Below are positions 1-64,000 of a stretch of 64,000 nucleotides of DNA, one piece after another. The number at the start of each line of letters is the position of its first letter. Position 1 is the first letter of the stretch. The stretch is from Isoetes taiwanensis. Lineage: Eukaryota > Streptophyta > Lycopodiopsida > Isoetales > Isoetaceae. Below the pieces are notes generated by a model, which worked only from the letters and a program-made list of their open reading frames with translations, searched no databases and was not told the DNA's origin. A program made the translations under genes and the position numbers. The stretch is taken from positions 310,001-374,000 of the forward strand of contig JAJEKV010000298.1 in assembly GCA_021234155.1 (NCBI GenBank), given 5' to 3'.

Positions 1-1560
1 GAAGAAAGAGCATTCCCTCTGACAGCCAACTGACATGGGCCATCCATCGGACTCCACTCCTAGTGGAATGAGCCAGCAAGGGAAGAGTGGATGTGTCATT
101 CACCCGTCTCCCATCGGGTCGACCTATCTGCGGAAGCATGAATAAACAATGAGCACATAACACAATACAACAATACAATCACCTCGAAGGGTGAAACATC
201 ATCTCCTCATCAATATAACAACATCAATATGTACACTAATAGTAAAAGGGAAATCCTACCCAGGGCTCAGACTCGAGGGGGTATGACTGCCGGCTTGGGC
301 CTCCAGAAGTCATGGCAGACAGAATTCATGGCACATGGATTTGGCTGGCATAAGAACATGGCTAAGGGTAGTCCACTCCATCCGCCCCTCCTGTGCACAC
401 TTTGCAGATTGGGTTGAAAAGTGTTGGGACGGACCGTAGAGCCTGCCGGTGCATAGCCCAAAGGTCTACTATTGGGTTGCATCTCCCCAGCCCTGATGAG
501 GCGGTGAAGAGAGTCGCCTCTCCTCGAAACTTCCATGCCCAACACACGGGTGACTAGAGGGCCACCGCCCTTATTCGACTTGAACCCAATGGAGAGTGAC
601 GATCACTCCACGGGGTGTCGAGCTCATGCCTTGCCCACACGCAGGTGGCAAGCCATTAAGCCTAGTCCACGGGATCCCCTGTAGGCTTGACACACCAGAG
701 GGATCATTCTGTGTTGGGACAAGTATCCCATTGTTCGCGGGCCTAGCCCCTCAACCCACAACCGGTGGGCTCCGTGCAATGTGCCGCATAATTGGGAGCT
801 AGTAGGCTACCTATGATCATCGCTACACAAGCTTTAGGCCTCTACCCCTTCCCAATACATGGAGGTCGTGAATGAAATACCAACATCATCACGTAACTGA
901 AATGAAGAATATCATTTAATCTATCTATCTAAACATCCAGAGTTAGGTTCCTTTGTTAGAGCTTATGATCTCGGGATCTATAAGGCCTCTATGGCTGAAC
1001 TAACATACTAAACCAGCCTATTGCCTAGCCAAAAGGCGGATTTGCACAACAGAATGACTCAATACCTGGTCCTTGACCTGCTCCAAAGCCTCGGAATGCA
1101 TTCATGCCTCTGATCCTGCTGAAGACTGCTGCTACTCGATGATCGGTTGTGCAAAGACGGCTTTGCAGAGCCGAACAATGCGAAATGGGGTCTTGGCTTG
1201 GCCGAAATAGCTCAAGAGAACCCTAAATGCGAGAAGGGAAAGGAGCTCTATGAAAACCCTAAAATGCAAAGAGAAGAAAGGGTTTAGGGTTTAAGGGGAA
1301 GCCCTTTTATAGAAACCCTTAGGGTTAGGTTAGACATTGACCAAATGGGGTTTAGCCATTTGGCAATGGGGTCCATGGGGTTATTAATTGTGAATGTTTA
1401 TTTAACATGCACAATATTCGAAGTTGCCCCCCTAGGTGCAACTCTTGCCCCCTAGGTGCAACCTATTACGGCCACCAAGTACATGTCATCTATGACATGT
1501 ATGGGTGACGTAGCAGTATAATATACGTATTCGGGGCATATATTATGCTGGAACGTCACA
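1..1560 (-). mobile_element. 3' LTR (partial) of the same family as the 13544-15113 LTR
   Basis: Read on the reverse strand this begins TGTGACGT at 1560 and follows the 13544-15113 LTR along its whole length. Shared landmarks include the CCTAGGGGGCAA block, the GGGTTTCTATA(A) promoter block and the TCGACC block near the far end. It runs off the left edge about 70 bases before the expected LTR end. A purine run lies directly before its 5' end (1561-1573), which makes it a 3' LTR whose internal region lay to the right. The block GCCCCCTAGGTGCAAC appears twice here (about 1425-1462) but once in the other copy. The two copies differ by many substitutions, so neither insertion is very recent. Confidence 0.85.
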
Positions 1561-1573
1561 TTCTCCCCACCTT
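1561..1573 (-). other. Polypurine tract before LTR
   Basis: On the reverse strand AAGGTGGGGAGAA sits immediately upstream of the LTR start TGTGACGT. This is the expected plus-strand priming site of an LTR retrotransposon. A near copy lies at 1602-1613, giving two candidate tracts 41 bases apart. Confidence 0.7.
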
Positions 1574-1819
1574 GACTTGATGCTGTCCTCAGTATAACGC
1601 GTCTCCCCACCTTGGAAACCTGCATACCCTGCAATACATTTGATGCATATAATTTTACGACACAATTACCCCAAGGTAATATTTAAGTTTTAATTTCTAT
1701 AACACATCCTTTTTGGGTTGCCCCTAGGGGGGCAAACCTCGTTTATGTGGGTTTGTGGGATATGCTGAGTATATGCTGGAATATACTCATATATGTTGAT
1801 GACCGCTATGGGGGCGTAT
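1574..1819 (-). mobile_element. Residual internal/LTR-edge sequence of reverse-strand retroelement
   Basis: No coding capacity. The stretch 1700-1800 (GTTGCCCCTAGGGGGGCAAAC, then an AT-rich block with ATATGCTGGAATATACTC) recurs in inverse orientation at about 39600-39690, so it belongs to a dispersed repeat. The LINE fragment begins abruptly at about 1820. Confidence 0.5.
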
Positions 1820-2835
1820 GTGGGGCCAGTTATATCCCTCACCACTTGGAACGATCCGAGCAGGTGAAGGCCTTCTTGGCCCTGCACCGGGAGTGAAATC
1901 CACGGTCCCATATCGAGATCTTGCTCCAGAGACAAAGGCTTCCTTCCATTACAGAGGGGTGCTACTGGAACGTCACATTATTTACTTCCGAAGGTGGTGG
2001 CTATGGATGAAGCCGGCTGCCCAACCTTGCTTTGGCAAAGGGCGATGGGCCCCAAATGACTCAAAGCCTGCTGGAAAGACAAGCAAGCCCAGTGGTTCTC
2101 GCTATGGAATGTGCAGCACACGTGATGTGGACCGGTGCATACACCGAAGGAACGCTACCGCCTTGAAGCAAAGATTTGATGCTTGCTTCATGGCCAAGCT
2201 TTGGGATGCAGAGGCCCGGGTCACATGTCAAGGTGGCAAATTATCGCACGCCAGGTTAATCCCATGCTAACGAGGGGCCCACACCACTACCCTCGCGGCA
2301 CCCATCTACCCATGAAAAAGCGCAGGTGATTGCTTCCATTCGCGACAGTGCACACCACCTCCGCATTGAGACAGGCAGATGGATTCGGAGCCGCTGCGGA
2401 GGACAGAGTCCGCCAATGCCGTCAACCGTGGCCATTGAGGATGAAAGTCACGCCCTCCGTGCCCGTCCGGCGCATCGAGCATATCCGGCTCGGTATGCTC
2501 GGTTAGTTGTGCCCCATCAGGCCTTGCATGAGCTACCGAAAGCACGGCCTCCGAGGCTTGTTGGGATCATACCCCTCCGTGAGGTAATGGATACGCGGAC
2601 TTCGCTTATGCCCCCGTCCGACATTAACCTCACCGCACTTGTGATTATGTATATAATCGATAAAAAGATGTCAAAGATCCTTATTGCTACTAAGGTTTTT
2701 CCCCGAAAACCCGCCGTAGGGGGTTTTTAATCCCGTAGTAATATCGCACGCTCTCTCTTTGTACTTGGGTCCCATAGGCCAGTTGGTCTCCGTGGGACGA
2801 TAAAATCATATTCTATTCTATTCTATTCTATGCTA
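1820..2835 (+). mobile_element. LINE fragment A (3' end, 5'-truncated) with TTCTA tail
   Basis: Broken translations here match the intact stretch of the reverse-strand LINE at 34966-36185. Both have VISLTTWND, a HIIYF segment, a RLPNLALA segment and a C-terminal RLRIE-GRW region, which is the C-terminal part of a LINE reverse-transcriptase ORF. Frameshifts and stops interrupt it. The 3' end reads GGTCTCCGTGGGACGATAAAA followed by about four TTCTA units (2811-2831), so this LINE ends in a short tandem repeat rather than poly-A. No convincing target-site duplication was found. Confidence 0.75.
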
Positions 2836-5800
2836 AAACCCTTTGTTCCTGCATTGTGGATCAAGGATGTCGACTCGAGGGTAACCGGCAACCTAACTGG
2901 ATGAATAAGAAACACAGCCAGGGAGCTTATAAATTTGCTTATGGCTATATAGAAAAAGAGTTCCGAATTAGAAACAGAGGGTGAGCATCCAACTGGGTTC
3001 TCGCTTTTTTCCTACTGCTTTCTTCATATAGTAGCGTGTATAGCTAGCCTTGCCTTAGGTTTACGCTCTTTCCGGTGAATCCATGCTTATATCTAAGCAG
3101 CCTCAAGCTTTTCTGGGTGTTCTATCATCAAGTATTGAGACATATATATAGCAGGGAAATACTCCTTCGTTAAGCTATCTACTGCTCGTGAGATTCAGCA
3201 GAAGAGGTCAGAAAACCCAAAGAATGACCATGTCCATGTTGGTAGGCATGATATTTTGGTCGGACCATGGCCACATCCAGATCCATTGGAACCCATGCTT
3301 CCTATATATTAACGAGATGCAGAGACCATGATATAGTGTCATGGAGGCTAGGCCTAGAATAGGTACCTTTTTCTCACAAATCACATCTCGGGACATTCTA
3401 AAAGGCACAACATATCTCAAAGAGTATTATAGAAATTGTGAAATGCTAACGTTGTTGTGCAATCGACCTTGTCTTGCTTAATTTCTAGTATTTGTGTAAC
3501 AGATTCAATACTCCCCGTGATAAAGGCGCTAGATTGCCTTTCTTATTTTCAAAGCGGGGTTATTATTTGTGTCAAGTTATGTTCGGGGTTGCAACATGAA
3601 AGGGTTTAAGATGGAAGTTTCCATTTCTTGCGCTTTTTCAGAAAAATGCCAAGTTGATCCTCCTCGGGCCGGAGAAGTTCAATTAAAATTACTCACACTC
3701 GCTCTATCACACAAATGTTACATGTTGGGAAGGATATGTGATTCTATTGTGCTTTGCACTTCAATCTCGCTGTTATGTATCGGTAAGACCGAAAAGTAGT
3801 CCGCCATTGCGATTTTGGTCTAGGTGCACTTGGACTTGCAAAGTGAACGCCCCTGCTAAGGTTTTTCAATTTATATTAAACATAATGTTGCACATGTGCA
3901 TTTTATTGACACAATTATTTTTATGGTGTTATGATAGATGCAAAAATGGCTACTGCTTCCGAGAATAATTGGCATTAATACCAACCCCGCCAAGTTCAAC
4001 AAGGGTATTTATTTATCACTCTCATTCTTTATCGCAAAATAGAGATCATATCTTGCATATGTCTTGTTCGCATTTGTTTAATGTACCAAAGCTCTCGGGC
4101 AACCGGGATCTTTCAAATCCAAAGAACCGGATAAGCCGCTTGAACATGTAGCCTAGATTGTTTAAAGAAAGGAGCCCTCACTGAAGTTTATTTAACTCTA
4201 TATATATTACGGTGTAATTCAAACGATGACATAGGGATGTAGACTACAACCTTGAGTGTCTCAAATAAAGAGGTGATGCAATCAACGTATGAATGCTATC
4301 ACATAATATGCTGTGAAAATTTGATGTGCCAGCAGCAAGCAGAAAAGATATTCTTTGTGCTTTTGCTCATTCAAAATAACATATGGTAAAGTCTTCTTCA
4401 ATGATTTATTTCCCATAATTGCTATGAATTTGAACATGTTAAGAAGTTGAAACGCCAAATAAGAAATATTTATCTTACAAGCTAAGCATCAAATGATGTA
4501 TAAGGTTTGACAGCATTAGGTTACAGGAACTTGAAGGTGGGACAGCATAAGGTTGTGTAAAGCTCACAAACAATGTGATGGAATAAATGTCTGATAGATA
4601 TAACATCTCACTTGCAATTGCAATATGAAGTATTAGTGCAAAAAGAGCTTGGCTATGGAAAAGCAATTGCTATTGTGGCAATAGATGTGTCTAGGGCCCA
4701 ACTGATATGTAGGTTTCATTATATGCTCAACATGACAAGGCTTTTTTGCTTACAAAGATGCAATGATATGCAAAATGAAATTACATCCTCAAGCATTTTC
4801 AAAGCATGTGGTAGCGTTGGAGTTAAAGAGCATGACAAAGCATGCGTGAACTTATTGCTTAAACCGAAAATAATATGTTTGCAAGGCATGAAAACATGGA
4901 GGAGACTCGTGCAGTCTTTGATAAGCCACCTGAAGGGACGTGGCATTATGGCTTAAAATGATAACAGGATGTGCCTTGGGTGATGACGATCTTGGCATGG
5001 CTGTAATTTGCCTCTAGAGTATGCAGCACTATGACAAGATCGGGCGAAATATCTTGCTCACTGCAATCCTTAGTGCAATGCTAAAATGCCATAGCATAGA
5101 CATATATCTATATCATTGTATGCGATGTTGCCCTTTTGGGTCATACTTTAGGAAGCTAAAGGTATATTTGAAAGCTATAAGGCAACCCACATCTATACAT
5201 GGATGATTTTACTCATGCTACAATGCATGGGAACATTAGAATTAGGAAGATATGAAGATTAATTTTTCCTTAACACATTTTAGTTCATTTAGATTAAAAC
5301 ATAATTTTTTATACCACTCAAAAATTTCATGGTCTATGGTGCATTAGATAAACCCGTAGTGGTAATAATGATAAATAAAAGTGGTGAACACAAAGCTTGC
5401 AGATTTTTTCCAATGCAAGATGTGTTAAGTGGTGGAGTTTAAGGTTTACTAAATGGAAGGCTATCTTTGGAAGCATTTTAGATCCAATATTATTTTTCCT
5501 CTTGTTTAGATATTAGCCTGTTGCACTTATCTTTTAAGAGTCTAGCTTTGTGGATGTATTAGAGTTTGCTTGCTTTATAAAGTACAGAGTCATAACTTCT
5601 AGGTACCATAGTTTTTGTTGATTCTCATTTCCTTAGCAAGTAGAGAGTTCAGATTTGTATTAATACTTGTGGACTAGTTAATGTTTGTTGAGCTTGTTTA
5701 ATTGTGCAATTTCAAAGGGATCTGATAATGAAATACGCGGTTTGAAAAACTAGTCACTCAAATCGCTTATCCGACACAAAAGATTTAAACATGAAAACAC

Positions 5801-6429
5801 ACTTTCGGGCCACCAGAGGGCAACCCGTCGTGCGCAGCACCTTGTTTAATATCATACTATGGTAAGGGAGTCTTTCACCCTCTTACTTTATCATCTATTA
5901 TTCACAAAGTTTTATAGCTTATACCATTATTATTATTATTAACATAGTTCCAAAATTTCCTACTTAAGGTTCCACATTGTTTCCTGACAACATATCGTGA
6001 CAAAATTATGTGTTGCAAGTCTTCGCAGTGTGACCTTCCTCCCGTAGACTCTCCTATTGGCCTGCAGGTCCAACACTACGCTAGAATACGTTTAATTATT
6101 ATAAGGGTTGGTTGTTAGGGAACCACCCATTAAATACAATTACATGAATGCAAGGCATATCTTCCGGCGTAGGAAGATTATGTTTCTTCCATCGTGGCTG
6201 TGGAGAGAGCGCCCTATCATGCCTAGCATGCTCACTCATGCCTACACCCTTAGTTGCCTTTGGCGTGGAGGGTAGTGTCCTTCCCGTATTTGGGCGTGAA
6301 GGATGGAGTCCTCCCTGTAGTAGGCATTGACCAAAGGTGCTTTCCTATCAATGCATGCCTAAATGACCTCTTATCTCTCAAGGTCGTCTACTTCCGTGGG
6401 ACGGAAGTAGACTTTTTAATCTACTTTCC
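2836..6429. other. Long stretch without a recognisable gene
   Basis: AT-rich sequence with only short, unconvincing open frames on both strands. No LTR, TIR or tRNA was recognised by eye. The phrase GCGATTTTGGTC-AGGTGC at about 3808 recurs near the right end of the DNA transposon (about 26401), hinting at transposon debris. A short ATT repeat lies at about 5926-5941. Confidence 0.5.
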
Positions 6430-6855
6430 ACTCCCTATCGGGTCGGTGTCGACTACTTCGGTGACGAGCCGACCGTTGCATTGCTCCCTGAGTTGTGGGT
6501 ACTGCTTCTCAAGATCTATTTGTAGTGCCCACATGGCGTCTTCCACTGGTAAGTGTCCCTTTCACTAGGTATTGGAGAATTGAGATCTTCTTGTCTTCTT
6601 ATAGGATCTGACAAGAAGAACCTCTGGAACAATCTCAAGGTGATCTTCCATCATTTCCAGTAACTTTGGTGTCTCCAATACTTCCTCTGGATTAGAAGCA
6701 TGTTTCTTTAGGGGACTTACTTGGAAAACACTATGGATCTTCAAGTGTGCTGGCAGGTCCAACTTATAGGATTGGTCCAGTGCACCTTGGAGCAAGCTTC
6801 TTGCTAGAGGATATCTTCGTACTTCCTCCACCAACTGTTGCATGTTGGCTAGCAT
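6430..6855 (-). pseudogene. Remnant of Ty3/gypsy integrase C-terminus and chromodomain
   Basis: The reverse-strand frame 6855-6565 carries MQQLVEEVR, then YKLDLPAHLKIHSVFQVS. This is the hallmark C-terminal end of gypsy integrase, where the usual text is close to YKLxLPxxxxIHPVFHVS. Downstream, in shifted frames, LPVEDAMW and EKQYPQL resemble the second half of a retrotransposon chromodomain. MQQLVEEVR is nearly identical to the integrase tail of the large plus-strand element (28197-28225), so this is likely a fragment of a related chromovirus. No reverse transcriptase or LTR is attached. Confidence 0.7.
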
Positions 6856-7614
6856 CCGTTAACGTCTTAATTAAACATTATAGTCTTGGACCCCTGCATG
6901 ATCCTGCTGGACTTCCCTTAATGCATGCAATTATATTAATTACCTTACGGTAATATTTTTATACTATCAATATGTAGCATAATAACAGGGGTTTTTTTTT
7001 GTATTTTTATACAGTTTTCTCTAAGGTTTTCATATGATTTGGTGGGCGTATTGCATAAGGTGTACTAATTGGTACATCTAGAGCGCACAAAGTATTTGCA
7101 TGCAGGTTTGTGCCTTTTTTTTATTTGGCCCTCCTTCATGGTCAAGATCAAATGGCTTACAACAAAAGCCCTCTTTAAAAAGACAAGATCGAACGGCTTA
7201 CGAGAAAAGCCCACTTTTGAAAAACAAAAAGAACAAAAAGAGGATCACATGCAAGTATCGTGGATATGCACTCTAGGGTTTTTATTTGTTGTCGAAACAG
7301 GAGATGCCACGATGGTAACGAAAGGCATGTGGGCTTGCTCGATTTTGCAAAGCTCTTGTACAAATCGGCCGGTCCACACCAGATTCAAGATCTTGCGGTA
7401 CAAATTTTGTTTCCGGTATGTTTAAGTCTTTCAGTTCTTGCTTCATTCTTCACCCCGTTTAAATGTCTCTAAGCAAGCAGAACTTGTCTTGTGGGGAACC
7501 ACCTTATGCAAGCTGTTTTCTAAATCTTCAATACTATCTGCCCGCATTACGTAGAAAAGCAAATAACGCACCAGGTATCTTGCGTTTGTTCTCATGTATC
7601 TTTGCTTCATACAG
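6856..7614. other. Spacer before the exchanger pseudogene
   Basis: No supported gene. An open frame at 7069-7425 has no recognisable domain and no family signature. The repeated phrase AAGATCAAATGGCTTAC / AAGATCGAACGGCTTAC (about 7144 and 7184) shows a local duplication of about 40 bases. Confidence 0.4.
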
Positions 7615-8690
7615 AATCTTTAAAGCCTCTGACAAAGGCAAAGATGGGGCCCTTTCTATCAGTGAGCTGAAATCTCTTGTTTTGAGTCTAGGAGTGTGTA
7701 CTCAGACAAATGTACCTGAAGATGATGAAGTCCAAGCCTGGTTGAGAGACTTTGATATTTCAAACAATGGATTGATTCAAAAGCAGGAATTCATAAATGG
7801 CATGTCAAAATGGATGAAGGCAGTAAAAGGTAAGTTGAACAGGTACCCCACTCTTGTACACAAGCCAGATTTTTGGCATAGCAGATCAGAGGTTAGTGAT
7901 CTGTAAATAAACCATGATTCCATATTTGATATTCTAATCTAGACATGGTTAACTTGGTGGGCAGGAAGCAGAGCACAATTTAAATATTACGTTACATGCG
8001 ATTCTGATGACAACAAAGAAGAAGATGAAGAGAAGAAACCAAAGGAGCGACCCACCAAGAGAGCAGCGATCACAAAGGCATCACTGCTCATTGTATGTGG
8101 AGCTGTGGTAGCAGGAATATTTTCAGATCCTTTGGTGGACACTGGATTCTATCACTAACTTCTCAACTGCTTCCAAAATTCCACCCTTTTTTGTAGCCTT
8201 TATAGCTACTCCACTGGCAACAAACTCAAGTGAGGCCATTTCCTCACTAATGTTTGCAAATTTCGGAAGAAGAAGAAAAATACATCCATTACATACTCTC
8301 AGGTATCTTTGCCTAAGATCTGCTTCTATTTAGTTATGCTAGTGCCCGTTTCGGTTCTAATCTTTGGTGTTTACAGATTTATGGTGCAGTAGCTCTAAAC
8401 AACACTCTATATCTTTGGATATTCTTAGCTGTAGTGGTGGCTCGTCATTTAGATTGCAACTTCTCCTCCTCAAGTGACAACCATTGCTATAGTGACTATT
8501 ATCATGGGGGCAATAGGAGGGTCTAGAACTAGTTTTCCGGTTTGCATAGGTCTAATAGCATTGGCCCTTTACCCACTTTCAATTGGGATGGTTGTTATCT
8601 TACCGCTGCTCTCTGCTCTCTGTTCTAGTGAGGAGAATGCGATCGGTGGGCCTTTGAATGGCGTTCAGATTGTGTGGCAATGGTAAGATT
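7615..8690 (+). pseudogene. NCL-type sodium/calcium exchanger pseudogene with EF-hands (3' part only)
   Basis: Exon-like block 7615-7829 encodes two EF-hands: loop one DKGKDGALSISE, loop two DISNNGLIQKQE. It ends in a perfect donor (AAAG|GTAAGT). Block 7965-8302 follows an acceptor CAG and encodes an acidic/basic linker, then a membrane segment with DPLVDT, IPPFFVAFIATPLATNSSEA and SLMFANF, the second Na/Ca-exchange domain. Block 8377-8690 encodes IYGAVALNNTLYLWIFLAVV and a further membrane segment. This order is that of plant NCL exchangers at the tonoplast or plasma membrane. At least three frameshifts break it: an extra G after DPLVDT, one in the A-rich run before TSITYSQ, and one near 8455. 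The N-terminal exchanger domain is absent. I infer a decayed partial gene copy. Confidence 0.8.
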
Positions 8691-9087
8691 TCTTGCAAGA
8701 CACATATTACGTGTTAACTTCGTCCTTGTTTGCATTTGAGAGCGGGTCTTCGTCATGCACAAATGCTCATTGATCAACAACTCCACTTCTCTAGTTGTTA
8801 AGCAAGTGGTCCTTGTGCTATATATTAATACCATTATCTGTTTTAAATGTACACTTGTGCTGATTTGTAGGATATATGTGAACAAAGGAGAAAGCCCAGT
8901 TGCCACGAAATTCAGCATTCTATGTACATCAATTCTTCGTCAAACAACAGAGAACTATACATTTCTTTCAACTAGTTAGTAGTTACACATCTATTCTCAT
9001 TAATTTGGATACACATTCTTTTGATAATAGAAAGAAGATCCAAGTTTGTTAATGCCTCAATGCGTCAAATCCACAGTGTGATTGTAC
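8691..9087. other. Spacer between exchanger pseudogene and LINE
   Basis: No further exons of the exchanger were recognised. Open frames on both strands here are short and featureless. Confidence 0.4.
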
Positions 9088-9106
9088 AAGATGCTTATCT
9101 TATCTT
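9088..9106. repeat. Target-site duplication, left copy (LINE)
   Basis: AAGATGCTTATCTTATCTT, identical to 10786-10804 at the other end of the LINE. Confidence 0.9.
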
Positions 9107-10785
9107 TGTTTGGCTCTATTCCCTTGGAAGGTGCTTCCAGGTAATGTGTGTACTAAGCTGTTGGGTATTCCCTTTGGAGGGGATGTTTCCATGGGGAGGG
9201 TGTGGGATGAGATTTTGCAGGGGTTGCAGAAACACCTCAATTGGTGGAAGGGTAGCAAGTTGTCCATGGCAGGTAGGATCACTATTGCCAAGTCAGTACT
9301 TTGTAGCACTCATGTGTATCAAAGATCTGCGATGTTAGCCGTTGAGGGTAAGATACGGGCTTTGGATAAGATTGTTCGAAATTTTGTGTGGGGGGGGGAT
9401 GATGAAGGGGCGGTTGTTAAAGTGGCTTGGTGGAAGTGTCTCCGCCCGGGAGGATGGGGGCTTGGCCATTCGGATTTTGTTTGCATAGTAAGGTGTTGGT
9501 CTCTAAGTTTATTTGGAGCATTGCGAGGGATGGAGCATCTTCTCCAGTGCGGCACTATTGTGGCAATCTCTTAGCCATTGTGTGGCATTTGGAAAGTCGA
9601 TGCGTGCATGTAGAGTTGCCACAGGCTTTGTTGTATGGTCTAGGCCTTTCCCACATGCATCCCCTTTTCTCCGCGGGGGTGTTGCGGGCTTGGGATCACG
9701 TCGTGTGCTCTTCGGCTAGATTATGCCTCGGGTTTATCACCACTCTTCTCCTTTCTTGTGGGTTCCTCTACCCCCTAGCATTACTTGCCCTTAGGGCGCC
9801 TTGTGCATGCTTTCGGGCCTTGAGGCCCGTTGGAAGCGACTGCTGTGCTCACCTTGGAGGATTGGTATTGGGATGGTCAGCTAGCCGTGGGAATTCTTTC
9901 GAGCTTCGCTTTTCGCTGAAGGGCGATGGTAGGGCTATCACGGGAACAAGTGGCGGGGGAGTATTCGCTACACATACCTATAGTCCCTCGGGGTGATGTG
10001 GTGGTGCAGGTTTGGAAGGTTCATCGGATGTTGTATCTTCTTGTTTTGTGCGGTCTTGTTTAGGGTGTTGGCTATTCATGACACTCTCGCCCCGCCGGGC
10101 AAGTGGTCTCTGCGGCTTCGGGTTCTCGATGGCTTCGGTTTGGGCGTGGACATGGAGCTCACTTCCCCACCGAAGGTTGGTGCTTATACGTGGCGGTGGT
10201 GCACCGGCTATCGGGGTGAATGTCCTTGTGAGTCGGTTTAGGCGGGTGTGAGCCCTCTTTGCCCTTGTTGTGGCCTTCATCATTGAGGCGTGGAGCATTA
10301 TGCGGTTTTATGCCCTCACTTGCGGGTTGCACAGGATTGGGTCAGGGGCTCGTTTTTGGTGAGATTGAATAGCCAACAATTGCTGCTTCATGTATATCGG
10401 TGCTTGGGTAAAACGATGCGGCGACAAGCCTTGCATCTACGTGTGTGGCTTGGTTGGTGTGGTTGATTTGGAAGCCGGCGGTTGTGGATCTTCGGGGATT
10501 GACTGACTGCTGACCTCTCGATTCCCTCGACTTCGGGGTACAAGCTATTTCAAAGCTTTTTTGGTGTTCGGGATTAGTAGAGCGGAAGTTTTCCATTTGG
10601 CGGGACTTCTTGGGTGTGGTAGATGGTGATGGCGGTTTAATGCAATGATGGTAGAGTTGCGGTTGTTGTGGAGTGTCGAGGTATCACTTTGTCTCTTTGG
10701 GGGCGATTCTCCTTCCTCCTCACTTGCTTTGTAACATTATCATTCTTTTAATATATTCGACCACGTTCTTCAAAAAAAAAAAAAA
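9107..10785 (+). mobile_element. L1-type LINE, 5'-truncated, with poly-A tail
   Basis: The frame 9110-9574 gives the region just after the reverse-transcriptase core of plant L1 ORF2: KLLGIPFGG, then LNWWKGSKLSMAGRITIAKSVL, then LDKIVRNFVWGG and WWKCLRPGGWGLG. Later frames are broken by shifts. The element ends in about 16 A residues (10772-10787). It is flanked by a perfect 19-base direct repeat, AAGATGCTTATCTTATCTT, at 9088-9106 and 10786-10804, the target-site duplication of target-primed reverse transcription. The intact flanks suggest a fairly recent insertion even though the ORF is broken. Confidence 0.9.
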
Positions 10786-10804
10786 AAGATGCTTATCTTA
10801 TCTT
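10786..10804. repeat. Target-site duplication, right copy (LINE)
   Basis: Second copy of the 19-base repeat. It follows the poly-A tail directly; the exact tail/TSD border is ambiguous by one or two A residues. Confidence 0.9.
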
Positions 10805-10983
10805 ATCTTTTGGCCTTATTGGAGCATATAACTACGTTTATTTTTTTTGCTATTTCAAATACCTAAATAAGCATATTTTTGAACATATCGTTAATACCAT
10901 TACAAATGTTTTCTACTTTGTTCATCTAAGTTTACCTATGTTTCCTTTTGTTAGGGCCCGAAGGGCCCAAATTTTTTTTTGAT

Positions 10984-11440
10984 ATAACAACCAACATATA
11001 ACTATCATTAACATTACTAACACAAACCATTGCATCCAATGTATTTAAATTAAAATCCCCCTGAAACCCCCTTTGGTTTGGGTGCATATTCACACGGGGG
11101 GTTACGTAGGGCAGCGAGAGCCCCTAAAAACTTACAATACATGTATAAAATTAACACCATTAACTACATTCCCTCAAATCTTATAGTATTTTATAAACCT
11201 CAATATACAGTATATAAAAACTTGTACATGGATACCCCACAAACGAGGATCGCTATGTACGGTCCAGATCGAAGAATAAAGGCCTTATATGCCTATCCGA
11301 CAGCTCTCGTTGCCCGGAGTAACCCCCCGTGTGAATATGCACCCAAACCAAAGGGGGTTTCAGGGGGATTTTAATTTAAATACATTGGATGCAATGGTTT
11401 GTGTTAGTAATGTTAATGATAGTTATATGTTGGTTGTTAT
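10984..11440. mobile_element. Foldback (long inverted repeat) element
   Basis: Left arm 10984-11120 starts ATAACAACCAACATATAACT. Right arm 11303-11440 is its reverse complement with only a few mismatches near the loop. The loop is about 182 bases. Inside the arms are runs such as GGGGGGTTAC and CCCCCTGAAACCCCC. No transposase and no clear target-site duplication were found. The shape fits a MITE or foldback transposon. Transcribed, it would form a stem of about 137 bp, a potential source of small RNAs. Confidence 0.85.
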
Positions 11441-13543
11441 AGTAGTATTGGATATACTGCTTCCAATAGTATTATATTTAACTAACTGTTATATGATAAC
11501 TTTACGACCTTTAAGATATGTCATCATACAATTATCGAGGCAATACTTATTTTAAAAAGTATTTTAATTATTTATCATATGGCTAGGGTTTATATCATCG
11601 GATCCAAGTGTTGAGCATGTGCCTCTCGCTCGCTACTTGGTTGGTGATGTATCAACCTTACATGTATATACTTTATAGTTGCTATACTTATGAGAAGATA
11701 GACAAATTCTTATTATATTTGTCATGACCCTATGAAGGTTAGTTAAATGGCTTTGGAAGGAATTACATCCTTGGGAAGGTTTAACTAAGATTTTATGTAA
11801 TTATTATCTTACTTTATCTCGATACTGAGATATCTACACAAGACAAAACTATCTATGCAGTTATTATGAACATATAATTTATCAACAAGACATTAAAGCT
11901 TATGATACATGCCCTCATGGAGTGCTATCGATGCCCTGCATAATAGTATACTTAATATTATATAATTTATGTAGTTATACAAGGTTCACAACCCTGAATA
12001 ATTTAATTAAGAGCTAGGCTACTAGCTCATTCCTAGGTGTGAATGCTTTTCCCATCATGCATTCTATCTATTATGCAAAGCCTCTCCCCACCTTAGTTGT
12101 TGCACCCACTAAGGCTAGAATACATCTCCCCATTGAGCCGGTGTCAACTAATTTGGAGACGGCTTGGCCGTTTGTATTGCTTCCATTTATTCGCTCCCCC
12201 GCTTTAGTGCAATTGGCTATCGCGTCAGTCTTGCATGCTGAAGGACACATAGACATTAAGCATCTATCCATCTTACGCTCTATTTGCTTTGGCTACATGC
12301 GGAACGAACTCTATTTCACGGGTCGACTAATTTGATGGCGATTCAACCCCTAAGATATAGGTAGGTTCAGTCCTAAGATTGAGCCCCCACTTTCTTCATA
12401 AGAAAATGGTCCTACACCTCAATGTATCCTATCCCCTTAATTGATGTTGTCATAACCTCTCAGCTAATCTATCTACCTTAAGAGGCTATATGCTTCTTAC
12501 CTAACACATTAATTTAGTAGCCTTAGCTAACATATTTAATCATCTATGATGGATGCAGCCATCATTTTTAACATATCTATCCCTAAGCGATGAGTTATTG
12601 AATTATTTATAACAATTCTAAATTGCAAGGTTTTATTATCATGACAATTCCTTTTGTCTCAAAAGATTATGTGATTAACATACTTCTTATTTTTAGATGT
12701 ACCTTTCATGTATTATTTCATTTTATATTCTAGAGATCCCCCTTCCTTAGTTATTTACTCTCTTGGAATATTCCTATCAATTGAATTGATGTCATCATAA
12801 CAAGTTGGCCGGACTTGTTAGATATCCTCAAATCACGTTTGATTCTTCGGTTTTGCTGCATCTTCCTCGTTCTGCTTGACTCCGAGATTCCTTAAGGTGT
12901 TGCAACTGTAGTTGACCTTCGTGTGTGATCTGAGTTCGTTATCTCAAGCCGCATAGAGCGTTCCTCGATGTAAACTCTTGAGTTGAAAATGCCCCTCCTT
13001 AATGTGTTTACCTGTCATGTGGTGTTGTGACTACTCAGTGTCCATATATGGAGTGTGTCATTACAAGGTTGAAGATGTGTAGTATCATTGATCGCTTGGG
13101 GGTACGATCACCTGGTTGTTGCAGTCGGGTGTTCTTGCATGTCTTCGAAGCTCTGAGATAGTGATCGTCGGTTAGACAGTGTCATTTCTCGGCCGTTTGA
13201 ATTTCTGAGTGCGACTCCTGTTGCTTAGATTTTGCTTCGTTAACCTGCAAAATTGCAATGTGAGAATAAGCAAAGTATAAGAAATTGCTATATGAGAATA
13301 AACAAATCATAAAAAACAAAACTGAAAGTGATACTTTTGGAGCAATTTAGCATCCACTGCAAAGCCTTTGACATGACATAGGATCTGTATGCTTGGACTC
13401 ACCAGACACAGGAGAGTGTTTTTGAATGGACCAGCAAACACAAGTATTGCCAAGCCAATATTTGGACCTTGCAAAACTGGGACAAAAATATATTGACATC
13501 ATGCAAACACAATGCTATCCTTTATGTGAGTGTTCTGGACATC
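11441..13543. other. Gene-free stretch with a faint gypsy remnant
   Basis: No supported gene. On the reverse strand around 12070-12260 the frame ending in NGQAVSKLVDTGSMGR weakly resembles the block at about 6430-6500 (NGRLVTEVVDTDPIGSG) after the decayed chromodomain, so it may be another 3' tail of the same gypsy family. The rest is AT-rich and unremarkable. Confidence 0.35.
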
Positions 13544-15113
13544 TGTGACGTATATTATATTGCCACGTCACCCGTACATGTCACGGATGACATGTACTTG
13601 GTGGTTGTAGTAGGTTGCACCTAGGGGGCAACTTTGAATATTGTGCATGTTAAATAAACATACACAATTAATAACCCCATGGGCCCCATTGCCAAATGGC
13701 TAAACCCCATTTGCCAATGTTCTAACCTAACCCTAAGGGTTTCTATATAAGGGTTCCCCCTTAAACCCTAAACCCTTCTTTCTTCCTTGCATTTTAGGGT
13801 TTCCATAGAGCTCCTTTCTCATTTTGCATTTAGGGTTCTCTTGCGCCATTTCGGCCAAGTGAAGACCCCATTTCGCCTTGCTCGGCTCTGCAAAGCCGTC
13901 TTTGCACAATAGATCATCGAGTACAGCCATCTTCAGCAAGATCAGAGACATGGATGCGTTCCGAGGAACCGGAGCGGGTCAAGGACCAGGTATCTAGTCA
14001 TTCTGTTGTGTAAAGCCGTCTTTGGGCTAAGCAGTGAGGTAGTTTAGCATATTCATTTAGCCATAGAGGCCTTATAGATCCCGAGATCATAAGCCCTAAC
14101 TAAGGAACCTAACTCTGTATTTAGGTAGATAGATTAAGATTATATTCTTCATTTCAAGTTCCGTGATGATGATGGTATTTCATTCGGTGACCTCCATGTA
14201 TTGGGAAGGGGGGTAGAGACCCTAGCAGCCTTGTAGAAGATGATCCTAGAATAGTATCATTAGTACCCAATTATTGCGGCCTGTACGCAGGAGCCCACCG
14301 GGTTGAAGGTGGAGGGGCCAGACCGGCAGAACAAGGAGGTATTTGTCCCAACACAGATCAGTCCCTCTGGTGTGTAAAGCCTACCAGGGACTCTAGTGGG
14401 CTAGGTCTAATGCCTTGTCACTGCATGTGGGCAAGGCATGGGCTCGACACCCGTGGAGTGATGCGTCACTCTCCGTTGGGTTCAAGTCGAATAAGGGCAG
14501 TGGCCCTCTAGCCACCTGTGTTAGAGCATGGAAGCCTCTGGAGGGAGAGTGACCTTCCTCTTGCCTCATCGGGGCTGAGGAGATGCAACTCAGTAGTAGC
14601 ACTTTTGGCTATGTACCCGGCAGGCTATGGTCCAGTCCCAAGACTTATCATCCCACTTTGCAAAGTGTGTACAGGAGGGGCGGATGGAGTGGACTACCCA
14701 ACAACCATGTTCCTTTGCCAGCCAAATCCATTGCCATGAATTCTGTCTGCAACGACTTCTGGAGACCCAGCTGTCAGTCGAACCCCTTTGAGTCAGAGCC
14801 CCGGGTAGGATTCCCTTGTTGTTATTGAACATACTAATGATGTTGTATATGTGATGATGATGATGATGATGTGCTCACCCTTCGAGGTGATCGTATTTAT
14901 ATACTGTTAGTTTGTGCTCATGTTTGTTTATTCACGCTTCCGCAGATAGGTCGACCTGATGGGAGTCGGGTCAATGACACATCCATTCTTCCCTTCTGGC
15001 TCATTCCACTGAGAGTGGGGTCAGGTGGATGGCCCTTGTCAGTGTAGCTGCCAGGGGGAATGCTCCTCCTTCGAATACGATGGTGCATCGTATAAGGAGT
15101 AGGGGACGTCACA
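13544..15113 (+). repeat. 5' LTR (1570 bp)
   Basis: Starts TGTGACGT and ends ACGTCACA, a perfect 8-base terminal inverted repeat with the TG...CA boundaries of LTRs. The end sits one base before the primer-binding site. It matches the inverted LTR at 1-1560. It contains a promoter-like TATATAA at 13744 and a GAT repeat at about 14854-14870. Confidence 0.9.
13744..13750 (+). promoter_or_regulatory. LTR TATA box
   Basis: TATATAA in the upstream third of the LTR. The inverted LTR copy has TATAAAAG at the equivalent place, so the box is conserved in the family. Transcription would start near 13775-13785, defining the R region. Confidence 0.5.
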
Positions 15114-15114
15114 G

Positions 15115-15126
15115 TGGTATCAGAGC
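15115..15126 (+). other. Primer-binding site (initiator Met tRNA)
   Basis: TGGTATCAGAGC, complementary to the 3' end of plant initiator-Met tRNA and the commonest PBS of plant LTR retrotransposons. It begins one base after the LTR end. Confidence 0.95.
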
Positions 15127-15326
15127 ATGATCTTGGCAGACCAAGATCGAGCACTGACCATTTTCCCATAGGACTAACAGTAGATTCAAGCCTTGGGAAA
15201 TAGCCATCCAAGCAAGAGCCTCGAAAATTGTGATTTTTTTTCCAATTTCTAGTGTAGTAAATAGGTTAATGCTAAGTTAGTAGTAAGTTAGCAGAAACCC
15301 AACCTAAAATGGTCAAAAATAGTTGA

Positions 15327-15397
15327 CCCCTCACAGAGTGCGCCCAGACCCAATCGATTTGCAAACCAATTCGACCTTGGCGCACTGTGTGAGTGGT
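15327..15397. repeat. 71-bp palindromic repeat, copy 1
   Basis: Begins CCCCTCACAGAGTGCGCCCA and ends CTTGGCGCACTGTGTGAGTGGT. The two ends are reverse complements with a few mismatches and the centre holds a second, weaker palindrome. The same unit recurs at 17187, 17391 and 17596, with a decayed copy at 15538. Confidence 0.9.
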
Positions 15398-15537
15398 GGA
15401 CCCTTATTGACCTAGTAGATGTATAATTTAGCTAAACTAATGGTACAGTTCAGCTTATCTCCTTGATTCTAGCTAGTTTTGCATGTTATAACACTAAGAA
15501 ACCCCTTGTAAATTGAAAATTGGACCCAAGAGATGAC

Positions 15538-15603
15538 CACAGTGAGTGCCTGGACCAAATCCATTTGGAATCTGAATTGATCCCTGGCGTGATTGTGAGT
15601 GGT
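15538..15603. repeat. 71-bp palindromic repeat, degenerate copy 2
   Basis: CACAGTGAGTGCCTGGACCA through CTGGCG and GTGAGTGGT aligns along its length to the other copies, with more substitutions. It starts about 211 bases after copy 1. Confidence 0.65.
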
Positions 15604-15813
15604 GGATGCTTTTTGGGTTAAATAACCTAATGTACCCCTCAGATCTTCACAAATACCTTCTAGATTGGCCCAATATGGAATTGCAAGTCCAAACCCTAAA
15701 TTTCCCCTACCTATAAATAGAAAGTTAGGGTTCCTCATTTGTCCCCAGCGCCTTCGGAGAACAGCTAATCCCAGAAAACGATTTCTAGGGCTTCGATTTC
15801 TTCAAACAAAGAC

Positions 15814-17046
15814 ATGGCCCGCACCAAACAGAGAGCCGGATTACTGTGTCCCCTGGACATGTCAGCGCCCAAGAGAAAGCAGCTCGACAAAAGGCCCGAC
15901 GGGCTCAGGAGCGAGCCGAGTGGGATCACGAGGAGCAGAAGGCCCAACCTAACCCAGGTACCCAGGAGGAGGCCCCTGAGCGCCAGGAAGAGGAGCGGCC
16001 CCGCGACCTTGAGGAGGGGGGTGAAGAACTCATAGCGGAAGAAGCAGCAAAGTTACTGCAGAGGGAGCTCGAGAGAGAGCTCTTCCAGGACCTTAACAAG
16101 GAAGACAAGAAGGAGAAGAAGAGGAAGCGGGAGCACGAGGACGGAGTAGAGAGGAAGTCGAAGGAGGAGCGTCGCAGGGAGAAAGAGGAGCGGCGCAAGA
16201 GGATGGAAGAGAAGAAGCAAAAGAGGGAGGAGAAGAGGAGACGACGGGAGGAGCGGGAGAAGTTGAGGGCAGCAAAAGAAAAAGCTCCTGCGCTGCCAAA
16301 GGACACGAAGCACAAGATGAAGACGACTCCCGCCAAAGGAGTCACTATCCAGGAGCCAGACCCCGAGAAGCCTCCATCCTCATCTGACACTGAGTCAGAT
16401 GAGGGAACTAGGATGCCCGACCCAACTGAGGCCTCGGGACCCTCAAACACAGCGCGGGAGGAGGAGGATGTGGTGGCAAAGGCACCCCCGTACCCTAGGT
16501 GGCCGTCGCCAAAACACCCCAGTGACAGTACCAAGAAGCCCAAGCCGCAGAGGAAGTCGTATGTACTCAAGCATGAGCTTGAGTACAGAAAAAAGTTAAA
16601 AGAGTACACTTCGTACATGAAAATGTACGAAGAATACTCTAAGTATTATAACGAGCATAAGGTCACATTCGTCGAAGGAGGCCGACCGACTAAGAAGAAT
16701 ACTCTGAAGCCGCCACCCGAGAGACCTGCTCCACCAAAGAAACCACAGAAGAAAAGGGCGGACTCCAAATTTTCCAGAGCTGCTAGGGAGATCCGACATT
16801 TTCAGCAGAGCTATGGACTTGTCATCCCCAGAGCGCCCTTCGCGAGGCTAACACATGAGATTTTGCAAGAATTCGATAAGTCCAAGCGAGTCACGGACGA
16901 TATGTTGCTGGCGTTACAGGAGACGGTCGAGCAGCACCTAGTGCAACCACTTCGAAGACTCTGTTGCATGTGCTATGCATGCAAAAAGAGTAACTTATAT
17001 GCCAAAAGATATAAGGCTAGCCCAATACATAAAGGAGGCATATTAA
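15814..17046 (+). pseudogene. Histone H3-like ORF carried by the retrotransposon (two frame shifts)
   Basis: The ATG at 15814 opens MARTKQ, the exact N-terminus of histone H3. A second frame (open from about 15816) then runs through a long Lys/Glu/Arg-rich region (about 15880-16330, probable coiled coil), Pro/Ser/Asp-rich segments, and from 16767 an H3 histone fold. That fold includes REIRHFQ, PFARLTHEI, EF and [11 protein letters not shown] at the positions of the H3 alpha-N, alpha-1 and alpha-2 helices. At 16954 the match returns to the first frame with [20 protein letters not shown], the H3 loop-2/alpha-3 signature, and stops at 17046 after AQYIKEAY. H3 is normally about 136 residues; this would be about 410. 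The MARTK start, divergent tail and LVIPRAPF recall CENH3, whereas MPKDI recalls canonical H3. The two shifts compensate, suggesting decay of one ancestral frame. No introns were seen. It lies 0.7 kb after the PBS, on the element's sense strand. Confidence 0.85.
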
Positions 17047-17186
17047 GACTGTATTAAATAAATTTTGTTAATAAATTTGTAATTTGGATGAGTTAATGTG
17101 TTTAATCAGGTGTAAATAGGATGTGTTATTACGTTCTGTACTTGGAATTAACAAATTTGGAGCAAAACCAAGTGTTTTTGGCCCCA

Positions 17187-17257
17187 CCCCTCACAGAGTG
17201 CGCCCAGACCAATTCGGTTTGCAAACCAATTCGACCCTGGCGCACTGTGTGAGTGGT
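17187..17257. repeat. 71-bp palindromic repeat, copy 3
   Basis: CCCCTCACAGAGTGCGCCCA through GGTTTGCAAACC (perfect 12-base palindrome at the centre) to GCGCACTGTGTGAGTGGT. First of three copies at 204-205 base spacing. Confidence 0.9.
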
Positions 17258-17390
17258 TGAGCATGGTTTGATGCCAAATCTTGTCCAAATGCAAAAAGTA
17301 AGTATACCATTCGACTCAGCTCACCTTAATTAGTAGGATTTGACCCCTAGTTTGTAGAAATTGGCCAACCCTAACTCAAATGGAGCCCCA

Positions 17391-17461
17391 CCCCTCACAG
17401 AGTGCGCTCAGACCAATTCGGTTTGCAAACCATTTCGACCCTGGCGCACTGCGTGAGTGGT
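17391..17461. repeat. 71-bp palindromic repeat, copy 4
   Basis: Starts 204 bases after copy 3. The inter-repeat sequence also aligns (CTTGTCCAAATG, AAGTAAG, TAGGATT), so the true unit is a tandem repeat of about 205 bp. Confidence 0.9.
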
Positions 17462-17595
17462 CGACCCCAAAACTAGACCAAAACTTGTCCAAATGAGGCA
17501 AGTAAGAGCTCAATCCGACCTATCTCGACGCGATATGTAGGATTCCATCTTTAGTTTCCATGTTTGGCATCATCCTTGACCCAAACAAGGCCCCA

Positions 17596-17666
17596 CCCCT
17601 CACAGAGTGCGCCCAGACCAATTCGGTTTACAAACCGATTCGACCCTGGCGCACTGTGTGAGTGGT
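17596..17666. repeat. 71-bp palindromic repeat, copy 5
   Basis: Starts 205 bases after copy 4. The centre GGTTTACAAACC keeps dyad symmetry with one change. Confidence 0.9.
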
Positions 17667-18426
17667 CACACTAAAATTGCCGTAGCTTGTCCATAGTTTC
17701 CCTAAATTAGGTGAAAGGGTCCCTAGAATGCATTCTTTAGCGTAGTTAGCGTGTGAATTGTATACTTAGATCTTAGAATCATAGATATTCCACAACTTGA
17801 AATTTCCCAAAATTATTGTTTTGCCTATAAACAGGACCACATGTGTCATTTGCATCCTACACCCTTGCTCCTCACTCCAAGCCAGGGAAAAAAATAGCGA
17901 CAATAGTACGGCTAAACTATAAAGGAAGAAATTTTTGGAAAAAAGAAAAAAATCGCCAAATATTTTCAAAGTTGACCTCCCTTACACCAAGATTTAGCCA
18001 AACATAAGAAAGAAGGAGAGGAAAAATTCTTCCACTTTAGCCATACTTTTTAATAGCTAATGTAAAATATATTATGGAATAGAGGTTGCTAATACTATAT
18101 TAGATGAACAGTTTTTTGTTCTCCAACTAGTAGATTTCTATTATTAATATGTTCGTACAAATAAAAAGTTTGGCATAGCATAAATGTTTGGCTAAAGTTT
18201 ATATAAAGGTTCAAACAAAAAATAGTCAAACATTCAAAACTAGTAAAGGAAAATTATTCAACTTTAGCCAAACATTCGAAAGTTTTCATATGTATTTTGG
18301 GTTAAATTAGCCAAAGTTAACTAATTTAAAATATGACTTTAGTAATTTTTTCCCTGCTCCAAGCTGATTTTTCAGGCCTCTAAGATGCTTCCCTAACTGT
18401 TTGACATCCCCAGCTGCTCATTGACC
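17667..18426 (+). other. Non-coding leader between repeat array and second ORF
   Basis: AT-rich, without a supported ORF. The words TTTAGCCA/AACATT recur loosely, for example at 17993, 18035 and 18260. It lies inside the retrotransposon. Confidence 0.45.
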
Positions 18427-19935
18427 ATGGCAACCACTGTATTCAGGTGATGGTACAGCGCCACAGCTCATGTGGCCGAGGCTGACATCAAGTCCGTCTT
18501 CGCTGTCTTCCAGAAGGAGCTTGATGTGGAAGCCACCATCAACGCCACCCCCTTTTACCAAGACATTATATCTGAGTTCCATGCCAAGATAGGACCATCC
18601 TTGGTAGAACTCCCCCGTTGCATAAGATATTTTGCCCCCAGCATGGCCCTTAAGTCAGCTCTGCAGGACATCTCAAACATAGACAAGTACTTAGAGAACA
18701 AAGCAGTTCGCCTACCCAATTACATGTCTATCTCTGTCAATAGGAGGAGGTACTTTTCCTATATAGCAGCCATAGTTATTTTCCTATCTCTTCGAGGCCA
18801 AACCCAGATAGAAGAACCCTCAGTGCAGCCCTTAGAAGTTGAACCCATGGCCATGGCCGGCTATGGCAGCAGCAAAAGAGGAGCAGATGCGTCTCGAGTA
18901 CGAACAAGAGGGAGAAGAGGAGGAACACGGGTCGGATTCAGAAGACATCGACCTAGAACAGGAGAGGCAGCAACTCCAAAGCTTTGAAGAAGGACTCAGA
19001 GCAACAAGAAGAGCACTACCACTTGGGCAAGGAATAACAAGCTTGACCCCAGTGTTCATAGGAGGAGAAGCATACTTAAGCCTCCATGACATTAAAAATC
19101 TTCCAGAATGCAGAGGTAGGGGTTTCAGAGTGGATGAAATTCTGCATCTCCTACGGCAACAACCAGATCTCGACGACTTCATCGATCGAGAAATTCAAGA
19201 CTTCTCCATCAAAGATAAGGGAAGCTGTGACATACACGCGCTTAGACGTCATCGCATTATCGAGGCTTACATGTGCATCGACAAATGATGATCGGCGGAA
19301 TTGCCGGGCCGGAAGAAGAGTTCCTGGCAATCCAAGAGCACATGAGCATCAAGGGAAAGTCGACATCAGCACTCTTACCTAGCTCATCAACAACGGCACT
19401 AGGGCAGCATGGAGGCAGCATCAACCTGAGGAAATTAGTGCACCAGGACTTCAGAAAACTAGAGGAGGTGCAGCTTGACGAGTACGCGGGAAGACATAGG
19501 GCAACCTCGGCATCTGGTGAGGAAGCAGGGCATGATAAATCCCTCAGGTACTACCTTCCATTACTCCTAAACAGAAGAATAGCGGTTATATACCGCCAAT
19601 TCAGCCCACGGGGTGAAGAAGGGGTCTTTATGCTTATCGCCCTCTCAGGAATTGGAAATCATGCTCGATTTGCCCCAAACATCGACGATGCCATCCATAT
19701 CAAGAGAACGATAGCATTAAGTATTTTCGACTTCGCAATCCCCTACAGACGGCAGGGCAGGTTGGCAGTGACGGCAGCATATACTTCGGATAGGAGGATC
19801 GAGGACTTAATGACAACGCTCCAAGAAGGCACGGCCACAAACATCCTCAGGAACCTAGGGAGAACAATCGGCACGGCCCAAGTGAAGAAATTTTTAGAGG
19901 ACAACCCCGACTACTTGAAGAAATTCCAGGAATAA
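18427..19935 (+). pseudogene. Unrecognised retrotransposon ORF upstream of gag
   Basis: ATG at 18427 (MATTVFR, then an in-frame TGA) leads into a continuous coding-like segment from 18472. It shifts frame near 18890 into an acidic stretch (EEEEHGSDSEDIDLEQERQQ), and shifts back near 19262 to run to a stop at 19935. Joined across these shifts it would be about 500 residues. It has no zinc knuckle, protease or reverse-transcriptase motif, and no obvious membrane or signal segment. The C-terminal third (RYYLPLLLNRRIAVIYRQF) looks like a folded, mixed helix/strand domain. I do not recognise the family. Position and strand make it part of the element; an extra structural protein or a captured gene are the main options. 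Confidence 0.6.
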
Positions 19936-20107
19936 AATTAGAAATGTTTTAAAAATATTCTGATATCTTGGATGTATAAGTATTATTATGAATGTAAATG
20001 GTAATCTCAATTATGTTCTCTTGGTATATTTATTTCTCCCCACAATTATATCATCAAACAACCAATGCAACGACAAAACAATGAACTAATCATCAGAGTA
20101 TAATCTA

Positions 20108-21505
20108 ATGTATGCAGCTAGAGTACCTAGAAATGTTGAACAACAAGGACATCATGACCAAGAGCGTACTCCACCAAGGCGTTTCCAGCCAAGAAACCCA
20201 CGCCAAGAGTTTGATGCAAGAATACCGAGGAGGAAGAGCTATCCGATTCGGGATCCGACATTCATGAAATAAGGGCATTGCTGGCAGTAGCAGCAACAGG
20301 AGGGCAAGATCAGAATGTGCCATTGCCAGAAACACCGGCCGACCGAACAGTGCAGCAAAGGAAGAGAAGCTGGAGAAGAAGATCCCCTAGCTCGGGTTCC
20401 TCCGACTCTAGTTCAGACTCTGATTTCGGATCGGAAGAGCAGGAGGAGAGACAGGACCAACGAGACGACCCAAACCGTGATAGGGGCAGGGCACAATATG
20501 ACTATCAGAAGAAGGTCGACTCAGCGCTTAGCAATGTCTAGAAAGCAAGAAAGCTCCAGCAGTTCTCAGGAGACACCAGATCTGGAATGGAAGCAGAAGC
20601 ATGGCTTGATGAAATGAGGGAATATGGTAACGCTTATAGCATGAAGGACAAGGACAAAGGCAGAGTAGCTACAGCCAACTTGAAGGGAGCAGCTAGGATT
20701 TGGTGGAAGGGCTATGCCAAAGCACATGGACTGAGCAGGGACAGTTGGAGGTTCAAAAAGCTTGCTAAGGCATTCAAGCGCCATTATGTACCAAGAGAGC
20801 ATAAGTGCCACATGATGCAGCAGTTTTGAAAGGCACGCAGTGGAGGGTTACATAGAAGGGTTGAATGAGGAGATCCGGAAACTAGTAAGAGCAATCAACC
20901 CTAGGACGGTGTCAGAAGCGGAATCCAAAGCAGTCAGCTTGCAAGGGACGGAACCCCAAGAGAATGCACCAAGGCAGCAGTATTACCATGACAAGGGGAA
21001 GGGCACGGGAAGCTATAGCCCAAGAGCGGCGAGCCCAGTAGCTAGCAAGCCTCAGTACAATGCTAATTACGGGAAGTAGGGCAATGCAAAATCTGGCAAG
21101 CAGGATAAGAAACATTTGACCTTCAAAGAGCAAGGAGGGGGATCCAACTATTCCAAGGCAGTGAGGCAGTTTTTGCAATCCATTCCCAAAGAGAAGAAGC
21201 AGGAGTGCATAGAGAAGCAGTTGTGCTTTAGGTGTTTCCAACCAAGGCATAGGACAAACAATTGCCCCTTGATGATGAACGTAGCATTAGCGGAGATGGG
21301 ATGGGAGACACCAACGGAAGCTGATGACGACGATGCACCGGACTATATTCATGGTAAGTGCCATATTTTTGCAGCCATTGATACGGAGAACGCAAAAAGC
21401 CAGTACCAAGTAATCTCCATAACGGGGAAAGCCAAGGAGAAATCCTTCATAGTCTTGATAGATACAGGGAGCACCCATAACTTCGCATCGCCAAGAATGG
21501 TATAG
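20108..21505 (+). pseudogene. gag: gag polyprotein with zinc knuckle and start of protease (broken)
   Basis: ATG at 20108 starts a basic segment that meets a stop at about 20270; the adjacent frame continues. A gag core follows at 20590-20830 (AWLDEM, GAARIWWKGY, WRFKKLAKAFKRHYVP), the usual retrotransposon-gag pattern. Stops at 20539, 20827 and 21077 interrupt it. At 21224-21265 lies a zinc knuckle, CFRCFQPRHRTNNC (CX2CX4HX4C, intact). The aspartic protease motif LIDTGSTHNF follows near 21453-21482. A stop at 21503 separates this from the pol frame. The key zinc and catalytic residues remain although the frame is broken. Confidence 0.85.
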
Positions 21506-21508
21506 ACA

Positions 21509-22563
21509 TTGAAACTTAAGCCCTTGAAGTCAAAGCCTAGACCAGTTGTGTTGGCTAGTGGAGCAATCAGGCATACAGCAGGAAAAAGAATTAACTTCAA
21601 CGTAGACTTGCCGGGAGTCAACGTAGCATTGGGAGCTGAAGTGATGAACATCGGAAAATATGATTTGATAATAGGAATGGAGTATCTCGGACCAGCAGGA
21701 GCCATCATTGATTGTGGCAAGCGTAAGGTGACTTTAACAATGCCGGAAGGCAAGATCATCGAGATAGCAGGTAAAGAAGTAACACCAATTATGCAATGCA
21801 TGTCGAGTCAGAAATTACTTAAGTGCATAAGGAAGGAGCAAGTGGCCTACATCTTCAGACTCCAAGCAGACCAGGAAGGGACGGAGGAAGAGAAAGAGGC
21901 CAAAGCATTGAAAAAGCTCCCAAAGCCTATAGCAAAGTTGATAAAGAAATTTCATGACTTGTTTCCTGATGAGATCAAGCAGCTTCCACCCTACAGAGGA
22001 GTCGAGTGTGAAATAGCACTTGAACCAAGGACTAAGCCAACTAGCAAGGCACCTTATAGAATGTCAACCGAAGAGTTGATGGAGTTGAAGAAGCAACTGC
22101 AAGAACTGCTAGACCTAGGGTTCATAAGACCTAGTGTCTCTCCTTTTGGAGTGTCTATCCTTTTTGTGAAGAAGAAGGATAGAAGCCTTAGGATGTGCAT
22201 TGACTACCGTCAATTAAATAAGCACACCATTAAGAATAAGTATGCCTTGCCTAGATCAGATGATCTCATGGACCAGTTGCAGGGAGCGAAGGTATTTTCT
22301 AAGATAGACTTGAGATCAGGTTATCACCAGATCAGGATCAAGGAAGAAGACATCCACAAGTCGGCTTTCAGAACGAGATATGGCCACTATGAGTTCACGG
22401 TGATGCCATTCGGTTTGTCCAATGCGCCAGCGGCTCTCATGAGGCTTATGAACGATGTATTCCACGAATTCTTAGATGCTTTCATCATAGTCTTCTTCGA
22501 CGACATCCTAGTTTACAACAAGTCTTTGGAGGAACATGCCCAACATTTGAGGAAGGTACTTGA
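21509..22563 (+). pseudogene. pol: pol: protease remainder and reverse transcriptase, cut by a transposon
   Basis: The first part (to about 21800) is the rest of the retropepsin fold, with DLIIGMEYL. The reverse transcriptase follows: [69 protein letters not shown] and the catalytic box FFDDILVY. Both active-site aspartates are kept. The frame is open for about 350 codons, then is interrupted at codon LE of KVLE by a DNA transposon. The open frame continues at 26497, where joining the flanks restores the expected KVLEKLRRHQL. Confidence 0.95.
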
Positions 22564-22734
22564 AAGTTGCATTTAATTAAAGTGGGACAAATCTTGAATT
22601 TTGGGACTCGGACTGAAAATGGGACTCATACTCAATTTTTTTTTTGAATTGAGTGCTAGAATAGAATTTTGTCTTAATAAAACAACAATAACATTTACAA
22701 ACAACAAACCGAGAAAAGAAGGGGAGTTTGAAGG

Positions 22735-22985
22735 GGGTCGGAGGGTGGGCAAGAGGCAACTAGAGAGGGGGAGGAGGATGGGCAAGAGGCAATTGGGGGA
22801 GGGGAGGGGGGATGGGGAAAGAGGCAAATCGGAGAGGGGAGGAGGATGGGATAGAGGCAACCGGAGAAAGGGAAGGAGGATGGGCAAAGAGGCAACCGGG
22901 AGGGGCAAGGAAAGGGGGAGGAGGATGGGCAAATGGGCAAATGGGAAGGAGAGAGAAAGGGCAAAGGGGGCAAAGATGGGCAACC
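22735..22985 (+). repeat. Purine-rich minisatellite
   Basis: About seven imperfect copies of a unit near 30-36 bases with the core GGAGGATGGGCAAGAGGCAA. The top strand is almost pure G and A. Open frames across it on both strands are repeat artefacts. Confidence 0.8.
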
Positions 22986-23728
22986 TTTAATAATTATAAT
23001 CAATATAATTATAAATCAATAATATAATTAACAAATATAATTAACATTATTATAATTAATTAAAAAAAACAATATATATAATTATTAATCTAATAGGCTA
23101 GGCTAATTTCTCGACTAGTGGGGCGAGAAGCTCCCCACAAAACCATACTCCAAAAAAGCTACCAAGGAGAATTGCTTGTCTACCAGGGATATTTTTGCAA
23201 GACGGAGAATGGATGGGGGCTATCGGCTATGGCGGAAATTCTCCCTGAATGGCTATGGCGAGCGCTTTTCTTCCTGAACGGAGCAATTTCTTGCCCCATA
23301 AAACCTCCATCTCTAAGCATTGAACATGTGTGGCCGATTTTGTTCAGAATTTGAGCTTGTGCCATGGCTATGGCTAGGGCTATGATCGATTCTTAATCGC
23401 GCCAGCCCCTTTACTCATCATATATTGTCGATTCCATGGGCCTCGATCCTTAGACGAAAAAAAATAGGAAAATGGCCAAAGTTTAGAAAAACACCCGTCT
23501 TGCACCATCTGGAACAGGGGTCAAAAAGCTGTGAAGGGGGTTTGAAGTAAACTCTCAGGCATGTGCAAATCCGAGGGTTGGGAAGGACGCAAGACACGGT
23601 GTAGAAGATCAGAAAGCCGAATTTGGGATTTTCAAATCTCTTAGCAGTTAAACAGGTATGGCCGAAGCGCCCAGAAGCTTCTAGTTCTTGTGGTCAGAGA
23701 AGGGGCTTCGCCATCGTAGTTCTTGTGG

Positions 23729-24149
23729 TCAGAGAAGGGGCTCTGCCATCGAAATAGATTTACAAGTCCTGATTTCCTTAGAAGAATTCAAATCCATGTC
23801 TTCATTTTTGGGATTATACGAGCTTCCTAAAGAATGAGAGGGCAGAGAATCCACCAGGTTCTTGGGAGCAGTCCCTGGGTCTTCTATTCTAGATCCCTGG
23901 CTAGTGCTCTGATCATAAAAATTTGTTTTCGCTTTGGCTCCACGCAGGGCTCTAGCCGCTGTATCATATGCTTTGTGCTTTTGCAGCTTCCTCTGCGGTA
24001 TCAAATATTCCTAACCATACCCTGGTTTTTTTCCATGGATCTCTAATTTCTGCCGTGATATCTTCCAAGATGGCCTCTTCCTTACGCCCGTGACGAGATC
24101 CGCCTCCCACAGAGACGGTTTTGGGGCTTTGCTGACGCTTCTTAGCCAT
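23729..24149 (-). pseudogene. AP2/ERF transcription factor pseudogene captured by the transposon
   Basis: Reverse strand, ATG at 24149 (MAKKRQQSP). A GVRKRP stretch is readable in one frame. The next frame gives [20 protein letters not shown] and EEAAKA, and a third gives [17 protein letters not shown]. Together these are most of an AP2/ERF DNA-binding domain of about 60 residues. Two breaks are visible: about two extra bases in the RP-WG region, and a 7-base insertion (CAAAGCA, duplicating the preceding bases) between EEAAKA and YDTAAR. The C-terminal part contains DLNSS and reaches a stop at 23729. ERF genes are typically intronless, which suits capture as a single block. DNA binding is presumably lost. 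Confidence 0.85.
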
Positions 24150-25194
24150 TGTGTAAAGGCGAGAAAAAAATGAGATGAAGGGTGCCGGAGTTGAAGGAAG
24201 TGAGAGAAGCCGAGGATCTTTGAAAAAGAAGCTTCTCATCCGGGCCGGATCTTTTTTTCATCCGGCGGATCTTTTTTCATCCCGCATTCTTTCATCCGCT
24301 TCTTCCTTCTTTCGTCCCTCTGCTCTACCAAATCCTTTGCTCGTCCGGATCGGGTGAGTTTGAAAACTAGTTTGAAAATCCAGACCATGGCTTCCGCTTC
24401 AAATAACAAAGGGAAAATAAAAAATTTGCGCCCTATGTCATTTTTTTATCTCTCTCCATAGCCGTGGAAGCTTTTTGGTTCTTGGTCGGCCCTGGGAGCT
24501 ATGCTATGGGAGCTTCTTCCAAGAAACAAAGAGTCCAAGTGGTACAAAGGAGTTTCGGCCTCAAAGGTATGTACCAAATTTTAAAATTCAAGCATGGGCG
24601 GAAAAAAAAGGGTATTAGAAAAAAAGGGGTAAAATAATACGTCGAAAAAGGAAGTGTAAAAAATAAATGCTAATAATATATAGGATTATATTTTGACGGT
24701 GTCCCCAATTTCTCTTTTTTATGTGTGTGCTACTATGTTCACACATTAAACATTATGTTGCCATGGTGCACGTTTTCTAGGCATATATTCTTATTCTAAG
24801 GTAAAAATTTAACTTTGCGAAGATCATGATATAATTTACACCTTGTTTAACCCATTTTGAAGGTTCAAGACACAAAATGGGGACAAGTACATATTAATAG
24901 GTCTAATGCATATTAATAGATTTAATGCATAGGTCTAATAGGCTCTCATAGGTTATAATGTGCATTATAGGTGCATATGTTGCTATTTACATGTGCATTA
25001 GGCATTACTCTTTTACATAGCTAAATATGAGCCCAATGGTCCCCCTTCATATAGCTATATGGTTCCATTAGAAAAGGGAGGGTCCATTGGATATGTGTCC
25101 ATTAGATAATACATGGAGATGGTCTATTTTTCATGGAAAATATGTAGGAAATTTATGGGAGGGTATTTTTTCATAGAAAATATATAGGATGTTT

Positions 25195-25770
25195 GAAGGT
25201 TATTCATTTTCAACCTTCTACGGACTCTCGAGCTTTGAAATTGCCTTTTTATTTCGAGTTTCGCCTTTTTCGACTCATGAAGCCTAAAAAGGCCCCTCAA
25301 ACTTGTACATTTTTTCGCTTTGGTTGCCTTTTTCATTTCGCAAGTCGAGAAAGGCCTTTTGACCCTAAAACTCCCGCGGTTTACGCTTTGAACCGCTTTT
25401 TTCGACTTCTGAAGTCGAGAAAGGCCTTCGATCCCTAAAACCCGTTTTGGCGATGAACCTTTTCGACTCAAGGAGTGAAAGGCCTTTCCCCCTAAAGCTT
25501 ATGTGCTTTTGAGCTGCCTCGCGAAGTCGAAAGGCCTTCACCCCCTAAAACTGCGTTTTTGAACCGCTTTTTCGACTGCATGAAGTCGAAACCGATCCCT
25601 TTAAACCTGCGTTTTTTTTGGACGCTTTTCTCGACTCGCTGAAGTCGAAAAGGCCTTCGAAAACCCCCTAAAACTTTGCTTTGAGTCTTGAGCCTTTCTC
25701 GACTCGCGAGTCGAGAAAGGCCTTCTAACCTGTGTTTTTCCCTCTGAGCTGCCTTTCTCATGCCTGTATT
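25195..25770. repeat. Palindromic satellite-like array in the transposon
   Basis: About eight degenerate units of roughly 60-75 bases. Each unit has a palindromic core such as CTTTCTCGACTCGCGAGTCG, then AGAAAGGCCTT, then CCCCTAAAAC and a TGAACCGC-like spacer. The best core, at about 25696-25720, is an almost perfect 28-base inverted repeat. It has no coding function; open frames here are by-products. Confidence 0.85.
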
Positions 25771-26496
25771 TTCCAAAAATGGCCCTAAGAACTGTGTTTT
25801 ATTTTATTTTCTTGACTAATTTGATTTTGTCTCTTGCAGTCCTTATCTCGACCAGATAGTACATGCTTGGGAGCAATGAAAAGATCAGTTCATTGAAGAA
25901 AGGTGCCGAGAAGAGGGTGGTGACATCAGCTTGGACATACAAGCACCCTGGCCCATAAAGGAACTCCTCATACAAATTTCTATCGCCTCGCAAGTTGCTC
26001 CGTGACTAGGAGAGAGCTCCACGCGCCCTTTGCACTAGGTGGTTCATGTGTGAAGAGGGTGTAATCATTGTGCCCATACCACCACTATGGTCTCTTCACC
26101 CACTGTAATATATATTGTAATGAGCCCATTTATAAATATAAGGTATCTCAAAACTAGTATTTTTGGGTGATTAAGTAAATAATTTTTTAATTTTTGTTGG
26201 AATTTGTGATCTATTGTCTACCCACCTAAGAAAATAGAGCCAAAATGTTCAACTAAGAATCTTTTTCAATTAGAACTTTGGTTTCAAGTCAGTAATGAAA
26301 TTCCTATGTTTATGCGTTGCATTGTTCTTGTTCTCTACACGCTATCCAAGAAAACTCGAACAAAAGCTTGATGCACACTAATAGACAAAAATTCCACTAT
26401 GCGATTTTGGTCGAGGTGCTTCTTTTGTGTAAATTAACAGAGTTCCAAGAAAAAAGTGGGAATGGAATGAGTCCCACTTTTAATTAAATACGGCTT

Positions 26497-28430
26497 TTGA
26501 GAAGTTGAGGAGGCATCAACTCTTTATGGCTATCTAAGTGTCACTTCGCAACGGAAAGAGTGGAGTACTTAGGGCATGTGATCACAGCAGAAGGCATCTC
26601 CACCACTCCCTCGCCAAGATCGGCAGTTGATTGATTGGCCCTTAACCAAGAACACACATAAAGTAAGGAGCTTCCTCGGTCTAGCGTGCTATTATAGAAG
26701 GTTCGTCAAGAACTTTGCCAAGGTAGCAGCCATTGACGGACCTCACCAAAGTGGAAGATAAAAGATTGGGCAATTCATTGGCAAAAAAGCAAGGCCCGTA
26801 AAGCTTTTGACACATTGAAATAAGCATTGACGACGGGCGCCAGTTTTGATCTTGCCAGACCCGGCCAAAGATATGACGTTAGTAGAATAGCGACAGGTGC
26901 AGTCCTCATGCAGGAGGAAAGGGTAGTGGCCTATGATTCGAAGAAAATGAACGATGCGGAGCATCGCTACACAACACATGATCAGGAGCTTCTGGCTATA
27001 GTAATAGCTTTGAGAATTTGGAGGCACTATTTATTAGGAAGAAGATTCCAGCTAGATACGGATCATCAAAGCCTTCAATACATATTTACACAACCACTCC
27101 TCAATTTGAGGCAAAGGAGGTGGATGGAATTCCTTGAAGAATATGACTTCGAGGTAACTTATAAGCTAGGCAAGCTCAATGTGGTTGCAGATGCTCTTTC
27201 TAGGAAGTCTTTGGCCACGAGAACGCATTGTAATGCAATTTCGACGCTCACGAGCGAGTTTGGCAAGAAGATTGAAGAAAGCTTGCCAACAGATCCCGAC
27301 TTTAAAGAAGTTTGGGCAAGTCTTTGCAAGGAAGCCAGGACCGACAAGGAAAGAGAAATGTTCAGGCACTATAAGAAGGAGAATAACTTGCTATACCATA
27401 AAAACAAATTGTGTGTACCCGAATCTTCAGAAGTTAGGAAGCTAATCCTACATGATACATACAATAGTTCCATAGCAGGACATGCATGGTTTATGAAGAC
27501 ATACTTCAAAATTAGAAGCACTTACTTCTGGCCCGGCATGAAGAAGGAGATAGCAAGGTATATTCGTGAGTGCCAAATATGCCAGCAGACAAAGGCGGAA
27601 CAACTACGAATTCCAGGTGCCTTGGAACCATTGCCTATGCCAAACGTTAAGTGGGAGGTAATAAGTATGGACTTTATAACAGGACTCCCAAGAACAGCAA
27701 GGGACAAAGATGCCCTGATGGTGGTAGTAGATAAGTTGTCAAAGATGGCACACTTTGTGCCGCGGCAGACAACAGATATTTTGATTAGACACGGCCGCTC
27801 TATTTGTTGAGGAGATTTTCGACTCCACCAAGCATGCCGAGGGAGATAATTTCAGATAGGGACCGCAAATTCATGAGTGCCTTTTTGGCGGGACCTATTC
27901 ACCACCATGCATTTAAGCTTTCGATGAGCACGCATATCATCCCCCAAACGACATGGTCAGACGGAGAGGACCTAATATGATCATCAAAGATATGTGAAGA
28001 AGCTATGTTTGGAACAAGCAATCTAAGTGGGATGATTTCATCCACTTAGTAGAGTTCACAGACAACAAGTGCCAAAAGCGGTGAGTCGCCGCAGATGAGT
28101 CCCTTTGTGATCAATTACGGGTACCAATGTCTTACCCCGGATACTTGGCACAATCCCGTGTCCAAGGTAGAAGTCTCTCAGCAAATGCTTTCGGAGATGC
28201 AGCAGTTGGTGGAGGAAGTGAGAGGATACCTCCTAGCAGTAAGAAGTAGGCAGAAGAGCATCGCCGACAAGCATAGAACAGTAAGGGAATTTCAGGTGGG
28301 AGACAACATATGGTTGAAGATCAAGATGAAGCAGGCCAAGCTCCGCATCGGCAATTGCAAGAAGCTTGCTCCAAGATGGGCTGGACCTTTCAGGATAACC
28401 AAAAGAGTAGGTGCCCAAGCCTACAAGTGT
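26497..28430 (+). pseudogene. pol: pol continued: RT end, RNase H and integrase (decayed)
   Basis: After the transposon the RT thumb resumes (HFATERVEYLGHVITAEGIS), then shifts frame. An open segment at 26827-27807 carries RNase H (YDVSRIATGAVL, HDQELLAIVIALRIWRHYL, DTDHQSL) and the integrase HHCC zinc finger (LILHDTYN, GHAW, CQICQQTKAEQ). The first core aspartate of integrase follows in SMDFITGLP. The remaining integrase core (27811-28090) is full of shifts and the middle is partly lost. A last open part (28095-28430) carries MQQLVEEVRGYL, QVGDNIWLK and LAPRWAGPFRITKRV, the gypsy GPF/Y region. The sequence diverges right after AYK, so no chromodomain is present in this copy. Confidence 0.9.
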
Positions 28431-28507
28431 TTGGGGTTTGGGTTCGGGAACTCCTGCAAGACAGCCCTCTGTGAGGACCCTTGGATCAAACAGGAGAATC
28501 CGGGAGC
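28431..28507. other. Junction between plus-strand pol and reverse-strand LTR element
   Basis: About 77 bases that fit neither the gypsy integrase tail nor the adjacent LTR; a rearrangement point. Confidence 0.4.
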
Positions 28508-28966
28508 TGTGTCACGCGGGATTTGCAAAAGAAACAAAGGAAAAGGAAAAGAGAGAAAACAAAAGGCGACAATGAGAACACAATGATGGGAACAAAACTC
28601 TTTGATATCAATGATGATACATGAGCTCTCGTAATAGAGAGAAACAAAATGGAGACAAGACCAAAAACTCGTCTAAAAATCGAATGCTAGCTCTACTCCT
28701 ATATATAGTACAATGGCCTGGAAGGAGGCCTGATTTGCAAGAATGTTGGCGGTGCCTCTTGAAATGCCTGAAATCACGCTGATGCTGATGGTCCGTCACT
28801 TGTCTGTTCTCGGGCCCGTGGCCTTCTGCGTGGTCTGCTGCTTGGTCTGCTGCTTGGTCTTCTGCTGGGCTTTGGACGACTGACCTGCACCTGACTGTGG
28901 ATCCTTGCTCTTGACCTGGTCCGTCGTGTGCATGAATAGTCCTGCACTGTGACGCATAGACTCACA
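28508..28966 (-). repeat. 3' LTR (459 bp) of the reverse-strand element
   Basis: On the reverse strand it starts TGTGAGTC and ends GTGACACA. It contains a TATA box (TATATATAG, 28700-28709) and is preceded by a purine tract. It includes a short CAGCAGACCAAG repeat (about 28835-28860). Confidence 0.75.
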
Positions 28967-29708
28967 CTCCCCACCAAACGACACTCAGGGAGGAGAAAAG
29001 GGGGAAAAGTCTCTGAAGGTGGAAACCCAGCAACTTGAAAGTCATCCTGGCGTGTATGAGGGCGGTTGCCAGAGTGATAATTTGCAATAAGGTCTTGTCG
29101 GGCTTGGAGAGCTTCAGGAGTGTGGAGACCAAGTGCTGGATGAGCGTCAATGAGAAACCCAGAGTGCACCATTTCTTCAAGGGCACGGTGTGCTTCAGCA
29201 CAGTACAAACTGGCATTCCATGAGAAGGCAAAATGGAGGTCAAGGTACTGACGCTTGCATTCGAGTTGCAATAATAGATAGGACGCTGTCTGGCAAGTGA
29301 ACTCAGCAGAAAGCACTTTAAGGCATCACAAAAACCTGCTTGGCGGTGAACAGATGGATCCGGGGAAGTGGTAGCATGTTCCAAAAAGAGATCAAGGCCA
29401 GAGACAGCGTGTGTGGGTGTCTCCCAACCTCGTGCATTAGGGATGTAGATCCAATTTTTGGTGTGGTCTAAGGTAGCGCCATTCTCCCAATTAGAGCGTC
29501 GAACAAAATGCGGATCCCATCGAAGATCAGTGGAGATCTGAGGAGGTGTCCACCCAGCGTGGCCGTCCAGGACTTTAGTCCAAAAGGGAAGACGCCAATC
29601 CGAGGTGAGATACCGGGGGCGTGGTGGTGCACTCAACGAAGCATATGGAGATTGAGCCATGCCCGTGGGCATGGGGCTGCTGGGCCGCTCCCCCGAATTC
29701 ACTAACAA
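28962..29708 (-). CDS. C-terminal ORF of reverse-strand LTR element, unrecognised
   Basis: A 248-codon open frame. Readable features are a Pro/Arg-containing start (SAPPRPRYL), a Trp-rich core (LPFWTKVLDGHAGW, RWDPHFVRRSNWENG) and hydrophobic, leucine-rich helices toward the end. Its stop codon (28962-28964) overlaps the LTR. I do not recognise a named domain. It probably joins the upstream coiled-coil frames of the same element; the region between (29710-30520) is coding-like in pieces (KWYSANGKLNAQSL, EDFLRIWPDLSIEDKRL) but broken by stops and shifts. Confidence 0.5.
   Translation of the reverse strand: MLVNSGERPSSPMPTGMAQSPYASLSAPPRPRYLTSDWRLPFWTKVLDGHAGWTPPQISTDLRWDPHFVRRSNWENGATLDHTKNWIYIPNARGWETPTHAVSGLDLFLEHATTSPDPSVHRQAGFCDALKCFLLSSLARQRPIYYCNSNASVSTLTSILPSHGMPVCTVLKHTVPLKKWCTLGFSLTLIQHLVSTLLKLSKPDKTLLQIITLATALIHARMTFKLLGFHLQRLFPLFSSLSVVWWGV
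28967..28975 (-). other. Polypurine tract (GGTGGGGAG)
   Basis: Sits directly upstream of the LTR start on the reverse strand. It is coding: the ORF above it reads VVWWGV across it and stops inside the first bases of the LTR. Confidence 0.65.
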
Positions 29709-30524
29709 GGTTCCAGATCAAGAGCTCGGCACCACCGGGTCCCAATCAGAACTGAGAGCATGGTATAGACCGGAGGATTAACCCAACCCCGGGTATAGTC
29801 TTGTTGCCCGTATGGGCACGCAGCTGATTGTAGCCACCCGTGTGCCGCGATATAAATTTGTGCAAATGGAAGATCCTCAGGATGGGCTAAATTCTTCCGT
29901 ACTTGTTCCAGCGTCTCAGCTTGCTATAGAGGTAGGTGATGAGCAAGCTCAGGCATGTATTCAATGCTTAGAGTGTTGGACCGAGCAGGATCCTGTAAAT
30001 ACGGGTTGTTTTCTAATAACAACCAGTGAGCATGAGGGTTGCCTTGAAAAATTCGATGGGCCTCATCTCGGAATTTATCTTGTGTATCAGCCAGGTAAAA
30101 ATCATGAAAAATATAAGCCATAAGTTGAACAACATGGAAGATCACCAAATCTGAATCCTCGCAGTGGATTTGATCAAAGACCAATAGGGTGCAGAGTAAG
30201 CCTTTTGTCTTCAATGGAGAGGTCCGGCCAGATCCTGAGAAAATCCTCGCTGCCCAGGGACTGCGCATTAAGCTTGCCATTTGCCGAATACCACTTGAGA
30301 AGAAAAAGATGGCGGCGAGCAACCACATAATATAGATAACTGGAAGGAGTAAAGAAGTCCGTAGGAAGGCGGAGAGCAAGATCAAGTTATACCTCATGTT
30401 GACTCTGGGCTTCTTCCACAGATTGAACAGCTTGCTGGAGTTGATGCTCCAAGTCTTGGAGCTGATTATCTTTGTCAGCCAGAAGGCGTGACTGATCACG
30501 GAACTTCTTGTGAGAGAGCGTGGC

Positions 30525-31655
30525 CTAAGACGATGAAGGCACTTGAGTGGAGCTTTGAAGCCGAAGAGTGGCAATTTCTGTATCATCTATGATCTTCTGC
30601 TTCTGGGCTTCAAGGAGTTGAGCCTGGAGAGGCGTGATCTGACTGTGCAGCGTGGAAAGTTGGTCTTCGAGAGAAGTGATGCGCACATTTCGCTCACCAA
30701 GGTCTTGGAGCTGGTTGTTATAATTCTGAGAAAGCTCCGTGTACATGGTTTGGAGATCGGCAAGGAGTTTATCTTTGTCTACTAGGAGTTTGTCCTTATC
30801 CTTGTTGGTAGCCAATAGTTCCTAAATAGCCGATCAGAATCGAGCCTCGCTGATCGGGCCGAAAGCGCTAGTCCGTTCTCGTTTCGGGCCTTTGAGAGAT
30901 TCACGGGCCTGTAAAAGAGCCTCGTGCTTCTGTTGAAGTTTTTCTTCAAGGGATTGAACTTCCTTGGTGGCAGCTTGGAGATCCCTGTGAACCGCTTCCG
31001 TGGCCTCCATGTAAGCTTGAATGCCATTCATGAAGGTTTCTTGCGAGTCCTGAAGCTTAAGGACAGCTGCTTGTACATCCTGCTGATATTGATGCAGGGC
31101 TTGGCGAGAAGGTGAAGGTGCGGGGCCCTGTTAATATTAGACCTGCGGTGACGCCCGAGAAACATGATGAGAATTTGAGCGCGTGGTTTCCGATGAGGAA
31201 GAGGAGACAGAAATAGGTTTTTCTTGATTTTGAGCGTGACCAGGAGAAGGATGAGGGCATGAAGTTTCGGCATGAAGATTTTGGTCAATGGGATTTGAGG
31301 GCGCTTTGGTGGATGCTTGAGACGTGGTGTTTGGGCAAGTGGGTGAACCCTGACTGGGGAGAGGGAGACAATGACGGAGGATGGCCTGCAAATGAGCACC
31401 TATGCTAGATTCAAGGCCCGAAGAAGGGGCTGCTCGGATGCGATCAATTTCATGAAGGAGGCGGAGAAACAAAATTTGAGGCCAATCAATGGAATGCGTG
31501 GAGTGGATGGCCAGGACAACAATGTTGAAAAACTGCTTATTGATGTGGGTATTCTTGATGGAATACCCATAGAACTTTCGCCACAGAAATTTGACAAAAA
31601 TATCATGGGATTTGGCAATGTTCGTGAGACGATGAGTGTTGGCCTGATAACCCAC
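30525..31655 (-). pseudogene. Helical/coiled-coil N-terminal part of the reverse-strand element's ORF
   Basis: From 31655 downward: a helical segment (FVKFLWRKFYGYSI, INKQFFNIVVLAIH, ILFLRLLHEIDRIR), a Ser/Pro/Asn-rich low-complexity linker (about 31140-31390), then long heptad-type segments (about 30525-31040). The heptads include LEEKLQQKHEALLQARESL, DKDKLLADLQTMYTELSQNY and LEDQLSTLHSQITPLQAQLL. Stops at about 30835 and frame shifts between segments show decay. The first segment loosely recalls the plant-transposon protein domain found in Athila-type 3' ORFs, which is only an impression. Confidence 0.55.
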
Positions 31656-32366
31656 TGGAATATGGCCGGAGCATTACATACACCAAAGGGCATCACTTGA
31701 TAAGCGTAAGTTCCCCAAATAGTCACAAATGCTGTCTTCTCCCTATCTTCTGGTCTAATCAATACTTGGTTATACCCCGAGAATCCATCCATAAATGAAT
31801 AAACCTCTTGACCCCCTATAGCATCTAACACCTCATTTGTGAAGGGAATAGGTAAGTGGTCTTTTCAAGTAGCATCATTCAGCTTTCGATAATCAACACA
31901 TATACGTATTTTCAAGTTTTTCTTATAAACACACACGATGGGTGATACCCATTCACTATAATCCACAGGATAGATAAAGACAACCTTAGTCTACAAGGCT
32001 TTTGCACTACATATTTAGCATTAGCATAGAGCTCAATCTTATGCATGCATAATGACGGGTTGATGCTTTCAGATCATCATATGACCACGCAAAAATGTCC
32101 TGATATTTTGAAAACAAGGCAACACATTTGCCATACAAATCCCCAATGACATTAGCCCCCAACTTTATTGTCTTTACTACCTCTCCTTTTTCGAGGTTAA
32201 TTTCTTGCAATTTTAGGAGGTTGTGAGAAGGTCTCATATTGACTAGTTTTTTGTGCAGGTTTCTTTTCCACCTCGACATCTTGAATTGTGCACTTTGTGA
32301 AATAATCAGGATACTTATCTTGTTTAGTATCTTTTTCTTTATCGTCTTCACATTCTTTCTACACAT
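31656..32366 (-). pseudogene. Partial gypsy reverse transcriptase and preceding linker
   Basis: The linker frame (32366-32007) contains YGKCVALFSKYQDIFAWSYD, the conserved stretch just before RT. The RT block 31831-31660 carries EVYSFMDGFSGYNQVLIR, EKTAFVTIWGTYAYQV and MPFGVCNAPAIFQ. It stops before the catalytic YxDD box, because the sequence switches to the other element at about 31655. Confidence 0.85.
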
Positions 32367-32421
32367 CTACTTGGTTAACATCTAAAACACCCATGAAATT
32401 TAGAATCGTATCCTCCAAATC

Positions 32422-32593
32422 TTTTTTTTTTTTTTTTTGGAGTCAAGGTGGGGTTTATATTCATACTAAAATCTTAAATACATATGGCGTATACCATAGG
32501 TGGCATACATATAATAAAAATTGCACATTCCTAATAATAGGAGCTGTGCTATCAGTCAGATCTAAGTCTGATCCATTCAAAATACATCTAAGT
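32422..32593 (-). mobile_element. Short truncated retroposon with poly-A, flanked by 15-bp TSD
   Basis: On the reverse strand a 170-base body ends in CACCTTGACTCC and about 19 A residues. It is flanked by CGTATCCTCCAAATC at 32407-32421 and 32594-32608, a perfect target-site duplication. The body holds no ORF, so it is either a heavily truncated LINE or a SINE; I saw no Pol III A/B boxes. Confidence 0.85.
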
Positions 32594-32756
32594 CGTATCC
32601 TCCAAATCTACAACTGTGTCATCACTAACTCCATGCATACCTCTTTCTTTCAAGGACATATCCTCTTCTGTCTCATTAGAGGATGCTACATTCATCACTA
32701 CTTTCACTATCCTCGTCACTGAAATCAGATTCTACTTCAAATTGTGCGACAACTTT

Positions 32757-33227
32757 TCACATTTCACTCACCGCAATTTCCACCCTATTATTACCATCAC
32801 CAATAACTAAAATTCCCATATGCCAATCATGTATTGCTCTAGCTTGCAACAACCATGGCCGGCCTAATAATAATGGATAATAACATACACTGGTGGTAGC
32901 TCTCAGAACTACATAGTCCACATAGAACACAAGATATGCAATCATGGTTTTTATGCCTGTAATCATGCCTAAAGGTTTGACTCGCCTCTGATAAGCCATC
33001 CTTACTCTAGAATAAATAAGAGAAGGTGCATGTAAGTCTAATCTTCGAAGAGTTTCTTCTGGCATAATGTTAACCCCAGACCCTCCATCAACCATAGCAG
33101 AATTGAGCCCTACCTCCCCTATAACAACATGCACAGATGTGGATTCCATATTGAACAAAGAGAGCCATAAGGAATTAAAGATACATTCTTTTGCAATCGT
33201 AAAGCCGCAGCCACTTCCTTTCGGCAT
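32757..33227 (-). pseudogene. Gypsy aspartic protease region
   Basis: The open frame carries NSAMVDGGSGVNIMPEETLRRL, the retropepsin active site of Athila/Tat-type elements with DGG in place of DTG/DLG, then LLGRPWLLQARAIHDW, the second conserved strand. Length and order fit a protease placed between zinc knuckle and RT. The frame is intact here but the rest of pol is broken. Confidence 0.85.
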
Positions 33228-33519
33228 GGAGGGGATAAGGACAATAATTGCGCAAAGGTGATAGTGGGCCTGATATTACCTAGATCGGCCAATATATCAT
33301 AAGTAGGCATGTTTCTAGAGAGTTTCAAAATTTTCTTATATTTCCTTTTACTCCTTGCTAGTTTCCTAGGTTACTTTCTCGACTCTTCCTCATTTACAAG
33401 GGGTAAATTTCCAATATCCATAATGCCTTTCAGTTCTTCAATTGTAGGGGTGTCATGCAAGGTCTCCTTGGGAGTGTCTCGGGTTTTCCCTAATCCTAAG
33501 AATTCAGGTGTTTTAAATC

Positions 33520-33801
33520 TCACAATCTACTCTTCCTCTGATTACTCGGATTTATTTGCATTTGATAGCTAGGACATGTTACCTCCTCTATTGGCTCACA
33601 CAAATTAGAGTCAAGGGTTGTTTCTTTCCCCTTAGACCCTTTATCTGCAGAATGTGATGGCAATACATGAGGAAATCTATCTTGTGAGTGTGAACCCTGA
33701 GTATTACAGATGCCACATACAGGTTCAAAGCCTACTTCTTTTTGTGGATTGGGCCAATTAGTAGCTATGTTGCCAACTTCATGGCACCTATAACATGTCA
33801 C
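33520..33801 (-). pseudogene. Zinc-knuckle part of gag with lost ligands
   Basis: CYRCHEVGNIATNW aligns to the CX2CX4HX4C knuckle, but the His is Asn and the last Cys is Trp. A second Cys pair follows (CGICNTQGSH). The loss of two zinc ligands is a sign of decay. Confidence 0.75.
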
Positions 33802-34002
33802 TTGCCGTTGAGGCCTTGTCGGTCTTGGTGATGGTCTTAAAGATCAATTGTTTGCATCCTTTCTATTTTGCATAGAAGGGTCAGCCACATAAACAAGTAT
33901 TAATCGTGGACTGTCTTTTGCATTTGTCTGGATATAATAACTAGGGACACTAGAAGGTTGCATGAATGGCCTTATATTAGTTCTAGGCCCATTACCTCGC
34001 TG

Positions 34003-34770
34003 CTAAAAATAACATTCATCATCTGTGTGACTAATTCTTCTACAATGATTAACATTTTCTAGGATTAGTGAAGGGACATTCATTTGAAAAATGGCCATAA
34101 CCTTGGCATTTGACACACCATACATTCTTTTGGGATCTAGGTTGTAAATTCCTCCATCTTGAGAGGGTTGCTTAACATGCTTAGTTTTCAAAGCTTCATC
34201 GATGGCTTTCTTAATAGTTGCCTGAATACCCAAGGTAGAAAGTTGATTTTGAGATATTTGTGATTGTGACAACCCTCCAGGAGTTGTACCATATGGCATC
34301 CTACTATAATCAATTAATTTTGGAGATACATAATGAGCATCTATATCTGGCACGTTAGGTTTAATACTTTGGACTACTGGGGCATATAAGCTAGGAATAC
34401 CTTGCATAGAGGAGTTCATTCCTGCCTATTCCAGTTGAGATGCAATTTTAATGGCTAGTTCTAAGGTAGTAGATGATTGCAATTTTATAAAAAAACTCAT
34501 ATGCTTAGGCAGCCCTTTTGTAAACCATTGAATCTGATACTCTACATCAGGAAGTTAAGGCTTTTTACCTAGAAGTCTACGAAATCTATTCACATAACTT
34601 TGAACAGACTCCTCTGGCCATATAGCAAAATCTTGTAGTTCATCATCTAGCCTATCTACAAAACCTGCTGGCCTAAAATTTTCTAAGAAGGCATCTTCCA
34701 ACTCCTTCCAAGTTGTATAAATTGTGCTCTTCAATGAGTGATAATACCATTTAGAAGCTCGTAAAGTCAA
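34003..34770 (-). pseudogene. Gag core of the reverse-strand gypsy element
   Basis: The block 34770-34555 shows the retrotransposon-gag pattern: ASKWYYHSL, TTWKELEDAFLENFRP, EESVQSYVNRFRRL. A following frame (34419-34003) is the linker toward the zinc knuckle. Stops near 34550, 34430 and 34010 separate them. Confidence 0.8.
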
Positions 34771-34965
34771 TGTGGCTAGAAACCACCTTAGTCTCTCTAT
34801 GTTGGTGTTTTCCTAGTTTGCCTTGCTCACAGTTAGGAAATGGCTTATATGTGCGTCTGGATCCACCAACATGACCCCAAAAAAACTATAATGCATACGC
34901 GTAGATTTTGCTGGTATTGGTTGTTATATTCTATAAAATTTGGCTTTGCATGTGAAACAGATTCC

Positions 34966-36185
34966 TTAAATAGAATAGAATATGTTTTTATCGTCTACAG
35001 AGACCAATTGGCCTATGGGACCCAAAAAGAGAGAGCAGCAAGCGTATTACTTCCAGGATTAAAAAACCCCTGCCCCGAAGGGTTTTCGAGGGAAAAACCT
35101 TAGCAGTAATAAGAATGCTGGTATACTATACAATCGTATATGACAATTCAATGCTGTACCAGAGGACACAACTGACTCCGTGTATCTAGAACCTCCTGGA
35201 AGTATGATCCCAACAAGCCCACGGAGGCTGTTTCAACAGCTCATGCAGGGGCTGGTGAGGCACAATTAACTGAACATATCATGCCGGGATATGATCGAAC
35301 ATTGGGAGGCCAGAAGGGCATGACATTCATCCTCAATGACGGCCTGTTAACAACATCGACAGATCCTGTCCTCATGTGGCTCCCGAGTCCATCGCCCCAT
35401 CTCAATGCGGAGGCGGTGTGCACCCATGCAAATGGAAGCTAAAAGTCTGCGCTTCTTCGTGGGCAAATGAGTGCGCAAATAGTGTTGTGGGCCTCTTGTG
35501 GGCACGGGGTTGACTTCACACCAGTGCGCCATTTTGGCATCGTGGCCAGGCATCTGCATCCCAGAGCTTGGCAAGGAAGCTAGCATCTAGATACTGCCGC
35601 AATGCATTGTGCTCTTTTTTTGTCCGTACCTACTCACATCTGTATGTCTGCACATTCCAACGTGAGAACCACTGAGCTTGCTTGTCCTTCCAGCAGGCTT
35701 TGAGGCACTGTGGACCCATTGCTACTGCCAATGCAAGGTTGGGCAATCGAGCATCACCCATACCAACTACCTTCTGAAAGTAAATGATATGGCGTTTCAG
35801 TGCAACCCTTTGAAGGGGTAGAAAACCTGTCTCCTGGAGCAGGATCTGACATGGAACTATAGATTTCACCCCAAGTGCCCGTGCTAAGAAGGCCTTCTGT
35901 ACCTGCTCCAGATCATTCCAGGTGGTGAGGGATATCACCGGACCCCATACCTCTTCCCCATATAGGAGAACCGGCTCGACCAAGGCCTTGAACAGGTGTG
36001 ACTGGTGGCCCCAGGCATACAACTCTACCTTGTGGCTATTGCTCTGCATGGCATATAGTGCTTTTTAGCATGTTGTGACAAGCAACCTGATGGAAGCATC
36101 CCACTGTGTGGTAGTAGAAAACTCGATCCCTAAATACTTATAGAAAGAAGCTACCTCTACATCTTGTCCCTGGTAAGTGAATCTT
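34966..36185 (-). mobile_element. LINE fragment B (3' end) inserted in the gag gene
   Basis: The reverse-strand frame 36049-35630 encodes the C-terminal part of a LINE reverse transcriptase: FKALVEPVLLYGEEVWG, QKAFLARALGVKSIV, LLQETGFLPLQRVAL and RLPNLALA. Upstream to about 36185 KYLGIEFS is readable. Toward the 3' end a zinc-finger-like region (RICRCC, DECHALL) follows. It ends in GTCTCTGTAGACGATAAAAA then a short TTCTA tail (34966-34983). It is homologous to LINE A at 1820-2835 and less decayed. It separates two pieces of gag (36290-36180 and 34830-34555), so it inserted there. Confidence 0.85.
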
Positions 36186-37190
36186 CCTCCTCTTTCAACT
36201 TACGTGCTATCTCCCTTGTTACAGTTCTTTCCTGTCTCAATTGAGCCTGATGCTCTCTTTGTTCTTTAGCTAGTGAGGGATAAATACATCATAGGTATAC
36301 TATGGGTGGCAAGTCTCATCTATGACAGTGGCGCTCTCGCTCTTTTGTTTAGTCCTACCTAGTCTTGCTCCCAAATTCTCACTAATCTTGTCATTTATAT
36401 CAAGATTTGCAGTAGATAGGAAATAGCATTTTCTTTTTCACAGTTCTAGGGTGCAAGGTTTATGCATCGAGTTAATCCCGCTTTCACAAGCCCAGTCCAC
36501 GCGAAGCCACCAAACATGTAAAGGGTTTTCGTGTGTGTAGGAATAATATAGCCAGCAAATAATTTATGATTTCTACACAAGGTGTTGAACTCTGGAATCC
36601 AAATATGCAGCACTAAGGATTTAAATTTTTAAACTATACTATGAATAACAGACAATATAATAATGAATCAGAGTTATGATCATCGCATAAGATCTGGATA
36701 CACAAGATATTCTAAATATTTATCTCATAAATAAGCCATAATCACAGGAAGTCATATTCATAGTTTAGGGTTGAACAACAAAACATGTAACATAATTATC
36801 TCTGAATAGCCATAATCAACCTACAGAATTACAGAGATGTTCTAGCAAAGTTCTCATCTATGCTCTGGAATAAGGGTCGGACCTGCTAAATCCCTTGAAT
36901 CCTTGGTCACTTGGTCCGATGCTTCTGCTTCTGTAATTGGATTTGTTGCCCGCCCTGAACTCTGGCCTCGAATGCTCTGATCCACTGCCTGCTCTCCTCC
37001 AGAATGATCCAACAATCTGCTGCTCCGGAATGCCCTGAATTGAATGCCCTGTTCTGTTGCTGACTTCGTAGTTCGTTCTTCCTGCTCGAGATGAAGTTCG
37101 ATGCCCTATTCCTTCTCCTAACCTTCGTGTCTTTTCCCATTCAAAAGAGGGCTTTTGCTCCTAGCCCTTAGATCCATCCTCTTTCAATAT
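36186..37190 (-). repeat. Probable 5' leader/LTR and gag N-terminus of the reverse-strand gypsy remnant
   Basis: At 36290-36186 the reverse strand reads a charged helix (TKEQREHQAQLRQER, REIARKLKEEEDS) that fits the start of gag. Beyond about 36500 it is non-coding and LTR-like, but no TG...CA borders or PBS could be fixed. The reverse-strand frame at 37140-36907 (KVRRRNRASNF) overlaps this area and is probably incidental. Confidence 0.4.
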
Positions 37191-39589
37191 CCTCCCTTAA
37201 ATTAAATAACTATACTTTTTCCTTAGCTTCCCATATTTTCCACTTAACCCCATATTTTCAACCATGATAAAAAATAATTCTTCAAGTTTATATCTTCAAG
37301 TAACATTCAAATATGATAATATGACTAGTTTTGCACAACTTACAAAGGTAAAATCACATGGCATTGCTCTCATAATCACTATTTCACCCAAAATGCACAA
37401 ATATAGACACTTTATATCTTCTCCATGCATGTTTAGGAGGACAGTCCTTGTAAGGAGTGAATGGGACCACTAAACTGTACAAAGAAATGGCAGCATCAGC
37501 ATCACAAGCAAACTTTCAAAAAGTAATCAATTGTATATTTATTAACAAGATACTCACCTTGTTTTATCATCACCACATTCTATGTCAGAGGCTGCTGCTT
37601 CTGCATCTTTTGTGGACTACTACACCTTGTTTGCTATCACATCAACCACTCAGTCGTTGTCTTCTTTTGTTGGTCCTGGTTCTTGTTCTGGTTTGATTTC
37701 CTTTACAACCTGTGATCTTGTCCTCTTTCTTGGTGGTGGTTGCAGATCTGGGGTTCCAGATTTCATAAATTTCATGAAGAGAAATCTTTGTAATATGGAA
37801 CTGAGGACGTGATTAGGATGAAGAAGCATCTACAAAAATGGGAACCTGGATAGAAGTACGAACAGGAAATACACCAGGATCCAGAAGAGAAAGAGGTGTA
37901 GGATTAAGATCAGGATCAAAGGCATAGATAGAAACGAAAATGGGAACATGAACAGAGTCATATATACGGATTGGGACATCATAGACAAAACATGAACTGA
38001 GGCAGAGATGGAAACAAGATCAAGACGTCGAGCAGAAAACACAGACACAGGCAGAATCAGGAACCAATGATAGTGCATGAACTGGATTAGGCATTGGATC
38101 AGAGACAAGGACTACAAATGAACTGGGACTAGAGCTGAAACTAGTAAATAGGAATGATCTAGGCGCCAGTCTACCTATGGATTATACCATTGAAGCATGT
38201 GGTCTAGCAATGAGATTGAAGAAAATGCTACAAGAAGCTCACACGAACATAACCCAAAAAGGTACAGTACATACTGTGACTATGCCCGAAGAGATCTCAC
38301 GTTCAATCACCCCATTAGAACTAGGATGCTCGAGCATGATTCTGGGGATGATATGCACAGAAACAAATGCACTATCCATAAAATAAGCATTCCCATCACT
38401 ATCGAGCTACGTCAAAACGTTGAACTTCCCAACCTCTGACTACAATAAATAGAAATCACAAATTCTTTACTGACCTTATTAGAAGGAATAAACCCTTCAT
38501 CAGGTGTGGAAGGAGTGACAACTATCGGCTAGCCAGCGAGAGAACCTATGGAAAAAACATATCATGTCGTTATTATGTTCTACTTCTGTGGCAAAAAATC
38601 AATAACATTAACATAATGCACTTGAAGAGCTTCAAGTCGCATCACGAGAAAGTTGATATGGTAAAGATCTCAACCAAGAAACAATGACAAGAATTACCAA
38701 AATGGAATATTCAAGAACAAGAAACTTCTGTTAGGAATAAAAAGGCAGCTTCATCTATCTTACATAAATGAATTTTGAATATGGATAAGACATGCACTTA
38801 CCTAGAGCTGCAATTCCCAAAAACCCACTTCCAAAGCAAGACCATTATGGGCCATCAAGGATTCTATTTTCATTCCATAATCCAGGTTTTGCAATTTCTT
38901 AGATTCCCTTACAAGACAATAACTCTGATGTCGCATAACCTCTGCAACATGAATTGCATTTTCCAGTTTTCCAAATCCACCTAGAGATTTAAAGAACCGC
39001 ACCATAACGTTGTGCAACAAAACATATGGAAGTAGTTGTTCTTTAACAACTATTGTGGAGAGTGTTGAACTACCCTAACATGGTTATGAAGAAGCAATTT
39101 AACAACAGAAAAACAATGACAAAGCAAAAGCAAGAAGGGAAATCTTTAAACCTAATTAATATAAGCATTTGAAGTTGAAGCAAACAACGTTGATACTATA
39201 GCTTCCATGGCCAAGGTCATCGCCCATGTTTCCCCATGTCATAGTGAATCAAAACATGCTCATCAAACTTGAACTTCAAAATGGGGGATTGCACAGACTT
39301 GTGTTCCTTCTATCGAAAAGGTTATCCCAGCAAAATGTCCAAGCAACGCTATTCCATGCCATTGCTCATGATATTACTAGGTCTACTTCTAATAAGCACC
39401 ACAAGTTTGGAAGATCTGGCACCTGTTCGATTGAGCATGGTTTGAAATATTCGATTATCTGGAATCTTCCCGTCATTCCTTCAGATTGAGATGCTTCTAT
39501 CTCAGATTGACTAAGGCGGTGCGGTTAGGGTTAGTTCACACACCAAGACAAAGAACAATGGCGTATCGAGAGTTTAGGTGTAAGAGTAG
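37191..39589 (-). pseudogene. Decayed exon-like fragments of an unrecognised reverse-strand gene
   Basis: Several reverse-strand segments look like exons with consensus donors. The 39020-38815 segment (VMVRFFKSLGGFGKLENAIHVA) ends at CTAG|GTAAGTGC. A segment near 38545-38480 (VVTPSTPDEGFIPSNK) ends at AAG|GTCAGT. The next starts after a TAG acceptor near 38440 (SEVGKFNVLT, stop, then DSDGNAYFMDSAFVSVHIIP). One ending near 37555 (PPPRKRTRSQVVKEIKPEQE, later KDAEAAASDIECGDD) meets AAG|GTGAGT. In-frame stops in most pieces mark a pseudogene. I do not recognise the protein; the basic stretch suggests a nuclear one. On the plus strand 39200-39490 the frame NVQATLFHAIAHDIT faintly resembles an armadillo repeat. 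Confidence 0.4.
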
Positions 39590-39700
39590 GTTTGAGATCC
39601 ACAAGATATCCTAGGTATATTCCAGCATATACCTAAGATATGCCAAAAGCCCACATAAACAAGGGTTTGCCCCCCTAGGGGCAACCCAAAAATTAACGAA
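39590..39700 (+). repeat. Dispersed repeat fragment shared with 1700-1810
   Basis: GTATATTCCAGCATATAC, CCCACATAAACAAGGGTTTGCC and CCCCTAGGGGCAACCC match the reverse complement of about 1700-1790. Probably the edge of an LTR or MITE family. Confidence 0.55.
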
Positions 39701-40853
39701 TTGGACTTTGTCCTACTATTTTTTGAAGAGTAGGATTTTGTCTACTCTTTTTATAGGCAGGAGGATTTTTTTAATATGTAAATTTATTTATTATAACTTA
39801 TCATATACATAGAAATTCATCTTTAGAATATTAGCCAAAAAGTTAGATTACCCTTTTCTTTACATCTGAATATATAAATCAATTTTTTTCATTTTCGGCC
39901 ATCTTCCCCTTTCCGACCTCTTCCCTGTACGTGGGCAGGAACATAATAGGCAGATAGAACCACCGACAAGAGAAAGAGAGAGAAGGCAACCACTTCCTGT
40001 CCCCTTTCGTCCATGGCCATGGTCGAATAACTGCCAGGCGAGCCATTCAAGTTCCAAACACAACCGAGAGGTACACAAAGTTTCCAATTTTTTTTATTCT
40101 TTTCGAGTTCAAGTTTTTCAATGGGAAAAAAGAAAAAGGACATGGACAAGCAAAGACACATTCATTTATACTTAATCAAAACATTGCGTTTTTATGTATA
40201 AGATTTCATCATCTTTGCGGGATTTTTTGTTCTAAGGAAAATGGACTTTGTCCTACTATTTTTGTGTTGGATTGAACACGTCCTTGCTGAAATTTGAGAT
40301 ATCCTATTTATCTATAACTAAAAGGATTTTTTATTTTTGTTTACCTCACTTTTCATAAAATTTAGAACGCTGAACACAATGCATGCTTCGGAATAGAAGA
40401 ATTTAGAAGAATTTTGGGCCACTTGGAAATAATAATGCAGCTAAGCATTTCAATTCCAGGAAGTACCAACTTTGGATGTATGCCAGGTCCTCAGCATATG
40501 AAAGTACGAAGAAGTTAAAAAAATGAAGGCTCCAAGAATATAGGGACTTTTTTAACTACGAAAAAAATGGCAAAGGGAGGAAATGCGGCCACTTGAGGAC
40601 AAAGCAAATGTCAAAGGGGAGCCTCATAATAGGAATTTAGTGGACTTTTGGGAACGAACAAACAACCCTATAAGTTCCACCGACACGTGGCATAAAGGAA
40701 AACCGCGTTACCTGAGGCTACTACACCGTCCGAAGGTGCTTATAAGAACACTGCAACTGCTTGCTCGTTTTGGAGCAGAGCGAGAAAAAAGTGAAGAGCT
40801 CACTACTTACTTCTTACTCCTATTTTCAGCATACCCTTTTGAATTTGCCGCTC
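39701..40853 (+). other. Upstream region of the first phytosulfokine-like gene
   Basis: No gene. The phrase GGACTTTGTCCTACTATTTTT occurs at about 39700 and again at about 40241, a 20-base duplication 540 bases apart. A TATAAG at 40741-40746 is a plausible core promoter for the gene at 40854. Confidence 0.45.
40741..40746 (+). promoter_or_regulatory. Candidate TATA box of the first peptide gene
   Basis: TATAAG, 108 bases before the ATG, in a GC-richer stretch; a start near 40770 would give a leader of about 80 bases. Sequence-only guess. Confidence 0.35.
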
Positions 40854-41419
40854 ATGTCTAGTACACGGCCCCTTCAAATCGCCTTGCTTTTCCTCTTCAT
40901 CTCCACCCTTTTCTTCGCACATACAATGGCGGCCAGACCACTTTCAGGTCCTTACCCATGCCATTTTTGTTTTTTGGGTTGTTTCGATCTTGCTATTTCT
41001 GAACTGGGTTTCATTTTCTGAGTCCATAGATTCCAAATTTAGCTCAATACAGCAAAGTTGAATTCGTGAATATATTCTAAGTTAGCACTTAGCAAAGTGT
41101 TCGTTTCTTTGATTCGCACCAATTTTTTTTGTGCATTAAATCTCACCTGACATCTTTTGTGCGGACAGATGCCACTCCAAATGAAGTTTCTAATTTGGTT
41201 GCTGCAGAAGAAGTGTCCAAGTCCAAAGCACAGGTAGCTTGTGTGCTTTTTTCTTTCATACAAGAGTACCAGAGCCATTTAAAGAGCTAGTTTTTGCATT
41301 TATTTTGGTATTGACTTGACAAACTGTGTTTGCAGGAAGAAGAATCCAGCCTGAAATGTGGTGCAGATTGCAGGCGTGATCTTGCAGATGTGGATTACAT
41401 ATATCATGTTAACCCTTAA
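40854..41419 (+). CDS. Phytosulfokine-like peptide precursor 1 (three exons, YIYHV)
   Basis: Exons 40854-40947, 41169-41233 and 41336-41419, with GT/AG introns in phases 1 and 0, give an 80-residue precursor. Residues 1-27 are a signal peptide (MSSTRPLQIALLFLFIST, ending HTMA). A short acidic/basic propeptide follows, then the C-terminus LKCGADCRRDLADVDYIYHV and NP. This matches the phytosulfokine layout: two Cys, CxRR-like basic pair, L, and the acidic residue plus YIY core sulfated at both tyrosines by TPST. In the known family the hormone is YIYTQ after an Asp; here positions 4-5 are His-Val. The product would be secreted, sulfated and trimmed by subtilases to signal through PSKR-type receptor kinases. 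Shared intron positions with the gene at 54372 show paralogy. Expected family length is about 75-110 residues. Function as a hormone is inferred. Confidence 0.85.
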
Positions 41420-44371
41420 CAATGCAGAATTTTTACACATTCTGACAGTGGCAAAACGTGTATATATTCCACAGACCCTGAAGAAGGCACACACGATTTC
41501 AAGCTTGGATTGAGATTTGAGTAAAATTTAGTGTGACATCTCAATACTTATTGTAATCGGAAGAACCATATATGTTAAAAGAGTGTACTTTACCAATACA
41601 AAGGCCATTTCTGGCTATTTCATGTCTGAAACTGGCTCAGTTTTGTCCCGCTCGGTTTTATCTAATATAATGGCTAGTTATTCTGTCTCTTCTGTTTGGC
41701 TTGTTTCTGTTCGATGGTGTTATAAGACACTGTTGTTAATTAAGCGTTCCTTGAAGATTCTTGCTTATCTTTGTAGATATGCTCAGAGATGTATGAAAAG
41801 GATATATATAAGGAAAATTATAGACAACCATCTTGTGCAAGGGATATATGGAAGAATCATCACTTTCTCATCTTTTCTGCAAAAGGGGATTGATTCCAAA
41901 ACCAATATTTACGATAGCGTGTTGAATGAGCAATAGGTCAAATGTTTGAATGGACCAAACCAAAAGCAGGGGATGATGTTGCAAATGTGCTGGACTGCTG
42001 ATTCTGAGAAACAAGAGAAGAATCTCTGCCATAGCTACAGAGCACAAAACTCAAACAGCTCTATTTCTTTGTTGGATGTATCCAGTGAAAACAAGCTATA
42101 AGATGTTGAAGGCTTATTGAAAATGTTGAACAGTTATTGGTTTTTTGATTTTGGTTCTTTGCTATGATTTTACATATTAATGAGGGTTCAGGTTATGGTT
42201 TCTCTGCCATGGTCATATAGAACAGAGCCTGATGAGCTTTCAGAATATGAAAGATCTGCCATAGCCAGGAACTTAGGGCTAACTCACAGCTACTGCCATA
42301 GCCATAGAGCACAGAGCTTCAGGTGGGTATTCTTCAACTTAAAGCAAAGTTGTGATAGGTCTGAAATTCTGAAAAGCTATGGCTTTCAATCCGTTGATTA
42401 TATCAGCAGCTTACAGCATATGTTGCGCAATCAGATACAAGTTTAACAGTTCCATCACTATTGCCACCATCTCTGCTACCAGATCATTCATTGATTCTGT
42501 TTCTGTGCCCTGGATTCATGAATCTAGGCCGTCATATTTGCCAGATTTTTATCAGTCCTTGAACCCAGAAGGCCCCAGCAGAGTTGACATCCCTAAGTTG
42601 ACATTTCCCAGAAACTTTTTTTTTTTTGTATCATGTGGTCGAATTTGGACTCTTATCTGTTCAGAATCTGAATCATTTATGCCAGTTGGACTTTTGAATT
42701 CCTCGATCAATTGCTCATGATTCATCAGCCAATTAAGGCATTCATCATCAATATCAGACCAAAAGAAACACAAAAAGATCGAGCCATATCAAGGAAAGGA
42801 ATTTCAAAGGCCGACAGAGGCAATGAATACCCCAACACTAAAAACTCTTTATTTGGAGATGGGCAAAACCCACCTACTACATTCTACTGCATTCATCAAA
42901 CAGTACGAATTCAATCTCCAAAAAAAAAACCTTTTCTGGGTTATTTTTTTCAAGGTACCAAAAACTAATCCTGCTTTTGTAGGCTACCGAAGCAAACCAT
43001 TCATTCGAGTGTACCATATTCTGAGTGCTAGAAATTTTACACTGGAGCAAATCAAAAACTGGGGACCCAGGGATAAGAGCGGGTACTGGGTAGGTACCGG
43101 GTAGGATGTTTTCGACCCTGTGTTAAGTGTGCAAGCTCTGGGATCAAAAAATATGCAGACACGCACAAATGGCCTGGGAATCCTACCACCTTGTACCAAC
43201 CTGACTGGACGGATACCATCCTTGACTTTGCTTTTTTGTTTGATAGACATGCCCTGCCTAACTAAGGAAGAAGGACCCTCCCTCTGTTTTTTTTTTCTTT
43301 CCGCCCTGACACCTTAGCACGCTCTCTTTGAGGCCTTGTGTTGTGACCTTTCCCTCGTGTCTTATGCCCTTGCTCGGCTGGCACTTTCTGGTCGGCCCAA
43401 AAACATTTTCCGATGGACATTCCGGCAGCCGGAGACAGCCCTGGGTAGGTACTATGGAAGTCAGCTTAAACATTGGCATTTATATTCCCTCAGTGGAGAC
43501 ATTACCTCCGGTTCGGGCAGCTGTTTGTTTGTTCCAAACAATGTTCCCTTATGGGACGTTCCACATTGGGAAATTTTCCTGCTATTTCTAAACAATACTA
43601 TGAACTTTTGAATTTAAATGGTAGCTTATAAGGGTTCCTCGGTATTTTCCAAACCAAGACGACACTCAAGGAATAAAATATTTTATACACCATCTCACAT
43701 GCCATTTCAAGGCCATAGGACATTTCAAGGTCACCAACATGTTTTAAGGAATAATCTGAACTCAAAATCATGCAGGATTCCTTCCCGTTGATCATACTAC
43801 TATAAAAATACGTCAAAATGACACAGAAAGGACAGAGCGTAAATGACATGTATCTATACAAATGGCTACATATTCTAAATGAGGTGCACCCTGGACTACC
43901 ACAGTCGTCGGATTTGTCGATCCTACGACCCAGATCGTATGTTGGCGCCTCTGGGCACCTCTCGTTTCGCTTATAGTCATTTATGATTGGGGGCGCCTAC
44001 GATTTTGAAATATGAAATACGATTTCGCCTAAGGTTTTGAGGGAATATCAAACCTCTATACGACTTTGCCTAAGATTTTGTAAAATACAGGAGCTCGAAC
44101 CTCTACCAAAATAATTCAATGTCCTAACTAAGTCTACTTTAACCAATATACCTAGTGAGCTAATGCGATTATTTTTTATCTTGAATCTATGTTTTTTTTT
44201 TTTTATAACAAATCATTTGATTGTTTTTTTCAGAAATTGTTATTTTTACATCTATATCAAATACCCTCTGGAACCCCCTGTTATTTTGCTACATATTCTC
44301 ATTAGTGCTCCTCTACAATTTAGAAGAAATTGGATGCACAGAGAAAGAGAGATACCAGATTGAAGAACAAG
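41420..44371. other. Intergenic stretch without a supported gene
   Basis: The first 150 bases are probably the 3' UTR of the peptide gene. Frames at 41583-41936, 42379-42720 and 43120-43610 lack ATG starts, splice context or recognisable domains. The words CCATAGC and GAGCACA recur at 42028-42310 (CTGCCATAGC four times). A T-rich run lies at 42617-42627. Confidence 0.5.
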
Positions 44372-44818
44372 ATGAACAAAGCAGTGGTTGACCGAGAAGA
44401 TGTGAGCATCAGACGCAGGCAAGAAATAGCCAAGCTTATAGTTGATTACTTCAACAAGCTTACCAAGAAGCATTCACCCAAAATCAAGGCGGATGTGATG
44501 AAGAGGGTTGTTTATCACCACGAAATGGAAATCTCAGATCCTGGAATGTCCAGAGTTTTTTCTACCATGCTGCTGGATATGCCTCCTGACTTTGTAACCA
44601 GAGTTTTCTCTACCTACTCTTTTTTGCACCATGCTTTTGTTAAGCATGATAGCATGAAGCATTCTGAAGTATATTTACAATGGAAGCGGAAGTTCTTTGA
44701 GGAAGTATTAGCTAAGCCTAATAATCTCACATTTTTTCAAACTACAGCCATCTTTAAGATGTTCAGGTGGTACTATTTTCCTGATTATTATTGTGTTAAA
44801 TGTAAGAAGGCAGCATAG
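44372..44818 (+). CDS. Orphan basic protein, 148 residues
   Basis: The ATG at 44372 starts a continuous 148-codon frame. The frame extends 14 codons further upstream but without an ATG (a spliced 5' exon is possible; TTTAG and ATTAG acceptor-like sites lie just before). The protein is rich in Lys, Phe, Tyr and Met, and helical (RRRQEIAKLIVDYFNKLTKK, SEVYLQWKRKFFEEVLAK). It ends in YYFPDYYCVKCKKAA with a CxxC-like pair. There is no signal peptide and no domain I know. An internal near-repeat is visible: SRVFSTMLLDMP and TRVFSTYSFLH. A Pol II gene seems likely given its length in AT-rich surroundings, but homologues were not checked. It is convergent with the reverse-strand gene at 45185. Confidence 0.5.
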   Translation: MNKAVVDREDVSIRRRQEIAKLIVDYFNKLTKKHSPKIKADVMKRVVYHHEMEISDPGMSRVFSTMLLDMPPDFVTRVFSTYSFLHHAFVKHDSMKHSEVYLQWKRKFFEEVLAKPNNLTFFQTTAIFKMFRWYYFPDYYCVKCKKAA

Positions 44819-45184
44819 GTCTGGGCCTAAGCGCAATAATTAAAACCTGTACATAATTTGCAGTTTTATAACATAGTTGTTGCATATTTTCCAATTCTGC
44901 TATTCTAAGTATGGCAGTATATAACTTTAGACCTATCACTATTGTAATAGTCAAGTTCAATAGTAATTATCCTTTTTGAAATCATTGTTTTCCATAATAT
45001 AGAGTCAGGAGGCATTGAGGACATAATAGGCTGAGACCAGATAGTTTCTGAGACTGTAATCCACCACTTCAACTGTTTCCTGCTCCAACTATGCGTCAGT
45101 GATGTCTACCTATAAAATGGTCTCCTGAACTACATGGGAAGACAAGTATTCCAATGATGGAATTAGAAATTTCTGCAAAAAATT

Positions 45185-45705
45185 CTACTCTTCCTGCCCC
45201 TTGAAAGGCATAGCAGGAAGGGTTGTGTGTGGAGGATTTAGAAATCCTTTGTGTAGGCTGTCATCTACCAAGAAAATCCTACCATGGTAGGTAGGAAAGT
45301 TCTCAAGCACAACCTTCAACTCCTTGATATGAAGCTTCTTCACTGCAATGCTTGGATGGTCAATTGTGTAGCATTGCTCCTGGCCATAAATTTTTAAGAA
45401 CTTAGTCTGCAAATCCAGGAACAAGGCAGCTACCATATCCCTTGTGTTGTGAAGAAGAGAGGCACTCCATATTACAACTTCAAATTTTTGCAATGCCCAC
45501 TCCACAAACTCATGGTATCCTGGTTTGCAAATTAGGTACTTGTTTGCAGTCTTCTCCACAACAAGATGTGTATCGGGTCGAGGCAGTACCTTTTCTCTGG
45601 TTCTCCTCTGTTGTGTATGTACCAGCACGCCATTTATATCCAGAACCATAAGCTTCTTCGAAGGTTGCCATCCTTCAACCTCTTGCAACACTATGCTAAA
45701 CTATG
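45185..45705 (-). CDS. FCP1/NIF-like HAD phosphatase domain exon
   Basis: The reverse-strand frame starts after an acceptor-like TTTAG at about 45706 and runs to a stop at 45187. It contains KKLMVLDINGVLVHTQQRR (HAD motif I), a conserved YLICKPGYHEFVEWALQKF, VVIWSASLLHNT (motif II Ser) and RIFLVDDSLHKGFLNPP (motif III Asp-Asp). This is the FCP1-homology domain of plant CTD-phosphatase-like/TIM50-like proteins. The motif I second aspartate (DxD) is Asn (DIN), as in the plant DLNG/DING subfamily, so catalysis may be altered. The C-terminus ends soon after motif III, about 30-40 residues earlier than usual, so either a later exon was missed or it is truncated. It probably belongs with the upstream exons to 47466. 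Confidence 0.75.
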
Positions 45706-46218
45706 CTGTCATCTGTTGCGGCTTTGCTAGTCGGTGATGGCAAGTGCTAACGTTGATGCTTAGATGTACCTGCTTCAAGATCTTCATGCCCCCAAAAAAA
45801 AGGTGTCACCTGGCTAGCCACAACCATTGCACAGGGACTCACTAACTTATCAATCCTGCCCTCAGAAACTACTTGCATTGTTCTCCTGCAAAATCAAAAG
45901 TGGTGCTACAATTACCAACTGAAATTTGCAGAATGTTGTGCCAAGTCAGGATAATAACTGCTTGAACCTAAATCTTGGATTGCACCTTTTATAGGTTGTT
46001 TTGGCACTTGGGTTGCTTCACTATCTTCTTCTTCAGATTCACTAAGTACCACTTGTACCTGCCTTTTCCTTCTGCAGTCAAATGTATATTGAGCCCTAGA
46101 TTGAATGAAATTTCAAACAAATTTTATAAGGCCACAGTAGCAGAAAACATAGATCTGGTTTTGGCAAGTCTGGTGCAATCAAAATTAGGCCTCCTGAAAC
46201 AAGTATGGCAGAAATACA

Positions 46219-46800
46219 TTAGACTGGGGGCCTTTTCCCTAGTGCAACGTCTATAGGCACGTCCTCATCAACCGAATCATCTGACTCGCCCTCACTCTCG
46301 TCTTCTGTAGCCTTTTTGGTCCTTGATCTTGTCACCCTAGTGATCGGGGAAACTCTCTTGCTGATCTGCTTCTCCACAACTTCAACATCTTTGCCTGACC
46401 CTGCATCAACAGTGTTAGAGCAGGCCTTTGTAGAGGCTGCTGCAGAATTTGCAACTAATACGGTAATTGGTAACATCGTCAGAATTACTGGAATCTGCTT
46501 TAGACTGCGTTGGTGTCTTCAGCACTGTGTTGTCAGGTGCTGCATCATGCTTTTGACTGCTGGCATCTTGCTTTGTACTGTCTATAGGCTCTTTTACTGT
46601 AGTTACCAATTCAAAAAACAAGCATGTACCTTTTCTAGCTGTTCTTGGCTGTGGAGTTTGAGTCCTTGTAGACTTGTGCTTGGCTGATCCAGGGGTCCTT
46701 TCACTTATTGGTGTTCTAACATGCTTCCTTTTCTTATTGCTATCTGGAGTTATAGCTACTACCTCATCATCAAGCTTAATTTTCTCAACCCGGTGTGCAC
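46219..46800 (-). CDS. Charged, disordered exons probably of the same reverse-strand gene
   Basis: Frames show coding character without a fold: EKIKLDDEVVAITPDSNKKR, then KHVRTPISERTPGSAKHKST and PQPRTARKG (about 46795-46640). Then come DSTKQDASSQKHDAAPDN and a final acidic/basic block (RVTRSRTKKATEDESEGESD, 46380-46270) that stops at 46220. Frame changes between blocks coincide with possible splice sites (an AAG|GTACATGC donor near 46630), so introns are likely. The composition is that of a nuclear, chromatin-associated linker. Whether it is one transcript with the phosphatase exon is inferred from strand, spacing and the lack of other starts. Confidence 0.5.
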
Positions 46801-47004
46801 CGGCATATATGGGTTGCCTCCTGCACCAGTGCCTCCTGAAGCTTGCCTTTCTGCTATGCTTTCAGGTGCTGTGGTTTGATGAGATCTGCTGGGCTCTGCT
46901 TTGATTGCTGGACCATTGCTGGTGGGTTTGCTTTTAACCTTGCTGTTGTAGGCTCTACTCTTTGCTGCAATTGCTGCCCAATTAATCTTGAAGTTCTCTG
47001 GATC

Positions 47005-47466
47005 CTGCTTTGCTCTCTAATAGTTATTGAATACAAAAAGATATGATACTATTTTTCTTACTTCTCTATTCTTCAACCCATCTAGGTATATTTTGCTTAG
47101 AAGTTCAATTAGAGCTTCTTCATGCTCTGGCCTTACCTTGTCAATGGAAGTTTTGCCAAGAGCGGCCCTGTTGATATCCCAAATTTTACTGTACTCTGCT
47201 GCACTTATAACATCTGCTCGAAATTGAGAGGGATGAACGCCCTCCTTTGGTAGACCCGTATATGCATGGAAGTCTTCTTCGGTTCAACAGTCAGCCAGGT
47301 CCGACCTTAAGGGAACGTTTCTTCTGGCCTGAAAAAATGCAGAGAAATCAAATTAACGGGGAACCCTAAACCCATAGAAATTTCGGCATTGCTTTTTGCT
47401 TACCCGAAGCATAGCCTCCGTTGAAATTACTGCTTGAGGGGGCGTATCAATCACATTCTTTACCAT
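47005..47466 (-). CDS. 5' exons of the reverse-strand FCP1-like gene (tentative)
   Basis: ATG at 47466 gives MVKNVIDTPPQAVISTEAML and ends at a CGG|GTAAGC donor (about 47404). After a TTTTTTCAG acceptor near 47329 the frame reads ARRNVPLRSDLADC, then a TGA. The same frame downstream reads EEDFHAYTGLPKEGVHPSQF, RADVISAAEYSKIWDIN, GKTSIDKVRPEHEEALIELL and SKIYLDGLKNREVRKIVSYL, clearly coding-like. The in-frame TGA at about 47284 means a mis-placed splice site, a pseudogene, or a separate start. A domain was not recognised; the helical REVRKIV stretch could be SANT- or winged-helix-like, which is only an impression. Confidence 0.45.
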
Positions 47467-48419
47467 GGTTGATCTGTTTTGTATAGTGTGGAAATCAGAG
47501 AGTACAAATCAGCAGGTTGTTTGGCCAGAGTAGAGAAAGTTGGGGAAGAGAGATTTGGAAAACACAAATTTGAAAGTTTGCTTGTTTCGGTTCAAAATTT
47601 TAGCGGGTCGCATTCATTACCGCAGGCATTGAACAGGTCATGATTATATAAAGGGGTACGGGCTAGATGAAGTGACGAGCAGAAAATAGGTGGTACTATA
47701 ATAGGTGAAGGGTGGGAAAAAAAGTGAAGGGTGGAAAAAAATGTATGAAGGGTGCTGGTGCTGGAGTCTCATTTATTTGCTGCCCATCAGCATGCTTTTG
47801 CCCATCTGTTGTTATTCCATTGCCTCATCCTTTGTTATCTGCTCCAGGCGATTGCTTAATAAAACAGGAAGCCCAATTTGCATCTTAGCCCTAGAATAAA
47901 AAGTTGACTCGAAGGCACATTCTTGTTTATTTCTCATCAAAGCCATTCCAATTTCAATTCCATAGCATCAAAACATTTCTTGTTGTATCTTGACTATGTG
48001 ATGCACATAGAGGTAGATGGCATCATCTTGCCACATCGAGGGGAGCAGCATGGCTTGATCGTCTTCATCACCTGTTAGTCAAGTGGAATTCTCCATTTCT
48101 TACGTTTAAACCATGTGCATGTAGAGGAGGGAGTTTTTTAAACCCAATTCTGTACATATACGGTCGATAAGAGGGTTCATTTTTTGGTTTTTGTTTTGCA
48201 CTAGCCTAGGTAAATTTTGATCAAAAGAGTAAAAAATCGTCTTTTGAAAATCCATACACAGGGAGGTTTTTTGCCACCCCTGAATGCATATGGCATGCCC
48301 TTGCTCCTAGTCCATTTCATTGATGCCATTTCCCGGCTGCATATATTGAGGCATATAGCAATCATCTGAAAGGGTCCACCTTTTCCGTCCAAGAGGATCT
48401 AACTTCATCACAAATTTGC
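47467..48419. other. Region upstream of the reverse-strand gene
   Basis: Likely its promoter; no clear TATA box chosen. A small duplication GTGAAGGGTGG at 47705 and 47723 is seen. Open frames here are short. Confidence 0.35.
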
Positions 48420-48639
48420 AAACAGAAGGAGGAATTATGTCGGGTATGAGAAGCTCACCTGCAATGGAAGTGGGCAGTGTACAGAAGAAGTCAAGCTATC
48501 ATTAGGGATCAGTGGCCTGTCAGTGGCCCTCTGATCTATGGACAGTTTATGTATGGCCATGTTCTTCTTTTTTATGTTATTTCTATTTGTTATTGTGTTT
48601 TTATGATGGGGCTTAGTTTCCAAGTTTCATTTGGGCTCT

Positions 48640-48712
48640 TGCCCTTTGCATATACTCATCCCATGGCCCGCACGGTCCCCGTGGATGTAAATACCTACCT
48701 ACCTATCTATCT
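48640..48712 (+). repeat. LINE-type 3' end with CTAC/CTAT microsatellite tail
   Basis: CCCATGGCCCGCACGGTCCC then CGTGGATGTAAATA, followed by ACCTACCTACCTATCTATC. The pre-tail sequence aligns with the 3' end of LINE A/B (CCCATAGGCC, GGTCTCCGTGGGACGATAAAA) and with the stretch next to the GATA tract at 59041-59060. Confidence 0.6.
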
Positions 48713-50014
48713 TGTTCCTTATTACTTGCTTCAAGCCGTTACATTGAATAAAAACCCAATTCAGTAGAACAAAAACCCACTTGATGTTGTCATGGCATTT
48801 GACACCTTCTTGCTTAGGTTATTAGTGGAGGTTCACAATAGACTGTGCACCCTACCGTCATCTTTGTTGTACCTTGAACTAATTTTATGTTATTATAATG
48901 ACCAACTAGAGATAATTAGGTAGTTTGATGACCTCATATGATCGTTCTTAAATCTAAGCACGTTGAACCTTTCAATACCAAGATGCATTTCATTATGCAT
49001 TTTGAACAAGATTATAGCATTCATTATATATTAGATTTGGTTTATTGTCTATTAGACTTCTACCATGTTGTTTCTCAATAGAGGATTCCATCTTCTTCAA
49101 CTTCCTAGTTTATGCAATGTCCTTTTAAAATATGTGACTTGTCAAAGAACATGCCGTATTTACATTGTCAGATTGCCCACATAGCCTCTACTTCGATGCT
49201 TCTTCTTGGGTTTCTCTATATGCTGTAGCATTTGATGACACCATCCACTTTGATTTATTATTTTTTTGGATAAAGAATCAACCATACGTGGTAAGTAACA
49301 AATGCAAATTGACAATTTGTGACCTCAATAATAACTCAGATCCTAGTTATCTAAACGAGTACATAGGTTTAATGTTTGCGATCTATTGAACTATTAGACT
49401 TTAGCTTTACGATGTAGATTTTGGACTCATGAATGGGATGCAAAAACATGTTGACTTGCCATGTTTCATATTCCAAGGGAATTGTTCAATATAGTTGCCT
49501 CTTCGTGCGTATGGGGCATGAATGCAACATGTGATGTTATTTATGGGGCTTGAATGTTGAGTTCAAGGTATGGATGATCGTTTAATATCTAATCCTAAGT
49601 CAAGGAAACCATTGACATAATGGGACAACCAATTCCTTTACAACACACCGAGTATCTTCATCTATTAAATGGGAGAGTGACATTTGGTTGTTTGATATGG
49701 CCGGAATGTGTGGTAGAATGCAATGCCCAATGCATGTGGATGACTAGAGCGTCAATTTACAATGTTAAACATAGACACTAATTTAGCAGTAAATTCGAAT
49801 ATGAAAAATCTTAATCATAATTGTAACAAATATTGCATTGGATTGCACACATTCCTGTTCCAATATAATATGGGGTGGTGGCAAAGAAAGGAGAGATTTT
49901 TTGACAAGGAATAAAGTCTGCTTTTCGGATTAGACATTTGCTCATTATGGCATTTGAAGTTGTAATGCAATATCCTTTTGACAATTGACACTTAAAGTAT
50001 TAGTTTCCAATTGA

Positions 50015-50155
50015 CACTTAAAGTATTTGTTGACACCCTCCTTACTTATCAAAAAGCTGCTAAATGAGTTTATGATGTAATTCCTTCCCAGTGACACTTA
50101 AAGTATGTCTTGACATCCTCCTTATCAGAAAGTGGCGAAATGAGTTTATAATGTT
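50015..50155. repeat. Imperfect tandem duplication
   Basis: TGACACTTAAAGTAT, TTGACA-CCTCCTTA and AAATGAGTTTATGATGT each occur twice in the same order, about 75-85 bases apart; the TTGACACTTAAAGTAT word occurs a third time at about 49983. Confidence 0.7.
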
Positions 50156-51114
50156 CATTCATCTTTACAGAACTTTCCTTCATATTTCTCACAATATAGA
50201 CTTGCTTTTCAATTGATTATTGATTTTACTTTATTTTTTGCTCAAAGAGAAATAAGTGGTAGTTTGACCTTCGGAAAAACTACCAAAATGCCCCCACAAG
50301 TTTTGAACCAAAATGTCCCCTAAAAATAGGGTGCTTTGCTGAAATGGCAATAACATGTTTTATGATAACTCAAATAAGGATGTACCCCTCAGAAAAATTG
50401 TAGACGAGAGTAAGATCTTTCTAACAATGGTAAAACCATTTAAATTGGAGTTGCAGTCTACACAATCTATAGTGTTTTGAATTTAAACAACTCAAAATAA
50501 CTTATGATTTGAACTCCGATTTGGATTTCATTGAATTGATCATATGCTAAATTGACAATGTTGATGAGCCATAACAATTATGTTATTGTATTTGCCAAAA
50601 TGCCCTCAATAATAAAATTTAAAGTTTTCCTTTGATTTTTATCCCATATTAGGTCAATCAAATTTACCAATGCGATGCAATTATGTAGTATAACAATGTT
50701 ACAATCATGATCTATTTCTTCACTGGGGATGGTTCAAGGAGGTTCAGGTCTATCAATTTTTTTTCTTCTTATTTTGCCTACTATATTTGAAACACGACTT
50801 TACTTTGAACAACAAGCGTAATACAAGCGGGCAATCTAGGAATTGTCCTTAATGGTTGGATGTGTGCAAACATAGCACAGATTTTTGTATTGGTTTTTCT
50901 TGCTACTTGTATTACATCGCATACATTGAACATAAAATATTCATGTTTATGAGTAGAAGGCAACAATAATTGTCCTTAACCAAGAATCTAAGATATTTCT
51001 ATCAATTCATAGTTATTTCTACTAATTCGTAGTTCATTTTTATTATGCATTTCTATTACAAGGTTTTATTTGTTTAACTTTCATATGGAGTGCCCATGAC
51101 AATATGCATCGAAC

Positions 51115-51222
51115 TGATAATCCCTTGCTGTACTCCTATGAGATATCCCAATCATGAGTGTATCGTCTGATAATCCCTTGTTGTACTCCTATAAGGTATC
51201 TCAATCATGAGTGTATCGCCTC
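51115..51222. repeat. 54-bp tandem duplication
   Basis: CTGATAATCCCTTG-TGTACTC through CAATCATGAGTGTATCG occurs twice head to tail with a few substitutions. Confidence 0.85.
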
Positions 51223-52655
51223 CCATGGGTATACTATATACAAAAATGAGTTGATAATGTATGCGAATAGAATGTAAAATGCAATTTGCACATGCAAGCC
51301 ATCATCTATATGCAAAATACGAGGGAGTTAGGTGATGGCGAGTCATGGAACAAGAAACCTAATAGAAAAAACATGTGCACACAAGTAAATAACATATAGA
51401 AATAAAAAAATGTCCACAAGTAAATCTACCTACATATCACCGACAAAGTATCCAACATTTTAGGATCACTGCATAATACATGTTAGAGTCAATTTGAAAA
51501 ACATGCGTGAAAACATTAAAGGTAATAGTGGTAGAAATGTTTAGCACATAATGGGAGCATTCTATAGCAAAAGATTACAGATGGAAAGTTAATCCTCAGA
51601 AAGAAAGCTGATCTTGTAACATATGATTGACAAGATAAATTAGGAAGATGTCAAAAGCCTAAAAGATGAGAAATTTTTACCATATAATGATGGGCACAAA
51701 AGAGGGAAAGGCAAATTTGAACCACATGATTGACAAGATGAGGAGCAAGGTGGTGGCATCCATGTAAGGTGCATAAATAAATAAAATAAAATAAAGGATG
51801 ATATTACCACGTGTTGCAATATTTTTGTGTTCATTCTCAGAAACAACACATCAATCATAACTTCCAAAACTATGTGATGGCAAAACAAGTGGAGGTAGGG
51901 GCCAACTTTCTAGTTGATTTGATCCATACTTTTGTGTTTAATCTGCCATTTAGCTTTGAGCAATGTGCATTATGCTGGGCAACATGATTATGAGGATTTG
52001 TGGTGGGCACGCATGATCAAAATTTCACCTTTTGTCTGACCCTATTGCTTTCAAGCTTCAAATATAAAACAATATCTAGGATACACCTTATGTAATGTAG
52101 GCAAAATTTCAGCCTTCTTAGCCGAAAAGTGTAAGCTTGTAGCTTTCACACGACAACACAAAGGAGGCACAAAGCGCCAATTATGTTTGAGATTGAGAGT
52201 ATAATATATAGAAATTGGGAGCACGATGTGTGATGATGGACATAAAAATGCATGTTGGGGGCTCCAAATTAAATATTGGATTCCTATGTACGCCTCATCA
52301 AACAAAAATTTCTTGTTTTTTGTGTGAAGAACCCGAAAAAAAACTCACCGTTATTTTGCGCCCAAAAAGGCGTGCTTGTAGCGCAGTGGCGCACCGCCAG
52401 GAATCTTTGTTCGACGCCATCATTGCATGTGTCGCTTTGACTCCCAAATTGCTTGAAAATATGTCCCCTCATCCCCGCCGTTGATTTTGCCACCTCGACT
52501 GCTTACTTGTTATGTTATTGACTTTGACTTGTACATTGCTACTATACGTTCCTTTTTCTTGCACTTTTGTTTTCATTTGGAAAAAGAGTACATTTACCGT
52601 TGCCAAAAAACAAATAAAACAAAAACAGAAGTGCTCTTCATGTTGCTCCTGTCAG

Positions 52656-53123
52656 GCCTCGAATTTAGATTTTGCACTAACCAGCAAAAATGCCGTCCTT
52701 TATTTATGCTTACCGGATTTTTGAGAAAAATACCTCTAATTTGCCGGATTTAACACTATTTTTATGAAATTTTTACCAGAAATTTGCCTGCATCTACTTT
52801 AGCAAATCGGATATTTCCAACTTTAATCGGATATTGCGGGGAGGAACCCCTAATTTTCGACCCTTGGCTCCTGTCACATTTGCCTAACATCCATGGGATA
52901 ATGACACAATTCTATGCTAGAAATTGCCAAGGGTCGAAATTGGGGGTTCTCCCCTAATATCCGATTAAGTTAGAAATATCCGATTTGCTAAAGTAAATTC
53001 GGTAGAAATTTCATAAAAATAGTATTAAATCCGGCAAATTAGAGGTACATTTTTTTCAAAAATCCAGTAAACATAAATAAGGGCGGCATTTTTGCTGGTT
53101 AGTGCAAAATCTAAATTCGAGGC
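52656..53123. mobile_element. Foldback element, 468 bp
   Basis: Left arm 52656-52867 begins GCCTCGAATTTAGATTTTGC. Right arm 52927-53123 is its reverse complement, with a loop of about 59 bases. The arms include the repeated word TTTGCTAAAGTA(A)AT and CGGATAT. No transposase and no exact target duplication; TTGCTCC lies just outside both ends (52643 and 53131). The long near-perfect stem could yield small RNAs if transcribed. Confidence 0.85.
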
Positions 53124-54212
53124 ATGGAAATTGCTCCCACTCTGCGCATAGGCATCTAAGCTAGTAGATACCAAAAACCAAACAACATAGCTAAAAAACC
53201 AAAGTGAATCTTGCTTAGAAAGGTTCATCTCTATTATCTCCTTGTTTGCCTGAGATGTATTTTGTTGTTTAGAGTTGTCTATTCAATAATGTTAAGTTGC
53301 TAGCATGGTTGAGAGTTTTATTTGCATGTTCATGATTAAATTACTATGTGTACTATTTTTTAATCCATCTAGATTAGGCCTACACTAAGAAGGCCATAAT
53401 GATTTCAATATTCATGTTATGTCTAACATATTAGAGAACCCAATCCATCGATGGCTGATGCAAGGAGCTTACATGTGAGGGAAAGGTCTCTAAAAACAGT
53501 GTTGGCCAATTTTGAACCGTGAACTCAGGGTGATTTTAAGTACCTACTCTTAGATTTAATATTGGTCATACTCCAACCTGTGACCTCAGATTTAAGGTCT
53601 TCACTCTAGATCAAGCCTTGCATAATGTCTTAGTTATAGATAAAATTCCGCCTCATCTCCTCTATAAGAAGTTGTAGGATAGTCTGTGCCTTGACTTCCT
53701 ACATCTAACAACCTCCCAAGGTAGCGTTAAAAAAACACAAAAATGATACACTTTAGAGTATTATACATGAAAAAAATGTACGGGGCAACCAATAAATCAA
53801 ATGAAATAAGTCAAAATACAACGATTAAATACGAGCCACACACTTCTAAATCAGGGTAGGCTTGGTAGGCTTGGATTTGATATAAAGTCAGAAAAGAAAC
53901 CATAATTTGAAGACACATAGGCCTAAGAAATATCCCACGTGCAACAATGAGAAGCAAGGGGGGTTTTCATCCATGGATTTGACAAAATTAAGATAAGAAG
54001 AAGATGGAGATGCATTACAAGGCCACGAAAAAATGTGGGTGTTGATGCAATGATGCACCCATTTTGCAATGCACCAAAAAAAGCAGCATTCCCACTCATA
54101 TGCCTACATGTGTAGAACGGGGTATAAAAGTTGACAAAAACCTGCGCAATGGTACGAAAGTATAGTGGTCGGTATTTTGTTTGTATACGAAAATGGGCGC
54201 ACATGGGCTCTC
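53124..54212. other. Spacer before the second peptide gene
   Basis: AT-rich, no supported gene. The reverse-strand frame at 53923-54204 has no recognisable domain. Confidence 0.4.
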
Positions 54213-54229
54213 AAGAAACTCCGCGTCTG

Positions 54230-54295
54230 ATCTGAGTCTTGCTGTGTAATCCTTTTTATTTAATATAAGTCATACGTTCTTCAAAAAAAAAAAAA
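54230..54295 (+). mobile_element. Very short (66 bp) L1 insertion with poly-A and 17-bp TSD
   Basis: The body ATCTGAGTCTTGCTG...CATACGTTCTTCAAAA ends like the L1 at 9107-10785 (ATTCGACCACGTTCTTCAAAA). It is flanked by AAGAAACTCCGCGTCTG at 54213-54229 and 54296-54312. It is an extreme 5'-truncated insertion, about 60-75 bases before the second peptide gene's ATG. Confidence 0.85.
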
Positions 54296-54321
54296 AAGAA
54301 ACTCCGCGTCTGCTGGAGCGC

Positions 54322-54329
54322 TATATTAA
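54322..54329 (+). promoter_or_regulatory. Candidate TATA box of the second peptide gene
   Basis: TATATTAA, 43-50 bases before the ATG and just after the L1 insertion. The leader would be very short, so this may not be the real core promoter. Confidence 0.3.
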
Positions 54330-54371
54330 CGGGTTCTAAAACTCTAAAGGCCAAGTATCTTCTTCATAAAA

Positions 54372-54824
54372 ATGACGAGCAGAAATTTCCTCTATCTCTT
54401 CCTCTTCGTTTCGGCTCTTCTCCTTACCAGCACGGACTCCGCCAGAATTCTTCCAGGTTGCCGGAAACTGGAATTCGTTTCTTAGCTTAAATTTTTCCTC
54501 ATCTTCCTGCTGCATAGCTTTTGCACATTTTAATGCTTCGTTTGTGGGTCTTACAAATTCACGTTTGTTAGAATCTTATTTGGTTTGGTTGGCGTTACAG
54601 GAAGAAGCCTTGTTGATATGCCCAAGCTAACGCCTAAAGGGGTCTCTGAAACACAGGTATTGCCTCTTATTTTTCCGCAACGAAGAGAAGCTCAATTATT
54701 CTGATACTGATCTGCTTCTATGTGCTTGCAGCTTCAAGACATGGAAGACCCCAACTTCAAGTGTGGGGCAGATTGTCGACGTGACCTGGCTCACGTGGAC
54801 TACATTTATAATGCCAACCCTTAA
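54372..54824 (+). CDS. Phytosulfokine-like peptide precursor 2 (three exons, YIYNA)
   Basis: Exons 54372-54456, 54601-54656 and 54732-54824 (GT/AG, phases 1 and 0, as in the gene at 40854) give 77 residues. There is an N-terminal signal peptide (MTSRNFLYLFLFVSALLLTS, to TDSA), then a short propeptide (GRSLVDMPKLTPKGVSETQ) and the C-terminus NFKCGADCRRDLAHVDYIYN followed by ANP. The conserved block CGADCRRDLA-VDYIY-NP is shared with the first gene; AHVDYIY is even closer to the family's AHxDYIYTQ. Positions 4-5 of the hormone are Asn-Ala rather than Thr-Gln. The expected role is a secreted tyrosine-sulfated growth or wound-response peptide. The frame, splice sites and signal peptide are all intact. 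The short L1 just upstream may affect expression. Confidence 0.85.
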
Positions 54825-57800
54825 CTTAATAATACTTCTTGTAGCCTGTGCAACAGATATTACTTTTACAACACAGATATTACTTTTACAACAGAGATTG
54901 TTTGTACAGAGTTTGTTGGTCACCCCATTTTTATGTGAGTCTGTTGTTATATACACAACTGAATGTTGTTGTTGCACATTTTTTTTAATTACTGGAAAGT
55001 TATTTATTTATTACAGGCCGTCCACATTTTAAGATTTAGAATTTATGAAATTTTCAAAGCAAAGCTTTTTCATCATCCAAAATTATCATTTTATAGCATA
55101 CAAATACGTAGGTTTTTGACAAGTATGTATTTGAAGTGACATTGTTGAGCATCATTATTGCATGTATTTTATGGCCTGGGATGAAATTTGTGCATGCATG
55201 TGGATGACCTTGGCCACATAAGGAGAATACTATAGGCCTTTGACTTCCTTTGAATCCCTATAATGCCGTTAAGGAAATTTCAGATGGGGAAACTTCTATG
55301 GCAAACAATGAAGAACTTGTATGACAAACAATTTATTATAAATAATTGATTAGAATGGGATGGTCCATACAATGTTTATGCAACAGCTTTCATTTTTAAA
55401 AAGAGGAGGAGCAAATTTATAAGGTTCAAATGAGAAAAAGAGTTGCAAAATGCGTAATTGTATAAATGATGTCTTTGGATAAAGTTGGTTTTAACTTCTA
55501 TACCGGGTCGGGTACATCTTATACTAAAAACAATAGCATGATCTATGCTCTTAAGACGGGTTTCGGGTCCGGGGTGGTGGTTAGAGCTATTTCCATGTAA
55601 CTGCTTTTCCATGTATTGCTTGTGTGTTTAGTGCTACTTCCATGTACTAGTTTCCTCCTATATAATATGACTTTGAACTATTTTCTAAAGATAAACATTG
55701 AAGTATATATTTAAGACTTGAAGGAAGTTTTATTTTTTCACTGATGGCAAAGCTAGCTTGACAATCCATTGATCAAAATTTGACTTCACTTTGCTCATAA
55801 CTCCCTTTTCTTTTTTTTTCGCTTTTCTTTTCGAGAGAATGAAGTTTTTAACCATTAACCATTAATTATGGAAAACATGTAACATTATAGGTAATTTCCA
55901 TGATCCAAAATGACCATGTCTATTAATCTTAGAGTTTGGAAAGGTTTAAACCATCTAAAGAATAAACATAGGAAAATGCTACAAGTTTAGATAAATATTT
56001 AGTGACCAAAGTTAAGAGGACCATTGGAAAACAATATCCCATATCGATATCATTGTGAATCTTAGAAATTCACACATTAAGGTTCACCAAAAGATATTTG
56101 ATTTGAGGGCTTTTCACACAACTAGTGTGTCTTATATTTTAAGGCATACTATTGGTCCATGTCAACATTTAAGGAAGGAAGGAAGGAAGGAAGTTTTTAT
56201 CGTCTACGGAGGCACCACCCATGGGACTAACTGAGCTTTTCACATTTAAAACCATATAAGACATGTCTTATTTAGGTTTCTAGGTTTGGATAGGTTCGGT
56301 AAGGGCAATGGAGTCTTATTTTATAATCGGAACTTCCCCACAAAATAAGACACCAATTTTATTATATTCTATTTTATTCTATTGACCACCATATTCAAAA
56401 TAAAAGGTGGTCTTATTTTGTGATGGTTTTCATACACTAGTATTTGTTAGTGTCTCATTTACATAAGACATCCCGTGAGTGTGAAACAACTTATATTTGT
56501 GTGTCTTATTTTTTTTGCTTTGAGTCACAAATGATGTCTTATATGAAATGGGACAGCCATATTACAAGACATCGTGAGAAAAGGCCCCGAGTAAAAAGGC
56601 GATTTCTTTGACTTTTGAGGCATTAATTTTTGCATAGACTTAATGATTTGCCTTGAAAAGATATTGCGGTGGTCAAAAACCTCAGATTCAAGCCGTAAGG
56701 CAAAAAAAAAGGATTAGAAGGAGTACGAGTCCGAAGTGGAAATGATCACAAAAATGAGGCTGCAAGATCAGATCCGATTTCTTTCCCGCTTTTTGCAATT
56801 TCGATCATATATTCTATCCGAAAGTTACATGACCATCCAAATCCCAACCATTGTCCCATAACAATCAACCTTCTTCCTCTAATATAATAGTGGCATTCTC
56901 TGGTAGAATTGAACTGTGACATCTCACAATTTTCTACCGCTAATATCCATGAACCGTAATAGTATATACATCAACTATGTTTCCTTGCACTTCACCCATA
57001 CTATTTTTCCGGCCGAATCCTCTTAAATCTTGAAATAACTCTTTTCAAATTCCCTCGCGTAATGGGTACAATCATTCTCAACTAAAATGAAGCTATTTGA
57101 CCATTGTACTTTTCTAGCTTTGCTTCATAGACCTGATCAAGAATTAAGTTTATACTTGTAATTCCACAACTAATAAAAAATATTAGTGTTAGCAAAGTCC
57201 CCATGGCATTTAAGCTGAAAAATTGTATAAACTAGAATAGAGTTCCATTAGAATCATAATGGTTGTCACCACATCTCATTTTGTGAGCAGCTGTTAGTTG
57301 GGTAGAAGCAAGCAAGGTCATGTGTCACTTCCTAGTTTTACATTTCCAATGTAAATGTAAATCCATTTTAATGACCAGAATCACGCAGATTGTATGTTAC
57401 TAAATATAGAAACAAAATTTGGAGGTAATTCTTCCCAAATGTTGAATTGATCCCTCATCATCCGCCTTTCCCAACTATTATTTAGCTTTTTCCGCAACTA
57501 CTTTCAAGAAGCTTGCAATATAGAAATAGGTTTTTATCGGGGCGATGAAGAGCCGCTATGTTTATGTAGGCTCAAGGGGTTCTTCGTCATGTTCTTACCC
57601 AAATGGGTTAGTTATGGGAGAGATCTGGCAACGGTAAGCACAAACCGTGGTGAAGGGCTTGATACAGATCTACAAGAAGTTCCATTCATCGCGGCACTAC
57701 CTGCATTGCATCGTAGGCTTAGTTATAGACCTCCGCCATTGGTAAATCAATGTGGAAGAAGTGCATCCGCCGGGTTATAAGATGGTAATTTTGGAATTCT

Positions 57801-58860
57801 AACTCGTAATGTTAACTAGTTGATAGTTTACATTGATATCTTGGGATGTAATAGTCTTTTGAGTTCATTAAATTTTACTTCATTGATGTGGGAAGTAAAG
57901 TCTTGCACATCGACGCATTAATATTGTGAAAGATCAATAAAAAAAATTATATTAAATCAGAAAAACATCTATTACGATGAACAATAGAAGATCATGATCC
58001 CAGAAAACAGAGTTCATTTATCCATTACAGAGCAATGTACTTCCAAGAATAGGGATTATCTGCCACAAATTCCTTCACAACTTCCTAAGCCCTCGCTCTT
58101 TTCTATTACTCCTTGTTTTCCAAACAACACAAGATCCCAAATTTCACCCCAAATGAACATTTTATATTGCTCTATCATCCAAGATACCACCTTGAGCATT
58201 AACATATTGTGTGTTTCCTTGGGCACCTTCCACATCAGTTGTACTTCCTTTAGTTTTATATTCTCACCTTTCCTCGTATATCAACCCTTCGTGGTTTCAA
58301 GCCACTCAGCACCAGCTGATTCTTAGATTTTGGTAGTTAGCCCAATCAAAGTTTACTAAACCTGCATTAAACAAGAAACGAACTGTGATAATATCATAGT
58401 TGGCTCATTTGCTATTTATGAGCATACGTGAGTGGATGATTGAACAATTTAGAAATTGTAATATTGAAAGGTTTCTTTCTATCTACAACATTTATTCCCA
58501 AAAACCCTTAACTATACATTCCATTCAAAAAATCGAGCTGAAGATTGAATAAGAGTGTTCTCTCTCAGGGGATGGAGTAGCCAAAATTGGTGAAAACACA
58601 CCATGAAAAAGAAAATCACACGAAAAGCATAAACTTGAAACGGCCATGTCAATGAGATGCCTGGGCAACCGCATTCGGCTCGGGCTTTTAGAGGAGCATA
58701 TAGAGATTCGTAACATGGGATGGGTAGAAAACTATTCCATGCCATTGCAAGAGCAAGTAACTCTCGAGCTACTAAAAAATGCGCAATGCTAAGACTAGAG
58801 AAGTGTATTGCATGACATCTAACAAGGTAGTCAAGATCTTGCAAAGCTATTAAGGATTTC
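54825..58860. other. Gene-poor stretch
   Basis: No supported gene. It contains the LINE-tail fragment at 56164-56245. A 63-codon ATG frame at 57589-57780 (RLSYRPPPLVNQCGRSASAGL) has no recognised relatives. The rest is AT-rich. Confidence 0.45.
56164..56245 (-). repeat. Tiny LINE 3'-end fragment with TTCC tail and short TSD
   Basis: On the reverse strand GTCCCATGGG, then GGTGCCTCCGTAGACGATAA and AAAC, followed by about five TTCC units. The body equals the last bases of LINE A/B; ACATTTAA (56164 and 56238) flanks it, a possible 8-base target duplication. Confidence 0.6.
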
Positions 58861-58959
<99 letters not shown>

Positions 58960-59060
58960 TAGATAGATAGATAGATAGATAGATGATAGACAGATGGGAG
59001 GATAGATAGAGGATAGATAGATAGATGATAGATAGATAGATGAATTTACATCCACGGAGA
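58861..59060 (-). repeat. GATA microsatellite joined to a LINE-type 3' end
   Basis: About 40 GATA units (58861-59040) with a few irregularities, ended on the reverse-strand side by CTCCGTGGATGTAAATTCAT at about 59041-59060. That motif is the pre-tail sequence seen at 48678, so the microsatellite may have grown from a LINE tail. Open frames across it (SIYL repeats) are artefacts. Confidence 0.85.
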
Positions 59061-62000
59061 TAGATAGAGAAGAGAGGTTGCTTTTTAAATGCTTTCCTTA
59101 GGGTATGCCATACTGCCATCATGAACTAAAGAGACTAAGATGATGGTCGCTGGTTTGGGGAAGACTAGCAACTTGGTCATAACAACTCAGAATCCAATCC
59201 CATAAACTAATGTACATTATGACCATCATGCATGCCTGTCTATATGGCTTCAAATATCTCCGTGAAAGTAACAGGCCTAGAATCTTAAACCAGTCCCTAG
59301 AAGCCATTTGCACTCTTGGACGCATAAAAAATACATCTATGTATTCAAGCCATTGCAACCTAAAGGGTACTGGAGCCATTCGACCATTAAGCCAAAGCAT
59401 GAGTTTCAACTGCTCTATTTCTCTTTGTTCTCGCCGTTGGTTCGTGCCTAAATCATAAGTTTCCCCATGTATCATAGTCTCGAGTGTGGCTAAAATCAAT
59501 AGTGAGGAAAAATTTGCCGTGATCGCAGGTGAATTTAAAAGTTGGCAACATGCGCCAAATTAGATTTCTTCAACTAAAAATTATAAATTAGCCAATTTTT
59601 GTCGTCACCAACAAATTATATACTTTAATCCAAATCCCTGTAATTTTCTTGCAATAAGGGTGCATTTTTGTGCCATTTTTATGTCATTTTGTTGCTTGAC
59701 AATTGATATTGGCTCTCTTTGGGAAGCAATTCTCTTTTGATGATTTATGATTATTTAAGCAACATTTGATGTAGTTTTGTACCATCTCGATAATGCCCTC
59801 ATTTGTTTTTTCCTTTTTGTGCATCAAAAGTCATATCTTTTATTGCCTTTTGATAAGTTGTAAGATCTCGTGGATGCATAAAATTTAATAACTTAAAATG
59901 CTATCTTGAAGGAGATAATTATTATCATTGATTGATGTATTTGAAGGCTATCTACCATGCACGCTTTTGGATGGACTCCTTGCCTATTGATATAAAGGAT
60001 GCTAATTTTTCATCAAAACTAAGAAAGACTTATGCCCTTTGAATGTCCTTTATCATCAAAAGTTCATGCTATATCGTGGGCTAAAATTGTTATGCAGTTA
60101 ACTGCATCAACTAAAAAGAGTGTACACTGAGATACATACTCTAGAGCCATTTTCTTAAGATACCAATTGTATTCTTAGTGCTTGGAGAATATGATTGATT
60201 GTATTTCTAAAGCCAAATAAGTTAGTGTACCAAATCGAAGACATGGAACAACAAGTACCCGATGATAAAGGCATTCTCTCGCATACTCATTGTCTTCTAT
60301 AGACTATCGCTTTTATTCTGCTCATGTACAAGAGACAACAATTGGGCGTAAAGACTTGCCTAATCTTTCCTTCAATGAATTGGTTGAAAAAGACGTAGAT
60401 CTAATGCTTTCTTCAAAATATAACCTAAAAACACACCAATTGGCTCTCCTAAATCAAATCCCTTTGAATTTTCTAGTACTAATTCTAAAGTTGTAGATGG
60501 CATGGATTAGAATTTGAAATAAGAATGAGATTGAGTATGTAGGTTAGGAGACCTAAGATCATCAAGGACCAGGATGATGGTGAAGGCGAATTTACTATGA
60601 AGATGAGGGAAGACATAAATGCTACCAAGAGTATTTCACTCAAATTATAATCCTTCTTCAAAATGGTAACATTTCATATCCCCCTTTCTAGCATGTCCAA
60701 GAAGGTATATAGCCAAAGAAACAGTAGTGCTACCGAGGGTTGAGATTCCCAGGGCGAAAGTGTATTTTGGTAGTTTCTTTGTCATTGTTTGGTCTCTTTG
60801 CTCTGGAACACACCTAATGCCATTTTCTCACCATGAGTTTTGCTTACTTGTTTGTGTGTCAATTCATAGAATTGAGGGAGGGTTCAATTATAGAATTGAG
60901 GGAGGATGATCCTTGACTCGCCAGACAAAGCATATGATCGGGATCCGCCTAGGCACAAATGGGGATCATCATTGCATTCGAGAGGGTCTAGATTGTTATT
61001 ACGCCAAAGCTTTTGTTTTACATGTTGAATTTTTGCTTTTTAAAGCTTGGCAATATGATATTCCACAACCAAGATTCCGTAATTTTGTATCAATCAAGTT
61101 TATGAACTTGGAGAGTCCAGTAATCGAGAGTGATAGCATAACCCTCTAGTAAATTGGAATAGAACATTCTGCCTACTTTCTCTCTATATATCTATTTATA
61201 TGTGCAATTTTAACTTTCTAGTCTATTTTGGCATGGATTTGAGATTCACAATTTTGTTTCCACATCAGTCTGGGCTTGAAGAATAAATACTTGTGCCGAG
61301 TAATTGCACCGGAAATACCAATAAAACCAATGTTAGTGAGAGCTGTTGTTTTCATCCACTTCATACTCACGTAGCACATGGGCACGTATCAGCTTCCTTG
61401 TCTTTTCTCATATTAAAGCAGGATGTTCCATCTCCAATTTGAGGTCATATACCAAATTGGGTAATGGAACATTTACACAAGGTGTCATCATGCATAACCG
61501 AGTGTTCTAGGTCACAACACTACGAACCGATAGCTTGTCTAATACATGTTATGCTGCCTAGAAGTGAGCCATATTTGATATACAATCCATGAAAGGACTA
61601 ATCTTCCAAACCTTATAAGTGTACTCTATATGCATTTCCCTACCCTTTTTTATGTCTTGTAACCTATGCTGCAACATGCATTCAAACAACACACTAATGT
61701 GACTATCAAATTCACTTTCATATGTCAGTAGAATCAATGCGTACCAGTAAGCAACATCAACTAAAAGTCCTACAAAACCCTTTGTGCTTCAATGGTTTGT
61801 TAAAATGAAGTATGTAAGATATGCATCTTGTCAACCCGTTGTTGACAACAAAGTTAGGCCTTATAACTTATAAGGTTCACCTATAAAATGCCAACAAGAA
61901 TAGAAGTTATCTTCTAGACATTTTGTCAAATGTATATAAAAACTACCTCTCTCTCAAGCTGCGAACTGCTGGAACAGAACGTAACACCATTTGCTTCCTA

Positions 62001-64000
62001 GAGTTGACATTCATAGAAAGCTTCTACATATAGTTTCATCCAAAATAGTGATATTTTTTTATACAACATGCATTTTACATAAAATTTAGGGCTAACCATG
62101 TAGTATTTTGGCACTTGCATTGAGTTTCTAATATATCTAGAATTTAACATTTTCAGCTTTGTTTGACCCTGTATTCCATGATAATCTCTAGGCCAATGTT
62201 TCAAATAGAAAATGAGAGCTAAATTCTTGTTTATATTTCACTTCAATTTTATCTTCCAAATGTCATTTGATTCACTCAGCATAGAGCGATTGCAAAATAT
62301 AAGAGCTTGTTGATTCAAAATTTCGCCAGAAGCAGCAATTTTTAAATTAGCCGACAGGGTGGGAGGCTTGAACAATGTGGCATTAAGTTTAAGATCCATC
62401 TTTAATCTTTAATAGAAGTTACTTAAAGTTATGTGGCGTATGTTCGTGAGGGAAGTGGAAGATTTATACCAATAGCTTCCATAAAGCATGTCTAGGAATT
62501 ACGCAGATATTTGGTGTCAACTCTCCGAGTAGCTCATGACCAAATCATGTTTAATATATTTTTCAACCGCACATAGGATGACTTAACTAAGCATCTCCAC
62601 CGGTACCAAATAGTTGAAATGAACAAATATTTTGCGTAATCACCAAATTCAGCTTTGGAAGTTCATTAGAACATTGGGGTGTAAATTTACACGGTGATCA
62701 AAAAACGACAAAGACTCAAAGACCTAAAGCACTTGATCCGCCGCCTTTTATGTCACGCGAATAATGCCGCGCCTGCCATAACCGCATTTCATAGCCATAA
62801 GCCATAGCGCTTCTCTAGGGGCCTAACTTTCTCACGCCATAGCCATAGCTTTTAGTCCGAATTTACAGCCATGCCGGAAGTTTCGTAAATGGAAAGCACC
62901 TAATGGCCTGCTGTTGACAAAGAGAAGATTTTGTGGAAATGCATGGATTGTCACATACTCAATTCCGCTCTAAAATGAAATATTTGGAGAAAAATCACCA
63001 AAGAAGATTGGCTATCAGTTTGGAGAGAGGAGATAAATTCATTAATGATAAAAAATCTCTACCGGTAATGCCTTGGCTATCCTCGAAAGAAAGGAATGTC
63101 GATAAAAAAGCTTTATCGAGCGAGGGAGCTCATGCAATAATGAGGTCGTAAAATGATAGCCTATGCTTGTATTATTGAAAATTGCATATCGCGACAAAAA
63201 CAATCCCCGGGAAAAGTAATAAAAATTGGGTCACTGGAGCTCAAATTATGAAATAATAGATATGTAGAAAGCCTCAATCTGGAACCAAAAATACAGAGAA
63301 GATCGTAAAAGCTGAAGAAGAGGAAAAGAAGGAAAAGGGAACTTTTTATTTTGAACAAAAAATTTTTACGTATCAGAACTGGACGAGAATGAGATCACCG
63401 TGAATTTCTAGTGAGAGAGAAGCTTGTGCATTGAGTTGAATGACATCCTTGTCATACGGCAAGTAGAGGATTCTCAAACCAGTTTCTATGGCAATGCGTA
63501 TAAACAATAATATTGAGCAAATGAAAAGAATTAGAACTCAAAATTCGCAGGTGTAACTCCAGTTAGAGAAAGACATTGGCCGAAGCTTTTGAAACAAGTA
63601 TTATGCTTTGAGACCTATGCAAAGAAAAAAATGGCAGTTGTGAATAGTCAATCCAAACACAAAGATCAAGAAGGGATGAATTGCAAGGTGAACTCGCCAC
63701 GAAGATGCTAACCTCTCAATAATCGATCAAAACCGCAAAACTTGGAAGAACCGGGAAGGTATGAAATTTACCACCAGGAGTCAATGCAAGTTAGTAGAGA
63801 CTTAATTGCTATTTGAGGATCGCGCCAGCCGCGATGTGGGATTAGCATCAAAGAATTACAGTTATCAAGAAACTAAAATGTGATCATGAGTATCGTCACC
63901 TTTAATGTGCACAAATTTTGTTACAAAAGGTAAATGCATTGTTTGCACTTCATCTATCGGCCTTTTATTTTTAGAGCTTGGAAATGACAGTCTTCGTGGA
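59061..64000. other. Right-hand stretch without supported genes
   Basis: AT-rich with short frames only. The reverse-strand frame 59499-59119 (126 codons) has no ATG-supported start or known domain. A 22-base duplication (ATAGAATTGAGGGAGG) lies at 60866-60906. CCATAGCCATAG-type words recur at 62770-62860. No tRNA, rRNA or CRISPR-like array was seen. Confidence 0.45.

Follow-up and report, generated by a model that had tools for sequence, protein, structure and literature searches.

A histone H3-type gene ahead of gag in a high-copy Ty3/gypsy chromovirus family of Isoetes taiwanensis

The stretch of Isoetes taiwanensis DNA analysed here (the window; 64,000 nt, contig JAJEKV010000298.1, positions 310,001 to 374,000 of the forward strand) contains an open reading frame (ORF) resembling histone H3 within the remains of an LTR retrotransposon. 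An earlier note on this DNA proposed that the H3 homologue is a gene of the element, whose protein might seed a chromatin state or target centromeres. The locus raises the question of whether a retrotransposon family carries its own H3 gene, which kind of H3 this is, and what its product could do for the element.

Layout of the window element

In a Pfam profile search of the window, the ORF at 15789-17054 (+) matched the histone family PF00125 over residues 308-403 (E = 1.6e-12, 48.2 bits against a curated cut-off of 26.4), and the frame 16942-17046 covered positions 95-121/122 of the same profile (E = 3.3e-6). The top PDB sequence matches of the ORF were histone H3 (E = 3.7e-9), and translation from the ATG at 15814 begins MARTKQRAG, in agreement with the MARTKQ start and C-terminal H3 fold described in the earlier note. 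The ATG and the C-terminal end share one frame and the middle lies in another, so the two compensating frame shifts reported before are real and this copy of the gene is broken. The ATG lies 699 nt downstream of the primer binding site (PBS), and gag and pol pieces follow 3' of the ORF on the same strand, which confirms a position about 0.7 kb after the PBS and ahead of gag. The PBS is presumably of the plant initiator-Met tRNA type. The features of the element are as follows.

13544..15113 (+): 5' LTR, TGTGACG...CGTCACA (self-comparison of the window and comparison with lineage D relatives)
15115..15126 (+): primer binding site TGGTATCAGAGC (motif shared with relatives, counted below)
15326..15403 (+): leader hairpin repeat unit (self-comparison of the window)
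15814..17046 (+): histone H3-type ORF, the first gene of the element, with two compensating frame shifts (PF00125, PDB matches, translation)
15814..15843 (+): H3 tail start, MARTKQRAGL in the window copy (translation; compared with open relatives below)
16710..17046 (+): H3 fold region (PF00125), spread over two frames (profile search)
17181..17666 (+): three hairpin repeat units after the H3 ORF and before gag (self-comparison, RNA folding, unit alignment)
18451..21505 (+): gag region in several frames (ORF translations; homologous pieces in relatives)
within 21080-21505 (+): zinc-knuckle-like CFRCFQPRHRTNNC (motif by eye)
21506..22576 (+): reverse transcriptase (RT, PF00078) with a protease-like stretch ahead of it (profile search)
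26824..27810 (+): RNase H and integrase zinc domain (PF17917, PF17921; profile search)
28053..28586 (+): integrase C-terminal SH3-like domain (PF24626; profile search)

Profile searches gave no Pfam match in the gag region of the window, where the zinc-knuckle-like motif was recognized by eye, no RT or RNase H match between about 22.6 and 26.8 kb, and no chromodomain (PF00385) in this broken copy. Self-comparison revealed no 3' LTR of the element within the 64-kb window.

The H3 ORF is flanked by hairpin repeats of about 80 nt (15326-15403, 17181-17262, 17385-17467 and 17589-17666). RNA folding of one unit gave a minimum free energy of -37.1 with a z-score of -6.15. In an alignment of 34 different sense units from the window and L030-L038, from which units matched on the opposite strand alone were left out, 465 of the 476 cells that represent the 14 stem pairs are paired. 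The apical part of the hairpin is rewritten by subfamily and, judged by eye, is still palindromic. The repeats are possibly a packaging or translation signal.

The window also holds other repeats and gene-like frames. The minus strand at 1-1560 holds another LTR of this family, and its inverted segment 1-1528 is 83% identical to 13544-15113. A purine-rich stretch directly precedes the start of this LTR, which probably belongs to a second element as the 3' LTR, with the interior of that element at higher coordinates. RT- and gag-like frames of another retroelement (31400-33843, minus strand), a frame resembling a plant sodium/calcium exchanger-like EF-hand region (7463-7906, plus strand) and an FCP1-type phosphatase-like frame (45185-45700, minus strand) were named by eye. 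The segments 1816-2822 and 34969-35950 form an inverted repeat pair with 72% identity over about 1 kb.

Copies and lineages in the genome

The assembly searched contained 1,658,258,908 bases in 1,110 contigs. The window ORF matched at least 98 other places with E ≤ 1e-93 and 54-81% protein identity (54-82% over the 99 other rows), which excludes a chance frame; 99 of 46,508 candidates were scored, and these candidates may include charged low-complexity matches. The 100 rows obtained comprised the window itself, the 98 other places and one row for a further piece of a place already counted. In a genome search with PF00125, 150 of 8,705 candidates were scored and all exceeded the cut-off. Fifteen rows reached 164-165 bits, and the eight of them that were read are canonical H3. 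Among the 135 non-canonical rows, 55 lie in frames of at least 300 aa and 36 in frames of at least 400 aa. Together with the 28 of the 98 places whose matched part is free of stops, the latter provide the open relatives of the dead window copy that the earlier note had considered important to find.

We read 28 of the 135 non-canonical loci (20 picked for long frames and eight with short frames), and by their sequence all of them look like element copies. An N-terminal domain is common to 19 of the 28 in the alignment, and the eight short-frame copies match this domain as well as the H3 fold. Two of the copies, L011 and L010, are 89% identical over 7.7 kb. A search with the N-terminal domain of lineage A (see below) yielded 2,807 first-look candidates, not all of them confirmed, of which 150 were scored, all with E ≤ 3.1e-85; the genome counts are accordingly lower bounds and candidates and do not represent a census.

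The 19 aligned copies fall into lineages A (12 copies, MPRFK-type start), B (six copies, ME-type start) and C (one copy), in which an N-terminal domain of about 200 aa is joined to an H3 fold sharing 83-89% identity with host H3. PF00125 scores of five of these copies were 125.8-148 bits. The ARTKQ start is absent from all 19, and their N-terminal domain matched no Pfam family above its cut-off and no PDB profile (best E 0.63). Lineage D, which includes the window copy, has a different architecture with an H3 tail, a charged insert of about 280 aa and a divergent H3 fold (46-52% identity to host H3, median 50.3%). Twenty-six D loci were read (the window copy is L029), and the 16 with a start and fold in a single open frame were kept; L029, L030, L032-L036, L039, L053 and L054 were dropped. 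The open D copies begin with MARTKQT in 15 of 16 cases and with MARTKQTARK in 13. One additional locus, L063, is about 47-49% identical to A, B and C proteins alike, and from its sequence looks like a further H3-carrying lineage. Two scans of viral contigs found no relatives.

Whole-element structure

In 20 nine-kb copies of lineages A-C, an LTR piece was found upstream of the H3 ORF in 16, gag/pol downstream on the same strand (within 9 kb) in 15, and the PBS in 14, with 596-761 nt separating PBS and ATG in those 14. In one copy, L010, another LTR fragment lies past the H3 ORF and ahead of gag-NC (L010:1419-1560) and is perhaps a nested insertion. Among nine D relatives with flanks, the leader and the post-H3 repeats were shared with the window in all nine, the LTR end was present in six and the PBS motif in five. 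Thus, other elements with the same leader do carry the ORF, as expected for an element gene, and so do three other lineages.

One lineage A element (L012+L055, in two pieces) could be followed end to end. It consists of a 5' LTR (1684 bp), PBS, H3 ORF, gag-pol frame, integrase end, purine tract and 3' LTR (1757 bp), and is flanked by the 5-bp target-site duplication (TSD) CAATC. The duplication lies outside the LTRs of the whole element and does not flank the ORF itself, which the earlier note had named as the mark of a one-off insertion. The long gag-pol frame is broken by a stop, and the integrase end includes a chromodomain (PF00385, E = 2.4e-8) besides an SH3-like domain. Both the TSD and the chromodomain were observed in this single lineage A copy, while the order RT, RNase H, integrase was found in it and in the window copy. 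The two LTRs have diverged by a K2P distance of 0.0455, which would correspond to an age of about 2-3 million years if we assume the rates usual in plants, roughly 0.7-1.3e-8 substitutions per site and year, which may not hold for Isoetes. A high-copy family of Ty3/gypsy chromoviruses carries this H3 ORF as its first gene.

Selection on the H3 fold

Selection was analysed as dN/dS by the Nei-Gojobori method using our own script. The H3 fold gave ratios of 0.028 in A (66 pairs), 0.014 in B (15 pairs) and 0.068 in D (74 usable of 120 pairs), far below 1 in all three lineages, and the purifying selection that the earlier note had asked about is evident across element copies. Other parts of the ORF gave 0.120 for the A N-terminal domain (39 usable of 66 pairs), 0.180 for the D linker and 0.060 for the D tail, with a median of 0.000 over the first ~18 tail codons in an 11-copy core (47 usable of 55 pairs). 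Further downstream, the ratios in A were 0.231 for gag-NC and 0.059 for the protease start (the 7 of 19 A copies reaching there, these 19 being the 18 of the enlarged set below plus L011) and 0.134 for protease 2-130 (five copies); in B they were 0.423 for gag-NC (five copies) and 0.127 for the protease start (four copies). The pooled synonymous difference in the A fold is 0.46-0.48 per site, so its conservation does not reflect recent copying. The pair L021 and L022, 94.5% identical over 7.9 kb, has no nonsynonymous differences in the fold at a pS of 0.11.

These values are biased downward in dN since most copies were picked by histone score or open frame. Addition of six broken A copies (18 copies in total) and of one broken B copy left the fold ratios at 0.030 and 0.014, respectively. 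Among the 150 places found with the N-terminal domain, eight that were absent from the PF00125 list were read, and an H3 fold follows the domain in all eight, in some of them frame-shifted; these copies gave a pN of 0.131, a pS of 0.543 and a median dN/dS of 0.119 for the fold. As a control, seven D copies with broken or split frames, chosen for similarity over the whole ORF, gave 0.196 for the fold, 0.355 for the tail, 0.314 for the linker and 0.110 for the middle. Values above those of open copies are expected if post-insertion decay and misread frames are mixed in. The tail stretch of the window copy itself has a pN of 0.281 and a pS of 0.283.

Relationship to H3 and CENH3

The earlier note described the protein as H3 or CENH3-like. 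In an alignment of 35 element copies with CENH3 and CENP-A sequences, loop 1 has the length found in H3 and is shorter than in CENH3. All of the best 60 of 177 PDB matches of an A protein, and all of the best 60 of 175 of a D protein, were H3, while the best 60 of 164 matches of the window copy included one CENP-A (Cid). Lineages A-C form one clade, with support of 98/98 in one tree and 89/81 in another, which adjoins H3.3 with weak support (65/68). Lineage B carries the pair H87-L90, which we take to be diagnostic of plant H3.3. A CENH3 identity of A-C was rejected, given their median identities of 84-89% to host H3 and 53-56% to Arabidopsis CENH3 and their H3-length loop 1. In one tree, which carries a long-branch warning, lineage D grouped with Arabidopsis CENH3 (96/94). 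The tree of H3 and CENH3 proposed in the earlier note thus placed A-C with H3 and D, on long branches, with Arabidopsis CENH3, and the label CENH3-like is not supported for A-C and is doubtful for D, whose loop 1 is short and whose 60 best PDB matches are H3. A single clade of all element copies was not rejected (p-AU 0.127 and 0.059), so that H3 may have been captured once or twice.

In each of A, B and C, the most frequent residue is that of host H3 at R49, K56, R69, R72, R83, C110, H113, K115, R116, T118, D123, L126 and I130, positions that we assume to serve the H3-H3' bundle, H4 pairing and DNA contact. Differences between A-C and the host concentrate at 57-64, 86-89, 101-107 and 124, with 121 added in B. 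The patch 86-90 is the site where chaperones distinguish H3.1 from H3.3. Lineage D keeps R69, R83, C110, H113, K115, R116, T118, D123, L126 and I130 in 16 of 16 copies and R72 in 15 of 16. It retains the loop-2 residues, is changed at R49, K53, K56, R63 and 109, and its alignment has no counterpart of H3 43-46. Entry of D into nucleosomes is doubtful given the missing 43-46 segment and the changes at R49, K53, K56 and R63.

Possible roles of the element-encoded H3

The best overall explanation, to which we give about an even chance, is that the gene encodes a captured host H3 fold fused to an N-terminal region specific to the element, which would thereby be brought to chromatin. The 5'-proximal ORF on the element RNA would be translated and the protein would enter the nucleus, where the retained H3 fold would pair with host H4. 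The fusion would then join host (H3-H4)2 units or nucleosomes with its N-terminal region borne on chromatin, and this region might tether the integration machinery of the element or alter the chromatin of newly inserted copies. That the RNA is translated and that the protein reaches the nucleus, pairs with H4, joins nucleosomes and benefits the element is inferred from the sequence. Since they keep nearly every contact residue, the A-C proteins are most likely nucleosomal, or at least H4-bound, H3 fusions carrying an element domain to chromatin. Lineage D may instead rely on its tail, serving as a histone decoy, or on H3-H3' contacts.

A decoy, D above all, would soak up readers and writers of H3K4/K9 with its tail and blunt silencing outside nucleosomes. 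The MARTKQTARK start of most open D copies, the median ratio of zero over the first tail codons of the D core and the altered DNA-contact positions of the D fold all fit such a role. However, the fold would be superfluous for a tail decoy, and A-C lack the ARTKQ start, yet the fold is their best-conserved part. The tail is also changed in 3 of 16 D copies, and its ratio rises to 0.355 in the seven broken ones, where frames are partly misread. We regard the decoy as rather unlikely.

We assign a similarly low probability to the possibility that the element places its own nucleosomal H3 variant on new copies or target chromatin, to be read by its own machinery such as the integrase chromodomain. 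By eye, the chromodomain of L055 lacks the first and third aromatic cage residues, which is the pattern of group II chromodomains (PMC3605345, available in part). With this pattern, reading of a methylated element tail by the element's own integrase is possible and is not favoured.

Less probable still is a packaging protein whose basic H3 fold would coat the element cDNA or RNA in the particle, like a viral basic protein. The fold of the A copy L022 is indeed basic (net charge +9), and the gene stands first in the RNA and is under selection; purifying selection is compatible with a decoy or a packaging role too. But conservation extends beyond charge to specific residues assigned to the H3-H3' and H4 faces, the D fold of L042 has a net charge of +1, and the element has its own zinc-knuckle-like gag region (by eye).

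An origin of lineage D from host CENH3, with targeting of centromeres, ranks marginally lower, and we regard it as improbable. It would account for the tree position next to Arabidopsis CENH3 and for H53, F54, P63 and A65, which D shares with that protein. Against it stand the long-branch warning, the H3-length loop 1, the closer median identity to host H3 (50.3%, against 46.1% to Arabidopsis CENH3) and P121, which D keeps, unlike the Arabidopsis protein.

Insertion of processed H3 genes, one-off or repeated, with no role in the element, would suit the intronless sequence and the broken window copy, but is rejected as very improbable because the gene is multi-copy, holds a constant position in copies of all lineages read, retains its fold in all eight copies selected through the N-terminal domain, evolves at a dN/dS far below 1 and, in the lineage A element followed end to end, lies inside LTRs that carry the TSD at their outer ends. 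The element thus captured H3, keeps it at a conserved position in many open copies and, in the lineage A copy with the TSD, integrated as a whole, so that the H3 homologue is an element gene, as the earlier note proposed. The fusion of an element domain to a captured H3 fold, our preferred reading, suggests from these sequences an element-encoded protein that enters or imitates host chromatin.

Comparison with known systems

The nearest known case is that of fungal hAT DNA transposons with histone H3-like genes, described in Pyrenophora tritici-repentis (H3L, PMC3538342) and Pseudocercospora fijiensis (PMC6710886). In the accessible text of these papers, 26 H3Ls with tail insertions and variable helices are reported for Pyrenophora, and all H3 copies of P. 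fijiensis except the original are RIP-inactivated. In both fungi and Isoetes, a host H3 has been captured and multiplied by a mobile element. However, the fungal elements are DNA transposons with tens to hundreds of copies, whereas the Isoetes family consists of LTR retrotransposons that have diverged into several lineages and show purifying selection. A hAT transposon with H3L was ruled out for Isoetes, where the gene lies in an LTR element with reverse transcriptase. Culex Helentrons bear broken histone fragments, according to the accessible part of PMC4067079.

Orchid Ty3/gypsy elements with an ORF for an AlkB-type m6A demethylase (PMC9289625, accessible part) are similar in that an LTR retrotransposon took up and retained an additional ORF for a host-type regulatory protein, but this is an RNA demethylase instead of a histone, in another gypsy family. 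The bracovirus histone CpBV-H4 is said to join host nucleosomes (PMC5423620), and other viral histones are reviewed in PMC9145170, both available in part. Viral histones likewise involve a parasite's histone acting via its N-terminal tail, but CpBV-H4 is an H4 and the parasites are DNA viruses; the accessible text of the review contains no word beginning with retrotranspos, retrovir or retroelement. Plant chromoviruses with group II chromodomains (PMC3605345) share the gypsy pol and integrase chromodomain; their account, in its accessible part, has no histone gene, whereas in Isoetes the H3 ORF precedes gag.

The word "histone" is absent from the accessible text of a paper that deals with extra ORFs of LTR elements in plants (PMC7264820) and occurs 0 times in the main text, as available, of the Isoetes taiwanensis genome paper (PMC8566536). 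In open PMC papers, judged by titles, opening abstract lines and accessible passages, no LTR retrotransposon encoding a histone was found, consistent with the expectation of the earlier note.

The histone gene of these Isoetes LTR retrotransposons is thus real, spread through the family and under selection, and the elements are very unusual in their cargo, diversity and strength of selection. Plant transposon silencing works largely via marks on histone H3. Here, a mobile element encodes the silencing system's own substrate, which purifying selection has preserved as the element multiplied. This opens direct tests of whether parasites can supply their own nucleosome parts. Evolution has also reshaped the tails and the chaperone-facing residues (86-90) in this family, which makes it a source of natural H3 variants, and gene models annotated as "histone H3" in such genomes could be transposon genes.
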